Part shown: positions 1 to 64,000 of the stretch, piece after piece | Numbering within the stretch: the stretch's first letter is position 1 | Layout of the letters: the number at the start of each line of letters is the position of its first letter | NCBI GenBank assembly: GCA_003245675.1 | Contig: QKCN01000062.1 | Location: 1-64,000 of the forward strand | Length of the DNA: 64,000 nt | Origin: Bacteriovoracaceae bacterium | GTDB lineage: Bacteria > Bdellovibrionota > Bacteriovoracia > Bacteriovoracales > Bacteriovoracaceae | Direction: 5' to 3' | Notes under the pieces: model-generated | Told to the model about the DNA's origin: nothing | The model's database searches: none | The model's input: the letters and a program-made list of their open reading frames with translations, nothing else | Translations under genes and position numbers: made by a program

Positions 1-567
1 AACTTAGTTTTTTTACTTCTCTTTTCTTTATCCCTCTATGGGTGCGGGAGCGATAACACCGTTGGCAGCTCTACAATAAGTACTTCATCTAGTGCGAGTA
101 CTGTCAGTAGCACAACCCTCGCTACGCTTTTGACGGCCTTGCCCTGCTCCGGCAGCACAAGTCGCATCATGATGCGCTATCAAGGCGCCATCCAAAAGGA
201 CAGTAATGGCCGTGTCTGGATTCAAAACGTGACCCCGACACTTAACTCCGCAGCACAGTACTACAGCAGCAGCAATAGTTATATTGGTAAAACCTATATG
301 AATGACATCATGGTTTACACCGAAACAGGCACAAGTACTGCTGAAATTGCTTTTTATATGTGTGCCGATAGCTTTATGAGTTCTATTAGAACAATTTCTG
401 TAGGCTACCTTGTGAAACAAGCAAGTTTAAGCTGTACAGTGAATGAGGTTAGCTCAGCAACTGTTGTATTCTACAGCAGTGTGAGTAGCCAAGGATTACC
501 TCAAGCTTTTTATGCCATCGATATGACCGCTTCTGGAGAAGTAAGTATCGCTGGAATTTGTAATTAA
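1..567 (+). CDS. Secreted lipoprotein, 5' end truncated by window
   Basis: Frame 1 is open from base 1: NLVFLLLFSLSLYGCGSDNT..., a signal peptide with lipobox LYGC; stop at 567. The ORF track start at 130 is an internal TTG. Confidence 0.7.
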   Translation, partial: NLVFLLLFSLSLYGCGSDNTVGSSTISTSSSASTVSSTTLATLLTALPCSGSTSRIMMRYQGAIQKDSNGRVWIQNVTPTLNSAAQYYSSSNSYIGKTYMNDIMVYTETGTSTAEIAFYMCADSFMSSIRTISVGYLVKQASLSCTVNEVSSATVVFYSSVSSQGLPQAFYAIDMTASGEVSIAGICN

Positions 568-593
568 TTAAGTTTTTGATAATACAATTCCCC

Positions 594-690
594 CTTCCTC
601 TCGCGAGCTTGAGGGTTTCTCACGGTCAGAATAACAAAAAATTATTCTTGCCCTGATTGAAGCCGGGTTTGGGAGAGGAAGTTTTTTTTA
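594..690 (+). terminator. Composite hairpin / terminator-like element between convergent genes
   Basis: CTTCCTCTC (594-602) pairs with GAGAGGAAG (673-681), followed by a T-run; inner hairpin AGAATAA (628-634)/TTATTCT (642-648). Confidence 0.5.
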
Positions 691-1443
691 GAGCAAAGGC
701 ACCGTTTTAATGGCGTGTTTTTTCGCATAGGAATGAATTCCCGCAGCCAGTTTCCCCGCAAAATCAGAAACAAAGGCATCTTGATTTATTTTTTTGAGCT
801 CTCCTCCATTGGAAATAAAACCGACCTCAATGAGCACTCCAGGTCTTTTGGACAAGGCTAAAACATAAAATAAACCGGCCTTAACTCCACGATCGCGAAC
901 ACCGTAAGACTTCAACGTTTTTGCTAAATTGACATGAATTTTCTCAGCGAGTTCTTTGGAGAAGACCACAGTTTGCTTAATAACTAAATCGATGAGAATT
1001 TTTTGAATACTGGGGTCCATCTTCCCCATTTCCTGGTTTTCAGCCTCTTCAACTTTATTCACGGCCTCATCTTGATGATTATCTAAATAATAAATCTCAA
1101 AGCCTGAAGCTCTTTTGCGACTTGAATTGAGATGAATTGAAATAAAAAGATCGCTTTTGAGGCTTTCGGCCATTTCTGCCCTTTCCTCTAAGCTAACTGT
1201 CCGATCAATGCTGCGAGAAAGGTAAACAGAATAGGAAGGATTATTTTTACTAAGCTTTTCCTTCACTTTTTGAGCAATTTTTAACGCAATGTCTTTCTCA
1301 TATATTTTAATTTTTTTCTTATTATGCCAAAAATAACCAATGGCCCCTGTATCCTTTCCACCATGTCCCGGATCAATGAGAATGGTATAAGAGAAAGCAG
1401 AGAATGCCCAAAGTGAAAGTAATAGCGTTGATATTTTTAACAT
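688..1443 (-). CDS. N-acetylmuramoyl-L-alanine amidase (Amidase_3 family)
   Basis: ILIDPGHGGKDTGAIG, SIHLNSS and GVLIEVGFISN motifs; signal peptide. Confidence 0.92.
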   Translation of the reverse strand: MLKISTLLLSLWAFSAFSYTILIDPGHGGKDTGAIGYFWHNKKKIKIYEKDIALKIAQKVKEKLSKNNPSYSVYLSRSIDRTVSLEERAEMAESLKSDLFISIHLNSSRKRASGFEIYYLDNHQDEAVNKVEEAENQEMGKMDPSIQKILIDLVIKQTVVFSKELAEKIHVNLAKTLKSYGVRDRGVKAGLFYVLALSKRPGVLIEVGFISNGGELKKINQDAFVSDFAGKLAAGIHSYAKKHAIKTVPLL

Positions 1444-1464
1444 GAGATTAAGTGTACACGAAAA

Positions 1465-2643
1465 TTAATAGATGGTCATTAACTTGTGCCCTGGATAATA
1501 ATAGGACAAAATTTTATTGTAAGAATGCCCCAAACGGCTCATATGCAGGGCCCCATATTGACATAGACCGACACCATGACCATTGCCCTCTCCTCTGAAA
1601 ACAAAACGTCCCTTCATCTCCTGCAGAGCAAAAGAATTAGACGGAAACTTTTTGCGCCCTAAGAAACGACGCCAAAGGTTTTTTTCAAGAAGAACCATTT
1701 CCTTGCCCACATAAAAGCGTAGTACGCTTTTGGTCATACTATCTGGAGGAATAATTATTTTCTCCCCTTTGGACAATACTTTTATAAGCTGTGCAGCTTG
1801 CTTGTGAGTTTCTGCTTGGCCAGAGTTGCTTAACAAACGCGGCAAAATTTCATACATCTCTTGCCCTGTCATCTCATGAGTCCATGGCTTTGGCCCCAAG
1901 TTTTTCCCATAAATACAAGGCACCGTTTGATAACCTGCGACTTCTCCTCCCCACACTTCTTGTGGCAAAAAAGTCCGTGCCCCACATTTGGAGTGAAAAA
2001 AGGCGGGAGTCAAAACTCCTCGCAAAGTGAGCAGAATCTCACCCTTTGTTTCTTTAGCCGCTTTAAAAGTGCGAATGGTTTCGTCAAAAAAAGCACCATT
2101 GACTTGATCGTATTCAGAATTTTCCAAATGATAGTAAGAACCTTCAGGGGCTGTTTGGATGCGATAATAAGCATAAGTCCTAGCAGCGACAGCCTGTGCC
2201 TTTAAAGCTTCCATTGGCCAAGAGCTATTCATCTCCTTAGTCAAAAGAGAGCTAATATAAAATTCCATGGGAAACTTATTAACAAGATCACAGGAACTTT
2301 TTCCTGGAGTTGTGTAAACCAAAAGCTTACCTCGATAATGACGTCCATTCCAAGAAATCAAGCCAGTCTTCGACTCTAGTTCAGCAACAGGAATTGCTTT
2401 TTCCTTGGATTGTAATTTACTGGAAAAATTACGGCAGTTAAAACGCACAATCTGCGCGCCTTGGTAAATTTTCAAATTATTGTTGATTAAAAATTTGCGC
2501 GACAAATCAGTGCCGCGAATCTCCACTTCCGAAAGAGAACTGGCAATTTTTACAGCAATTTCTGGTTCGATTTTGGGCGTTGCCCAGAGATCTACAGAAA
2601 GTAGAGGCAAAATAAATAAAATAACGAGAAGCGTCCTTGGCAT
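1465..2643 (-). CDS. SpoIID/LytB-domain protein (putative peptidoglycan lytic transglycosylase)
   Basis: PMEALKAQAVAARTYAYYRI and GNGHGVGLCQYGALHMSRLGHSYNKILSYYYPG motifs; signal peptide. Confidence 0.9.
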   Translation of the reverse strand: MPRTLLVILFILPLLSVDLWATPKIEPEIAVKIASSLSEVEIRGTDLSRKFLINNNLKIYQGAQIVRFNCRNFSSKLQSKEKAIPVAELESKTGLISWNGRHYRGKLLVYTTPGKSSCDLVNKFPMEFYISSLLTKEMNSSWPMEALKAQAVAARTYAYYRIQTAPEGSYYHLENSEYDQVNGAFFDETIRTFKAAKETKGEILLTLRGVLTPAFFHSKCGARTFLPQEVWGGEVAGYQTVPCIYGKNLGPKPWTHEMTGQEMYEILPRLLSNSGQAETHKQAAQLIKVLSKGEKIIIPPDSMTKSVLRFYVGKEMVLLEKNLWRRFLGRKKFPSNSFALQEMKGRFVFRGEGNGHGVGLCQYGALHMSRLGHSYNKILSYYYPGHKLMTIY

Positions 2644-2846
2644 TAAATCTCCATCCTTGGATTAATTGGCCACTCATATTGTAGCTTTAAAAAGGCCTGA
2701 CGCGCAACAATAGATGCCTAATTATTTAGGGAAGTTAGGTAATGTAAGTTCGATATAAAAATTAGGAGAAAATTATCGATTAAAGAATCTTAAATTTGTT
2801 TTAGAAACTCCGAGTAGTGAGCATCAATCTACAAAGGAGAAACTCG

Positions 2847-3293
2847 ATGAGATCGATTAAATTATCCCTATTGGCCTGTATTCTGACTTTTTCACTGTCA
2901 GCACTGGCCGGAGCAACCAAAGAAGAAATGGTTCAATTTGTCAAAGAAGCAGCAGCTTTTGCTAAAAAAGTAGGCAAAGATGCGGCCCTTAAAGAATTTA
3001 GCAATCCCACAGGAAAGTTCCAAAAAGGCGAACTCTATATTTATGCCTATGACTTTACTGGAACTTGTGTTGCTCATGGACAAAAAGCAAGCCTCGTTGG
3101 CAAAAATCTCATTAAATTTAAAGATCAAAAAGGAAAAGAGATGATCAAAGAGCTTGTGGAAACAGCTCAAAAAGGAAGTGGCTTTGTCGATTTTCATTGG
3201 CAAAACCCTGTTAGCAAAAAAGTTGAACCCAAAATTGGTTATGTTGAAAAAATTGATGACAGCTACTGGATAGGCTCCGGTATCTATAAATAA
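2847..3293 (+). CDS. Periplasmic stand-alone cache-domain protein
   Basis: Start moved to MRSIKLSLL, preceded by AAAGGAG; signal peptide; cache-like YIYAYDFTGTCVAHGQ...GYVEKIDDSYWIGSGIYK. Confidence 0.75.
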   Translation: MRSIKLSLLACILTFSLSALAGATKEEMVQFVKEAAAFAKKVGKDAALKEFSNPTGKFQKGELYIYAYDFTGTCVAHGQKASLVGKNLIKFKDQKGKEMIKELVETAQKGSGFVDFHWQNPVSKKVEPKIGYVEKIDDSYWIGSGIYK

Positions 3294-3315
3294 CCGCAAT
3301 AAGATGTATTTCTAT

Positions 3316-3338
3316 AAGGGCAGTGTGTAACTGCCCTT
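3316..3338 (+). terminator. Terminator-like hairpin
   Basis: AAGGGCAG...CTGCCCTT. Confidence 0.5.
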
Positions 3339-3362
3339 TATACCAAACTCATTGGTTCCATT

Positions 3363-5069
3363 ATGAATAAACTATCGATCAGACAATTAAACTTTTCCAT
3401 TTTTCTCGTCATGCTCATATCGCTCCTTGGCATTTCACTCCCCTCACTCTTCCAGTTAAATCAAATCGGAAAAGAAATTGGCAATATATCAGACATTCAA
3501 TTACCAATGTCCAAAGTCATGGGGGAAATTGCTCTTATGCAAAAAAAGGAATCCATACAAATTCAAATCTATTTACGCCTAAAAGATGACAAGTTTGCCC
3601 AAGAGTATTACCAGCAAGGCAATCAGGTCATTGGAAAATTCAATGACCTGACAGCTCTTCTTAAGAAGAATGCTTTAGAAACGGATGAAATATTCAAGCA
3701 AATCGAGGAAGTCAAATCGGCCCATACAACCTATGTACAAAATGGTACTGAAATTATCGATATGGTAGGAGTCGGTCTAGAGGGAGAAGAGTTGGATGCC
3801 CTCACTGACAAATTTACCAAACAAGAATCAATCTTAGGTAAGGCCATTGATAGTGTGGCCAAAACACTTGATAAAAATACCAACACTTCTGCTCAAGAAG
3901 TCAAAAATTCTGACAAGGAAGCACAATTCATTGTTCTCATTGCATCAATCTTCTCTGTCATTGCAGGAACTCTCGTTTGGATGTTTGCCGCCTATATTAC
4001 GAAAAGACGCATACTAGGAACACGTGAAGAAATTATCTCAATCACCAAAAGCATTAGTGAAGGAAATCTTTCACAGCAATGCAATATTGAAAATGCCCCT
4101 ATTGATTTTAAAGAAACTTTATCAAATATAAATGACCTCATCAGAACTTTTAATATGCCTATCAGATCAGTTATTGCGACGATGAAACAACTGGCCCAAA
4201 ATGATCTTACCACCAGAATTTTAGAAAATTATCAAGGTGAATTTGCGGCACTCAAAGATGATGTCAATCACGCCATATCAAATATTCAACAAATTATCCA
4301 AGATTCAACCAATGCAACACTTGAAGTATCCAGTGCATGTGCAAGCATCACTCAATCAAGCCAAACACAGCTAGATCGCGCCTCATCTCAAGCAAGCTCT
4401 GTAGAAGAAATATCAAGCACAATGGCTGAAATTAAGCATCAAGCTAATTTAAATGCCCAAAATTCGTCAGCAGCAAACACGATCAGTGAGCAAGCCTCTA
4501 CCGCCGCAGAGCAAGGTAGTCAGCGCATGAGCGAAATGAGCCTTGCCATGAATAATATAAATGAATCAAGCCAAGAAATTGTAAAAATTATTAAAGTGAT
4601 TGATGAAATTGCATTTCAAACTAATCTACTCGCCCTCAATGCCGCAGTTGAAGCAGCTCGCGCAGGCTCACATGGGAAAGGATTTGCCGTTGTTGCCGAA
4701 GAAGTAAGGAATCTTGCAGAAAAAAGTGCTACCGCGGCCAAGGAAACGGGCAATATTATTTTGCAATCATCAGCAAAAGTTGAAGAAGGAATTAAAATTG
4801 CCTCTCTCACAGAAGAGACGCTCAAAGATATTTTTGATAAATCGCTACACGTTTCAGATATCATTAAAGAAATTTCTGTCGCCTCAGAGCAACAAACATC
4901 AAGTATCACTCAAATACTTGATGCCATCAAACTCATCGAAGCTGGAACGCAAGGAAATATTTCGGATGTCGAAAAATCGGTAGATGAAATAGCAAGATTA
5001 AGTGAATTATCAGAAGATCTTAAAGATGAAATTCTGCGTTTTAAAGTGAATAAAGATTACGCTACTTAA
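3363..5069 (+). CDS. Methyl-accepting chemotaxis protein, 4-helix-bundle-like sensor
   Basis: Two TM segments and MCP hairpin [44 protein letters not shown]. Confidence 0.93.
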   Translation: MNKLSIRQLNFSIFLVMLISLLGISLPSLFQLNQIGKEIGNISDIQLPMSKVMGEIALMQKKESIQIQIYLRLKDDKFAQEYYQQGNQVIGKFNDLTALLKKNALETDEIFKQIEEVKSAHTTYVQNGTEIIDMVGVGLEGEELDALTDKFTKQESILGKAIDSVAKTLDKNTNTSAQEVKNSDKEAQFIVLIASIFSVIAGTLVWMFAAYITKRRILGTREEIISITKSISEGNLSQQCNIENAPIDFKETLSNINDLIRTFNMPIRSVIATMKQLAQNDLTTRILENYQGEFAALKDDVNHAISNIQQIIQDSTNATLEVSSACASITQSSQTQLDRASSQASSVEEISSTMAEIKHQANLNAQNSSAANTISEQASTAAEQGSQRMSEMSLAMNNINESSQEIVKIIKVIDEIAFQTNLLALNAAVEAARAGSHGKGFAVVAEEVRNLAEKSATAAKETGNIILQSSAKVEEGIKIASLTEETLKDIFDKSLHVSDIIKEISVASEQQTSSITQILDAIKLIEAGTQGNISDVEKSVDEIARLSELSEDLKDEILRFKVNKDYAT

Positions 5070-5135
5070 TCAGAAAAATTCTCATTTTGTGAAACGAAAA
5101 TTTTAAAAATGGAGTGTCTAATCATTTTACAGTCA

Positions 5136-5151
5136 CGCCAATGTATTGACG
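5136..5151. promoter_or_regulatory. Possible enhancer-binding-protein site upstream of a sigma-54 promoter
   Basis: Imperfect palindrome CGcCAATgtATTGaCG, ~60-75 bp upstream of the -24 element. Confidence 0.35.
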
Positions 5152-5209
5152 TTTCTCGTCCACATGCCATACTAACTATCTAATTTCAAAGAACATTCCT
5201 CTCCCTACT

Positions 5210-5227
5210 TTGGCATATCTCTTGCTT
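5210..5227 (+). promoter_or_regulatory. Sigma-54 (-24/-12) promoter
   Basis: TTGGCAT-ATCTC-TTGCTT, one mismatch to TTGGCAC-N5-TTGCW. Confidence 0.65.
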
Positions 5228-5326
5228 ATATTGCACTAGTTAATATTAACCATGCTGTGGAAACGGACTTATATTTTCGACAGTAAAGCTAATGATTTTT
5301 TTAAATAATTAGTATAAGGGGATTTT

Positions 5327-5806
5327 ATGAAGAAGTTGCTGATTGGATTGTTGATACTCAGTAGTTTTTCTGTTTTTGCGTCCCCAGGGGCATCGCTAGC
5401 GTGCATTGACAAAGTCAGAAGCGATGCAAATTACGATAATGCCAAAGCGGCCCTAGCATGCAGTGGAGGAGCGACTGTAGAATGCATTGATAAAGTTAAA
5501 GGAGATGTCGGCTATGACAATGTTAAAGCGGCTAAAGTATGTGGGCAAGCGACGATAGATTGTATTAACAAAGTAAAAAGCGACGTAGATTACGATAATG
5601 CGAAAGCTGCTCTTGCATGTAGTGGCGGGGCATCGCTAGCGTGCATTGACAAAGTCAGAAGCGATGCAAATTACGATAATGCCAAAGCTGCCCAAGCATG
5701 CGCCCAGGCGACTGTAGAATGCATTGATAAAGTTAGAGGAGATGTCGGCTATGACAATGTTAAGGCGGCAAAGATGTGTAGTGGTCAGGCTAAAAACCTA
5801 GATTAA
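5327..5806 (+). CDS. Secreted protein with five ~27-aa paired-Cys repeats
   Basis: Signal peptide, then repeats of A(S/T)xxCI(D/N)KV(R/K)xDxxYDNxKAAxxC. Confidence 0.85.
   Translation: MKKLLIGLLILSSFSVFASPGASLACIDKVRSDANYDNAKAALACSGGATVECIDKVKGDVGYDNVKAAKVCGQATIDCINKVKSDVDYDNAKAALACSGGASLACIDKVRSDANYDNAKAAQACAQATVECIDKVRGDVGYDNVKAAKMCSGQAKNLD
5387..5688 (+). repeat. Intragenic segmental duplication, 240-nt period
   Basis: 5387-5448 is identical to 5627-5688; neighbouring repeats also correspond at the same offset. Confidence 0.85.
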
Positions 5807-5854
5807 TAAAAAACAAAAATGCACAGAACCTAAAAACAAATTAACGAGACTTTC

Positions 5855-6283
5855 ATGAAAAAACTATTGATTCTCATTTTTACTCTTGCATCAATTTCAG
5901 CTTATGCAGAAATTGAAATGGAACTTCGCTGTGGTTATGGCGAAGTTAAATACGGCAAGAAAACCATGACTGATGGGAATGTCAGCGTCAAATTTTCTTT
6001 TGGCAAATTAACCAACGGCAATCACCATGCATATCTACAAACCTATATTGAAGGAGATCATTATGCGGTGAATGTGTTTAGTGGTTCCAAAGTAAAAGAT
6101 GCCAATGAATGGTCATATTCCCAAGGCTGGATTGAATCCAACTCAGCGCTCACTCGTTTTCAAGCTGGTGGAAAAAATTTTTCATTTGGATATGAGAAAA
6201 AAGATGTCGCGATAACGCTTAGAGCTTGCGACATCGAATATTGCTACGAAAACAAAAGAAGAAACTGCATCGACGACTTTTAA
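5855..6283 (+). CDS. Small secreted protein, unknown function
   Basis: Signal peptide MKKLLILIFTLASISAYA; co-directional with neighbours. Confidence 0.75.
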   Translation: MKKLLILIFTLASISAYAEIEMELRCGYGEVKYGKKTMTDGNVSVKFSFGKLTNGNHHAYLQTYIEGDHYAVNVFSGSKVKDANEWSYSQGWIESNSALTRFQAGGKNFSFGYEKKDVAITLRACDIEYCYENKRRNCIDDF

Positions 6284-6295
6284 TAAAGAGGAATT

Positions 6296-6763
6296 ATGAA
6301 AAAAGCAATCTGTCTATTTTGTATTCTCACGACATCGCTTGTCTTCGCCCACTCTGAAACTTTAAAAATTCAAGCGAAAAACCTAAATACGGATGCATTT
6401 AAGCTATCCCAATCATCGACAACGGGGAAAGGTGAATTAGTAATGGCCTGCAAAAACATGACAATGTTCAACTTGAGGAGCAGAGTCGAAAATCTCGACT
6501 TACCCTCTACTCAAACGGAGAAACTAAGTCCTAACAAGAAAAATATTCGCAGAAAAAAAATGATACTTAAAAAAGCCAATATAAAAGATATTTCGACAGT
6601 TCAAGCAAGCCTACTTAGCCAATCGCTTTTAATTGAAGCCCTCTGCGGGTTTTATTACCGAGATCAAAATAATGAGGATCTGCAACGAAAACTCTCCCAA
6701 GCATTCAAAACTTTAGAAAACCATTCGCAAGAATTTCTTGCCTTATCGCGTAACTCTAAATAG
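6296..6763 (+). CDS. Small secreted protein, unknown function
   Basis: Signal peptide MKKAICLFCILTTSLVFA; AGAGGA RBS upstream. Confidence 0.75.
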   Translation: MKKAICLFCILTTSLVFAHSETLKIQAKNLNTDAFKLSQSSTTGKGELVMACKNMTMFNLRSRVENLDLPSTQTEKLSPNKKNIRRKKMILKKANIKDISTVQASLLSQSLLIEALCGFYYRDQNNEDLQRKLSQAFKTLENHSQEFLALSRNSK

Positions 6764-6783
6764 GACGAAAGAAAGGTATGACG

Positions 6784-7122
6784 ATGAAAAAATTACTGCT
6801 TATTATGACCATCACGTTCAGTTTCTCTCAAACTCTTTTTGCTTGTGAAAACCTAGAACTATTCCATACGATTAATAATTTTTTAGAGGAAAAAGAATTG
6901 TCTCCAAATGAGCTAGATTTTATATCTCTAGTAAAAGGTAATGAAGAGAGGCCAACGGTCTACACCTTTATAAAATGGGGAGAGGCTAAAAAATCCAAAA
7001 AATATGGAACGCGCTATCTTGTAAAAGTTAGTGAAGCAAGCTGTGAAGTCGAAAACTTCAGCATCAAAGAAATTAAAGCACAGCTAAAGAAAGTCGTTCG
7101 CTACGAATGGGAAATTCAATAA
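6784..7122 (+). CDS. Small secreted protein, unknown function
   Basis: Signal peptide MKKLLLIMTITFSFSQTLFA; start chosen at MKKLLL. Confidence 0.7.
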   Translation: MKKLLLIMTITFSFSQTLFACENLELFHTINNFLEEKELSPNELDFISLVKGNEERPTVYTFIKWGEAKKSKKYGTRYLVKVSEASCEVENFSIKEIKAQLKKVVRYEWEIQ

Positions 7123-7125
7123 CCC

Positions 7126-8028
7126 TTAAGACTCTAGGTATTTCATAATCCCTTGCATGTCATTCCATGCTGTCCGCTTCATTTTGGGATTTACCAAAAG
7201 ATATTCGGGATGAAAAAGAGGGACAACTTGAAATTGATGCTCCCCTATTTCCTTAGGAAAGAACTGTCCGTGGATGGAGGCCATCCTTTCTTCTCGCCCA
7301 ATAATGGCACTCGCAGCAAAAGTCCCCAAAGCCACGACAACTTTAGGGCGAAAGTAGAGAATCTCCTGCCAAAGATAATTTAAACAACAATCACGCATTT
7401 GCTCCTTTTTCTCTAAGAAATTGCCCGCGCACTTAACGACCAAAGAGAGTGCAAATTCAGAAGTCGTAAGATTCATGGCCTGAATCATTTTCCACAAAAG
7501 CTCTCCAGCATCTTTAGCAAAACATTTGGGTTGCTCAAAACTGCGCGGCATATCGCCGACAAAAAGAATTTTGCAATTATCTTTTTTCTGTTCAAAACCT
7601 TCGTAAAAGCGTCCTAAATCGTGAACCACTTGCTGCCGTCCTTTGATAAGTTCTGGCGAGCACAAAGAACAAGCTTCCAACTCCTGTACGAACTGAGTAA
7701 AAAGCTTTTGGCTAGTTGATGTATTAATTGTGCTTTTAACTTTAGCTGCTGCTACACCACGGCCAAAATTCAATTCCTGCCCCGGAAAGTCTGTTACAAA
7801 TTTTTCCAATGAATCTAAGACCTGCTTTTTTTCCGAACGCCCCTCCGCAGGCTGCAAATTGAGTTGAGAAGGAACTTCTTCGTAGTCTAAGAAAGACCAA
7901 GAGGAGGAATATAAATCGTCTGCAAAGCCCATTTGAAAGCGCTGAGACGCCTTTTTTTGTTCCTCAAGGGACTTGTGCTGTAAGTGTTCAAAAATCATGC
8001 GCCAATCCACGCTCTCTCCTGTGGTCAT
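7126..8028 (-). CDS. Uracil-DNA glycosylase superfamily protein (family 4-like)
   Basis: ACSLC...ILFVGDMP...AGELLWKMI...VVKCAGN...CCLNYLWQEI...VVALGTFAA...HPEYLL; Cys arrangement as in Fe-S UDGs. Confidence 0.75.
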   Translation of the reverse strand: MTTGESVDWRMIFEHLQHKSLEEQKKASQRFQMGFADDLYSSSWSFLDYEEVPSQLNLQPAEGRSEKKQVLDSLEKFVTDFPGQELNFGRGVAAAKVKSTINTSTSQKLFTQFVQELEACSLCSPELIKGRQQVVHDLGRFYEGFEQKKDNCKILFVGDMPRSFEQPKCFAKDAGELLWKMIQAMNLTTSEFALSLVVKCAGNFLEKKEQMRDCCLNYLWQEILYFRPKVVVALGTFAASAIIGREERMASIHGQFFPKEIGEHQFQVVPLFHPEYLLVNPKMKRTAWNDMQGIMKYLES

Positions 8029-8178
8029 TTTTTCCCTAGGGTAAAAAAAACCTGTTAGCTTCCGTGATACAAACTTTTTTTAAGGCAAACGGTTTTTGTC
8101 CCGAGAAGCTAGTTAATGGTGGCATCAATCCTAACAAAGTGATGCCCTTCCATCAACCTAACCTGCAAGGAGAAATGG

Positions 8179-8391
8179 ATGTCTGCGGAAGTTGACTTTA
8201 AATTTGAAACCTTTGAAGAATTTTACGGACCGGCCGACGAAGTCGTTAAGCAAATAGAAGAATGCAAAGTCTGTGGTTCTCGCTTAATTTTCAATCACTT
8301 ACCTGATTACAGGAACTTATTAATACAAGAAAGTGCTAAATGCTTGGATTGTGGACACGATAATCGCAAGATTATCCATGTCCTAAACTAA
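8179..8391 (+). CDS. Small zinc-ribbon protein
   Basis: CKVCG...CLDCG pair; AAGGAG RBS. Confidence 0.7.
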   Translation: MSAEVDFKFETFEEFYGPADEVVKQIEECKVCGSRLIFNHLPDYRNLLIQESAKCLDCGHDNRKIIHVLN

Positions 8392-10061
8392 TTTTTTAGA
8401 ATTCTCTTCTCTTCTTTTCGGTGATGAAGCCTGCGCGCAAAACGGTGGGCCTCATCACGCAAACTCACCATTAACCGAAATAACGACATATTTTTTTTCA
8501 ATAAATAGGGATTGCTGCGCTGGGGAATAATCAAACGCTCTTCGCTTCCTTTTTCGGCCCTTTCTTTAGCCAGCCCCACTAAAGGCACCTTTTTACCCAA
8601 TTCATCCATAATCTTCTGTACGGCATTTAACTGCAAAAGCCCCCCATCAACCACAAAAAGATCGGGCAACTCTTCTCTTCCCTGCAAACGCCTTTCAAAA
8701 AATTCCTGCATCATTTTAAAGTCGTTGTTGCCCTCGGGAAGCTCGGCCAAAGCATAATGCCGATAAGACGATTTATCAGGGCGTCCATCGCGAAAAACAA
8801 CCTGTGAAGCAGTGGGAGAAGATCCTTGAAAAATGGCAATATCCACGCACTCAATATGGCGGGGCAAACACTTCATTTGCAAAAGATCTCGCAAAGCGAC
8901 AAGGGCCTTGAGTCCATCCTCACCTTTATTGAGACGCACTCTTTGCACTTCACGCGCATGCTCTTTGACTAATTTCATTAAAGCTTGATAGCGCTTAGTT
9001 TCCTTCTTAAACTCCATTTTATTGGTCAGTAATTGATTCCAATAATCTTGGAGTTCTTCGGAAAACAATTCTTCGGGAACAATAATTCGATCCGGCAAGG
9101 AATCTTCAGTATGAGAATAGTAATCGACGATTTGATGAAAAAGCTCTTCTTTAAGTTCTTCTTCTAAAAAGGGACGGAAAAAATTGAAATTCTTTTCACC
9201 TAAAAGAAGGCCATTTCTCATGGAATAGATGGCCCAATCAAGTTCCTCTCCTTCCACCCAGAAATTGATAAAATCAATATTGCTATCGAGCTGAGTCCAT
9301 TCCATATTTTGGCAAGTTCTCTCTTTTAAAAACTCTTTTAACTGCGCTAGTCCATCGCGCAATTGAATGGCCCTTTCAAAAGCTTCGGAATTCCCTGCCT
9401 CCAGCATTTGCTCTTCTAATTCCTTAATGACACGCGCTGCCCCTCCTTGCCCAAAAAAACTCAGGGCCTTTTTAAGGCCAACAATATAGTCCTTTTTACT
9501 TTGTAGTCCCACACAAGGAGCCGCACATTGTTTCATTTGATAAAGCAAGCAAGGCTTCTTGCGAGTAGCAAAATCGCGATCAGTACAATCGCGCAGTAAA
9601 AAGGATTTTCGAAGAATTTCAAGAACACCTGAAATATTGCTGCCATGAGGAAAAGGCCCAATAATCTCTCTTCCTTTTTTCTTGCGAGGACGTCGCGCAT
9701 AGGACAGCTGAGGAAAATCGTGATTCCAATCAATCACCACATAGGGATAAGAACGATCATCTTTCAAACTAATATTGTACTTGGGGGAATGCTTTTTAAT
9801 GAGGTTATTTTCTAAAATAAAAGCTTCCATATCGGATTGGCAAACAATGAAATCAAAGTCATTGATGCGCTCAATCAAAGCCAGTGTTTTTATGCTTTTG
9901 CCACTACTATTATTGAAGTAAGAAGAGACTCTATTCTTTAAACTCTTGGCCTTACCGATATAAATAATCTTTTGCTGTGCATCCTTCATCAAATAACAAC
10001 CAGGTCTTTTGGGTAAAAGATCTGCTTTTTCCTTTAATGTCGATAGACTCTTTTGTGTCAT
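8388..10061 (-). CDS. uvrC: Excinuclease ABC subunit C, lacking the C-terminal HhH domain
   Basis: GIY-YIG N-terminus (GCYLMKDAQQKIIYIGKAKSLKNRV), ECVDIAIFQG, DLFVVDGGLLQLNA, RDEAHRFA. Confidence 0.95.
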   Translation of the reverse strand: MTQKSLSTLKEKADLLPKRPGCYLMKDAQQKIIYIGKAKSLKNRVSSYFNNSSGKSIKTLALIERINDFDFIVCQSDMEAFILENNLIKKHSPKYNISLKDDRSYPYVVIDWNHDFPQLSYARRPRKKKGREIIGPFPHGSNISGVLEILRKSFLLRDCTDRDFATRKKPCLLYQMKQCAAPCVGLQSKKDYIVGLKKALSFFGQGGAARVIKELEEQMLEAGNSEAFERAIQLRDGLAQLKEFLKERTCQNMEWTQLDSNIDFINFWVEGEELDWAIYSMRNGLLLGEKNFNFFRPFLEEELKEELFHQIVDYYSHTEDSLPDRIIVPEELFSEELQDYWNQLLTNKMEFKKETKRYQALMKLVKEHAREVQRVRLNKGEDGLKALVALRDLLQMKCLPRHIECVDIAIFQGSSPTASQVVFRDGRPDKSSYRHYALAELPEGNNDFKMMQEFFERRLQGREELPDLFVVDGGLLQLNAVQKIMDELGKKVPLVGLAKERAEKGSEERLIIPQRSNPYLLKKNMSLFRLMVSLRDEAHRFARRLHHRKEEKRILKN

Positions 10062-10072
10062 GGTTTCCTATT

Positions 10073-10101
10073 TTGACGAATGGTTATAAATGCATTATGA
10101 T
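10073..10101 (+). promoter_or_regulatory. Sigma-70-type promoter
   Basis: TTGACG-N17-TATGAT upstream of the 10145 gene. Confidence 0.6.
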
Positions 10102-10144
10102 AGCGAAGCTTTGAAATTGCAAAACCCAATAAAAAGGAAGTTTA

Positions 10145-10576
10145 ATGGCGTCTCAACTTACGGCCGGAAAAGAAGTATTATCTTACTGCACAAAATGCAA
10201 ACTTGCTCTTAATCACGTTATTGTGGCAATGAAAGATGAAAAAACAATCCATAAGGTAAAATGTAAAACTTGTAGTTCAACTCATGCTTACAAAGACCCT
10301 TCCCTTGCAACAACGAAAAAGAAAAGAACAACAACTGCAGGACGTAAGAAAAAAACTCAAACAGTTGCTGTTTCAATTGCCGATCTTTGGATGAAAAAAA
10401 TGGCAGAGACAAGCCAAAAATCTCAACCCTACAAAATCAGTGGTAAGTTTGAAGTGGGTGACGTCCTTGATCATGTCAAATTTGGTCCTGGCATTGTCGA
10501 GTCTATTGTCGACAATGACAAAATCGAAGTGATGTTCCGCCACGAAATCAAAACTTTGATTCATAACAAAGCTTAG
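10145..10576 (+). CDS. Zinc-ribbon protein with C-terminal UvrD/PcrA-CTD-like (Tudor-like) domain
   Basis: CTKCK...CKTCSS; FEVGDVLDHVKFGPGIVESIVDNDKIEVMFRHEIKTLIHN. Confidence 0.7.
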   Translation: MASQLTAGKEVLSYCTKCKLALNHVIVAMKDEKTIHKVKCKTCSSTHAYKDPSLATTKKKRTTTAGRKKKTQTVAVSIADLWMKKMAETSQKSQPYKISGKFEVGDVLDHVKFGPGIVESIVDNDKIEVMFRHEIKTLIHNKA

Positions 10577-10600
10577 AAAGTCACATTATTTGCTTAAAAT

Positions 10601-10635
10601 AAAAAAAGCCCCGCTTAATAAGCGGGGCTTTTTTT
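10601..10635. terminator. Bidirectional rho-independent terminator
   Basis: AAAAAAAGCCCCGCTTAATAAGCGGGGCTTTTTTT. Confidence 0.9.
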
Positions 10636-10654
10636 ATTGATACCAAAAACTTTT

Positions 10655-12553
10655 TTAGTAACTTAAAGTAAAGCCAAAGCCTCCATTGTAACCATATTGG
10701 TTGCCCATATTGTATGATCCAGTGGAATAAGGACTGTAACTACCGTACCCGTATAGGTTATTGGCCGCTTGGTTATAATTGCGATAAAGGGAATTATACT
10801 GCCCAGCTGAACCATAGTAATTAGATTGTAGGCGGTTATTATAAGCAGAAGCTGCACCGGCATAATCATTTCCATAACCGTAACCAGTTCCCATACCTCC
10901 TGCATAACCTGAATTATTCCAACCTCCTGTACCATTCCAGTAACTGCCTGTTCCTCCATAAGAGTATGGAGAATAAGTTCCTAAGCCAGAATAACCACCA
11001 TAGGTATAAGGATTGTAGCTATAGCCTGTACCAGCTCCTGTCCCTAAGCCTCCACTGATACTCAAAAGAGGACTGCCACTGTTGTAACCATTAAGTAAGC
11101 TGTTGGCCATATTGCCCAAAGTTCCTCCAAGATAAACACCACCACCAGCTGTTCCATAAGGATTGTAACCAGAGCTATAGCCATAAGGATACATGCCCAT
11201 TCCGGCACCAGAACTCATACTTCCACTATAATAGGGACCATAAGCAGATGCACTGTATTGCCCATAAGGACCATACATTCCGCTTAGCATTCCAGAAGAA
11301 TATCCCGCACCCAAATAAGGATTGCTGTAACCGCCATAGCCATTGGAATACATTCCACCGTATCCTCCAGAGATTCCGCCACCTGCATATCCACCAAGTC
11401 CATAACCATTACACTGAAAGTTATTAAACTCATCAGTACTTACACCTGGAAGTTGATAGTCTTCAGTGTATTGTAGGTAATTGGCAATCCCTGTTTGACA
11501 TTGCTCCATTCCATATTGTGCAGTTGCGGCCCAAGTCGCATTGACTGCTTCATAGGCGGCAGTTTGTTTAGAAACGGCATACATATTGCCAACCATGCTA
11601 GCAATTGGCGAAAGGGCCATTCCGACATTGGCCACAACCTGAGACCAGTGCGGTTTATAGCTAGCACCTGCCATACAAGAAACACAATTTCCATCTGAAG
11701 TCCGTCCATCAGCATTAGCCTCAAGACGGGCCCTAATGTCAGCACAAGTTTGCGCTGTTAAACAGCCATGAGTTCCACAAAGCTCATATCCTGCAGAACA
11801 ATCACGCCCTTGTCCCTCGAGGCTAATTGAACCGCCCCAATTAGAACCATTGCGATTGCTTCCGCCAGTGCTTGCATTTTTGTCAATGCCACCGTACTCG
11901 ATATCAAACTTAGACTCATCAACGTTAGGATATTTAATTTTCAAATAAGATTTTGCTCTTCTCAGACACTCATCTTCAGAAACACCTTCTCCGCAATAAA
12001 CAACAAAATTAAAGCCTCCGTCAGTGCGAGCAGAACCTTCACCCCAACCACCATTGAAGTCGATCTCAATGCCTCCATTTGATCCCCCACCAGAAGAACG
12101 TCTAGTGCGAGAAGAGGAAGAAGAACGGTCATTATCGCCATTGCGATTTCTATCTCTGCCTCCATTGGCATCACCACTTGCATTACCATCATCGCTATTA
12201 CGACGATTACGGCGTCTCTCCTCATTACTCATGTATACTTGCCACTGAGAACAAACTTTGAATTTGGTTAGAGTCTTAATTTTATCAACTCCATTTTCAT
12301 CAAAGTTATCTCCTCTATCTTTGTGCTTACATTGATAAAAGGTGATTTCAGTACAGACATTCCCATCGCTGTCTTTAACCTTGGAAGCGCCTGAGGACGT
12401 TGTTTTAATCTTCTCTAAGGTTGCTCCTCCTGCATCCACACAAGCATCATAAGCGACTTGGTAATCTGACTTGACGTCATCACCCCAAACGGCCGTGCTC
12501 AGCAGTAGCGAAAGAGTAGAGATAAGAAAGCTTAAAGACAATTTCACGTTCAT
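10655..12553 (-). CDS. Secreted protein with Gly/Tyr/Ser-rich low-complexity C-terminal half
   Basis: Start chosen at MNVKLSLSF with GGAG RBS; signal peptide; YGGYSNPYLGAGYSSGMLSGMYGPYGQYSAS... Confidence 0.8.
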   Translation of the reverse strand: MNVKLSLSFLISTLSLLLSTAVWGDDVKSDYQVAYDACVDAGGATLEKIKTTSSGASKVKDSDGNVCTEITFYQCKHKDRGDNFDENGVDKIKTLTKFKVCSQWQVYMSNEERRRNRRNSDDGNASGDANGGRDRNRNGDNDRSSSSSRTRRSSGGGSNGGIEIDFNGGWGEGSARTDGGFNFVVYCGEGVSEDECLRRAKSYLKIKYPNVDESKFDIEYGGIDKNASTGGSNRNGSNWGGSISLEGQGRDCSAGYELCGTHGCLTAQTCADIRARLEANADGRTSDGNCVSCMAGASYKPHWSQVVANVGMALSPIASMVGNMYAVSKQTAAYEAVNATWAATAQYGMEQCQTGIANYLQYTEDYQLPGVSTDEFNNFQCNGYGLGGYAGGGISGGYGGMYSNGYGGYSNPYLGAGYSSGMLSGMYGPYGQYSASAYGPYYSGSMSSGAGMGMYPYGYSSGYNPYGTAGGGVYLGGTLGNMANSLLNGYNSGSPLLSISGGLGTGAGTGYSYNPYTYGGYSGLGTYSPYSYGGTGSYWNGTGGWNNSGYAGGMGTGYGYGNDYAGAASAYNNRLQSNYYGSAGQYNSLYRNYNQAANNLYGYGSYSPYSTGSYNMGNQYGYNGGFGFTLSY

Positions 12554-12664
12554 AAAAAATTCTCCATTACAGATGCACGAGGACACTTTCCTCACACATC
12601 ATAAGGGTAGTTCTCGTCTTCTCTTCGGAGAAAAAAATAATTTCTTTAGCTTTTTTTAAAAAAT

Positions 12665-13111
12665 TTAACCTCGGCGGGCGGAAAAAGCTCTTACGCATGG
12701 GACGAGAAAATCAATCATGTCTTCATCAGAACTAAAAACATCATCCACATATTCACTATTTAGCATAAATTGAGTGATTCTGTGGGCAACTTGATTAATA
12801 GATTCAACAAGATACAGACCTGAAATTGCTTCTCCATTGAAACTTTTGATTATTTCTTTGCGAGCGTGATTGTAAACTTCTGTTTCAGTAATATCACCCT
12901 CAATAACACCTTCTCCTAATCTCTCCTCTACTTCTTCAATGGCCTGCTCGCGAATATCTTCGTCTGTAGCAAAACTAACCGCAAGTTCAGTCGCCAAAGA
13001 ATCAATGAATTCCAAGCGCTTATCCATCAAAAACTCTATTAACTGCTCTTCAGTCAAGCAGTTGATAATGTAAGCAGACATTTGTACTAAGGTGTCGAAA
13101 TTTGTTCTCAT
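12665..13111 (-). CDS. Hypothetical protein
   Basis: 148-aa acidic ORF in an otherwise non-coding interval. Confidence 0.65.
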   Translation of the reverse strand: MRTNFDTLVQMSAYIINCLTEEQLIEFLMDKRLEFIDSLATELAVSFATDEDIREQAIEEVEERLGEGVIEGDITETEVYNHARKEIIKSFNGEAISGLYLVESINQVAHRITQFMLNSEYVDDVFSSDEDMIDFLVPCVRAFSARRG

Positions 13112-13212
13112 TTTTATATACCTTCTTTATTTACTAACAGTATTCTCTTTACTTATGGTAGCCAAGTCTCACAAAACTTACAAGGAATTATATTAAATTT
13201 AGGCCTTATAAA

Positions 13213-14778
13213 TTATTTTTTAATTTTTTTTAACAATCGCGACCAGTGAGTACTCAAGCTGATCTCGCCAAATAATTGCAAAAATAAAAGGTAAATAAGA
13301 AGTCCCGACCCCATTATGACGCACAGACGAATAAATTGCATTGGGATAGAAAAATATGGTGCCCACACAATCTCCCACCACATCAAAAATGGAGTCAATA
13401 AAAATAGAATAATGAGCAGCTTTAATACCCTTTTATTGAAGAAAAAGTTCGCTCCCACTTTCAGCTCTCGGTGCAACATCCAAGAGAGAATAGATGAATT
13501 TATTAACATAGAAAGACCTGTGCCGATGGCCAAAACCTGAAAACCAAACCGTGAAACGAGCGAAAGGCAAAAAACAATATTTATAGCGATAGAAATGAAA
13601 GATGAGATAACGGGAATCTTAGGCTTTTCCAAAGCATAAAAAGTCGGCACGAAAACTTTGTAAATTCCATAAAAGGGAAGCCCCAAAGCATAACAGCGCA
13701 GGGCCAAAGAAGTCATTTGAGAAGATTCAGCACTAAAGCGCCCATGCTCAAAAACAAGTTGCACCACAGAATAAGCTGAAGCATAGAGCAAGGCTAAAGC
13801 ACCAATCATCAAAACCAACGAAAGGCGATAACTTGTTCCCAGAAGCTCTAAAGCCTCCTCTCTCTCCCCCTTTTTCCAAGCTTCACTAAAATGCACAAGA
13901 TTGGAATTAGAAACCGACACCCCCAAAACCCCGATAGGAAATTGAAAAAGGCGAAAAGCGTAGTTTAAGAAGCTAACGGCCCCAGCAATACAACCTGTGG
14001 CCAATATTGTGTTAATGATCAAATTGATTTGGGAAGCAGCAAAACCTAAAAGTCCCGGCCCCAATTTATAAAAAACGGCCCGACTGTCTTCATTAAGCAA
14101 AGGTCCCGGAGCCTCAAAAGAAAAATCCCTTCGCACCAGCAAAGGGTATTGCACAAATGCTTGTACAATTCCTCCCAACATCACTCCCAAAGGCAGGGCA
14201 TAGATGGGATGAAATCCCCAAATTGGCAAAGTATTGTAGAGAATGAGAACGGCAGCAATCATGACGACATTAAAAATGGCCGGAGCCACAGAAGGCCAAA
14301 AAAAGACTTTAAGGGAATTTAGGGCCCCCATAAAGAGAGCGGCCCAAGAAATCATCAAAAGAAATGGTCCCATAATTCGCACGGAATTCACTGCTATTTC
14401 ATACTTCAGAGGGTAATTTGCAAAGGAAGGGGCAAAAAGAGAGATAAATTGCGGGGCAAAAATAACAATAATGACAGAAATAACCCCTGTTACAAGAAAA
14501 AGAGAAATAAAAAGACTCCAAAGAAGCTTCTGAGCGCGTTTATGAGAAAGCTGTAAGCTCTTAGTAAAGCTAGGTACAAAGGCTGCGGAGAAGGCCCCTT
14601 CGGCAAATAAATCCCGCAATAAATTTGGAATTTTGTAGGCCACTAAAAAGGCATCGGTGAGGCCAGAGGCACCAAAATAAAATGCCATAACTTGCTCTCT
14701 AACGAGCCCTAATATTCTACTGAGGAATGTCGCTATAGCCATTTTGAATGACGCTAGTAAAATCGACTTATTAGACAT
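13213..14778 (-). CDS. murJ: Lipid II flippase MurJ (MviN)
   Basis: SRILGLVREQVMAFYFGASGLTDAFLVAYKIPNLLRDLFAEGAFSAAFVPSF; many TM segments. Confidence 0.95.
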   Translation of the reverse strand: MSNKSILLASFKMAIATFLSRILGLVREQVMAFYFGASGLTDAFLVAYKIPNLLRDLFAEGAFSAAFVPSFTKSLQLSHKRAQKLLWSLFISLFLVTGVISVIIVIFAPQFISLFAPSFANYPLKYEIAVNSVRIMGPFLLMISWAALFMGALNSLKVFFWPSVAPAIFNVVMIAAVLILYNTLPIWGFHPIYALPLGVMLGGIVQAFVQYPLLVRRDFSFEAPGPLLNEDSRAVFYKLGPGLLGFAASQINLIINTILATGCIAGAVSFLNYAFRLFQFPIGVLGVSVSNSNLVHFSEAWKKGEREEALELLGTSYRLSLVLMIGALALLYASAYSVVQLVFEHGRFSAESSQMTSLALRCYALGLPFYGIYKVFVPTFYALEKPKIPVISSFISIAINIVFCLSLVSRFGFQVLAIGTGLSMLINSSILSWMLHRELKVGANFFFNKRVLKLLIILFLLTPFLMWWEIVWAPYFSIPMQFIRLCVIMGSGLLIYLLFLQLFGEISLSTHWSRLLKKIKK

Positions 14779-14920
14779 GAAAAAGCCTTTTATCTATCGA
14801 ATAGTAATAGGGTCAGTGTACAAAAAAAGCATCGTCTTTTCTAAAGATATTTTCTATAATTTTGCTCAATAAAATAATTGTGTAAAATGATCGGGATTAC
14901 AAAAAAGTAGGAGTATTTAA

Positions 14921-16930
14921 ATGGAAGGACTGAACAGTTTTTTTAATTTTGGCCCTTGGCTGGGATTCTTCGGTCTTGTCTTCGCCATCGCAACTTATTT
15001 CTGGATTAAGAAATGGTCTGCAGGCACAGATAAGATGAAACAAATTGCATCAATGATAGAAACGGGCTCAATGACCTTTCTCAAAAGGGAATATAGTATT
15101 CTTTTGGGATTTCTTATCATTGTCAGTCTCATTATATCTTTTAAGTTAGGTCTTCCTTCCATGCTTTGCTATTTGGCCGGCGCCTTCTCCTCTATGCTTT
15201 GTGGCTATATTGGAATGAAAGCCGCAACCAAAGCGAATGTTAGAACAGCGCAAGCCGCTGTCTCTGGCGGAGTCCACTCCGCTCTTGAAGTTGCTTTTTT
15301 TGGTGGCTCCGTAATGGGAATGACTGTTGCGTCTTTAGGGCTTTTGGGAGTTGCCCTTGCTTATAAATTTATTTCTGGTCTCCCCACCATGGAAGCCTTA
15401 AATGGCTTTGCGATGGGTGCCTCTTCCATTGCACTCTTTGCTCGCGTGGGCGGAGGCATTTACACCAAAGCTGCTGACGTCGGAGCTGATCTTGTCGGAA
15501 AAGTCGAAGCTGGAATCCCTGAAGATGATCCAAGAAATCCTGCAACAATTGCGGACAATGTGGGTGATAATGTTGGAGATACAGCAGGTATGGGTGCAGA
15601 CATTTTTGAATCTTATGTCGGTTCCATCATTGCCACCATGTTCATCGGCTCAACCTACGTCGTTGACTCTCAATACTTGATTATGATTCCCCTACTCGTT
15701 GTTATGCTCGGACTTATTAGCTCCGTGTTTGGAGTTCTTTCCATCAAAGTACTGAAGCGCATTGACCCCGCCTGGGCCTTAAGACTTGCTCCGGCCGTAG
15801 GTATCGGTTTACTCTTTATCTCTTCTTACTTTGTCATCGATCAATTTCCACTTGACCCAATTGTCTTCCCTAATAAGATGGGACCATTCTGGGCGATGGT
15901 TATTGGCTCAGTTTCCGGAGCCTTAATTGGGTTTGCAACGGAATACTACACTTCAAATGATTTTGGACCAGTACTTAAAGTTGCCAATGCGGGTAAAACT
16001 GGACCTGCCACTAATATCATCGCTGGCATCTCAGTGGGAATGTACTCCTGTATTGTTCCTATTCTCATTATTTCTTTGGCCATCTTCTTTGCCAACTATT
16101 TCTCTGGTCTCTATGGCATTGGTCTAGCTGCAGTTGGCATGCTTGCCACTACTGGTATTACGATGAGCGTAGATGCTTATGGCCCAATTTCCGATAATGC
16201 TGGCGGCATTGCTCAAATGGCAGAACTTCCAGAAGGTGTACGTAAAATTACAGATAGTCTTGATGCCATTGGCAACACAACAGCGGCGATTGGCAAAGGC
16301 TTTGCCATTGGCTCTGCAGCATTAACGGCACTGGCCCTCTTCTCTGCTTATTCAAGTGCCGTTAATTTGGAAAATATCAATTTGATGAATCCTAAAGTTG
16401 TCATTGGAATTTTCATCGGTGGTCTTATTCCATTTTTTGCAGGTGCCAATACAATGAGTTCAGTGGGAGCTGCCGCTGAAAAAATGGTCCAAGAAGTAAG
16501 AAGACAGTTTCGAGAGATTGCAGGTCTTATGGAAGGCAAAGCAGAACCTGATACCAAAACCTGTGTTTCGATTGCAACAAATGCAGCACTCAAAGAAATG
16601 CTTCTTCCTGGCATTGTCGCCATAGCATCACCCGTGCTTGTTGGCTTCATTATTGGTAAAGAAGCGCTCGGAGGAATGCTCGCTGGCGCACTTGTCACAG
16701 GTGTATTACTTGCTTTGTTCATGGCAAACGCAGGTGGAGCTTGGGATAATGCCAAAAAGGCGATTGAACAGGGACAAGTGGCAGGTGAAGTGAAAAATAG
16801 TGAGGCTCACAAAGCGGCCGTCACTGGCGATACTGTGGGCGATCCCTTTAAAGATACTGCCGCTCCTGCAATGAACATTTTGGTAAAACTCATGAGCATC
16901 GTTGCGTTAGTGATTGCACCACTTCTTTAA
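14921..16930 (+). CDS. hppA: Membrane-bound pyrophosphatase (ion-pumping), K+-dependent-type motif
   Basis: [71 protein letters not shown]. Confidence 0.96.
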
Positions 16931-16947
16931 AAAAAGAACATTAGATA

Positions 16948-16982
16948 AAAAAAGGGACAGTTTAAACTGTCCCTTTTTTTTA
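16948..16982. terminator. Bidirectional rho-independent terminator
   Basis: AAAAAAAGGGACAGTTTAAACTGTCCCTTTTTTT. Confidence 0.88.
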
Positions 16983-17969
16983 TTTCGTTTCCACTTGTGG
17001 CATATAGGGTGGCGTACTAACATGCGTACTATCGGCGGAAGCTTCGACATCTTTTTCGGCATCACGAGCTACGTCTGATACATCTTTTGCAACATCCATT
17101 GCTTTAACTTTTTCGAGAACATATTTTCTCATATAACGAGGGCCTCTCAAATTTGCAGTTTCGCAAAAGTCTCCCTCGGTAAACCCTTCATTGATGAAAT
17201 CTCTGATATGCGTTTCTGTGACCGCAGAATTAATTTTTTTTGCCTTCTTCATCAACTTATCAAAAGCCTTTTTGCCAGACTTTTCCAAATGCAACATCTT
17301 ATTTTCTTTTTGAACTTTGATTTCATCATAAGTCAGGGCCAAAAGCGTTCCTAAAGGAATCATATCAGAGACGGCAGAACGAGCGTAATCATCCAACTGC
17401 CCCGCATGTTTTTCCTGCAGCTCAAGACTATGAGCGAGTCTCATACGATGCAATTCAAGACAAGAATAATATCTGCGCGTTGGATCCCTTTCCTTTAAAA
17501 TATTTTTCTTAACATAAGACTCAACTTCTTTAGGTCCTGCAAGTGTTGGATAGTTTTTGCAAAACTCTCCAGAGCGAAGTCCCCTTTCCACCAAATCAGT
17601 AACCATTTGGGGAGTAATTTCAGCCTTAGGATTTTCCTCTTTCAAAACCTTCACTAGCTTTCGATTCTTTCTAGAAAGTTCTTCTTTATAAAGCTCGACT
17701 TTGTCTTCCTTCGATTTCATTTTTTCAACTAAAAGCAGCGCACCCGTCACACCAAAAGAAGCAGCAAAGACCGGAAAGTTTCCCCCCATTCCAGAAGCAA
17801 TAACAGTCATGTAGCTTACCTTACTGGCCCCTTCTGCAATGCTTTTTACTTTGGAAATTCTCTCTGCCTCTTTCTCATAAAGCTTCTCACAGCTATAGCC
17901 CGCAAGACCTGCTCCCCATGATGAAAAAGCAAAACTGTTCATTAGTACAAATAGAAATATTTTTTTCAT
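16980..17969 (-). CDS. Secreted/envelope protein, unknown function
   Basis: Signal peptide MKKIFLFVLMNSFAFSSWGA; single long ORF. Confidence 0.7.
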   Translation of the reverse strand: MKKIFLFVLMNSFAFSSWGAGLAGYSCEKLYEKEAERISKVKSIAEGASKVSYMTVIASGMGGNFPVFAASFGVTGALLLVEKMKSKEDKVELYKEELSRKNRKLVKVLKEENPKAEITPQMVTDLVERGLRSGEFCKNYPTLAGPKEVESYVKKNILKERDPTRRYYSCLELHRMRLAHSLELQEKHAGQLDDYARSAVSDMIPLGTLLALTYDEIKVQKENKMLHLEKSGKKAFDKLMKKAKKINSAVTETHIRDFINEGFTEGDFCETANLRGPRYMRKYVLEKVKAMDVAKDVSDVARDAEKDVEASADSTHVSTPPYMPQVETK

Positions 17970-18023
17970 AAACACTCCTTGATAAAGCGTACAGGGCCTT
18001 ATCGGCGAAATGATAAAAAAACT

Positions 18024-18494
18024 TTATTTGCTTAAATTGTCTTTGTGTAAATCGAGGATCTCGCGGAAACGCTGCTGCTGCTCTTGAGTCAAAACTCTAA
18101 AAACTTGTTGAAGTTCTTTTATCGCTAAAGGCCCATAGGGACGAAGGTAATTCCAGCCATAACCCCAGCGGAAGGGAGTAGAGAACTGAGGACCTCCTCC
18201 TAAGCGAACGCCGTAATACATTAAAGATCCAGTAAAAGAATACCCTTTTTGAGCCACACAGTTTTCAAGGCGAACATCTGCAGCTTCTCTTTCTGTGCTT
18301 GCTCCCCCCATCCAATAAGCAAAGTCATGAGATTCACAACACTGTAGCCAGCTATCTTGCACATAAAATGGACCATCAACAAACATAGTGCACCCATCAG
18401 TAACAAAGGGGGCTAAAGTGGGAGTGCTCCCCTCTGGCGCAAGAGAAGCACATGAAACAAAAAGAAATAAACCAAAAATAAAAAAATAATTCAC
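18024..18494 (-). CDS. Lipoprotein with phospholipase A2-like CCxxHDxxY motif
   Basis: Lipobox FVSC; GCTMFVDGPFYVQDSWLQCCESHDFAYWMGG...AADVRLENC. Confidence 0.65.
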   Translation of the reverse strand: MNYFFIFGLFLFVSCASLAPEGSTPTLAPFVTDGCTMFVDGPFYVQDSWLQCCESHDFAYWMGGASTEREAADVRLENCVAQKGYSFTGSLMYYGVRLGGGPQFSTPFRWGYGWNYLRPYGPLAIKELQQVFRVLTQEQQQRFREILDLHKDNLSK

Positions 18495-18509
18495 AAAAGA
18501 AGTCTATAT

Positions 18510-19214
18510 TTATAAAGCCTGATCAGAGTCAGAAGGGGGCAATTTACGCAAGCGAGGCTGCGCCTTTGGTGGGTTATATCTCTTGCCCTTATTTTTCTCG
18601 ATCTGATAGTCCTTCCCCATTGTCGAAAGTCTTTTCACAATCTCACTGGCATTCTTGCATGCATCAGGATGCTTCTTACCATTACGAGAACGAGGAAAAC
18701 AAATCAAAATAAGATCTCCATCTTGACTCATTTGCGCAGCGTTGGCATCCAGGCTACTGGGAATTCCCTGATTATATTGAAATGATGACGAAGAAAAACT
18801 TTGAAACTGAGTTTGTCCTTTGGCATTCTGATTCTCTTCCTTTTCTTCTTGTTTTGAAGAGATAGAGATCTGACGTTGCTCCGGTTTTACATTAATTTCC
18901 AGTTGAGCTTTTTCTTTTGTCTTTATTACAAAAATGCCTTCCGTGGGAGTATTAACCCATTCATCATCAAATAACGAGTTCCCTCCCCCCTGGAACTCAA
19001 ATTGCTGAAGATCTTCTGCCATCCCTTTAAAAAAATCGTCATCAAAAAACTCTTTCATTCCCATGTCATCAAACATGCGTTTGAAGATTTTTTGACGTTT
19101 TTTCATCATCTCGCGAATGGCCTCCACAGAAGAAAAATCATCTCCAAGAGGGTCTTGTCCCCATAGCGGCAAAGCAATTAATAAGCTCAAAAATAGCAAC
19201 AAGACCTTCTTCAT
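18510..19214 (-). CDS. Secreted hypothetical protein downstream of the RND genes
   Basis: Signal peptide MKKVLLLFLSLLIALPLWG. Confidence 0.7.
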   Translation of the reverse strand: MKKVLLLFLSLLIALPLWGQDPLGDDFSSVEAIREMMKKRQKIFKRMFDDMGMKEFFDDDFFKGMAEDLQQFEFQGGGNSLFDDEWVNTPTEGIFVIKTKEKAQLEINVKPEQRQISISSKQEEKEENQNAKGQTQFQSFSSSSFQYNQGIPSSLDANAAQMSQDGDLILICFPRSRNGKKHPDACKNASEIVKRLSTMGKDYQIEKNKGKRYNPPKAQPRLRKLPPSDSDQAL

Positions 19215-19223
19215 AAAACTCTC

Positions 19224-22200
19224 CTATTTTTTAAACCAATTTCTAAAACGCTCTAGATACCAAAAAATAATAGGAACAAGAATAAATGTAAAGATAATGG
19301 ACGAAAGCATCCCTCCAACCATAACTGCCCCCATTGAGCCCTTCATGGTATTAGACGACCAAATCTGAGGAATCGTACCAAACACAATGGCCAAAGAAGT
19401 CATGACAATTACATGAAAACGCCCTGAGGCACCATGCCAAATTGCCTCAATAATACTTTCTCCTTGCTCCAATTTCACCATGGCCCAATCCAGCATCAAA
19501 ATGGCATTGTTCACCACAAGCCCCACCAACATAATCACAGCTAGCAAAGAAGCAATATTAATAGAGAATCCAAAAAAGAACAGTCCTGCAATAACCCCAC
19601 TTAAAGAGGTAAAGATCGAAGTCGCAATTGTAAAAGGATGAACAAAAGAGTTCAAAATTGCTACCAAAATCATATAGGTTAAAATAGTTGCAAGAATGAA
19701 AGCCTTACCGATTTCACTATTGGCTTCACTTTGAAATTCAGCTTGTCCTACAAAGCGGACCCCTTCGCCTTCTTCAAAGTCCAATTTCTGAAACTCTTTG
19801 GCCAAAATCCCTTGCACAATTCCACCGGTGGATTTTGACAACATTCCAGAAATACTAATAACTCTTTCCTTATCTCTTCTTCTAATCATCGGAGAAGCTT
19901 GACTGATCTTTAGCTCTCCCAAATTAGAAACGCTCATCAAACCCTTAGAGGTAACAACACCAACGGAAGAGATATCATCAAGTGATTTCATGTATTCATC
20001 CATAAACTTCACATTGATATCGTAGTTTTCCCCTTTCTCTTTATAGACATTACTATCATTTCCATAAATGGCAGAGCGAACAAGAGTTCCAATTTTCACA
20101 TTGGGAAGACCGAAGTAAATCATCTTTTGCTGATCTGGCACAAAAAGAATTTCTTTACGTGGATTTTTATAAGACATGTCGATAGACTTAAAATATCCAC
20201 TTTGTTGCATCAACTCTTGAACTTTACGAGCATTGCCAATCAAACGGTCATAATCATCTCCATAAATATTTATGGCAACATCGGCATCGGCAATCGACAC
20301 AGTTGATCCACGATTAAAGCTCAACTCCATCCCTGGAAGCATGGCCGTTTTGGATAACAATTCATTAATGACGTCCATATCCGAAAAATTTCTCTCTTCC
20401 TTTGGTACCAAATTGATCTTCACAATCGCATTTTCAGTACCATTTTCACCAATATAGGAAAAATAACTTTTTACGCCTCGTTGTTTTGCGACGATTTGCT
20501 CGAGCTCCTTTACTTTTTCCAAAGTTTTTTCAATCACAGTACCTTGCGGCAATTTAACATCAATCCCCGCACGGTCTTGATCTGAATGAGTGCGAAATTC
20601 ATTTTCCAAATAAGGAGCAATGGTAAAAGAAAATGCAACAAGCCCCAAAGAAAATAAGATACTCAATTTAGGGAAACGGAACATCAAATCAAATATCTTG
20701 CGATACTCGACAATTAAAAATCCAATGATTTGGTTAACCCATCGAACGAGAATATTCTGCTTACGCCCCTCTTTTCTCTTTTTCAATAAAACCCCACACA
20801 ACATAGGAGTAAGAGTAAATGAAGCAATGAGAGAGAAAATGGTGGCGAAAACAACCATCAGACCAAACTGACGCATAAATTGGCCAATAATTCCCCCCAT
20901 AAAGCCAATAGGTGTAAACACCACGAGGTTAGTACCAACAGAAGCCAAAACCGCAACAGTCACTTCTTTTGTGCCTTCAATGGACGCAGTAATAGGATCC
21001 ATTCCCAAGTTGATTTTTTTCATCACGGCCTCAATAATCACAATGGCATTGGCAATCAAAGTTCCCAAACAAGTCGCAATGGCCAATAAGGTCATCATAT
21101 TAATTGAAAATTGCGCCATATCTGCGAGCAGCAATGCAGACACAATTGAAGAAGGGATAACAACGGCAGAAATAACAGTTGTTCCCCAGTTTCCAGTAAA
21201 AAGAAATAAGATCACAATAGTTAAAATAATCCCGAGCAAAATTCCAGATAAAGTTTCATTGGTTTCTTTGACCACAAAAGTAGAATAATCTACGGCCACT
21301 TCAAGTTTCATTCCATCTGGAACCTGATCTTTAATTTTCTCCATTTTCTCGCGAACTTTTTTGGAGATTTTTACAGCATTCCCATCTTTAACGTTGATCA
21401 CAGAAAGGCCAACAGCATTCTTTCCATTAAAACGAGTGATCTTTTCTACTTTTTTGTGAGAATCGACAATTCTACCTAACTGAGACAATTTAACAATGCG
21501 CCCATCGGCAGTTGCAATTTCCATGTTCTTAATTTCATCAATGCTTTGAAAATCACCGATAAAACGAATCGATAGCGAACTGATATCCTGATCAATAGAG
21601 CCGCCTGGGATATTGATATTCTTTTTACCAATTGCCTCAACCACAGAATCAATGGCCAAGTAATTTTTTTGCAATAAAAGAGGATCCAATTCAACATTGA
21701 TTTGTCGTTCTTTACCGCCATTAATATCCACACTAGCAACACCTTCTATTGCAGAGAAAATGTTGCTGAGTTTTTTGTCAGCATATTCATAAAGAATACG
21801 ATCATCGAGAGTATCACTGGTCAGAACAAGATCCATTACGGGCTTGGCCAATGGGTCAAACTTTTCAATAATAGGATCTTCCATGCTGGTTGGGAATTCG
21901 CGCGAAAGAGCATCTACTTTGTCTTTAATTTCCATTGCCTTGACGTTGATATCCACACCAAGAATAAATTCAACCATCACCATGGCATAACTATCATAAA
22001 CATAACTTTCGACTTTCTTAATCTCTGAAATACGCGAAATTTCATCCTCAATTTTCTTCACAGCTTGAGTCTCAACTTCATCAGGAGTCGCACCAGGATA
22101 GACAATTTTAATTGTCGCAATAGGGAAATCCACGCGCGGAGTATCCTCTAATTCGAGGTTAAAATATGATACAAAGCCCAAGACCATAAAAAACAAAATA

Positions 22201-22244
22201 AAGACCGTGGTCATGGCCGGTCTTTTTACAAATAATTCAATCAT
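19224..22244 (-). CDS. RND-family efflux permease (AcrB-like)
   Basis: MIELFVKRPAMTTVFILFFMVLGFVSYFNLELEDTPRVDFPIATIKIVYPGATPDEVE; 1006 aa. Confidence 0.95.
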   Translation of the reverse strand: MIELFVKRPAMTTVFILFFMVLGFVSYFNLELEDTPRVDFPIATIKIVYPGATPDEVETQAVKKIEDEISRISEIKKVESYVYDSYAMVMVEFILGVDINVKAMEIKDKVDALSREFPTSMEDPIIEKFDPLAKPVMDLVLTSDTLDDRILYEYADKKLSNIFSAIEGVASVDINGGKERQINVELDPLLLQKNYLAIDSVVEAIGKKNINIPGGSIDQDISSLSIRFIGDFQSIDEIKNMEIATADGRIVKLSQLGRIVDSHKKVEKITRFNGKNAVGLSVINVKDGNAVKISKKVREKMEKIKDQVPDGMKLEVAVDYSTFVVKETNETLSGILLGIILTIVILFLFTGNWGTTVISAVVIPSSIVSALLLADMAQFSINMMTLLAIATCLGTLIANAIVIIEAVMKKINLGMDPITASIEGTKEVTVAVLASVGTNLVVFTPIGFMGGIIGQFMRQFGLMVVFATIFSLIASFTLTPMLCGVLLKKRKEGRKQNILVRWVNQIIGFLIVEYRKIFDLMFRFPKLSILFSLGLVAFSFTIAPYLENEFRTHSDQDRAGIDVKLPQGTVIEKTLEKVKELEQIVAKQRGVKSYFSYIGENGTENAIVKINLVPKEERNFSDMDVINELLSKTAMLPGMELSFNRGSTVSIADADVAINIYGDDYDRLIGNARKVQELMQQSGYFKSIDMSYKNPRKEILFVPDQQKMIYFGLPNVKIGTLVRSAIYGNDSNVYKEKGENYDINVKFMDEYMKSLDDISSVGVVTSKGLMSVSNLGELKISQASPMIRRRDKERVISISGMLSKSTGGIVQGILAKEFQKLDFEEGEGVRFVGQAEFQSEANSEIGKAFILATILTYMILVAILNSFVHPFTIATSIFTSLSGVIAGLFFFGFSINIASLLAVIMLVGLVVNNAILMLDWAMVKLEQGESIIEAIWHGASGRFHVIVMTSLAIVFGTIPQIWSSNTMKGSMGAVMVGGMLSSIIFTFILVPIIFWYLERFRNWFKK

Positions 22245-22246
22245 AA

Positions 22247-22954
22247 TTATGTCTCACCATTAGTTGTTTTTACTTTTTCATTAACAATTTTCACAGGTAG
22301 ATCATGTTCAGCAACAACACTCACCACGCTCCCCTCTTTTAAAAAATTCTTTCCTTCTAAAACAAAAACTGAACCTTCCTTGATCACATTTTCGGGGATA
22401 AAAAATCGATTCAATCTTTTTTTAACCTTGATTGCGTGCTTCACAACTTTATTACCCTCCAACAAAAAGGCAAAATATTGATCATTTTCCAAAACTAAAA
22501 TGTCTTCTGGCAAAACAATGGTATTGTTGTAGATTTTTTTATTAAAAGAGACTTGTAAATACTCACACGAAATATTGCTATTCCACGCAACCGAAATGGG
22601 ATAAAGGCCACTTTTAAACTCGCGTCCAGGTGAAATTGTTTTTACTTTTCCGCGAACAACTTTTCCCTGACACTCTGTCCAGACAGCTTGTCCCACATTT
22701 AATTGTTTTTGCAACTCATCAGTCAAAAAAGAAATACTCTCTAATGATGACTTTTTTTCAGCAGGAAAGAGAGAAGCATAAGCAAAAGCCTTCTTTTTTG
22801 CTTCCACGACCTTTACTGGAATACCATTTTCATTCCACAAGGAGTAAATCGTTGTTTTTTGAGCAGAACGGCTTTTCATAACCTCGCCCTTTTTCCACTG
22901 AACCACTCCAATAACAAGAATGAACATTACTAAATATACGATTAACCTTTTCAT
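22247..22954 (-). CDS. Short periplasmic adaptor-like protein of the RND operon
   Basis: N-terminal membrane anchor; barrel-like LNVGQAVWTECQGKVVRGKVKTISPGREF...; position between TolC-like and RND genes. Confidence 0.6.
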   Translation of the reverse strand: MKRLIVYLVMFILVIGVVQWKKGEVMKSRSAQKTTIYSLWNENGIPVKVVEAKKKAFAYASLFPAEKKSSLESISFLTDELQKQLNVGQAVWTECQGKVVRGKVKTISPGREFKSGLYPISVAWNSNISCEYLQVSFNKKIYNNTIVLPEDILVLENDQYFAFLLEGNKVVKHAIKVKKRLNRFFIPENVIKEGSVFVLEGKNFLKEGSVVSVVAEHDLPVKIVNEKVKTTNGET

Positions 22955-24280
22955 CTAAAGCTCCTCGATCTTGGCCGAGACCAATTTATCAATCATAATT
23001 TTGGTTCTAAGCAATTCAAAATAACTTAGCTCAACTTGCAGCTTCATTTTGGTTTCCATCAACTCTGCATCATTTAAAACTGAAACCGATTGCTTGCCTG
23101 ACTCAACAGCATCACGAGTTAAGCGATAGGATTTTTTGGCAAGAGACAATGCTTTCTTATTTGCGGTTAGTGTTGCCAATTGCGCATTGTAATTGGTTAC
23201 CGCATTGAGAATTCCTAAACGCAAAGACTTCTCATAGGCTTTTAAATTCATCTGTGCCGTCACATTATCACTAACCGCTTGGCGCAGTTTCCCCATTTTT
23301 TCTCCACCATTCCAGATAGGGATAGAAACTGCAATTCCAACAGCACCCACTTTTTTCATTTCATCAGTTGGAAAAGTATCGTCCATTGATGCATTTTGAT
23401 AATTCATAGTTGCGAAAGCAGAAAACTTTGGCAAAAAATCAGCTTTATACACCTTCACAACTCTCTCAGAAAGGGAGACCCCCCGCTTTAAGATTTTGCG
23501 CAATACGCCTTGATCTAAAGCCTTTGCCTCCAAATCTGCAGCACTTAACTGTTCAAAATTTTCTCGCTCCATATTTGGCCACACGATAGACATTTCTTGA
23601 GCATAGTCCCAATCTGTCATTCTCTTGAGATTGAGCATGGCCGATTCAAATTGTGCTTCCGCTTGTTTCAAAGAAGGAACGCGCGCTTGAGCGTCAGCCT
23701 GTAATTTAATAAGGTCACTTTGTGCAGGTCTTCCTAAACGAAAACGTTTTTTGAGCAAGTCCTCATTGGCCAGCGCATTTTGATGAGACTGCCGCGCAAT
23801 CTCCAAGCTTCTCTTACTTAACCACGCAGAATAATAAGCAAGCTTTGCCTGATAAGCGACTTCTTCTTTGGTCATTTGCACTTGTTCGGAGCTCATTTTT
23901 AAAGCATCTTTTGCTGCTAAAATAGCATTGTAAACCTGTCCAAAGGTCCAAAGAACTTGAGTCGCGGTGATGCTTCCATTAAGTCCATAATCTTGCTGAA
24001 GGGGAACATCAGCAATGGTCGGCCCCGTCGATGATGGTATAACCGCAGTATAATTCGATTGCGCAAAATAACGCGTCCACTTGATGTCTGCATTAACGTG
24101 AGGGAAAAGCTGTCCCACTCCTTCATCGTACTCAGATTCTCTTTTCTTTTTTTCTTCCTCTTTTATTCTAATTTCCTCACTTGTCTCTAAACTTTTGCGC
24201 ACGATATCTTTTAACTGTAGTGCACTACTGGCTTGAGACCATGAGGGGATTAGCAAAAGGATCAACAGTAATTTGTTCAT
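22955..24280 (-). CDS. TolC-family outer membrane efflux protein
   Basis: Signal peptide; coiled-coil OEP pattern; 441 aa; operon context. Confidence 0.9.
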   Translation of the reverse strand: MNKLLLILLLIPSWSQASSALQLKDIVRKSLETSEEIRIKEEEKKKRESEYDEGVGQLFPHVNADIKWTRYFAQSNYTAVIPSSTGPTIADVPLQQDYGLNGSITATQVLWTFGQVYNAILAAKDALKMSSEQVQMTKEEVAYQAKLAYYSAWLSKRSLEIARQSHQNALANEDLLKKRFRLGRPAQSDLIKLQADAQARVPSLKQAEAQFESAMLNLKRMTDWDYAQEMSIVWPNMERENFEQLSAADLEAKALDQGVLRKILKRGVSLSERVVKVYKADFLPKFSAFATMNYQNASMDDTFPTDEMKKVGAVGIAVSIPIWNGGEKMGKLRQAVSDNVTAQMNLKAYEKSLRLGILNAVTNYNAQLATLTANKKALSLAKKSYRLTRDAVESGKQSVSVLNDAELMETKMKLQVELSYFELLRTKIMIDKLVSAKIEEL

Positions 24281-24957
24281 GATTTAGCTCCAATTCCTCT
24301 TAATATCATTTCAAGATTGTCTTTTAAAAAATCCATTATTGTCAGTTCCACCACGGGAATGGGGGAAGTTTCACATTGATGTACTCGTTTCATTTGCATG
24401 ACCATTGTAATGCCCACATTCATGGCCAAAATCGAATAAGTAATTTCTGCGGCATTAACAGTGGGGGGAATATTGCCATCTTGCTGTGCCTGAAAAATAT
24501 CTGAAAAAATTTCCTCACCTAAATCTCTCACTTTAAAATCATCAGGGTCACCTGGTTCGAAGAACAAAGACATTTCTGCAGGAGTAAACCTTTGCTTTTC
24601 AATCTGCCCAGAAAGTCGCAGCATGGTTGAAATAAACTCCAGCATGGGCTTAAAGTTTTTATCCATTGATTCACCAATAAAATGAACCAGCCAACGCAAA
24701 TGTTCCAAACCAGATTTTGCAATTTTGCGATCGGCCTTCAAAACAATCTTGGTTGTTTCAACTTGTCCCATGAAAAAAAGTAGCTGCTCTTTTTTCGGAA
24801 AATAATTGAAGAAAGTTGCTTCTGAGATTTGTACTTTTTTGCAAAGGTCTTTGACCGAGCAAGTCTCAAAACTCTCTGTCGCAAGATGCTCCCAAGCTGC
24901 CTCAACAATTTCAAATTTAGTTTTCGCGTATTTAATTTCGCGCAATGATAGTTCCAT
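24277..24957 (-). CDS. TetR/AcrR-family regulator
   Basis: FEIVEAAWEHLATESFETCSVKDLCKKVQISEATFFNYFPKKEQLL; start moved to MELSLREI because a promoter lies upstream of it and inside the longer ORF. Confidence 0.9.
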   Translation of the reverse strand: MELSLREIKYAKTKFEIVEAAWEHLATESFETCSVKDLCKKVQISEATFFNYFPKKEQLLFFMGQVETTKIVLKADRKIAKSGLEHLRWLVHFIGESMDKNFKPMLEFISTMLRLSGQIEKQRFTPAEMSLFFEPGDPDDFKVRDLGEEIFSDIFQAQQDGNIPPTVNAAEITYSILAMNVGITMVMQMKRVHQCETSPIPVVELTIMDFLKDNLEMILRGIGAKS

Positions 24958-24981
24958 AAATAATCCTCTCTTCTGGATATT

Positions 24982-25016
24982 ATTTATAGCCCTATAGAAC
25001 TTTAGGGTCAACCCTA
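24982..25016 (-). promoter_or_regulatory. Promoter with overlapping operator for the TetR-efflux operon
   Basis: Minus strand TTGACC-N17-TATAAA; the -35 lies inside the palindrome TAGGGT-TG-ACCCTA (25003-25016). Confidence 0.75.
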
Positions 25017-25034
25017 TTTTTCGGGTCAGCCATA

Positions 25035-26057
25035 TTAAATTTCAAATTTAGGTGGTAAGTCCATGATTTCTTGCATAATTGCTCTAGGATCGGCCCCTTC
25101 ATAAAGCACAAAGTACAAGCCTGAAAATATTCGGTTTCGAATATGATATTTCTGGGCCAAACGATGAACTGCCTTAGTAGTCTTATAACCCTCAACCACT
25201 CCATTCATACCTTTTTGAATCATTTCAGGGGTTTGCCCTTTGGCAATACTCAAACCAAAGAGCTTATTACGGCTAATATCACCCGTTGTGGAGAGGATGA
25301 GATCGCCCATGCCAGAAAGTCCATAAAAGGTCTCAGGACGGGCATTAAACACTTTCCCAAAGCGCAACATTTCATTAATTCCTTGAGTAATGAGAGCAGC
25401 CCGAGTGTTGTGGTTGTATCCTAAGCCTTCCACAATGCCCCCAGCAATGGTCAGTACATTCTTCAAAGCACCTCCCAAAAGAACACCCTTAATGTCATAA
25501 CTCAAAAAAACCTTGAAAAAAGGCGTATGTAGCTTGTGAGCTAGTTCAATCATCAAAGTCCGATCACGTCCGGCCAAAGTCACGGTGGTAATTTGCTTTT
25601 CTAGTATTTCACGCGCAAAGCTGGGCCCAGAGAGAAAAAAGAAAAGATCGCGAAACTCACCATAGCTCTCATCAAGTAGTTCATCGACGAGCTTCAAGCT
25701 GTGAACATCAATGCCTTTGGCCAAGCTCACCACAGGAATTCCCTTCTCTAAAAAACGCCGCAAATCCTCTCCATGGGCCTTGGTAAAAGAGGTTATTGCA
25801 CTAGAAGGCAGTCCTAAAATAATAAGTTCAGGATTGGAATTGGTCATGTCGTCAAAGGACATTATAGGAATGATGTTTTCTTCGAGCTTAATTCCCGGCA
25901 GATAGATTGGGTTTTCTTTGCGCTCTAAAAGAGAATCATAAAGCTCCGGTGAACGTAATTTCAAAAACACTTTATCGAAATTATGGGAAAGAACTGAGGC
26001 TAATGCTGTACCAAAAGCCCCTGCTCCAATAACGAGCGCTGTCCTCTGTTTTGTCAT
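25035..26057 (-). CDS. gpsA: NAD(P)H-dependent glycerol-3-phosphate dehydrogenase
   Basis: VIGAGAFGTALASVLS, VSLAKGID, LSGPSFAREI, GALKNVLTIAGGIVEGLGYNHNTRAALITQGINEM. Confidence 0.96.
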   Translation of the reverse strand: MTKQRTALVIGAGAFGTALASVLSHNFDKVFLKLRSPELYDSLLERKENPIYLPGIKLEENIIPIMSFDDMTNSNPELIILGLPSSAITSFTKAHGEDLRRFLEKGIPVVSLAKGIDVHSLKLVDELLDESYGEFRDLFFFLSGPSFAREILEKQITTVTLAGRDRTLMIELAHKLHTPFFKVFLSYDIKGVLLGGALKNVLTIAGGIVEGLGYNHNTRAALITQGINEMLRFGKVFNARPETFYGLSGMGDLILSTTGDISRNKLFGLSIAKGQTPEMIQKGMNGVVEGYKTTKAVHRLAQKYHIRNRIFSGLYFVLYEGADPRAIMQEIMDLPPKFEI

Positions 26058-26198
26058 AAATCACTCCTTGTTGCCCCCCACAAATTAGCACCTAAACCAT
26101 TAAAAAGACAATTAAAAAGCCAAAAAAACTAACGCTATGCAACAAAAGTCCGATAAGATTGGTAGGTTATCTCTTCCCCAAGGTACGTTATGGTTCAT

Positions 26199-28202
26199 AT
26201 GCTCAGATTATTCCCTATAATTCTGCTCATGCTCTGGGCCGGTCAATCGATCGCCGGGGAATACATACGCCTTGGAACAGAACTCAGCCAAAAAGAACAA
26301 GAACTTGACCAAGGGCAAAATAGTAAAAGAAGTGGTGAACTCATCACCGAAAATGAACTCTCCCCTCTCTACGCTGAAATAATTAGCTTCTTTGGGCAAA
26401 ATGCAGGTGGAACTCAAGGGGTCGGAGAAACGCTGGCCAATAGCATTTTGAAATATCGCCAAGACTTCAACCTCGGTTCCCAAAACTTTGCCGGTCTCAC
26501 TTGGCAAAAGCCTTTTGGCTACTTCTCGCTCAATGCCAACCGAGAAATTGTGCCAGACCTCACCCACCCCACAAACTTTGTCGTCATGGACAAACTCGAA
26601 ATAAGCATTGATGCTCAAACCTATTTGGCTAAACTCGCCGACTCTGGCCTTATTGATGTGGCCGGTGATGTTCTTGGGCTCTTTGCGGGAATTAGCTTTA
26701 AAAGAGTTTATTACTATACACACGAGGCTCCCTCTTACGAGGCTGGCCTCAAATCAGATTTCAATAAACTCTTTCTTCCTTTTCTTCTGCTCAAAATTAA
26801 TGCCTCTCAAGAACTCATGCGTATCGAGCCAGGAGAAATCATTCGCAAAGAGGACTTACTCAGTATCAAAGCAGGTGCTGCGGCGACCATTCCCATTGGT
26901 AATACTCCTCTAACACTAGAAGCCGGCTTTATGGTCAACTTTGGACGAGTGGCAGGACTAGAAATTGAAGGCGTCGAACAAGAAGGTGTCGAAAAAATTC
27001 ATATTGAGAAATCACAAGAACGATCACTGGCAACAGGAGTTCATCTCAGCCTACAAATCGAATTTTTAAAAGTGTTACGCCTCCACCTTCTCTCTTATGA
27101 TATGAGTTATGAACTCACCAAAAAAGAAAAGCACCACTACCTCCTTACAGAGGGTGAGCTTGCAGCGATCGAACAAAACGACAACCAAAGAAAAGAACTC
27201 AGAAAAGTTCTACGCCTAATTTCTCATAAAACAAACTATCTCCTTCCCTATCTCATTTCAGAAGAAGAGGCTGTTCAAAGCAACTTTAACTCTGCTAAAA
27301 AATTACTACACTGGGGAAAGGCGAAAAAGAAGGAAGTCGAAACAGTAGAAGTCACCAAAAATGGACAAACCAAAACCTTCCTCGTTTACAATGAATACGA
27401 TCAATACATTCGCCACAACTTTCTATCTTATTTATTAGGCGATGTACTCAGTAATCTCCTTGATCTATCTTTTAGTAAAAAAATTCAAGTGCAAAAAGAT
27501 CGCATAACCACAGTCGAATATGAAGCAGCACAAAGCACTGGCAATAGTCGGGAGCCTGCCTCCATTAAAGATGAAGTGGAAAGTCCAGAAAAGCTCTTTT
27601 TGCGGTTTGAGCACGATCTTTACATCGACAAAACTCATACAAAAGGTTCGAAGCATCGCAAAGAGCTGGCCGTTGATTTTATTAATACTCTAACAACCTT
27701 ATCTAAAGATATTCGCACGGCGGTTTCTAATAAAGATATTCGTGGACCTCTAAAAATTAATACCATCGCAGAAGTTGGTGAATCAGGAATCCGCTCCTTT
27801 ATTTCAATTAGCGAAGATGAAGCTTTTGGACGTTGGGCCGATCTCTGTAAATCCTACCGCAAGTCGAAATGGGAAAAGGCCAGTAAACGAAACAAATATC
27901 TCAAACGGCTACAAATTTTACCTTCAGAGATTTGTGTCAAAAGAATTGGGAAAGCCTATCTATCACTAAAAAGTGCGATTAATTCCAACAAATTAATACC
28001 GGTCAACGGATTAAAGAAACTGGCCAAAACCATTCACAAAGAAGTCAAAAATTTAAGCTGGTATCCAAAAATTTTTGGTGGTGAAAATGTGTTCATCCAC
28101 GGAACATTCCATGGATTAACCAAAGATCAAGAAGTCTTCCAAAGCTATTTTCAAGTGGGAACTTATCAAGGAGCTGGCCCCATCATGGATTTTGCCGACT
28201 AA
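26199..28202 (+). CDS. Large secreted/envelope protein, unknown function
   Basis: Signal peptide MLRLFPIILLMLWAGQSIAGEY; single ORF of ~667 aa. Confidence 0.75.
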   Translation: MLRLFPIILLMLWAGQSIAGEYIRLGTELSQKEQELDQGQNSKRSGELITENELSPLYAEIISFFGQNAGGTQGVGETLANSILKYRQDFNLGSQNFAGLTWQKPFGYFSLNANREIVPDLTHPTNFVVMDKLEISIDAQTYLAKLADSGLIDVAGDVLGLFAGISFKRVYYYTHEAPSYEAGLKSDFNKLFLPFLLLKINASQELMRIEPGEIIRKEDLLSIKAGAAATIPIGNTPLTLEAGFMVNFGRVAGLEIEGVEQEGVEKIHIEKSQERSLATGVHLSLQIEFLKVLRLHLLSYDMSYELTKKEKHHYLLTEGELAAIEQNDNQRKELRKVLRLISHKTNYLLPYLISEEEAVQSNFNSAKKLLHWGKAKKKEVETVEVTKNGQTKTFLVYNEYDQYIRHNFLSYLLGDVLSNLLDLSFSKKIQVQKDRITTVEYEAAQSTGNSREPASIKDEVESPEKLFLRFEHDLYIDKTHTKGSKHRKELAVDFINTLTTLSKDIRTAVSNKDIRGPLKINTIAEVGESGIRSFISISEDEAFGRWADLCKSYRKSKWEKASKRNKYLKRLQILPSEICVKRIGKAYLSLKSAINSNKLIPVNGLKKLAKTIHKEVKNLSWYPKIFGGENVFIHGTFHGLTKDQEVFQSYFQVGTYQGAGPIMDFAD

Positions 28203-28756
28203 AAATCTTCAATCTTAAAGTGTAAATCATTGGCATAACGAAGTAGCTCGATAACTTCACGCACACACCCCATACCTGGCGAGCGACGAGAGACGTAATC
28301 GACACTTTCTTGAATTTCCACGCTAGCAGAAGGAGGTGTGGCCGAAAAGCCTACGCGTTTGAGTAAAGGAAGATCAATAAAATCATCTCCCATATAAAGA
28401 ACTTCTTCATCGGTAACATTGTAGCGCTTTAAAACATCAAGATAGGAATCACGCTTATCCTGCTTCCCCAAATAGGTAAAACTCAGCTTTAAGGCTTTGG
28501 CCCGCTCAACAACGCCTACACTATCAAGCCCAGAAATAAGACCAACCTTAAAATCATTTTTAAGTAGCATCATAATGCCAAAACCATCTTGAATATTAAA
28601 GAAACGATTAAAGCCAACTTCTTGACCAGCATAAAAGACGCGCCCATCACTTAAAACCCCATCGACATCAAAAATGCAGACTCTAATTTTAGACAATTTA
28701 TCTTTTAAAAGAACGGCTTTCTCTTTTAAATCTAAAGGCATAATGTCATTTGCCAC
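28199..28756 (-). CDS. kdsC: 3-deoxy-D-manno-octulosonate 8-phosphate phosphatase
   Basis: HAD motif FDVDGVLSDGRVFY; GDDFIDLPLLKRVGFSATPPSA. Confidence 0.92.
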   Translation of the reverse strand: MANDIMPLDLKEKAVLLKDKLSKIRVCIFDVDGVLSDGRVFYAGQEVGFNRFFNIQDGFGIMMLLKNDFKVGLISGLDSVGVVERAKALKLSFTYLGKQDKRDSYLDVLKRYNVTDEEVLYMGDDFIDLPLLKRVGFSATPPSASVEIQESVDYVSRRSPGMGCVREVIELLRYANDLHFKIEDF

Positions 28757-28758
28757 GA

Positions 28759-30084
28759 CTATCTCCTGCTATAAAAATCGCGAATCCAAGATTTGAAATG
28801 ATCCATAATTTTCTTTCTAGCTGCTTTTAACTCTGGAGTATTCTTTTGTCCAATATCATCACAATGAGCCGCTCCCTTAATCACAATGCTCGTCAAATTA
28901 GGATTGTATTGCTGAGCAATGCCCGGAGTAATAGATAGCTTCAACCAAGGGTCTTCTTCACCATTGGTAAAAATAATATTAGAAGCGACATCCTCATTGA
29001 GTAAAGGAAAGAAAAATTTTCGATTAAACTCTTTAATTCCCGTATAGTTGATACCAAACAGATCACGGCAACCTTTTTCAAAAAAATCGCGATTAATTAA
29101 AGAAGAGCGAACAGATAATTCAGGATTAGAATGGGCCGCTTGAAAATATCCCATCTCTCGACAGGTCTGATAAAACCATTGCCGCATAGATGCATTCTCT
29201 TCAATTTGAATATCTTTTGCTTTGGTAAAACTAAACTCAGAGATATCATAACCCCATTGGTTATAGAGCATATTGGCAAAGCTTGCTAAGCCTTGCATAC
29301 TCCCTTGCTCCTTCAGATTGCGACAAAAACGGTCTTTATAACCATACTGAATCGCAAAAGCCGCCACATCCGCAGTAAAGAAAAGGAAATCCATATCATC
29401 TTGAAGATAGCGCGCATTAAACATCAAGCGATACTGATTAAGAAGCACGGGATCGACCATTGCCTCCTCCAACTGACGTGTATACGCTCTCATATCTTCC
29501 GCACACTCTTTTCCAGCAATCTCAGTAATGTGCTGATCGTATTCTTCAAAATTATATTTTGCCATAACAGGAGCAGAAGAAGCTAAAGAACCAACGACTA
29601 AAGTTGGAAATTTTTCACGATAGTAGGCAGAAAGACTTCCAGGATAAGAGCCACCAATAACAATCCAAGGACCAGTTAACTTACCTTCCTTCATGACATT
29701 TTTTTGAAATGTGGCAAGGTCCATCAAAGCATTGGCAACAGTCAAATACTGCAAATTTTCAGTACGCAGATCGGAAAAAGGATGACTTTTACCATAGTAG
29801 CGATGCTCTAACGCGATCATCCCTGCACCAAGCGATTGCGCAAATTGAGCTATTCCACCTTTTAGAGAGTTTTCCTCACAGCTAGCTTCTCCGCAAACAT
29901 AGTAAAGGACAGGGGAATTTTTCCCTTTCATATAATCAAAATTGACATGATAGCGCTGAGAAAATGTTCTTTGATCACTTTTTTCTGCATGATTTAAGCG
30001 CTGCTTGAAAAAGTGAGTGGTCGTAGCGGCCCATGTCGCACATGAAAAAGCAAAGCTAAGCAAAAGACTCAAAAGTTTAAGCAT
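28759..30084 (-). CDS. Secreted serine peptidase, S28-like
   Basis: FFKQRLNHAEKSDQRTFSQRYHVN, ALEHRYYGKSHPF, GGSYPGSLSAYYREKFP, GAAHCDD. Confidence 0.82.
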   Translation of the reverse strand: MLKLLSLLLSFAFSCATWAATTTHFFKQRLNHAEKSDQRTFSQRYHVNFDYMKGKNSPVLYYVCGEASCEENSLKGGIAQFAQSLGAGMIALEHRYYGKSHPFSDLRTENLQYLTVANALMDLATFQKNVMKEGKLTGPWIVIGGSYPGSLSAYYREKFPTLVVGSLASSAPVMAKYNFEEYDQHITEIAGKECAEDMRAYTRQLEEAMVDPVLLNQYRLMFNARYLQDDMDFLFFTADVAAFAIQYGYKDRFCRNLKEQGSMQGLASFANMLYNQWGYDISEFSFTKAKDIQIEENASMRQWFYQTCREMGYFQAAHSNPELSVRSSLINRDFFEKGCRDLFGINYTGIKEFNRKFFFPLLNEDVASNIIFTNGEEDPWLKLSITPGIAQQYNPNLTSIVIKGAAHCDDIGQKNTPELKAARKKIMDHFKSWIRDFYSRR

Positions 30085-30106
30085 ATAAGTTCCTCTCGTA
30101 AATCAA

Positions 30107-30556
30107 CTATTTTGCGTTTAAATCTTCAACGACAACAATTTCTCCATACAAATTGTAGCGAATAAGCAAATCCACTCGCTCATTTGTCTCAGCAATGCGT
30201 CCCCCAACAAGGTTAGCGACTCCCCATTTACTGCGCAGAGAATCCTGAATAAGATAAAACTGGTTATAGACAGAAATGAATCCTTCTGGCTCAAGATTTA
30301 ATTCTTTCAAACGCTTAAACTCAATTCCATCTCTTTGAACTTGGGCGACTTCTTGATTACTAAGCCGCCTAAACATATGGCCGCGAGCAACAGGATATGA
30401 ATCCCGAGCCTGACAAAAGACCTTGTCCTTATCCCAATTTAGCTGTGCCATAGGGCAAAAGAAAGAATCAATTCCTTCTAAATTGACTGAAGCTTGAGCT
30501 CCCCAGGCTGACAATAAAAATGAAAAGACGATAAACGCTCTTAAAAACATAAGCAC
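30107..30556 (-). CDS. Secreted hypothetical protein
   Basis: Signal peptide ending WGAQA; tandem with the S28-like peptidase gene. Confidence 0.65.
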   Translation of the reverse strand: MLMFLRAFIVFSFLLSAWGAQASVNLEGIDSFFCPMAQLNWDKDKVFCQARDSYPVARGHMFRRLSNQEVAQVQRDGIEFKRLKELNLEPEGFISVYNQFYLIQDSLRSKWGVANLVGGRIAETNERVDLLIRYNLYGEIVVVEDLNAK

Positions 30557-30692
30557 CTCTCTTTAATCTCAATCCTGGCGAAATATGCCATAGATGAGGA
30601 AAATAACAAAATAGAAACAAGGCCTGTGTAATTAATTCACCACACTAGTTTTAACTACTCAAACGAGCGAATTTGGGCCATAACCCCTGATT

Positions 30693-32075
30693 ATGAAAAG
30701 ACTTTTATTCACCATTATTAGCATGTGTTACTGTAGTTATGGCCTTGCCATGGAGCCAGAGCAAAAAGCCCTTTGGGAAAAAAGTCAGCTCAAATTTGAA
30801 ACCCTTGAATATTACCTAAATAACCAAAATTGCGAAAAATCATTGCTACTAAAAAAAGCCTGCCAGCGCAGCTTAATGTTTTTATCGCAATATGCAGATC
30901 ATGAACTAAGCATAGATGATCTTCCCCTGTATAAAGAAAAATTGAGTTTTCCTTCCCAAGACGAAATTCCCGTTACGCTCCAAGCTTTTAATAGTTATCT
31001 CAATATTGCCCACTATGATTTTTCCCATATTGAACATGCCGATTGGAGAAAAATACAAAGCCAAATCACAGAAGAAGAGTATTGTGGAATTGGCCTCTCT
31101 CCCGAAAGAGGCGAAGATGGCAGCATTCGGGTTATCGCACTCAATCCCAATGGTCCGGCACAAAAAGCGGACATACGCGAAGGGGACATCATTTTTTCGG
31201 CAAACCATATCGATCTACGTCCACTCAGCAATGAAGAAATTGGACCTATCTTTCGAGGAAAATGTCAAAGCCAACTGGAAGTAGAATTATTGCGCCAAGG
31301 TGAAGTGAAAAAAATACTTATAACACGGGCACTGATTGAAGAAGAAGCCATCAGTACTGAACAGCTCGATAATAACTGGGCAAAGATACGCATCAAAGAT
31401 TTTCGTCGCTTTAATCTCATAACCCAATTTCGCCAAAAACTATCTCCCCTACTCAAGCAAGGACTCAAAGGGCTTGTTATTGACCTACGCCACAATCCTG
31501 GAGGCTATGTCAATAATGCCTTAAATCTAGCTTCATTTTTCTTGCCTGAAAATGAATTACTGATTACTGAAAATCGGCTGGCTGGAACAAGTAAAGACTT
31601 TTACTCAAGCCGACAATATTTGCACCTAATAAATTTGCCCTTAATTATTCTCATGGATTCACAGACGGCCAGTGCCGCCGAAATTTTTGCAGGAGCACTA
31701 GCGGCTCACCAACGGGCCCTCTTAGTGGGGTCCCAAAGTTTTGGCAAAGGTACTATTTTGAAACAAGAACGTTTCCCTTATCTCAAGAAGGTGGAACTTT
31801 GGAAAACTTATGCTTTCTACAGCTTTAAGAATAAAGGAACCAATCATCTCAATGGAATCTTGCCCCACATTGCGATCAGAGATGGTGATGAAGGAGAGCG
31901 TCTGCAGGACATTAGCCTTTCGCCACTTCCCATTCCCTCAAAATTCAAAAAGAAAATGCTCTTCCCTCTCAAAAGAGTAACGAAGAAATGTCTGAGCCAA
32001 AAACAGGTCTCAACAATCTTCCCGCTCAACCAGCTAATTGCAACAGTTAGCCCCTGTCTACTGAATAAGCGGTGA
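30693..32075 (+). CDS. S41 (CtpA-like) peptidase with PDZ domain
   Basis: GIGLSPERGEDGSIRVIALNPNGPAQKADIREGDII; GLVIDLRHNPGGYV; DSQTASAAEIFAGAL; SFGKGT. Confidence 0.92.
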   Translation: MKRLLFTIISMCYCSYGLAMEPEQKALWEKSQLKFETLEYYLNNQNCEKSLLLKKACQRSLMFLSQYADHELSIDDLPLYKEKLSFPSQDEIPVTLQAFNSYLNIAHYDFSHIEHADWRKIQSQITEEEYCGIGLSPERGEDGSIRVIALNPNGPAQKADIREGDIIFSANHIDLRPLSNEEIGPIFRGKCQSQLEVELLRQGEVKKILITRALIEEEAISTEQLDNNWAKIRIKDFRRFNLITQFRQKLSPLLKQGLKGLVIDLRHNPGGYVNNALNLASFFLPENELLITENRLAGTSKDFYSSRQYLHLINLPLIILMDSQTASAAEIFAGALAAHQRALLVGSQSFGKGTILKQERFPYLKKVELWKTYAFYSFKNKGTNHLNGILPHIAIRDGDEGERLQDISLSPLPIPSKFKKKMLFPLKRVTKKCLSQKQVSTIFPLNQLIATVSPCLLNKR

Positions 32076-32771
32076 ATCTAAAAGTTTTTGACAAAGAGCT
32101 GGGGGAATAAAACTATTTAAATTGCCCACGCGCGCGGCCATTAAGTTTTTAACCCCTTTGAAATGCCCATCGTTAAAAAGAAGATGCCCTAATTCATGTG
32201 CAATCACAGAATAAGAACGATCTCTCCCCTTCCAATATTTAGGATCCATGAGTTCTTTGGCCGCAAACCATGTAGAATTAAGTAAAGGCTTGCGCTCCTC
32301 ATCTTTACGGACTTCCTTGGCACTAAAAGCATAAGCAGAGGGCTTGGTATAGTGATACTTGTCTTTCTTTTTTCCAAAAGCTTCTAAATCGCGGACAAAA
32401 TAAACAGTAGGCCCTTCAAGTAAATGCGGCAACTTGTTAACAAGCTTTTTATTTTTGCGAAATTTATTATCCATTTCTTCCAAACGCTTTTTGGTTTCAA
32501 AATCAACAACAACGAGCTCTTCTAGTGCGAGATCGCACTGACGATAAAGAGACATCCCATAACGAATGTCTTCCAAAAGTTGCTCGCGCGCATAGCCACT
32601 ATTTTTTTGCCAATTTACCTGCAGCGAAATGCGATACTTGGCAGGAATAAAATCTGTCCCCATAAATTTAGCACCATCAAAGCGCTCAATTTTAAGAACT
32701 TCAATCGGTGCGGCAAATAAGCTGGAAGAAAAGAGAGAGGCAAATGCAAAACAGGCAAAAAACTTTTTCAT
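32058..32771 (-). CDS. Secreted putative zinc metalloprotease (metzincin-like, atypical spacing)
   Basis: Signal peptide; VIAHELGHLLFNDGH...NLMAAR. Confidence 0.65.
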   Translation of the reverse strand: MKKFFACFAFASLFSSSLFAAPIEVLKIERFDGAKFMGTDFIPAKYRISLQVNWQKNSGYAREQLLEDIRYGMSLYRQCDLALEELVVVDFETKKRLEEMDNKFRKNKKLVNKLPHLLEGPTVYFVRDLEAFGKKKDKYHYTKPSAYAFSAKEVRKDEERKPLLNSTWFAAKELMDPKYWKGRDRSYSVIAHELGHLLFNDGHFKGVKNLMAARVGNLNSFIPPALCQKLLDSPLIQ

Positions 32772-32825
32772 AAAACATCCTTTTAAGATGTTTTATCAAA
32801 AAGCTGCCCCTTATAAAAGGGGCAG
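32772..32825. terminator. Two adjacent terminator-like hairpins
   Basis: AAACATC...GATGTTT and CTGCCCCTTATAAAAGGGGCAG. Confidence 0.6.
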
Positions 32826-32832
32826 GCAGTTT

Positions 32833-33255
32833 TTACATCTTTCGTGCACTTACAAAGTGGGCAAAGTAAATACCTAGCACCATAAAGCCAATGTACAAGA
32901 AGATCTGCAGACTTCCATTGGCGAAGTTGGCCAAGCCAGGAGCAGGACAGATTCCCGTAAGACCCCAACCGATACCAAAAAGAACAGCTCCGACGATAAG
33001 CTTATGATTGATCTCTTTACTATTTGGGATCTGCATTTTCTTTCCGTCTAAAGCAATCCCCTTCTTTTTAAGTAAAGGGAAAAAAATCATATAGACCAAT
33101 ACGGCCGGAAAAAGAACAAAGGCCAAAGACGGGTCCCAATGGGCAACATTGAAAAAATCCATAACTTTTTGAGGATTAGTCATTCCTGAAATAAATAGAC
33201 CTAAAGAAAAAAGTCCACCTAATAAAAAACTAAAAAATAAAAATAAAGGACTCAT
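32833..33255 (-). CDS. YeeE/YedE-family permease (PmpB-like)
   Basis: Start taken at MSPLFLF, ATGA overlap with upstream gene; LFISGMTNPQKVMDFFN, GIGWGLTGICPAPGLAN. Confidence 0.85.
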   Translation of the reverse strand: MSPLFLFFSFLLGGLFSLGLFISGMTNPQKVMDFFNVAHWDPSLAFVLFPAVLVYMIFFPLLKKKGIALDGKKMQIPNSKEINHKLIVGAVLFGIGWGLTGICPAPGLANFANGSLQIFLYIGFMVLGIYFAHFVSARKM

Positions 33256-33683
33256 TATTGCACCCCCAAGAGGGAAAGGATGGTAACCGTTATAAAACCA
33301 GCACCACAAAAACAAGCAACGGCCACAAAAGAGCGAATTGACAAGCGCCCCATACCGCAAATGCCATGACCACTAGTACAACCATTGGCCCAAGTCACCC
33401 CAACTCCGACTAAAAAAGCGCCAGGAATGAAAAGCCAGTTAGACTGATGCAATTCAAACTGTGCAAACTGAGGGAAATAGTTATTAACAATCCAACCCAT
33501 GGCAACCATCCCCAATAAAAAGAAAAGGCGCCAAGCGACATCTCCTCGATGAAGATGAGGAATGAGAACACCTTTAAAAATGCCACTCGCCCCCATAATT
33601 CGCCCAATAAACAACATAGTGAGAGCTCCAGTCAATCCCAGAATAGCTCCCCCAATAAGCCCCATCACATAACTTGTAGGCAT
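33255..33683 (-). CDS. YeeE/YedE-family permease (PmpA-like)
   Basis: GGAILGLTGALTMLFIGRIMGASGIF; GVGVTWANGCTSGHGICGMGRLS. Confidence 0.87.
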   Translation of the reverse strand: MPTSYVMGLIGGAILGLTGALTMLFIGRIMGASGIFKGVLIPHLHRGDVAWRLFFLLGMVAMGWIVNNYFPQFAQFELHQSNWLFIPGAFLVGVGVTWANGCTSGHGICGMGRLSIRSFVAVACFCGAGFITVTILSLLGVQ

Positions 33684-35327
33684 CTACGACTCCAATTGTT
33701 CATAGAAGTTGGCAGCTAACCAGCCTCCAGAAAGATTTATAGTTTTAAAACCATTTTGCTTTAAAATGCGGCAAGCATTATAAGAACGACCTCCCGATTG
33801 ACAAACAACAACGATTTGCTTGCCCTTATATTTTTCAAGTTCAGAAAGGCGTGCACGCACCTGAGGTAGAGGAATAGAAACGGTAGGAATCTTATAGGGC
33901 ATGTTCTGCACTTCATCGGGATTACGTACGTCTACAGCAATATAATCCTTCATCTCTTTGAGTTGATCATAAGTAATAGAACACATGACTTCGTCCATAA
34001 TATTGGAACCAATTAGGCCGGCCATGACGACGGCATCTTTAGCCGCTCCAAAAGGAGGAGCATAACAAGTTTCAATATGGGCCAAATCGTAAACTGTCAT
34101 CTCTCCCATGATTGCAACTGCAATCATATCAATACGGCGAGCTACTCCTGCTTTTCCCAAAGCCTGTGCCCCCAGAATTTTTCCATTATCAGGATTAAAA
34201 AGAAATTTAAAATTAATGCGTTCTGCACCGGGATAATAGCCCACATGATCATTGGGGAAAAGATGGAGTGCTTGATATTTTACCCCTTCTCTTTTTGCCA
34301 TTTTCTCATTGAGACCAGTGGCTGCGACTTCAAGATCAAAAACTTTAACAATACCTGTCCCCATCGTGCCTTTGTATTTAGGAGCTTTACCACAAATATG
34401 ATCTGCCGCCATACGTCCTTGGCGGTTCGCAGGACCAGCAAGAGGTATATTGATGAGCTTTCTCAAGACAATGTGCTCTGCCTCAATTGCATCTCCCACA
34501 GCATAAATATCGGGATCAGAAGTTTGCATAGAGACATTTACAGAGATCGCGTCACGCGCACCAAGCTTCAAGCCAGCAGCTTTAGCAAGATCACTTTCAG
34601 GCTGTACTCCAATGGCACAAACAACAAGATCTGAGTCAACAATTGAGCCATCACTCAATTCAACTTGCTTTGCTCCTACTTTTTTCACTGATCTTTTAAA
34701 ATGAAGTTTGATTCCTCTATCTTTAAGGGCCTGATGAGCAAGCACGGCCATTTCGGGATCTAAAAAAGCAAAAGCTTGATCTGCGAGCTCTACGAGGTGA
34801 GTTTCAATTCCAAGCTCAATAAGATTTTCTGCAACTTCAACCCCAATAAAGCCACCTCCAATGACAACGGCCTTTTTTACGGCCTTGGCATTGAGCTTGG
34901 CTTTAATTTTATCCATATCGGGAATCGTTTTGAGAGTCAATAACTCAGCACCTTGCTCTATTTCCATTGGAGGAATAAAAGCTTTTGCCCCAGGAGACAA
35001 AATTAATTTGTCATAGCTTTCTTCGTATTCTTCACCAGTTTGCACTTTTTTGACCTTTAAAATCTTTCTGGTCCGATCAATAGAGAGCACATTATTGAAA
35101 ATACGAACATCGGCATTAAAACGAGCTTTAAAACTCTCTGGTGTTTGCAATAATAGATCATCGCGGTTAGCAATTGTTCCTGACAAATGATAAGGCAGGC
35201 CACAGTTGGCAAAGGAGATAAACTCCCCTCGTTCAAAAATAATAATTTCAGCGTTTTCATCTAAGCGTCTCAAGCGCGCTGCTGCAGTTGCTCCACCCGC
35301 AACTCCTCCAATGATGCAAACCTTCAT
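33684..35327 (-). CDS. CoA-disulfide reductase with C-terminal rhodanese domain
   Basis: MKVCIIGGVAGGATAAARLRRL; FISFANCGLPYHLSG; C-terminal DVRNPDEV...VVVCQSGGRSYNAC. Confidence 0.93.
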   Translation of the reverse strand: MKVCIIGGVAGGATAAARLRRLDENAEIIIFERGEFISFANCGLPYHLSGTIANRDDLLLQTPESFKARFNADVRIFNNVLSIDRTRKILKVKKVQTGEEYEESYDKLILSPGAKAFIPPMEIEQGAELLTLKTIPDMDKIKAKLNAKAVKKAVVIGGGFIGVEVAENLIELGIETHLVELADQAFAFLDPEMAVLAHQALKDRGIKLHFKRSVKKVGAKQVELSDGSIVDSDLVVCAIGVQPESDLAKAAGLKLGARDAISVNVSMQTSDPDIYAVGDAIEAEHIVLRKLINIPLAGPANRQGRMAADHICGKAPKYKGTMGTGIVKVFDLEVAATGLNEKMAKREGVKYQALHLFPNDHVGYYPGAERINFKFLFNPDNGKILGAQALGKAGVARRIDMIAVAIMGEMTVYDLAHIETCYAPPFGAAKDAVVMAGLIGSNIMDEVMCSITYDQLKEMKDYIAVDVRNPDEVQNMPYKIPTVSIPLPQVRARLSELEKYKGKQIVVVCQSGGRSYNACRILKQNGFKTINLSGGWLAANFYEQLES

Positions 35328-35390
35328 ATGCCCCTCCATTTAATGCTTTAAAAAAGAATGATATTAAAATTTATTAACATGTTACTCCAA

Positions 35391-35418
35391 AAAAGTCCCT
35401 CACAAAAGAGGGACTTGG
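35391..35418. terminator. Terminator-like hairpin downstream of kdsA
   Basis: AAGTCCCTCACAAAAGAGGGACTT. Confidence 0.6.
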
Positions 35419-35421
35419 GAA

Positions 35422-36216
35422 TTATTTCACGATTTCATGCAGTTTCAAGGCTTTAGGTACAAGCTTCAAAAGACGGTCGAGTGGCAAAGAAGTGGCCGCA
35501 TCAGACAAAGCTTTTTCGGGCTCAGGATGACACTCTAAAAAGAGGCCATCAGCACCTGCTGCGATCGCAGCGTAGCTCAAAACCTCAACATTCTCTCTCT
35601 TTCCTCCAGTGGCAGTCCCCAACGCTCCTGGACGCTGAACAGAATGAGTGGCATCAAAGATCGTCTTTACTCCAAAACTCTTCATAATGGAGAAACTACT
35701 CATATCCACAATGAGGTTATTATAGCCAAAACTCGTGCCCCTTTCTGTTAAGAAAATCTGATCTTTGGATAAGAAATTTAAAGACTTCTCAACAATATTT
35801 CCTGTTTCTTCAGGAGAAAGAAACTGACCTTTTTTGACATTGAGAATTCGACCGTATTTTTTGGCCGCTTCCGCTCCGGCCACAATCATATCTGTTTGAC
35901 GACAAAGGAAAGCTGGAATTTGTAAAATATCAACGACTGATGCAACTTGCTCTGCTTGCTCGGGTAGGTGAAAGTCTGTCACGAGCTTAAAACCATATCT
36001 TTCTTTAACTTGAGCAAGCCAAGCAAGACCTTGATCAATTCCTGGGCCACGATAAGAATTGATTGAACTGCGATTAGCTTTATCAAAACTTCCTTTGAAA
36101 TAAAAATCGAGTTGTGAAAAGTAAGGTTTAAAATTTTCATTGAAAAACTCGGCCATCTGCATAACCAAAGCTTCATTTTCCAAAACACAAGGACCGGAAA
36201 TAAACGCAAGACCCAT
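35422..36216 (-). CDS. kdsA: 3-deoxy-8-phosphooctulonate synthase
   Basis: FISGPCVLENE; FKGSFDKANRSS; LTERGTSFGYNNLIVDMSS; ATHSVQRPG. Confidence 0.97.
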   Translation of the reverse strand: MGLAFISGPCVLENEALVMQMAEFFNENFKPYFSQLDFYFKGSFDKANRSSINSYRGPGIDQGLAWLAQVKERYGFKLVTDFHLPEQAEQVASVVDILQIPAFLCRQTDMIVAGAEAAKKYGRILNVKKGQFLSPEETGNIVEKSLNFLSKDQIFLTERGTSFGYNNLIVDMSSFSIMKSFGVKTIFDATHSVQRPGALGTATGGKRENVEVLSYAAIAAGADGLFLECHPEPEKALSDAATSLPLDRLLKLVPKALKLHEIVK

Positions 36217-36295
36217 AATTTGATGCTCCTTAAAAATCTTTTCTAAAGAGCTATCAAATTATGGGTCTTTTGACTATCCCCCAAAAGGAGGATAA

Positions 36296-38197
36296 TTAGT
36301 ATTTTCCAAATTCATCATCATCTAATGCAATTTCTTTAGAAGGAGCGGCATCATGGTCCCCCCAAGCAGCACCACTACTTGCATTAACAAGTTTCTTTCT
36401 TTCCATGCGAGGTAAAGTTTTCACTTCTTTTTTCTCTTCTTTTTTCTTGTGCGCAAAAGCAACAACTTTTTTTACTTCATCACTTTCGGCCAATTTAAAT
36501 TGGCGAACAAGTTGTTCAAGAGCAACTGACTGACTAGAAAGTTCCTCAGCAATAGAAGCAGACTCTTCCGAAGCTGCAGTATTTTGTTGGGTCACCTGAT
36601 CAATTTGCGAAATAGCTTTTACGATTTGTGAAATACCATTTGCTTGTTCATCTGAAGCATGAGCAATTTCACCAATCAAATCATTGAGCTTCACTGTTTT
36701 AGCAACAATCTCTTTCAAAGATTCTGCAGTTCGTGTCGCAACTTCTGTCCCTGCTTCAACTTTCTTACTGGAATCTTCAATAAGCTCGGTTGTTTCTTTG
36801 GCGGCCTTCGCACTTCTTTCGGCCAAGTTTCTCACCTCTTCTGCAACCACAGCAAAGCCTTTACCATATTTGCCGGCCCGAGCCGCTTCGACGGCAGCAT
36901 TAAGGGCCAAAAGATTAGTTTGAAAAGCAATTTCATCAATGACTTTAATAATTTTAGTAATGCTTTCACTGGAAGTATTAATATCGGCCATGGCATTCAT
37001 CATCTCTTCCATTTTTTGATTACCTGTTTCTGCCTCATCCTTCGCTTCACCGGCAATACTATTAGCGACTCCTGAATTTTCTGAATTTTGCTTAGTCTGA
37101 GCACCAATTTCATTCATCGAAGAAGAAATTTCTTCTAGTGAAGAAGCTTGCTCGGTAGCCCCTTGAGCAATGTTCTGAGCCGCCTGAGAAACCTGATCAC
37201 TTCCCGACTTAATTTGAGCAACCGAATAGGAAAGCTGAGTCAGTGTTGTATTAATTGAAGTCAAAGAACGATTTAGACTATCTTTCAAAATCGCATAATC
37301 GCCTTGGTAATCACCTTGCATTTGAAAACTCACATCCCCCTGAGAAAGCTTTTGAAGTGATGCAACAGCCTCGTTAATAGGCGCTACCATTTTGTCTACA
37401 ATGTTATTAAAAGCAAGAGCAATAGGTTTAAACTCGGGATGAATGCTTTCTGCTTCAATCCGTTTTTTTAGATCACCAGACTCTGCAGCTTTGGCAAAGT
37501 CATTGGTCAAACCAAGAAAATTAGCAATAGTCTTCTGCACATCACGCACAAACAAAACGAGGAATGCAAACGCAATGATGACGATCAACGCTAATACTTT
37601 GGCAAGCTGAGTAATAGCACCAACAACTGTTTCTTGTACATCATTGACGTATACACCAGTGCCAATGATATATCCCCATTCTTTAAATAGACGAACATAA
37701 GAAATTTTGGGTTCAAGACGATTTTTATCTCCCTTATAGGCCCAAATATAATTCACATAACCAGATGCTTCTGGAGTCTGAGCGCGTTTGGCCATCTCCA
37801 CAAATAGATAGACTCCATTGGCGTCTTTGATTCCACTTAAATCTTGTCCAATTAGATTTTTGGAAAATGGATGGGCCAACATAACTGGTTTTTGATCATT
37901 AACCCAAAGATAGTCTTTGCCCTCTGGACCATAACGAAAAGTCTCAACATCCTCTAACGCTCTTTTCTTAGCTTCTTCTTCAGTGACTTCACCTGCTTTG
38001 TATTTTTCATACCACTTCGCCATATCGGAATACGCAAGATCGACAATGTTTTTTACCAAATCTTGCTTTTCATGCGTGATGGCGTCAGTCATTCCCAAAT
38101 ACTGCGCAACAAATGCAGCTCCGGCCAAAAATGTCACCAAGATAATGGCAAAGGCCAGAACCTTTGTTCCAATAAATAAATTTTTTATTGATCTCAT
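36296..38197 (-). CDS. Methyl-accepting chemotaxis protein with cache-type sensor
   Basis: Start moved to MRSIKNLF with [53 protein letters not shown] hairpin. Confidence 0.94.
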
Positions 38198-38340
38198 GAC
38201 TCCTCCTTCGGATTTCGTGATAGATGCGATAGTTATCTCAATAAATTTTCTCATAGAACCAAATAAGGGGGGAGTAGGGCTTTCAGGGCAGAAAATGGGG
38301 AGCAAAACTCCCCAAATAGCGCCCTAAAATGCTAAAATGA

Positions 38341-40539
38341 CTAATATTTTCCAAACTCGTCTGAATCAAGAGCAATCTCTTTGCCAAAATTATCGGGACC
38401 TTGGGCCCATGCACTTTCTTCTTTTTCAAGTGCACTTTTTTTAGAAACCACATAAAGATTTGTTTTCTTCGGAGATATTTTCTTCTCTGAAATATCTTTC
38501 TTTAAGACATTCACAGTCTTTGCACTGGCAGGCAATCTGAAAGTTGAAACAAGCGAATTTAGAGAACTTGCTTGACTCGAAAGTTCTTCCGAGGCAGAAG
38601 CTGATTCTTCAGCTGTTGCAGTATTTGATTGAGTCACAATACTAATTTGATCAATAGCGGTAACAACCTGAGAAAGGGCCAAAGCCTGCTCATTTGAAGC
38701 GGATGCAATTTCAGTAACAATGTCAGTTACCTTAATAGAACCTTCCACAATGCGCTGTAAGGCACTTGCTGTATTTTCTGCAATTTGCGCTCCTGACTGA
38801 ACCTTGGCTCCAGAATCTTCAATCATCGTCGTAGTCTCTTTAGCTGCTCGGGCCGATCTTTCTGCCAAATTTCGAACCTCTTCGGCCACAACGGCAAAAC
38901 CCTTACCATGCTTTCCGGCCCTTGCCGCTTCTACGGCCGCATTCAAAGCAAGTAAATTGGTTTGAAAAGCAATCTCATCAATGACTTTAATAATTTTTGA
39001 AATGCTGTCACTTGATTCATTGATTTCTTTCATCGCTTGAACCAATTCGTTCATCAAGCGATTTCCTTCTTCGGCTTCTCTTTTTGCCTCTAAACTAATT
39101 CCTTTCGCCTGTTCTGCATTTCCTGCATTCTGCTTTGTTTGGCCATCGACTTCATTCATCGATGCAGAAACTTCTTCAAGACTAGAAGCTTGCTCTGTAG
39201 CTCCTTGGGATAAAGTTTGACTAGAGCGCGAAACTTGCTCAGAACCACTTTTAACTTCCAAGATTGCTGTATTCACAGAAGCGAGCGCTTCACAAATAGA
39301 ATCCACAGTACTATTTACTGCCAGCTTTAACTGTTCATTATCACCTCGATAATCACCGATCATTTTCAGAGTGAAATCTTTTTGACTCATCGTTGATAGG
39401 ATTTTAGAGGCTTCATTAATTGGCTTTAAAATATTTTCAAGCAAAGCATTAATGCCTAAAACAATAGGAACAAACTCGATACTGACCTGCTTTTCATTTG
39501 CTCTTTCTCTCAAATTTCCTGCGATTGCAGCTTCCGAAACTTTCTTTATCTCCAAAAGAAAAGAAGCAATACTGTGCATAATATTTTTGCCAATTAAAAC
39601 AGAAAGCAAAATCGCCAACGCAAGAGCAATCACACTGACAAGCAAAATGATGCCAATCGCCTTTTCATTTGCACTCTGCAGACGAGGGCCAAGTTCATCT
39701 TGATCTTTTTTCACAGATAATTTAACATCATCGGCATGCTGCGCAACCACTGGACCAATACGATCAAGAGTGTTTTTAATAACATCATTTCTTTTCAAAA
39801 TGAGCGCTTCTAGCTTTTTAAATGTCGCCACATAATCGGCTTTCAATTTCACAACCAAAGCAAAGAGCGAACGTCGAACAGGGTTTTGTAAATTCTTATC
39901 CAAAATCCCCATGCTTTCATCCATTCTAGAAAACTCTTCTACTGCACGCTGGTAAGAGCTAGGATCATTGCTATCTAAAAACTTAAAAACATAGAGCCGC
40001 GCAAGCAAAAGATGTTTTAAAGATAACGACGCATAATATGTCGCAAGATGATCTCCGTCTTCTTTGGCCGTGGTTTGGATCTTGCTCAAAGATCTCTCTG
40101 CCTCAACCCCATTCACATTCAAGATATTGTTAACATAATCATTGCGCTCTTTACGCCACTCAACGACTTGCTCAAAAGCTTTTTCATATCCAGCAACTTC
40201 TTGATCAATGGCCACAACAATCTTGGCCCGTTCTGGTTTTTGAATTTCCTTTTTAGCTTCAGATAAAAGTGCCTGCATTTTTACAAGATGCTCATCGTAC
40301 CCTTCTTTATCTTTGTCCAAACCTGAAATAAGAAAATTTTTGACACTCATACGAACCATTAACATATTCGTCTGCAAGAGGGCCGCAAGGTTAGTATCTC
40401 GGGCCAATCCTCGATAGTCTTTAAAACCGTCAGATGATTTTTGAATTGCCGCCCAAGAAACAAAAGATATAAGGATGATAAGAAGGGATAAAGATACAAA
40501 TCCCAGCAAAATTTTTTTTACTAATGTAAGTTTTTTCAT
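38341..40539 (-). CDS. Methyl-accepting chemotaxis protein
   Basis: Two TM segments, HAMP-like linker, MCP signalling hairpin. Confidence 0.94.
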
Positions 40540-40734
40540 TTTTAAGACCTTTTTTGATCAAAACTTCAAATCACGAAGTGCAAAATAATTTTCATAAAGA
40601 AGATAAGTGAAGCTGTTTGCAAAATATTACACATAAAAAAATATTTAGACACAGCAGACCATCGGACCATTTTTTCAATAACTTGATTTTTCGCATCATT
40701 TTTTTGGTTACTTTTTGCCACCGGCCAAACGCCA

Positions 40735-40905
40735 ATGACCAATCCTAGAGGGGGGTTTGCGGCACTGCATTCCTGACAAAAACTCTTTGGGCCGTGGGCC
40801 GATGTTAGAGAAAAGGGGCCTGCCAGAGCGTTGGTCCTATGAAATCATTAAATTAACAGGAAGTGGCCCTCGAGGATTGAGGGTCAGGCGGCCCGCAGTA
40901 AGCTT
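40735..40905 (+). ncRNA. Structured RNA candidate, possibly 6S RNA (ssrS)
   Basis: No ORF; GGGCCtGCC...GGCGGCCC pairing; GGGCCGATGTT, GCGTTGGTCCTATG and a hairpin followed by GGTCAGGCGGC resemble 6S segments. From memory only, not aligned. Confidence 0.45.
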
Positions 40906-40950
40906 AAAGTCGTCTGGGATCAGTAGGATCAGAAGTAAAAGACAAAACTC

Positions 40951-41004
40951 ATAAACCCTATCCAGGAAGGATAACACAATTTGGCCGGAGTTGCCTAGGT
41001 TTAT
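40951..41004 (+). promoter_or_regulatory. Three-way-junction-like RNA element in the 41069 leader
   Basis: ATAAACC (40951-40957)/GGTTTAT (40998-41004) encloses TATCC-AGGAA-GGATA and GGC-cggagtt-GCC. Confidence 0.4.
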
Positions 41005-41032
41005 AGATGTCGCGTCTCACACACACACATGG

Positions 41033-41047
41033 GGAACAATATGTTCC
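41033..41047. promoter_or_regulatory. Inverted repeat GGAACA-ATA-TGTTCC
   Basis: Perfect 6-bp arms, 22 bp before the start codon. Confidence 0.45.
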
Positions 41048-41068
41048 AATTTACCCAAGGAGGCGTAA

Positions 41069-41413
41069 ATGTTTATGGCCATCGCTGTTGAAACTCCCAA
41101 ACACCCAAAAAACCAAAATGATTACCGTGTCTGGTATCTGGAACTCAATTCCACTAGTGAGGTTATTGGTGTTGGAGTGAAAAGTAAGGATGAGCTCCTA
41201 CAATCCATTTTTGAGGGACACAAAAAAAATGGGAAATCAGAATGGAGGGCGTTTAAAAAGGGCGCTGAATCCTCTACCCCCATCGAAATGCTTGATTTCA
41301 TTGGGAAAAACTCTTTTGAAAACACGCATTTTGGAAATCTACCCACTCTTGCTGAATTTCAAGGGACTATTAACACTCTACAGATGAATTTAGAAATGAG
41401 ATCTATTGCTTAA
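41069..41413 (+). CDS. Small hypothetical protein
   Basis: AAGGAGG Shine-Dalgarno and a terminator directly downstream. Confidence 0.75.
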   Translation: MFMAIAVETPKHPKNQNDYRVWYLELNSTSEVIGVGVKSKDELLQSIFEGHKKNGKSEWRAFKKGAESSTPIEMLDFIGKNSFENTHFGNLPTLAEFQGTINTLQMNLEMRSIA

Positions 41414-41451
41414 ATTGTATCAGAGCATCACTCTTTAAAATGTTTTCCTAA

Positions 41452-41478
41452 GGGCCCCAAATGGGGCCTTTTTTTTTG
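41452..41478 (+). terminator. Rho-independent terminator
   Basis: GGGCCCCAAATGGGGCC followed by T9. Confidence 0.88.
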
Positions 41479-41530
41479 GAGGCGTCATTTATCAGGATGG
41501 TAAATGACGCCGAACAACGCAGATGCGACC
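41478..41530 (+). repeat. Hairpin + AACAACRCAGATG element, copy 1
   Basis: Perfect 11-bp stem GGCGTCATTTA/TAAATGACGCC (41481-41511), then GAACAACGCAGATGCGA. Confidence 0.6.
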
Positions 41531-41538
41531 AGGATGGG

Positions 41539-41612
41539 AGCATCAGTGAAGGAGGAGCGAAAATAGCGCCTGAAGGAGGCGCAGAAATAGCGCCCGAAGG
41601 AGGCGCGGAGCG
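41539..41612 (+). repeat. Three imperfect 24-26-bp tandem repeats forming short hairpins
   Basis: AGCGCCTGAAGGAGGCGCAGAAAT and AGCGCCCGAAGGAGGCGCGGAGCG, preceded by a degenerate copy. Confidence 0.75.
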
Positions 41613-41712
41613 AGAACTTCTTTCACCTTTACAGCAGCTTTTCTTTTCTCATATAATCCAACGTCTCACTAGATAGAAAAAAGATAGATAACTAAAGCAA
41701 GGAGCTCTTTGT

Positions 41713-42660
41713 ATGAAACCTTTTATTGTCGTGCCAGATGGTTTTGATTCCAAATTATTCAACGAACTCAAAAATAACCCAGAACTCGAAGTCTATCCTG
41801 AAAAAAAGATGGACCAAGAGAAATTAAAAGAGCTTTTGCCCCGAGTAAACGCTCTCATCATCCGCTCTGCCACGAAAGTAACTAAAGAATACGTTGATAT
41901 GGCACCGAATCTAAAGCTCGTCATTCGCGCAGGTGAAGGAACAGATAATATTGACAAAAAATACTGTGAAGAAAAAGGCGTAATCGTTGAAAATACTCCT
42001 GGCGCAAACTCCAATTCCGTCGCAGAACACGCTATTGCACTTATGTTTACTGCTCTTCGCAAAACAGCTTGGGCCCATGCCTCTACTCAATCAGGCAAAT
42101 GGGAAAAAGCAAAATTTGAAGGCGCAGAAATCACCGGAAAAACCATTGGCTTTGTTGGTATGGGGAAAATTGCAAAACTCTGCATGAAGCGTCTTTCTGG
42201 TTTTGAACCAACAATGTTGTATTACAGAAAATCGATGAAAGAAGAAGCAGGAGTTGATGCAACTCTCGTCAAAAATCTCAATGAAATTTTTGAAAAATGT
42301 GACATTATTTCTCTTCACCTTCCCTTGACTCCTGATTCAAAAGGAATGATCAATGCAGACCTTCTCTCTAAGATGAAACCAGGTGCCATTCTCATCAATA
42401 CTGCCCGCGGTGGAATTGTAAATGAGCAAGATCTTTACAATGTTCTTAAAGAAAGAAAAATTCGTGCTGCAGGATTTGATGTTTTTGCTAACGAACCTCT
42501 AGAAGAAAACTCACAATTAAGAGAACTCGATAATATTGTTTTAGCTCCTCACCTCGGAGCTTCGACCGAAGAAGCGCAAATCCGCGTAGGAGAGATGGCC
42601 GTCCATCAAATAAGTGAATACTTTCTTGGCAATAAGGTGATAAATGCTGTAAAAGCATAA
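41713..42660 (+). CDS. serA: D-3-phosphoglycerate dehydrogenase-like 2-hydroxyacid dehydrogenase, no ACT domain
   Basis: VIRAGEGTDNIDKKYCEEKGVIVENTPGANSNSVAEHAIALM; GKTIGFVGMGKIAK; INTARGGIVNE. Confidence 0.88.
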   Translation: MKPFIVVPDGFDSKLFNELKNNPELEVYPEKKMDQEKLKELLPRVNALIIRSATKVTKEYVDMAPNLKLVIRAGEGTDNIDKKYCEEKGVIVENTPGANSNSVAEHAIALMFTALRKTAWAHASTQSGKWEKAKFEGAEITGKTIGFVGMGKIAKLCMKRLSGFEPTMLYYRKSMKEEAGVDATLVKNLNEIFEKCDIISLHLPLTPDSKGMINADLLSKMKPGAILINTARGGIVNEQDLYNVLKERKIRAAGFDVFANEPLEENSQLRELDNIVLAPHLGASTEEAQIRVGEMAVHQISEYFLGNKVINAVKA

Positions 42661-42667
42661 ACGTTGA

Positions 42668-42698
42668 AGAGGCGACTATATGTCGCCTCTTTTTTTTT
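42668..42698 (+). terminator. Rho-independent terminator
   Basis: AGAGGCGACTATATGTCGCCTCTTTTTTTT. Confidence 0.88.
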
Positions 42699-42754
42699 GG
42701 ATGCAGCAAAAGCGACGATAGCCTTTGATGCAAAACAACACAGATGGGAACGAC
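42697..42754 (+). repeat. Hairpin + AACAACRCAGATG element, copy 2
   Basis: TGCAGCAAAAGC/GCCTTTGATGCA (10 of 12 paired, 42702-42732), then AAACAACACAGATGGGA. Confidence 0.5.
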
Positions 42755-42779
42755 ACGAAAAACTTTTTGAGGAGAAAAA

Positions 42780-44048
42780 ATGAAAACTCTTGCTTTAATT
42801 GGTGCCCAATGGGGCGATGAAGGAAAAGGAAAAATCACAGATCTTCTAAGCGAAAAAGCTGATATCATTGTTCGCTACCAAGGTGGCAATAATGCTGGCC
42901 ACACCATCTGGGTAGGAAATAAAAAAACAGTTCTCCACTTTATCCCTTCTGGAATTCTCCACCCTCATACCCTCTCCATTATGGGGCATGGAATGGTCAT
43001 TGAACCAGAAGCTCTCTGGGCGGAAATGCAAGGCATTGAATCAACGTCCATTAAACTCAGTGATAAAAATTTTCTCATTTCCGATCATGCAACGATCATC
43101 ACCTCTTACCATAAATTACTTGATGCTTGCCGCGAAAATCAAGGAAGCCTCAAGATTGGCACAACAGGAAAAGGCATTGGCCCTGCTTATGAAGAAAAGA
43201 TGTCCCGCCGCTCGATAAAAGTTCGCGACCTCCTAGACGCCGAAACACTAAAAAAGAAATTATCTGCCATTTTAGAAGAAAAATCAGTGCTCTTTGAAAA
43301 ACTCTATCAAGTGAACTTCCCTTCTCGAGAAGAAGAATTAGAGCGCCTCCTTTCTTTTGGAAAAAAGCTCGCCCCCTTTATTGGTGACTCTTTTAGAGCA
43401 ATTGATCAGGGAATCAGAGATGGCAAAAAAGTATTATACGAAGGCGCACAAGGAATTCTCCTGGATATCGATTATGGAACTTACCCTTATGTGACTTCTT
43501 CTAGCACCGCAGTTGCTGGAATTTTTTCAGGAGCAGGAATTCCCTCTGGAGAGCTTGAAGAAGTTTTGGGAATTACCAAAGCCTATACCACGCGTGTTGG
43601 CGAAGGACCTTTCCCTACTGAATTAGATAATGATTTAGGTGAATTTATTCGTCAAAAAGGGCATGAATTTGGCGCAACCACAGGAAGAAATCGCCGCTGT
43701 GGTTGGCTGGACCTTCCCCTTTTAAAATATTCTGTAAAGTGCTCCAAACTCACTTCAATTGCGCTAACCAAACTCGATATCCTCTGCAATTTAGAAGAAT
43801 TGAAAGTCTGCACACACTATGAAGTTGATGGAAAAACATTTGATTGTGCCTATCCTTCTCTGGATTTATCCAAAGCAAAACCAATCTACAAAGATTTTAC
43901 CCCTTTTAAGGATAATTTTTCTGAACCTTTCTCTAAAGAGCTTGAGAATTACCTTTCCTTCATCGAAAATTCTCTAGGTATAAAAATTGGTATTCTTGCT
44001 TTTGGACCAGAACGAAAAGAAATACTTTTTAGAAAGGACTATTTTTGA
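42780..44048 (+). CDS. purA: Adenylosuccinate synthetase
   Basis: GAQWGDEGKGKITDLLSEKADIIVRYQGGNNAGHTI; GTTGKGIGPAYEEK. Confidence 0.98.
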   Translation: MKTLALIGAQWGDEGKGKITDLLSEKADIIVRYQGGNNAGHTIWVGNKKTVLHFIPSGILHPHTLSIMGHGMVIEPEALWAEMQGIESTSIKLSDKNFLISDHATIITSYHKLLDACRENQGSLKIGTTGKGIGPAYEEKMSRRSIKVRDLLDAETLKKKLSAILEEKSVLFEKLYQVNFPSREEELERLLSFGKKLAPFIGDSFRAIDQGIRDGKKVLYEGAQGILLDIDYGTYPYVTSSSTAVAGIFSGAGIPSGELEEVLGITKAYTTRVGEGPFPTELDNDLGEFIRQKGHEFGATTGRNRRCGWLDLPLLKYSVKCSKLTSIALTKLDILCNLEELKVCTHYEVDGKTFDCAYPSLDLSKAKPIYKDFTPFKDNFSEPFSKELENYLSFIENSLGIKIGILAFGPERKEILFRKDYF

Positions 44049-45748
44049 TGGAACATGGCCTTGGACAAATGCCCATTGTCGGTTTTTCCTTAATCCTTGC
44101 TCTTATTGCAGGGAAGTTAACCAAGCGCCTCCAAATCCCAAAGGTCTCAGGATACATCCTCGTTGGAATTTTACTGGGACCAACTCTTCTCAATATCATC
44201 ACAGAAGAAGCTGCAGACCAACTTTCAACACTCAATGAACTAGCATTTGGAATTATTCTCTTTAATATTGGTGGAGAATTTAACAAGGCCCTATTTAAAA
44301 AAATGACTTCCATCCATCTTAAATACTCATTTGTATTTGGGACTCTAGTTTTTATAACAACTGCACTATTTTGTTTTGCCTTCTCACTTCTGGCTGATTT
44401 GACGTGGATTGATCGCATCGTCATATCTAGCTTGCTGGGCGTTGTGGCTACTGCCGCTGCACCTCCAACAAGTATCTTAGTAATGAAGGAGCTAGAAAGT
44501 GAAGGTCATCTCACCCAGACAGTCACGATCTTCTTAGCCTTAGGTACCATCATGGCCATTACGGTCTCTCATATTTTCACTCTGGGATTCATTGACCTAC
44601 ATATCTGGACAGGCACTCAAACTCCAATGCTTGAGCAAATTTTGGCCATTATATGGACACTCATTGGTTCTTTGTTACTTGGCTCAATTCTAGGTATTAC
44701 ACTAGGCCATTGGGAACAAAGAGAAAAACATGAAAGTGAAATTTTACTCGGTCTTATTGCCGTTATCATTTTGGGAAGCTTTATCGCCAAAAAGCTAGGA
44801 CTAGAGCCTCTACTGGTCAGTATGTTTATGGGACTAGCACTTGTTAATTCCTCTGCCACGGGAAAGTTTGTACACCAGCAAGTCAAAAACTCAGGTTCCA
44901 CAATTTATGCGCTCTTTTTTGTTTTAGCTGGAGCCCATATTAATCTCCGCGAGCAATTTTCAACACTGGGAATTCTTGGATTAGGTTATATCATTTCAAG
45001 GACCCTGAGCATGCCGCTTTCAGCAATCCTTAGCTGTCGCTTTATTAAGGACGAAGACAATAGAGTCACTCGCTTTCTGGGGATCTCAACCTTGAGTCAT
45101 GCGGGTGCAGCTTTGGCAATTGTCATGAAAATCAAAGCTTATCCTGAATCCTCGGCCCAAACGGTTGCCAATGTTGTTCTTTCCTCTATCTTCTTTTTTG
45201 AAATACTAGGACCAATCTCCCTGCGTTATGCCATCTTGAAATCAGGAGAAGCAGGACTGGCCAATCGCATCACCTGTGTAGGGCTCAAAGGAACTGTTAC
45301 CTACCTAGAAATGATTAAAACACTTATGCGCAATCTCAAAATACTCCCATCAATAGAGCAAACGAAAGGGGGATTAAATAGCCTAGGAATTGCGGAATTG
45401 GTCAATCACAAAGTCATGGCCGTTAATGAAAAAGCAACCCTCGAAGAAATTTTGCGGTTTATTCTCAATAATGATCTAGTGATTTACCCAGTCGTCGATA
45501 CTCAATTTAACTACATTGGAATTCTAGACCTCGAAGCGATTGATAATATCAAAAACGACGATATCTTGCGCCGCTTAACTACGGCCGATAAGCTACTATC
45601 TTCTAAAATCTCTCTCAAAGAAAATATGCAAATCAATGAAGCATTGGAAATTTTTAATCGCCATGGTCAAGAAGTTTTACCCGTTACCGCCACGGCAGGA
45701 AATAAACTCATTGGAACCTTACAATACCGACTCTTACTCAATAAATAA
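44048..45748 (+). CDS. Cation:proton antiporter (KefB/CPA2-like) with C-terminal CBS region
   Basis: KRLQIPKVSGYILVGILLGP; ~12 TM segments; start overlaps the purA stop. Confidence 0.88.
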   Translation: MEHGLGQMPIVGFSLILALIAGKLTKRLQIPKVSGYILVGILLGPTLLNIITEEAADQLSTLNELAFGIILFNIGGEFNKALFKKMTSIHLKYSFVFGTLVFITTALFCFAFSLLADLTWIDRIVISSLLGVVATAAAPPTSILVMKELESEGHLTQTVTIFLALGTIMAITVSHIFTLGFIDLHIWTGTQTPMLEQILAIIWTLIGSLLLGSILGITLGHWEQREKHESEILLGLIAVIILGSFIAKKLGLEPLLVSMFMGLALVNSSATGKFVHQQVKNSGSTIYALFFVLAGAHINLREQFSTLGILGLGYIISRTLSMPLSAILSCRFIKDEDNRVTRFLGISTLSHAGAALAIVMKIKAYPESSAQTVANVVLSSIFFFEILGPISLRYAILKSGEAGLANRITCVGLKGTVTYLEMIKTLMRNLKILPSIEQTKGGLNSLGIAELVNHKVMAVNEKATLEEILRFILNNDLVIYPVVDTQFNYIGILDLEAIDNIKNDDILRRLTTADKLLSSKISLKENMQINEALEIFNRHGQEVLPVTATAGNKLIGTLQYRLLLNK

Positions 45749-46405
45749 CTAATTTTTATTAGCCTCAAGCCATTGCCCATTTCCCTTATAAAAATACACT
45801 CGTTTGGTTTTCTTATAAGAAACAGAAACTTCTTGAATTGAGTCCTGATTATAATCCTCAATTTGTACTTTATAATTGCGAAGAACAAAACGCCGAGAAG
45901 GTTTTAAATCTTGCTCAACAAAAAAAGATGGCCCCTTATACATGGAAAAGGTTTTAAAACTATTATAGTCAATTGTTAAAAAATAAAGGCGGCCCGTACC
46001 TTTAAAATTAAGGTAGTCAGTAAATCCCTCATAATAATAAATGAGAAACAAACGCGACATTCCCGAGATTTGATATATATCCATTTTAAAAACACCGCTT
46101 CTTTGTCCTTGAACATCAAAACGATAGGAAAAAATACTTTGATCACCTGTCTTTATTTCTAAACGATCTGTTCCATCTGCCTTATAAAAACTAAAAGACT
46201 CTTTGACCTTATCATCATCCACATCAATCATATAATCAGGTGATTTTATCAAATAACGAGACTCCTTCCAGTCATCTTTGTGATTGTCCTTACTCAGTTC
46301 CTTTGTAAAAATGTCCCTGAAAAAACGTTCATCTTGGGCCCAAAGCTCAGCACCCAAAAAAAAGCAGGCAAAGAAGAGGAATAGAAATAAATTCTTAAAG
46401 CTCAT
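45749..46405 (-). CDS. Secreted hypothetical protein
   Basis: Signal peptide ending FLGAELWAQ; YYEGFTDYLNFKGTGRLYFLTIDYN. Confidence 0.7.
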   Translation of the reverse strand: MSFKNLFLFLFFACFFLGAELWAQDERFFRDIFTKELSKDNHKDDWKESRYLIKSPDYMIDVDDDKVKESFSFYKADGTDRLEIKTGDQSIFSYRFDVQGQRSGVFKMDIYQISGMSRLFLIYYYEGFTDYLNFKGTGRLYFLTIDYNSFKTFSMYKGPSFFVEQDLKPSRRFVLRNYKVQIEDYNQDSIQEVSVSYKKTKRVYFYKGNGQWLEANKN

Positions 46406-46479
46406 ATTTTAATTATAAAGCAAAAATGCTAATATAACAGCGATATTTCCAAGCAATACAAAATAGAATTGAGGTAATG

Positions 46480-47190
46480 ATGAAGTATGTGGTCTTTCAC
46501 AATGAGGAGTTTCAACTTAGGGACAGCCAAGAGACAGCTGAGCACCAAACTGTTCAACTAAGTGAGCTTGAAGAAATTCCAGTGATGGCCCTCTTCTATG
46601 AAACCCTACCTGAGGATGACGAAACAATTGCCAAGGCTCAAAAAAGAACCTCATTCCCTTGGTGTCAAAGGTCTCTCATTGAACTAGACGCCTCCTCAGC
46701 AGAACAAGAGATTCTTATCCAAAGAGAAAGAGATCGTTGGATAATGCTCAATACTCTCTCCATTACTGAAAACATCTTTACCATTTGCCAGCATCTCAAA
46801 AAAATTTGGCCGAATCAGCGCATTGAATTTTTTGAAGAATTTTGGTTTTTAATTCAATCTCTCTTAGGGACTCAAGAATTGCGCATTATTTTTAATGATG
46901 CAGAAACAAAAAACGAAAAAAATATCAGCCTCGTTCATACCGCACTATTTGGGCGCAATATTCCTCAAATCAGCAAAGGCAAAGACTCAGATAAAGTCGT
47001 GCTCGATGAATTCCAAAAGTTCTACTCACTCAATACACCTCAAGTTCAAGAGTGGAATGAGCAAAGCAAACAGCTAGTGATCACAGCAGGGATTGACAAA
47101 GGACCAGTACTCATTATGGCCCAAACAGAAAAGTTTAGTCCCCTACAACTTGCGATTCTAAAAGCAATCTTCTCTGGTCTGCAAAACTAA
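46480..47190 (+). CDS. Hypothetical protein
   Basis: ORF with GAGGT RBS and a downstream terminator. Confidence 0.7.
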   Translation: MKYVVFHNEEFQLRDSQETAEHQTVQLSELEEIPVMALFYETLPEDDETIAKAQKRTSFPWCQRSLIELDASSAEQEILIQRERDRWIMLNTLSITENIFTICQHLKKIWPNQRIEFFEEFWFLIQSLLGTQELRIIFNDAETKNEKNISLVHTALFGRNIPQISKGKDSDKVVLDEFQKFYSLNTPQVQEWNEQSKQLVITAGIDKGPVLIMAQTEKFSPLQLAILKAIFSGLQN

Positions 47191-47218
47191 AAAGGAAAGC
47201 CACTTAGGCTTTCCTTTA
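47190..47218. terminator. Rho-independent terminator
   Basis: AAAAGGAAAGCCACTTAGGCTTTCCTTT. Confidence 0.75.
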
Positions 47219-47251
47219 ATATCTGATCGCAACAAGAAATGTCGTTTCAAC

Positions 47252-47590
47252 TTAGCCAAAACGCCCTAGTTTCTTTCCAGCGAGAACATGAAAGTGAGTG
47301 TGAAAAACAGTTTGTCCTGCATCCACGCCCTGATTGGTTACAATACGAAAACCACCTTCATCTAAATTTTGCTCTTGGGCCCATTGGGTTATCCCCTTAA
47401 ACACATCTTGCAATTGCCCAGACTGAGTTTCGCTCAATTCTGAGATATTGGCCGTATGTTCCTTGTGAACAAAAAGAACATGGATAGGGGCCATGGGCGA
47501 AATATCTTTAAAACCAAAAACCTTATCATTTTCAAAAATCTTTTCAGATGGAATTTCTCCAGCAACGATTTTACAAAACAGACAGTCCAT
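47252..47590 (-). CDS. HIT-family protein (HinT-like)
   Basis: MDCLFCKIVAGEIPSEKIFENDKVFGFKDISPMAPIHVLFVHKEH...QTVFHTHFHVL. Confidence 0.95.
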   Translation of the reverse strand: MDCLFCKIVAGEIPSEKIFENDKVFGFKDISPMAPIHVLFVHKEHTANISELSETQSGQLQDVFKGITQWAQEQNLDEGGFRIVTNQGVDAGQTVFHTHFHVLAGKKLGRFG

Positions 47591-47592
47591 TT

Positions 47593-49101
47593 TTATAACT
47601 CCTTTTCGCGCTTTTGTATTTCTTGCTCCAACTTGGACCAATCAGCTTGCAGTTGATTGGTAAAACTAGCCATTTCTTTTTTCAATCGCGTTTTTTGCCG
47701 CATATTCAACTTAATGATGCTTTCTAAACGATTTATTAAATTAGAAACTTTGCCCGCAATTTTTCGAGATGTATGATCAAGCATCTCAAAAAGAACTTGC
47801 TCGCCTTCTTCAAAAGCCATTTCTTTAATTAAATCCTGATTATTGTCAAAAAACATTTGCGTTAATAGTCTCCCTGCCCCATTTTGATAGCGCATAGTAA
47901 AGACCTTAATCTCATTTTTTACAAGCTTGGCGTTAAAAACATAGGAAAAATCCTTAGCCAGTTGTCCCCATAGGGCCTTCATTGTCTCCATTTTCTGGCG
48001 AACCTGAACAAGATGGCTCTCGAGTAAAGCCTTTTTTTCTTTTTGTTTTTTCAAAATAGCATTATCAAATGCTCTCTGATGGGGAAAACCCAAAAGAACT
48101 GACTCTTGATGTGAAAAGGAAAAATCCTGCATTTTCCAAAAAAGAGAAATAAATAAATTTTCAGCGCCTTCTTTTTCTAAACTTAAGCTGACATGATAAC
48201 GTCCTTTGAGTAGACGATGCCCCTTTTGAAAATCAAAACGAGAAAACTCAAACAGCCCATTTTTTAAAGCGGCACGCGAACTAATTTGAATTTCTTCACC
48301 TTCCAAGTTGTCTTCCGGCAGTGCGGTCAGAGTAAGCACAGCATCTACTGCAAAAGGATAGTTCGTAGCTATATAAAGCCGATCTCCCACTTTTGAAAAA
48401 GCAGAAGCAAAACTTAATTCAAAAACCCTGGACTCTAAAGGTATTTGTGCCGTTTTATAAAGCCGCTCATAATCAGCCTGCCCTAATGAATAAGGACGAT
48501 TAAAATGATGCCATTGCTTCAAATAAAAGAAGCCACCTCCTAAAACAATTAAAACTAAAAGAAAAAATGTAACAATGGAGATGGCCAAAACTTTCATATT
48601 GAGCCGACGAGACTTATTCACTTCTTTTGCCAGCTCTTGAGTAAGGTCAGGTGCATTTTCTTTAGGAAGTGGAGCGAAAATAACCTCTTCCACTTCTCTT
48701 TCAGGAAAAATCACATCATTTTCTAAAAAATCTTTCGATTTGACTTCAGGAACTGGAGGCATTTTTTCTTCTAGCTCCTTCTGCTCCTCTACAGCTTGCT
48801 GCTCTTGCAAAGCCTTTCTAGCGTACTCTTGTTGTCGTTGAATTTCTTGCGCTTTTTCTTCTTCTTGCTGCTTTAGCTTTCTATGATGATTAACCAGCAT
48901 AGAATAAGAAACCCAAGCTTTCATTCCCTCTTTCCAAAGAGCGGTATCATCCTTTACCTTTCGTGCCTGATATTGTTTTTCAATATCATCCCAAGTAAAG
49001 GGTCCCAGATGGGCCTTTTCTTTAAAAATATACCAGACTTTCTTTTCTTTCATTTCTGTCCTATATAATCTTTCTAATTGTATATAATTATTATGATACA
49101 A
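47593..49101 (-). CDS. GYF_2-domain membrane protein
   Basis: N-terminal VWYIFKEKAHLGPFTWDDIEKQYQARKVKDDTALWKEGMKAWVSY; one TM helix; coiled-coil ends. Confidence 0.75.
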   Translation of the reverse strand: MYHNNYIQLERLYRTEMKEKKVWYIFKEKAHLGPFTWDDIEKQYQARKVKDDTALWKEGMKAWVSYSMLVNHHRKLKQQEEEKAQEIQRQQEYARKALQEQQAVEEQKELEEKMPPVPEVKSKDFLENDVIFPEREVEEVIFAPLPKENAPDLTQELAKEVNKSRRLNMKVLAISIVTFFLLVLIVLGGGFFYLKQWHHFNRPYSLGQADYERLYKTAQIPLESRVFELSFASAFSKVGDRLYIATNYPFAVDAVLTLTALPEDNLEGEEIQISSRAALKNGLFEFSRFDFQKGHRLLKGRYHVSLSLEKEGAENLFISLFWKMQDFSFSHQESVLLGFPHQRAFDNAILKKQKEKKALLESHLVQVRQKMETMKALWGQLAKDFSYVFNAKLVKNEIKVFTMRYQNGAGRLLTQMFFDNNQDLIKEMAFEEGEQVLFEMLDHTSRKIAGKVSNLINRLESIIKLNMRQKTRLKKEMASFTNQLQADWSKLEQEIQKREKEL

Positions 49102-49111
49102 AAGGTTGATA

Positions 49112-50050
49112 ATGAAAAATGTAAAAGCAAATTTACAAGCAAGAAGTCAGCAACGACTAGGATCATTTTTTAAACATACAAGTGAAGAAGTTCAACTACT
49201 CCATGCCCCTTCTGATCTAGGAGTCATTCTCAACGGTGGTCGAAATGGCAGCAAATTTGGCCCATTAAGCCTTGAAAATTGCCTCAAGAGCTTTATTCCC
49301 CTTAATCCAGCTAAAAGCCTAGCCTCACACCAACTCCTCAACCCGAAGCAGGAATACAAAGATACCGATCTTGAAAATTTGGTCAAGGCACACTGCCATG
49401 AGCAGACTACAGAATTAAATGCCCTAAAAGAATTAATGAATACACCATGTTCATTACGCTTACACTTAGGAGGAGGGCATGACCATGCCTACCCTCTGCT
49501 CAAAGCAATTGAAAAATCAAAAAAGGATAAAATTCTTTACCTCAATCTCGATGCCCATTTGGATACTCGGACTGATACTTGGAATAATTCTGGCACCCCC
49601 TTCCGCCAATTTGCCGAAGAAACTCAAGTTCCTTTTGAACTCGTGCAAGTGGGGACAAATCCCTTTTCGAATGCACAAGAAACATTTTCGTCTTTTAAAA
49701 ATCCTCTTTCACAAATGAGAATATTTCCCATCCATTTGTTTGAGAACCTGTCAGAGGTCGACAGCTTACTGCACTATTTGCAACTAAAAAAAGACTATTT
49801 CATCGTAGTTGGTGTTGATTGTGATATTCTAAGTGGCTCCCAGCTCCCTGCTGTTAGTGCGGCCAATGCCCTAGGTCTCCCCTACAAACAAATTCGCAAG
49901 ATTTTAGATTTTTATCGCAATCAGATTGAGCAGGAAGAAAAAATCATCGGGTTCTATGAATACAATCCCGTCTACGACGATATGTCCGCCAGTTCAGCCA
50001 AAAAAATCGCTTATCTTATTTATGAATCAATTTACGGAAGTCAGATTTAG
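49112..50050 (+). CDS. Ureohydrolase (formimidoylglutamase/arginase family)
   Basis: LHLGGGHDHAYPLLKAI; YLNLDAHLDTR; VVGVDCDIL. Start set to ATG 49112. Confidence 0.87.
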   Translation: MKNVKANLQARSQQRLGSFFKHTSEEVQLLHAPSDLGVILNGGRNGSKFGPLSLENCLKSFIPLNPAKSLASHQLLNPKQEYKDTDLENLVKAHCHEQTTELNALKELMNTPCSLRLHLGGGHDHAYPLLKAIEKSKKDKILYLNLDAHLDTRTDTWNNSGTPFRQFAEETQVPFELVQVGTNPFSNAQETFSSFKNPLSQMRIFPIHLFENLSEVDSLLHYLQLKKDYFIVVGVDCDILSGSQLPAVSAANALGLPYKQIRKILDFYRNQIEQEEKIIGFYEYNPVYDDMSASSAKKIAYLIYESIYGSQI

Positions 50051-50054
50051 GGAA

Positions 50055-50102
50055 TAAAAAAAAGCCTATGAAGAATTGGGAGAGACTTCGATAGGCTTTT
50101 TT
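50055..50102. terminator. Bidirectional rho-independent terminator
   Basis: AAAAAAAGCCTATGAAG...CTTCGATAGGCTTTTTTTT. Confidence 0.82.
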
Positions 50103-50160
50103 TTGAGAGACAAATGCAGAATACGAAAAATTCCTTTCCCCATATCCTACACACACACAC
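50055..50160 (-). ncRNA. Candidate sigma-54-dependent sRNA with 5' GU-repeat
   Basis: TSS predicted at 50160 from the consensus sigma-54 promoter; ends at the bidirectional terminator; no ORF in this orientation. Confidence 0.45.
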
Positions 50161-50170
50161 CCGACACTAC

Positions 50171-50187
50171 TGCAATGAGCGTGCCAA
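50171..50187 (-). promoter_or_regulatory. Consensus sigma-54 promoter, leftward
   Basis: Minus strand TTGGCAC-GCTCA-TTGCA. Confidence 0.65.
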
Positions 50188-50441
50188 AAATTGGCTATCC
50201 TTAAACTTTGTCATAACATATATTTTTCAACAAGAAGACGCTTTGTGTCAAGAGCAGGCAGTCATTATTATGACAAACAACCCTAAAAACATAGTCAAAA
50301 ACTTGACGAAATTAAGAAAAAAAACAAAACAGCAAAAATTATTTTCCGTATTTTCATTTTTTCCATAAGACTGTAAAATTACTTACGTTTGATCATTATG
50401 TGTTCAAGTAGTTTTCTAATATCCATGGAAAAGGAGATTTT

Positions 50442-50939
50442 ATGTTAAAAAAACTAGCACTATCGTTGTCTGTATTACTAACTCTTATGCTTGCCGGATG
50501 TGGCTCTAACGCGAAAAAAGCTGATGATGCAGCTCTTAGCGCTGCCGATGCTATGCCACAATCAGCTTTTGAAGTGAATAGCGATTCTGATTCTATGACT
50601 GCAGGATCTCTTCAAACTGTTCATTTTGCATTTAACTCATCAGCTCTTTCTGATGATACAAGAAATGCATTGGATGCCAATGTTGGCTTCCTTTCAGAAA
50701 ATGCAAATGTTCAAATTCAAGTTGAAGGCCACTGTGATGAAAGAGGAAGTATTCAATACAACCTCGCGCTTGGAGAAAGAAGAGCAAAAGCTGTTCGCGA
50801 TTATCTTATCGCTAAAGGTATTCCTGCCGAAAGAATTACAACTGTTTCTTTTGGAAAAGAAAAACCTCTTGGCTTTGGACATGACGAAATGGCTTGGGGA
50901 AAAAACCGCCGTGCTAACTTTGTAATTACTGCGCTATAA
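50442..50939 (+). CDS. pal: Peptidoglycan-associated lipoprotein (OmpA-like)
   Basis: Lipobox LAGC; QIQVEGHCDERGSIQYNLALGERRAKAVRDYLIAKGI. Confidence 0.95.
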   Translation: MLKKLALSLSVLLTLMLAGCGSNAKKADDAALSAADAMPQSAFEVNSDSDSMTAGSLQTVHFAFNSSALSDDTRNALDANVGFLSENANVQIQVEGHCDERGSIQYNLALGERRAKAVRDYLIAKGIPAERITTVSFGKEKPLGFGHDEMAWGKNRRANFVITAL

Positions 50940-50950
50940 AATAATATTAA

Positions 50951-50976
50951 GGGGGAGCTCACAAGGCTCCCCTTTT
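50951..50976 (+). terminator. Rho-independent terminator
   Basis: GGGGGAGCTCACAAGGCTCCCCTTTTT. Confidence 0.75.
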
Positions 50977-50995
50977 TAATTTTGCGATTAAATCT

Positions 50996-51292
50996 ATGAA
51001 AAACCTACTACTCTCATTTTTACTAATTTTTCTATTTTCATGTGGACTTGCCACTATTAGACCAAAAGAAGAAATGAGTCTTGCGGCTGCTGCTTTTCTT
51101 GCCGCCAAAGAGGTCAATGCCGCGAGCATGGCCCCAACTCTCTACCGCAAAGCTGAAACCTATTTGCTCAAAGCAAAATCATCGTACCGAAAAAAATACT
51201 TCAATAAAGCCAAACAATATGCCATTTTGTGTCGCAAGTTTTCTGAAAAAGCTGAATTTACGGCAATCCGCAAAGCAGCAATGGAACAATAA
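50996..51292 (+). CDS. Small lipoprotein, DUF4398-like
   Basis: Lipobox LFSC; AAAAFLAAKEVNAASMAPTLYRKAETYLLKAKSSY. Confidence 0.7.
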   Translation: MKNLLLSFLLIFLFSCGLATIRPKEEMSLAAAAFLAAKEVNAASMAPTLYRKAETYLLKAKSSYRKKYFNKAKQYAILCRKFSEKAEFTAIRKAAMEQ

Positions 51293-51332
51293 ATAATATT
51301 TTTACTCTTCTTAATAAATAATGGGGTTCACA

Positions 51333-52133
51333 ATGAAGCTTCAGATTAGTTTAATTCTCTTTTCTCTTACTTTTCTTCTTTCTTCCTGCTTTAAAACAGC
51401 AGAACAAATTGAGCGCGACAAAAAAATTGATCAAGTCATCATCCAGATGAGTGACTCCCAAAGTCTAATCTCTGAGATGACAATCAAAACTCAAGATTTA
51501 CAAACAAAAATTGATAGTATGAAAGGAGAATTGGAAGAGAAAGGCCACAGCTTGGCCCAAACGCAAGAACAATCTCTTGCCCAAATTCAAGAAGATATCA
51601 GTGCTATAAAAAACCAAGTTGAGGCTTTAAAAAAGGAACAAGAGCAATTTAAACAAGAACTTGCTCAAATCAGAGTCGAACAAAAAAATCTCAATACCTT
51701 TACTAAAAAAGTTAATAATATCGTTGATAGACAAGTTCAGCAAAAAACAGAAAACAAGAAAAAAGCGATCTCTGAAGCACTTTTACTCATCGACAAGAAG
51801 AAATACAAAGCTGCAGAAGAAGAGCTTGGCCTTCTCCTAAACGACCAGAAGCTATCAAATGCGGAAAAAAATAAAGTTTACCACGGACTTGGACTCATCC
51901 AACTTCGAACAGGAAAGGCGCAAGATGCAATTGTTTACTTTAGCAAGATCTATACTCGCTGGCCAAAATCATCGCTGGCAGCCTCTTCAATTTTTCATAT
52001 CGGAAAATGTTTACAAGCGTTGCAACAGCAAGATGAAGCTCTTGCTTCCTTTGAGGAAACTCTTCAAAAATATCCTCAAAGCTCTTTTGCCAAAAAAGCA
52101 AAGAATGAAATCGACAAACTTAAGCGACAATAG
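51333..52133 (+). CDS. CpoB/YbgF-like coiled-coil TPR lipoprotein
   Basis: Lipobox LSSC; coiled coil; C-terminal TPRs AIVYFSKIYTRWPKSSLAASSIFHIGKCLQALQQQDEALASFEETLQKYPQSSFAKKAKNEI; downstream of pal. Confidence 0.85.
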   Translation: MKLQISLILFSLTFLLSSCFKTAEQIERDKKIDQVIIQMSDSQSLISEMTIKTQDLQTKIDSMKGELEEKGHSLAQTQEQSLAQIQEDISAIKNQVEALKKEQEQFKQELAQIRVEQKNLNTFTKKVNNIVDRQVQQKTENKKKAISEALLLIDKKKYKAAEEELGLLLNDQKLSNAEKNKVYHGLGLIQLRTGKAQDAIVYFSKIYTRWPKSSLAASSIFHIGKCLQALQQQDEALASFEETLQKYPQSSFAKKAKNEIDKLKRQ

Positions 52134-52145
52134 TAGAAGCAGACT

Positions 52146-53225
52146 ATGATTGTTTTAGGAATTGAAACCAGTTGTGATGATACCTCTATTGCTCTGATAA
52201 AAAAAAATGAGACTGATGGAATGCCTCCTCAAGTTTTGGCCCACCAGTCCTTTTCTCAAGAGACAATTTTGCAAGAATGGGGAGGCGTTGTCCCAGAAAT
52301 TGCTGCGCGCAACCACCTCCTAAAGCTAGTTCCCCTACTCAAAGAAACATTTAAAAAAGCAAATCTCAAACCCAATGAAGTTGACCTTATTGGAGTCACG
52401 ACTCATCCTGGACTGATGGGACCTCTTTTAACTGGTATGAATGCGGCCAAAAGTATTGCCCTTCTCAATCAAAAACCGATGCTTCCCGTAAATCACCTCT
52501 ATGCTCACTTAGAGGCGATCTTCCTCCATGAGGAAATCAGCTACCCCTATCTAGGACTACTTGTCAGTGGTGGTCACAGTATTTATTTTCTCGTCCATAA
52601 TCATAAACATTTTGAAGTATTGGGCTCAACCATTGACGATGCGGCCGGTGAAGCCTTTGACAAAGGCGGAAAACTACTTGGTCTTGGTTACCCTGCGGGA
52701 CGAATTATCGATGATTTGGCCAAAGAAGGTGATTCCAATAAATATAGCTTTCCCATTGGTCTTAAGCATGACAAAAATCCCATGCTTAGCTATTCTGGCG
52801 TAAAAACAGCATTGCGCGTTTTTGTCGATAAAAATCCCCAAGTTAAAGAAGATGCCCAAAACTATATTCTAAAAAAAGCAGAAGCAAGCCAGCTCTTAAA
52901 AGACACCTGTGCCTCTTATCAAGAAGCGATTATCAGCGCCCTGCTTTTAAAGCTAAAGCGAGCTGAAGAAAAAGTCGGCAAAAAGCTACCGCTGGTCGTG
53001 GGAGGAGGAGTTGCCTGCAATAGTGGCCTTCGCAAAAAACTACAAGACAATCATCATGATGTTCACTTTGTGCCTCCACGCTTTTGCACAGACAATGGAG
53101 CGATGATCGCCAATTATGCTCTTCGCCACTGTGAAGATGCGACTGCTTTTCCAGAATGCCTATCGCTCGATGCCAAAAATCGCTTCCTCGATAAAAAGAA
53201 GCTCAACCAAGAGAGAAGCATTTGA
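52146..53225 (+). CDS. tsaD: tRNA threonylcarbamoyladenosine biosynthesis protein TsaD
   Basis: VLGIETSCDDTSIALI; VPEIAARNHLLKLVPLL; NHLYAHLEA; LLVSGGHSIYFLV; TIDDAAGEAFDKGGKLLGLGYPAG. Confidence 0.98.
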   Translation: MIVLGIETSCDDTSIALIKKNETDGMPPQVLAHQSFSQETILQEWGGVVPEIAARNHLLKLVPLLKETFKKANLKPNEVDLIGVTTHPGLMGPLLTGMNAAKSIALLNQKPMLPVNHLYAHLEAIFLHEEISYPYLGLLVSGGHSIYFLVHNHKHFEVLGSTIDDAAGEAFDKGGKLLGLGYPAGRIIDDLAKEGDSNKYSFPIGLKHDKNPMLSYSGVKTALRVFVDKNPQVKEDAQNYILKKAEASQLLKDTCASYQEAIISALLLKLKRAEEKVGKKLPLVVGGGVACNSGLRKKLQDNHHDVHFVPPRFCTDNGAMIANYALRHCEDATAFPECLSLDAKNRFLDKKKLNQERSI

Positions 53226-54028
53226 AAGCACCCAAGGCCGATAAATCATTAGGACAGCACTATCTAAAAGATAAGAAAGTTATCAATGGAATCTGTGCTG
53301 ATTTTGCAGAAGACTCTCATAGTATTATTGAAGTGGGTCCAGGACCAGGTGCCATTAGTCGAGGACTCGCCGCTTTAAGCAAAGATTACTGGGTCGTTGA
53401 AAAAGATGAGCGCTTTCCCCCTCTTCTCTCTGAATTTATTCCAACAGAGAAAATCGTCCTCACCGACGCCTTGAGTATTAAATGGGATCATTTTATTGCA
53501 GAAAATAAGCTCTCCTCTCCCGTTTGGCTAGCATCTAATTTGCCTTACAATATCAGCTCCGTTCTTTTCATCTCCTTTGTCTATTCAGAGAAGATTGATT
53601 TTATGACTCTGATGTTTCAAAAAGAAGTGGGCGAAAAAATTGTCGACCACCCTCACGAAAAAGATGATATGAATTCGCTCAAAGCTTTTGGGCAGGCATT
53701 TTTTGAAACTAAAACACTTTTTAAAGTACTCCCTGGGGCTTTTAATCCTCCCCCCAAGGTGGACTCAATTGTCATTTCTCTAAAGAGAAGGGAAAAATCT
53801 CTTATTGATAGCTCAGAAAAGAAACAATACGAGTCCTTTTTACGCTTGCTCTTTTCGCAAAAGAGAAAGCAAATGGGAAATGTCCTCAAAAGCAAAATTC
53901 CGGCCGAAAAACTTATGCCGAGCTTGCAAGAAAGTGGAATTTCCCCCACTATAAGGGCCGAGCGTTTAAAACTAGAAGAAGTTGTTCTTCTCTATAATAA
54001 GCTCAAAATGTTTGCGGAGTTTTTTTAA
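53222..54028 (+). CDS. rsmA: 16S rRNA dimethyladenosine transferase RsmA/KsgA
   Basis: LGQHYLKDKKVI; IEVGPGPGAISRGLA; WLASNLPYNISSVLF; TTG start overlaps tsaD. Confidence 0.95.
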   Translation: MKAPKADKSLGQHYLKDKKVINGICADFAEDSHSIIEVGPGPGAISRGLAALSKDYWVVEKDERFPPLLSEFIPTEKIVLTDALSIKWDHFIAENKLSSPVWLASNLPYNISSVLFISFVYSEKIDFMTLMFQKEVGEKIVDHPHEKDDMNSLKAFGQAFFETKTLFKVLPGAFNPPPKVDSIVISLKRREKSLIDSSEKKQYESFLRLLFSQKRKQMGNVLKSKIPAEKLMPSLQESGISPTIRAERLKLEEVVLLYNKLKMFAEFF

Positions 54029-54489
54029 TGGAAGGAATTAAAATAATAGCAAAAAACAAAAGGGCCAGTTACGAATATCAGCTACTAGAGCAAATAGAAG
54101 CTGGAATGGTTCTTCAAGGTACAGAAGTAAAATCTCTTCGTGCTGGAAAAGTTATTTTAGCGGACTCTTATGTCAGCATTCAAGGCAGTGCCGGCAAAAA
54201 AGAAGCTTTCATTTACAACCTAAAAATTCCCCCCTATGAATTTGGCACCTATGATAATCATGCAGAGACAAGAACCCGCAAACTTTTGCTCAATCGCGAA
54301 GAAATCGATAAATGCGAAAGGGCCATTCGCGAAAAGGGCCTAACCATTGTCGCCACCAGTATCTATTTTAAAAAATCCAGAATTAAACTCCAATTGGCCC
54401 TGGCCCGTGGGAAAAAATTACACGATAAGCGCGAATCCATGAAGGAAAAGGATGTAAAAAAGAAACTACAAAGAAAAGATTATGAGTAA
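54028..54489 (+). CDS. smpB: SsrA-binding protein SmpB
   Basis: IIAKNKRASYEYQLLEQIEAGMVLQGTEVKSLRAGKVILADSYV. Confidence 0.98.
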   Translation: MEGIKIIAKNKRASYEYQLLEQIEAGMVLQGTEVKSLRAGKVILADSYVSIQGSAGKKEAFIYNLKIPPYEFGTYDNHAETRTRKLLLNREEIDKCERAIREKGLTIVATSIYFKKSRIKLQLALARGKKLHDKRESMKEKDVKKKLQRKDYE

Positions 54490-54527
54490 TTATTCACAAA
54501 TCACTTCTTTTGTGGTCTAAAGCCCTC

Positions 54528-54875
54528 ATGGAACTTAACAAAGAAAACAACATTGTCCGGATCTTCCCTTTTGCGCATGGCAACACGACTCTTTTTTACG
54601 AAAGAGAAGCCTATGAAATGGTTCCTCTTCTTTTAAGAATTGCCCGCCAAACAAAGCAAAAGCTCAATGTCCATTATGCCCAACTTTCCTTCTTCAAAGG
54701 TCAAAAAAGTCGCTGCGACAAAATTCAGGAAAATATTAACGAAGAAGTGGCCGTTTGGAGTGAAAAGATGAGAAAACTGGGACTGACCCCTATTTCTCTT
54801 CTCAAAGTAAAAATTCCTGGAGAACTCAAAGACTATTACTGGGAATTTCCTTCTGATAGACTCGACGTCTTTTAA
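54528..54875 (+). CDS. Hypothetical protein
   Basis: Short ORF, start at MELNKENN; weak support. Confidence 0.5.
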   Translation: MELNKENNIVRIFPFAHGNTTLFYEREAYEMVPLLLRIARQTKQKLNVHYAQLSFFKGQKSRCDKIQENINEEVAVWSEKMRKLGLTPISLLKVKIPGELKDYYWEFPSDRLDVF

Positions 54876-54909
54876 CTAAAGCAAGAACTACCATCCTTTA
54901 TTATTTTGA

Positions 54910-55125
54910 AATCTTCTCTATCGCGATGACAAGCTCAGCTGGACGAGTGGCGATACTGAAACTGAAGTCTCTGGAAGTGGGTCTAAGTTTGGTATTGGAG
55001 GAAAAATTTTTAATCAACTCAGCCTCAATCTTGAAACTAATCGACTCAAGTATACTGATAAAAATGGAACAAGCGTCAATGAATTTATGGACCTGATATT
55101 TATCTCTTTCAGTTGGTCCTACTAA
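54910..55125 (+). pseudogene. C-terminal remnant of an outer-membrane beta-barrel protein
   Basis: Open frame without a start: NLLYRDDKLSWTSGDTETEVSGSGSKFGIGGKIFNQLSLNLETNRLKYTDKNGTSVNEFMDLIFISFSWSY*. Confidence 0.55.
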
Positions 55126-55276
55126 GCAGCATTTGAGTATCCTAATCCGATATTAAGTTTTCTTAGGAAAAAATGTAGCCATTGCAAAAAAAGCTTAAAG
55201 CTCAGAAGATTAAAGACGAAACAAACCTGTCTTCGTGTAATTCATTGTTTTATTAGCAATGTGATAAGAGTTTAAA

Positions 55277-55290
55277 CCTTAAATTTAAGG
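55277..55290. promoter_or_regulatory. 14-bp palindrome overlapping the V-ATPase operon Shine-Dalgarno
   Basis: CCTTAAATTTAAGG, then ATGAGTAAATG. Confidence 0.35.
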
Positions 55291-55298
55291 ATGAGTAA

Positions 55299-55907
55299 AT
55301 GGAAACAAAACTAAAAGAACTGACCCAAAGACTCTATGATGATGGAGTCAAAAATGGAGAGAGTAAGGCTCAAGAAATTGTCAAACAAGCTGAGGAGAAA
55401 AAAGCAAAAATGATTGCTGATGCAAAATTTGAAGCAGAACAATTGATCCTGCATGCCAAGAAGGAAGCAGAAGCTCTTCGCAACAAGACGGAAGCCGAAA
55501 TCAAACTTAGTTCTCAGCAGAGTATCAATGAGTTGAAAAACCAAATCACGCATCTTATCAGCTCAGCAATTTCAACTGATATCAAGACGACTCTTAATGA
55601 TAAAGAATTCTTCCAAAAAGTTATCTTGGCCGTCGTTGAACACTGGTTCAAAAAATCTGGTGAAGACTTCAATATGACAATGCAAATCAGCCAAGAAGGT
55701 GGCGAAGAACTTAAAAAAGTTTTAGAGCAAAAATGCACTGAAAAGCTGAAGCAAGGTCTTGAATATGAATTGAAGAATAAAAAAGGAATGGGATTTTCAG
55801 TATCTCCCAAAGACAACTCCTTTATTCTTGATTTTTCTCCAGAAAGCTTTGCCGCTTTCTTTGAGGATTATCTCAGAATTGCCACCAAGGAATTACTCTT
55901 CAAATAA
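55299..55907 (+). CDS. ntpE: V-type ATPase subunit E
   Basis: Coiled-coil KAQEIVKQAEEKKAKMIADAKFEAEQLILHAKKEAEALRNK; operon context. Confidence 0.88.
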   Translation: METKLKELTQRLYDDGVKNGESKAQEIVKQAEEKKAKMIADAKFEAEQLILHAKKEAEALRNKTEAEIKLSSQQSINELKNQITHLISSAISTDIKTTLNDKEFFQKVILAVVEHWFKKSGEDFNMTMQISQEGGEELKKVLEQKCTEKLKQGLEYELKNKKGMGFSVSPKDNSFILDFSPESFAAFFEDYLRIATKELLFK

Positions 55908-55928
55908 TGATTCCCAAAAAGGAATAAG

Positions 55929-56753
55929 ATGAATTACTACTATCTCGTTACTTCACTGGAAGATGTTAGCTTGGAAACAGAGAAGATCAACATGAGATCG
56001 CAAGAACTCATTGAATTGTTTCCCTCGGAATTAAGCAAAAAGGACTGGGAGCTTTTTAAGGCTTTCCTTTATCAATTTGATAATAAGAATCTCATTGCTT
56101 GTCTTGAGAAAAAAGAGGACTTCGATCCTCGCGGCAATTTCTCTAAAGAGGCGTTGGAAGAAGAAATAAAAACGCCCCTCGCCCTTCCTAAATATATGAT
56201 CGAATTCTTAGAAAATCTCAAAAGAGATCAAAGAGAATTCCCTCACCTATCTTTGGAAAATGAGTTAACAATTTTCTATTTTGATTATCTTCAATCGTTT
56301 TCTTCTCCCTTCATCAAACGCTATATCTCTTTCGAATACAACTTAAGAAATGTTCTCGCGGCTCTCAATAGCAAAAAATTTGAAAAAGATATTGAGCGCA
56401 ATATTTTGATGCTAAAAGGAGAAGAATCAGAGCTGCTCATTCAAAATAGTAGTTCTGATTTTGGGTTGTCTCGCCACTATCCTTGGTTAAGTGAAATCAT
56501 TCAAGCTTACCAAGATCTGGATGTTTTGGACTTAGAGAAAAAACTCTGCGAAATCCGTTTGCAAGAAATTGAGGATATTCTGAAGTTTGACTATTTTAGC
56601 ATTGATCGCTTATTAGGGCATTGGTGGAAACTCTCAATTGTTGAGCGCTATATCGACCTAACTCCCGAAAAAGGAGAAGAAAACTTCTCTCATATCGTAG
56701 ATGAATTAGCGTCAGAAGAACATGTTTTGAAAAATTTTGAAGAAGAAAAATAA
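55929..56753 (+). CDS. DUF2764-like V-ATPase operon protein (subunit C position)
   Basis: MNYYYLVTSLEDVSLE N-terminus; lies between E and A. Confidence 0.8.
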   Translation: MNYYYLVTSLEDVSLETEKINMRSQELIELFPSELSKKDWELFKAFLYQFDNKNLIACLEKKEDFDPRGNFSKEALEEEIKTPLALPKYMIEFLENLKRDQREFPHLSLENELTIFYFDYLQSFSSPFIKRYISFEYNLRNVLAALNSKKFEKDIERNILMLKGEESELLIQNSSSDFGLSRHYPWLSEIIQAYQDLDVLDLEKKLCEIRLQEIEDILKFDYFSIDRLLGHWWKLSIVERYIDLTPEKGEENFSHIVDELASEEHVLKNFEEEK

Positions 56754-56764
56754 AGGGGATCTTC

Positions 56765-58540
56765 ATGGATCAAAAAAGAATTGGAAAAGTACATGCTATT
56801 GTTTCTAACCTCGTCCAGGTAGATATTGATGCACCTGTGATCAACAGAGAAATCTGCTACATTGAGGAGCCAACTGAAAAAAGAAAATTAATGGCAGAAG
56901 TTATTAAAGTTCAATCTGGACGCTGCTATGTACAGGTTTACGAAAGTACGCGCGGCTTAAAAGTCGGTTGCCCTGTAGAGTTTACAGCTGAACTTCTACA
57001 AGTTGATCTTGCTCCAGGACTTCTTTCCCGCAATCTCGATGGGCTGCAAAATGACCTCGACCAATTTGAAGGAACTTTTCTTCAAAGAGGTGTTTACAAC
57101 ACACCTATCAACTTCGAAGCTGAATTTGACTTTGAAGTCAGCAAAAAGGTCGGCGACGAAGTTCGTGCTGGCGATTGGCTAGGACACGTCAAAGAAAACT
57201 GGATGGATCATAAGATTATGGTTCCCTTTAATCTTGAAGGCACCTATCGCATTACCGAAATCAAACACGGAAAATATAAAGTAAAAGATACGATTGCTGT
57301 TTTGGAAAATATCCAAACCAAAGAGACAGTGAATGTATCCATGCACCAAAAATGGCCAATTTATCAGCCAATTAAAGCCTACAAAGAAAAAACGGCCATT
57401 TTTAAGCCTTTGACAACTGGTATTCGTGCGATTGATACCCTTAATCCGATGATGGAAGGTGGATCAGGCTTTATTCCTGGACCTTTTGGTTGCGGCAAAA
57501 CCGTGCTGCAACACAATATTTCACAACATGCAGAAGCCGATATTATCATCATCGCAGCCTGTGGAGAGAGAGCAAATGAGGTGGTGGAAATTTTCACCGA
57601 ATTCCCTGAGCTCAAAGACCCTAGATCTGGCCGCTCTTTGATGGAAAGAACAATCATCATTTGTAATACCTCTAATATGCCTGTGGCAGCTCGTGAAGCT
57701 TCTGTTTATACCGCAATGACCATTGGGGAATACTATAGGCAAATGGGACTCAAAGTTCTCCTTTTGGCCGACTCGACATCTCGTTGGGCCCAAGCTCTTC
57801 GTGAGATCTCCAATAAAATGGAAGAGCTACCAGGACCTGATGCCTTCCCTATGGACTTAACGGCCATCATTTCATCATTTTATGCTCGAGCTGGTTATGT
57901 AAAATTAAACAATGAAGACCCTGCCTCAATTACCTTCATTGGAACAGTTTCTCCGGCCGGTGGTAACTTAAAAGAGCCAGTAACGGAAGCAACTAAAAAA
58001 GCAGCTCGCTGTTTCTATGCCCTTTCACAAGCTCGTGCCGATAGTAAACGCTATCCTGCGATTGACCCCGTCGATAGTTACTCTAAATACCTTGAGTACG
58101 CCGAAGTTCAAGAGTACATGAAAAAGGAAATTGGAGAAGACTGGATTGATAAAGTGCTAGAAGTTAAAGATATGCTCTTGCGCGGAAAAGAAACCAAAGA
58201 GCAAATTAATATTTTGGGAGACGACTCCGTTCCAATAGAGCACCATGATACCTTTTGGAAAGCAGAGCTCGTTGACTTTATTATTCTTCAGCAAGACGCC
58301 TTTGATGAGATTGATGCCGACACTCCAATGGAACGTCAAAAGTATATGCTCGATCTCATTCTTGATATCTGCCATACTAAATTCAAATTCGATAAATTTG
58401 AAGAAGTACAAGACTACTTTAAAAACATGATCAACCTCTTAAAGCAAATGAACTACTCCGAATTCCAATCTGAAAAATTCAAAGAATACGAAAGGAATCT
58501 AGGAGCGCACATTGCTCAAAGAAGAAGTGAGGTGGCATAA
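56765..58540 (+). CDS. ntpA: V-type ATPase catalytic subunit A
   Basis: IPGPFGCGKTVLQHNISQHA; ADSTSRWAQALREISNKMEELPGPDAFPMDL. Confidence 0.98.
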   Translation: MDQKRIGKVHAIVSNLVQVDIDAPVINREICYIEEPTEKRKLMAEVIKVQSGRCYVQVYESTRGLKVGCPVEFTAELLQVDLAPGLLSRNLDGLQNDLDQFEGTFLQRGVYNTPINFEAEFDFEVSKKVGDEVRAGDWLGHVKENWMDHKIMVPFNLEGTYRITEIKHGKYKVKDTIAVLENIQTKETVNVSMHQKWPIYQPIKAYKEKTAIFKPLTTGIRAIDTLNPMMEGGSGFIPGPFGCGKTVLQHNISQHAEADIIIIAACGERANEVVEIFTEFPELKDPRSGRSLMERTIIICNTSNMPVAAREASVYTAMTIGEYYRQMGLKVLLLADSTSRWAQALREISNKMEELPGPDAFPMDLTAIISSFYARAGYVKLNNEDPASITFIGTVSPAGGNLKEPVTEATKKAARCFYALSQARADSKRYPAIDPVDSYSKYLEYAEVQEYMKKEIGEDWIDKVLEVKDMLLRGKETKEQINILGDDSVPIEHHDTFWKAELVDFIILQQDAFDEIDADTPMERQKYMLDLILDICHTKFKFDKFEEVQDYFKNMINLLKQMNYSEFQSEKFKEYERNLGAHIAQRRSEVA

Positions 58541-59871
58541 TGCAAACATCAAAAGACAATAAAGCTTTTCAAAAAGTTTTTACTAAATTGACCAATATTA
58601 CAAAAGCAACCTGTACTGTAACAGCAGAGGGTGTGGGCAATGAAGAAATGGCGGTGGTCGATGGCCGCCCTGCTCAAGTTGTGAAAATTTTCGGAGACCA
58701 AGTGACTCTTCAAATTTTCCAAGGAACCAATGGTATTGCCACCAACTCTGAAGTTATCTTTACTGGCAAACCTCCTCAATTAAAAGTTGGAGATGATCTC
58801 ATTGGACGCTTTTTCAATGCCTATGGCGATCCCATTGACAATGGCCCTGAGCTAACAGGGAAGGCAATCGATATTGGTGGTCCAACAGTAAATCCTGTGC
58901 GTAGAAAACAACCTTCAGAGCTAATCGCCACAGGAATTGCAGGTATTGACCTTAACAATACTCTGGTCTCCGGTCAAAAAATTCCGTTTTTTGCAGACCC
59001 TGACCAACCTTTCAACCAAGTACTTGCCGACGTTGCCTTGAGAGCACAAGTTGATCGCATTATCCTTGGCGGTATGGGAATGCTTTTGGATGACTTCCTC
59101 TTCTACAAAAGACTATTTGAAGAAGCTGGCGCCATGGACAAAATTATCTGTTTTATGAATACAACAGAAGATGCCCCGGTTGAACGTCTCCTCATTCCTG
59201 ATATGGCCCTAACAGCAGCAGAATACTTTGCAGTAGAGAAGAATGAAAAAGTACTCGTTCTTCTTACGGATATGACTCTCTATTGCGATGCTCTTTCTAT
59301 CGTAAGTAACCGTATGGATCAAATTCCAACGAAAGACTTTATGCCTGGTTCACTTTATTCTGACTTGGCAAAGCTATACGAAAAAGCAGCACAATTCCCT
59401 ACTGGAGGCTCCATTACCATTCTTGCGGTAACTACTCTTTCTGGTGGTGATATTACTCACGCCATTCCAGATAACACTGGTTATATTACCGAAGGGCAAT
59501 TGTTCTTGCGTCGCGATACCGATGTTTCTAAAACAATTGTCGACCCCTTCCGTTCTCTTTCTCGTTTGAAGCAATTGGTGATTGGTAAGAAAACAAGAGA
59601 AGATCATCCTCAAGTTATGAATGCTTGTATTCGTCTCTTCTCCGATGCTGCCAATGCGAAAACCAAATTGGAAAACGGTTTTGACCTTACCGATTATGAC
59701 AAGCGTACTTTGAACTTCGCCAAGGAATACTCCAAAGATATTTTGGCCACAGATATCAATATTGACACCACCGAGATGCTTGATCGCTGCTGGCGCCAAT
59801 ATGCTGCTCACTTTGAAAAGCACGAGCTTGGTATTAAGCAAGATTTGATTGATAAATACTGGAAAAACTAG
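58540..59871 (+). CDS. ntpB: V-type ATPase subunit B
   Basis: NPVRRKQPSELIATGIAGIDLNNTLVSGQKIPFFADPDQPFN; VLLTDMTLYCDALSIVSNRMDQIPTKDFMPGSLYSDLAKLYEKA. Confidence 0.97.
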   Translation: MQTSKDNKAFQKVFTKLTNITKATCTVTAEGVGNEEMAVVDGRPAQVVKIFGDQVTLQIFQGTNGIATNSEVIFTGKPPQLKVGDDLIGRFFNAYGDPIDNGPELTGKAIDIGGPTVNPVRRKQPSELIATGIAGIDLNNTLVSGQKIPFFADPDQPFNQVLADVALRAQVDRIILGGMGMLLDDFLFYKRLFEEAGAMDKIICFMNTTEDAPVERLLIPDMALTAAEYFAVEKNEKVLVLLTDMTLYCDALSIVSNRMDQIPTKDFMPGSLYSDLAKLYEKAAQFPTGGSITILAVTTLSGGDITHAIPDNTGYITEGQLFLRRDTDVSKTIVDPFRSLSRLKQLVIGKKTREDHPQVMNACIRLFSDAANAKTKLENGFDLTDYDKRTLNFAKEYSKDILATDINIDTTEMLDRCWRQYAAHFEKHELGIKQDLIDKYWKN

Positions 59872-59882
59872 TTGGAGTATAA

Positions 59883-60467
59883 ATGAAGTTTCAATTTAAT
59901 AAAACCGAACTTCAGGGATTAAGAAAGCAGCTCAAAATCAGAGTTGCGGCTCTTCCGACTCTTAAAAATAAAGAGTCGGCCCTAAGAGCGGAAATTAAGA
60001 AATATAAAAAACAGCTAAAGGCAATTCTCAATGAGTTGAATACTGCTGTCGAAGAGATCAAAAAGATCAAAAGATTATATTCTGAATTTCCTCTCGACTT
60101 GGTTGAACTTAAGGATATCGAAATTCTGCCAAAAAAAATTGCGGGTGTTAAAATCCCTATCTTCCAAAAAGTTATTTTGGAGACAAGGGACTTTAGCCTC
60201 TTTGGTTCCCCCTCTTGGTTTTTAAAAGGAGTCACGATCCTGCAAAAAATTATTGAGCTAGAAATTCGATTAAAAATTGAAGAAATTGTTGTTGAAATTC
60301 TCGAACTTGCAAGAAAGAAAACAACTCAAAAAGTAAACCTCTATGAAAAGGTTCAAATTCCCGCCTACGAAGACGCTATTTTGAAAATTAAGCGCTATCT
60401 TGAAGATGTGGAAAACCTCGACAAAGCAGGTTCTAAAATCGTTAAAAAAAGGTTGGCCGAGCTATGA
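59883..60467 (+). CDS. ntpD: V-type ATPase subunit D
   Basis: FNKTELQGLRKQLKIRVAALPTLKNKESALRAEIKK; operon position. Confidence 0.92.
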   Translation: MKFQFNKTELQGLRKQLKIRVAALPTLKNKESALRAEIKKYKKQLKAILNELNTAVEEIKKIKRLYSEFPLDLVELKDIEILPKKIAGVKIPIFQKVILETRDFSLFGSPSWFLKGVTILQKIIELEIRLKIEEIVVEILELARKKTTQKVNLYEKVQIPAYEDAILKIKRYLEDVENLDKAGSKIVKKRLAEL

Positions 60468-62335
60468 TTACTAAAATGTTGCGACTCCACCTTTTGTCGC
60501 ATAAAGATGAAGTCAAAAGTTTACTGAATTCACTTCAAGACTTAGGTTTAGTTCATCTTGATGCGCGAGAGCTTCATGAAGAAGATCTTAAAGGTGAAGA
60601 GCATAATCAATTGCGCACAATGCTTCAAAAGGTAAATCAAGAAAAAGCACAACTTAAAAGTGCTCAGTCTTTTCTTGGATTTTTTGCCAAAACTATTGTG
60701 ACAGAAAGCAAATCATATTCAGGGACTATTGCGGAGCTGCTGGAAGAATTCTCTGTCCTTCTGACTAAAAAGCAAGAGCTTAAAACAGCGCTCGATAAAT
60801 TGAAAAAAGAAGAACAAAAACTTCTTCCTTGGGGAGACTTTGAGCCTAAGATCGTGCAAAAAATTAGAAATGCAGGACTCAATATTCGTCTTTTTATTTG
60901 CACTCTAAAACAAAAAGAAGAACTTGTTGCCCATAGTATTCCCCATCAAGTGATCAGCACCCAGGGAAAAACTTGTTTTGTGGCAACCTTAGGCGATTGG
61001 CAAGCGGAATTCACACCTGGTGAAGAGTTTAGCCTTCCTCTACTATCCTTGGATAACGTGCAAGAAGAGCGCGATAATAAAGAAAAAGATTTGCTCGCTC
61101 TCAATCAAAAAATTGATCTTTTTGCACAATATTCAAACTGGGTAAAAGCTCAAATGCTCAAAGAGCAAGAAAAACTAGAACTCGCTCAAGCAGAGACCTA
61201 TTTACATGAAACTCAAACCATTATGAGTATCAGTGCCTGGCTTCCTCTGCGCCAAAAAGATGTTGTCGAAGATCACTTAAAAAAGCAGGCTGGAATCGCT
61301 TTTTATATTGAGGATGGGATTGGAGAAGCTAATAGTTTGGATGTTCCTGTTCAATTAAAAAACAATATTTTTTCCAAGCTATTTGAGCCAATTACGGGTC
61401 TCTTCTCATTACCGGCCTATCATGAATTTGATTTGACACCTTTCTTTGCCCCCTTCTTTGCAATGTTTTTCGGACTTTGCTTAGGTGATGCGGGCTACGG
61501 TTTGATCTTTTTAAGTATTCTAACCTTTGCCTTTTTCAAATTCAAAAAAGCAAGGGCCCCTATCGTCTTGGGTATGATCCTCAATCTCTGTGTTATTTTC
61601 TGGGGAATCATCACCGGAACGACTTTTGGTATGAACTTGTTCGAAATCAAAATTCCCATTCTATCAGATATGGCCCTATTGAAATCTGACCATGTATTTT
61701 ATCTGGCCCTACTCATTGGACTTTTCCAAATTTTCTTTGGAATGATTATTCAAGTGATTGGAAAAATGGTTCGCGGTGGAGTGATGGCCGGTCTTTCAAC
61801 TGTGGGTTGGATTATTTTAATTTTCTTTCTAACAGTTATGTATCTTGCAGGACAAAATCCAACAGGCGATTTTACCATGGGAATTGCAGTTATTGATTTC
61901 TGTAAATCTGTTCCAACCATGATGAATCAAATTGGAAGCATTATCGGTGTGGCCCTGATCCTCTTTTTTAATGACTTAAAGGTGAATATCTTTTTGCGCA
62001 TTGGAAAAGGGCTCTGGGAACTCTACGGCATTACTGGAGTCGTAGGAGATTTACTCTCATACATCCGACTTTTCGCTCTTGGTGTGTCGTCGGCCATTTT
62101 GGGGACTGTGATTAATTCAATTGCCATGAAAATGTTAGATATTCCTGTCCCTGTACTGGCACAGATCATCTTTGTCCTCTTTTTAGTAGTTGGACATATT
62201 GGCAATATGCTGCTGGCGGCTCTGGGCTCTTTTGTCCATCCCCTACGTTTGACTTTTGTAGAATTTTATAAAAATGCAGGATTTGAAGGCGGAGGGAAGC
62301 CTTTTAAACCGCTACAAAAATACAGTAAAACATAA
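60464..62335 (+). CDS. ntpI: V-type ATPase subunit I
   Basis: Large N-terminal coiled coil; FFAMFFGLCLGDAGYGLIFL; GDLLSYIRLFALGVSSAILG; HPLRLTFVEFYKNAGFEGGGKPFKPL. Confidence 0.97.
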   Translation: MITKMLRLHLLSHKDEVKSLLNSLQDLGLVHLDARELHEEDLKGEEHNQLRTMLQKVNQEKAQLKSAQSFLGFFAKTIVTESKSYSGTIAELLEEFSVLLTKKQELKTALDKLKKEEQKLLPWGDFEPKIVQKIRNAGLNIRLFICTLKQKEELVAHSIPHQVISTQGKTCFVATLGDWQAEFTPGEEFSLPLLSLDNVQEERDNKEKDLLALNQKIDLFAQYSNWVKAQMLKEQEKLELAQAETYLHETQTIMSISAWLPLRQKDVVEDHLKKQAGIAFYIEDGIGEANSLDVPVQLKNNIFSKLFEPITGLFSLPAYHEFDLTPFFAPFFAMFFGLCLGDAGYGLIFLSILTFAFFKFKKARAPIVLGMILNLCVIFWGIITGTTFGMNLFEIKIPILSDMALLKSDHVFYLALLIGLFQIFFGMIIQVIGKMVRGGVMAGLSTVGWIILIFFLTVMYLAGQNPTGDFTMGIAVIDFCKSVPTMMNQIGSIIGVALILFFNDLKVNIFLRIGKGLWELYGITGVVGDLLSYIRLFALGVSSAILGTVINSIAMKMLDIPVPVLAQIIFVLFLVVGHIGNMLLAALGSFVHPLRLTFVEFYKNAGFEGGGKPFKPLQKYSKT

Positions 62336-62371
62336 ATAGAAAAAACGAATTAACAAAAAAAAGGAGATTTT

Positions 62372-62815
62372 ATGGGAATGACATTAGCTTTTATTGGAAT
62401 TGGTATTATGGTTGGACTCGCAGGTTGTGGTAGTGCTATTGGTACAGCAATTGGCGGAAGTGCCACGCTTGGTGCTTTAAAGAAAAAAGAAGATGGCTTT
62501 GGTAGCTTCATGGTTCTTTCTGCTCTTCCTGGAACACAAGGTCTTTATGGCTTTGGTGGTTTCTTTATTTTGATGGGTAAATTGACTCCAGAACTAACAA
62601 TGTTCCAAGGGGCGGCCATTTTAGGTGCAGGTATTGCTCTTGGTCTTGCTGGTCTTATTTCTGCCATCCAACAAGGAAAAGTTTGTGCCAATGCGATTTC
62701 TGCCATTGCTGCAGGACAAGATGCTTTTGGTAAAGGTATGATCCTCGCCGTTTTTCCTGAGCTTTATGCGATTGTGGCTTTCGCTGCGACCTTCCTTATT
62801 GGCGCACTACTCTAG
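62372..62815 (+). CDS. ntpK: V-type ATPase rotor subunit K
   Basis: Four TM segments; LPGTQGLYGF; SAIQQGKVCANAI; VFPELYAIVAF. Confidence 0.97.
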   Translation: MGMTLAFIGIGIMVGLAGCGSAIGTAIGGSATLGALKKKEDGFGSFMVLSALPGTQGLYGFGGFFILMGKLTPELTMFQGAAILGAGIALGLAGLISAIQQGKVCANAISAIAAGQDAFGKGMILAVFPELYAIVAFAATFLIGALL

Positions 62816-62842
62816 TTCTTCAAGAAAAAGACAATAAAAAGA

Positions 62843-62872
62843 AACCCCTGCTCAACGAGCAGGGGTTTTTAT
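62843..62872 (+). terminator. Rho-independent terminator of the V-ATPase operon
   Basis: ACCCCTGCTCAACGAGCAGGGGTTTTT. Confidence 0.9.
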
Positions 62873-62905
62873 TTTAATCATCTAAACATTTATTTATACC
62901 CACAT

Positions 62906-64000
62906 CTAGGATAACGAAATATATTTGGTTATTTCAGAAAGAAGCGCCTGTTTACGAATTGGCTTAGCAACATGCCCATCAAAACCAGCATCAAAACAGA
63001 GTTGAATATCTTCGTCATAGGCATGGGCCGAAAAAGCAATGATCTTCTTTGGATTTTCTTGAGCAATCTTTTCTTGCTCTCGAATTCTTTTGCAAGCGGT
63101 CAAGCCATCAAGTACAGGCATTTGCAGATCCAATAAAATTAAGTCATAAACATTGTGCTCAATTTTATCCAAAGCCTCTTTCCCATTGACTGCTAAGTCC
63201 AAAGAGACATTTTCATCGCGCAAGAAGACCTTCACCAGCTCTCTATTATCAATATCATCATCGACATACAAAATACGACCTTGCAAGCGACGGGCCGGAA
63301 TATCTGTTTCTTTTTCAACATCAACGAGGAACTCATCACTTGGCTCACTGACTGGAATATAAAAACTAAAGACACATCCATGATTAGCAGAGGTTTGTAC
63401 AAGAATCTCTCCACTCATGTGATCAAGTAATTTTTTAGTTAAGAAAAGTCCTAGTGCAGATCCCTTATACTTACAAGTCATGACTGAGTGAAAGTAGTCT
63501 TTTTCTGTATCATTAAAAAGATCTAAGAACAGCTTCTTCTCATCATCACATATTCCAACTCCAGAATCCTGAACTTCAAAATACAGACGATCTTTCACCA
63601 TAAAAAGACGAATTTCGATAATTCCCTTTTCAGAAAAGTTTATACAATTAGAAAGAACACTGATAATAATTTGTCTTAAATGACGAGAGTCTTCCCAAAT
63701 GACATCTGGTACTTCTTGGCTAACTTTTAAGAAGAACTCTAATTCTCTTCCCTCTAATAGGATCGATGAATGAGATAAAATCTCATCTAAAAACCCCCGT
63801 ATAGAGATTACTTCCTTTTTGCTAATTAAAACATCACTTTCCAAATTGGAAACATTGAGAATGGATTCAACCGTATTTTGAAAGTAACTCTGGGCTCGCA
63901 ATAAGCGACCTGAATATAGAGGTGCTTTTCCATTATGTTCTCTTTTATATTCAGAAATTAGTTCTTCCGTAAAACCAAGCATGGCATTCAAAGGCGTTCG
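62906..64000 (-). CDS. Hybrid sensor histidine kinase/response regulator, N-terminus beyond window
   Basis: RTPLNAMLGF dimerisation box at the window edge; HATPase_c motifs; receiver ILYVDDDIDNRELV...YDLILLDLQMPVLDG...AKPIRKQALL. Confidence 0.93.
   Translation of the reverse strand, partial: RTPLNAMLGFTEELISEYKREHNGKAPLYSGRLLRAQSYFQNTVESILNVSNLESDVLISKKEVISIRGFLDEILSHSSILLEGRELEFFLKVSQEVPDVIWEDSRHLRQIIISVLSNCINFSEKGIIEIRLFMVKDRLYFEVQDSGVGICDDEKKLFLDLFNDTEKDYFHSVMTCKYKGSALGLFLTKKLLDHMSGEILVQTSANHGCVFSFYIPVSEPSDEFLVDVEKETDIPARRLQGRILYVDDDIDNRELVKVFLRDENVSLDLAVNGKEALDKIEHNVYDLILLDLQMPVLDGLTACKRIREQEKIAQENPKKIIAFSAHAYDEDIQLCFDAGFDGHVAKPIRKQALLSEITKYISLS

Follow-up and report, generated by a model that had tools for sequence, protein, structure and literature searches.

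On the minus strand, between two plus-strand genes, the window (the whole 64,000-nucleotide stretch of DNA analysed here, from a genome of the Bacteriovoracaceae, a family placed in the Bdellovibrionota) carries a gene for a small RNA (sRNA) whose promoter, enhancer, structure and conservation can all be read from the sequence. It represents a family that is apparently undescribed and belongs to no known one: Rfam searches at gathering and relaxed thresholds gave sub-threshold matches only, with none to a Csr/Rsm model, and no description of it was found in the open-licence papers on Bacteriovorax and Bdellovibrio that were searched. From these features we infer transcription, an activator, the binding of CsrA and the existence of targets, and on balance we are inclined to see the RNA as a sigma-54-dependent, CsrA-binding, trans-acting sRNA of a new family, for which a FleQ/FlrC-type activator is probable.

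An earlier reading of the DNA (the sequence-only reading) had recognised a consensus −24/−12 element, TTGGCAC-GCTCA-TTGCA, on the minus strand at 50187–50171 (TTGGCACGCTCATTGCA). The element is indeed there, and is the single exact match to TTGGCACN5TTGCA in the 2.59-Mb assembly of this organism, in which the reversed control pattern has none. Because about 0.3 matches per 2.6 Mb would be expected by chance (our own estimate), an exact match is weak evidence by itself, and it is conservation that decides. The start of transcription had been placed at 50160; this is the first G of a GU run, where GTGTGTGTGTGTAGGATATGGGGAAAGGAATTTTTC begins ten bases past the promoter, and among the copies described below 10–13 nt separate the −12 C from the GU run, a spacing that fits a sigma-54 start. 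From here the predicted sRNA extends for about 104 nt (50160–50057, minus strand, supported by covariance model and fold), through a 5′ leader of six GU repeats (50160–50147), a hairpin whose apical loop contains GGA (50152–50114) and a conserved single-stranded linker, UGUCUCUCAAAAA (50112–50100), to a strong intrinsic terminator. The stem-loop of the terminator (about 50057–50104) can serve both strands, as had been supposed, and is shared with a convergent gene for an arginase-family ureohydrolase (49106–50050); the divergent neighbour is a pal-like gene for an OmpA-family lipoprotein (50442–50939), and both lie, as reported earlier, on the plus strand. Read on the sRNA strand, the terminator loop of the window copy has GUCUCUC once more (AAGUCUCUCCC), a repeat that most other copies lack. 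The sequence-only reading saw no ORF in the minus direction, and an ORF scan of the locus likewise found none of at least 60 aa on that strand; as the spacings between conserved elements in the alignments also vary by non-multiples of three, a coding origin for the transcript was rejected.

How widely is this arrangement conserved? When the intergenic region was compared with relatives by blastn, the best matches fell exactly in the promoter–terminator interval, and the first eleven copies had in common the sigma-54 box, the GU leader, the GGA hairpin, an invariant GUCUCUC linker and the terminator. A covariance model (R1), built from the transcript only, with the promoter excluded, was used to search 372 genomes of the phylum. 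It matched 98 of the 130 genomes of the same family (the window sRNA at 50160–50100, with 64 bits and E = 4e-12) and, weakly, one other genome, with no credible match among the 242 other genomes of the phylum. Two matches (one in genome G370 and a second one in G100) were rejected as weak and without a promoter, to leave 99 copies, almost always single, in 98 genomes and 33 genera. The sole genome in which two R1 copies both have a promoter (G078; loci L106 and L111) may hold two species, as its assembly is 9% contaminated.

As the promoter was absent from R1, the DNA upstream of each copy provides an independent test. An exact TGGC-N8-TGC is present at 94 of the 99 copies, with one substitution in four (L133, L151, L159 and L171) and a contig edge in the remaining one, the −24/−12 bases being conserved at 98 of 98 assessable copies across the 33 genera; a GU run of 6–12 nt is found in all 99, and RpoN in 123 of the 130 genomes of the family. 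It had been anticipated that promoter, GU repeat and terminator would be conserved together between pal and its upstream gene. The elements are conserved, but pal lies near the sRNA at only 41 of 99 loci (the ureohydrolase gene at 74 of 99), and since this linkage is common but not universal, the sRNA is a free-standing gene. The family-wide conservation argues for the earlier interpretation of a sigma-54-controlled sRNA. New to that interpretation are the hairpin with its GGA loop, the UGUCUCUC linker, the enhancer of tandem sites and the wide range of the family. The idea that the promoter is a functionless chance match to the consensus, for which the expected 0.3 exact matches per genome might speak, is scarcely credible in the face of conservation in 33 genera, covariation in the RNA and the enhancer sites. 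An exact-pattern scan of 85,462 species yielded 61 loci, with labels that were nearly all Bacteriovorax, Halobacteriovorax, Bacteriovoracaceae, Bacteriovoracales, Bacteriovoracia or Halobacteriovoraceae; the remaining few were broad or older (Oligoflexia, Bdellovibrio sp., Bdellovibrionales, Deltaproteobacteria and Proteobacteria).

Covariation in the alignment of 99 copies speaks for the hairpin: eight of its ten pairs have changed on both sides. The cells with both-side changes number 65, whereas shuffling gave 12.9 ± 9.9 and the slid controls never gave more than 26. Fitting the alignment to the model biases it towards structure, but the slid controls are nonetheless far lower. Folds of single sequences gave z-scores from −3.2 to −7.1 (−5.7 for the window sRNA), and GGA lies in the apical loop of 96 of the 99 predicted folds, most commonly in the context AAAGGAUUU. 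The hexamer AAGGAU is present in 84 of 99 copies. In most minimum free energy (MFE) folds its outer A and U are paired, which reduces the hexaloop to a GGA triloop; in the window copy the hexamer is AAGGAA, with a predicted loop of AAGGA.

An ANGGAX hexaloop on a stem is the high-affinity target of CsrA/RsmE (PMC4005645), and the SELEX consensus for CsrA is RUACARGGAUGU (PMC7652899). The apical loop of the sRNA, mostly A-A-GGA-U, fits this code, and the RNA therefore most likely binds CsrA. The csrA gene, which in the genome considered here sits between a gene for a flagellin-domain protein and fliW, is present in 122 of the 130 family genomes, nearly always as a single copy; being nearly universal, it makes co-occurrence uninformative as a test. 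With the CsrA partner deduced from a short motif, one may ask whether the hairpin instead binds another protein, or whether the RNA is a decoy for another RNA. We consider this improbable, as A-N-GGA-X with a free N is the specific CsrA/RsmE code and almost every genome of the family encodes CsrA.

The sRNA resembles CsrB/CsrC and RsmX/Y/Z in being short and intergenic, in showing A-N-GGA-X in hairpin loops, in ending with an intrinsic terminator and in occurring in a genome that encodes CsrA. It differs from them in its sigma-54 promoter, its additional GU leader and UCUCUC linker, and the lack of an Rfam match. A role as a CsrA sponge is also called into question by the number of sites: several GGA hairpins per RNA are usual in Csr/Rsm RNAs (22 GGA motifs in CsrB, eight in RsmZ), whereas each RNA of the main family has one clear GGA loop, and genus g32 and genome G109 have two candidates. 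Further points against CsrA binding are a stem that exceeds the length of most SELEX hairpins and the incomplete hexaloop in the predicted folds, and the GU leader and conserved linker need some explanation other than CsrA binding. If each RNA offers a single hairpin, it would have to be abundant to titrate CsrA effectively; alternatively, CsrA may be a partner in pairing through the UGUCUCUC linker. McaS and GadY of E. coli, which combine pairing with CsrA binding, are also comparable: here too a possible pairing region accompanies one or more GGA sites, although promoter type, sequence and host are different and pairing by the present RNA is hypothetical.

This raises the question of whether the RNA acts simply by base pairing, the UGUCUCUC linker (UCUCUC), the GU leader or both annealing to mRNAs, with the GGA hairpin merely contributing structure or stability. 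Both segments are nearly invariant across 33 genera and predicted to be unpaired, and Qrr and GlmZ are sigma-54 sRNAs that act by base pairing (as published work also states for GlmZ). We nevertheless regard this as rather unlikely. A target search with TGAGAGACA in six genomes gave no enrichment over the reversed control, and Hfq was not found in the organism's own genome (an assembly that is 88% complete). Moreover, it is the linker and leader that have been dropped in diverged genera, and the GGA motifs that have been retained. These diverged relatives came to light when family genomes without an R1 match were searched with the enhancer pattern and with the enhancer and sigma-54 patterns together. 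In seven genomes (G106, G107, G108, G031, G109, G075 and G138), what follows the sigma-54 site resembles a short RNA in which one or two hairpins are candidates for a GGA loop; most of the seven have a terminator, and all lack the GU leader and UCUCUC. Their loops are AAGGAU, AUGGAU, ACGGAA, ACGGAU, AGGGAU and AAGGAA, so that the N of A-N-GGA may be A, U, C or G while the A and the GGA are constant, in agreement with the CsrA/RsmE code. The candidate hairpins appear in the MFE folds of G075, G109 and, in part, G108, and do not appear in those of G106 and G138. The four g32 genomes (G106, G107, G108 and G031) also retain RpoN, CsrA and the tandem enhancer.

About 100–135 nt upstream of the sRNA are two palindromes of the form GTCA-N6-TGAC in tandem, GTCATAATAATGAC (proximal, 50261–50274) and GTCAAGTTTTTGAC (distal, 50294–50307), both given on the minus strand. 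At least one exact GTCA-N6-TGAC lies upstream of 74 of 98 copies, and two in tandem, 30–34 bp apart with at most one mismatch each, upstream of 59 of 98, compared with none in shuffles; the median start of the proximal one is −104 relative to the beginning of the R1 match. In 40 of the 130 family genomes the exact tandem is present, nearly always at the sRNA locus. These palindromes equal the published FleQ consensus, the 14-bp box GTCaNTAAAtTGAC (PMC8125075; see also PMC10723142), of which FleQ-regulated promoters in Pseudomonas often have more than one; the difference is that the product here is an sRNA and that its activator is a putative one. In another family of the phylum, a GTCA-N6-TGAC box and a sigma-54 site precede fliL–fliM. 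The organism's own genome encodes RpoN and about eight sigma-54 activator-like proteins, two of which map next to flagellar genes (L040 directly ahead of rod genes and fliF, L037 close to fliD). From the box match, the box ahead of fliL–fliM and the activators beside flagellar genes, it follows that the regulator is probably FleQ/FlrC-like. A strictly flagellar role for the sRNA was rejected: FliM was not found in the four g32 genomes or in G027, yet all five have the enhancer and the RNA.

GlmY, a sigma-54 sRNA activated by QseF/GlrR, offers another parallel, having, like the present gene, a sigma-54 promoter with upstream activator sites. In GlmY, these sites are TGTC-N10-GACA rather than GTCA-N6-TGAC; there is no sequence relation to it in Rfam, and no evidence here of RapZ or of a glmS target. 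The RNA may work like a Csr/Rsm RNA under GlmY-like control without being a member of any known family.

Taken together, these observations suggest a scheme in which a FleQ/FlrC-type enhancer-binding protein would bind the tandem palindromes and switch on RNA polymerase–sigma-54 at the −24/−12 box, giving an RNA that extends from the GU run to its own terminator. The GGA hairpin of this RNA would hold CsrA, which would then be either removed from target mRNAs or made a partner in pairing via the UGUCUCUC linker. The activator and sigma-54 steps rest on conserved DNA, while we infer those that involve the short RNA and CsrA. Bacteriovoracaceae are predators of other bacteria. More tentatively, and with rather less confidence than in CsrA binding as such, we suggest that this is a family-wide class of RNA that joins sigma-54/FleQ-type control to CsrA, and that such an sRNA, a minimal form of CsrA binder that has a tandem enhancer of its own, may help to set the switch between free-swimming attack and growth in prey, alongside FliW. 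In the FliW system of Campylobacter, by contrast, CsrA control has been described as operating without antagonizing sRNAs (PMC4894983). Among other predatory Bdellovibrionota, attack-phase sRNAs and merRNA are known from Bdellovibrio bacteriovorus; merRNA holds a c-di-GMP riboswitch and three of the sRNAs listed there are preceded by FliA promoters (PMC3627812), whereas R1 finds no credible relative of the present RNA outside Bacteriovoracaceae. A deeply conserved regulatory RNA would be added to predatory bacteria, where few are known, and, if the scheme holds, it would be a minimal CsrA-binding sRNA under sigma-54 control. Since a promoter, an enhancer and a candidate protein partner can be specified, the proposal lends itself to tests in cultures of Halobacteriovorax or Bacteriovorax, and the sRNA could be a way into the timing of motility and growth in these predators.

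Finally, we draw attention to the pairing of enhancer box and sigma-54 site at other loci. In other Bdellovibrionota (families f6, f16 and f22; loci L246–L251, L252–L253 and L257), the two lie ahead of genes for TPR proteins to which no role is assigned. In all five species of one genus, g3 (G002 and G092–G095; loci L227–L231), a second enhancer and sigma-54 site precede a gene for a short lipoprotein-like product (MKSVLLSL...SCQSQ), which is possibly a second target of the same activator.
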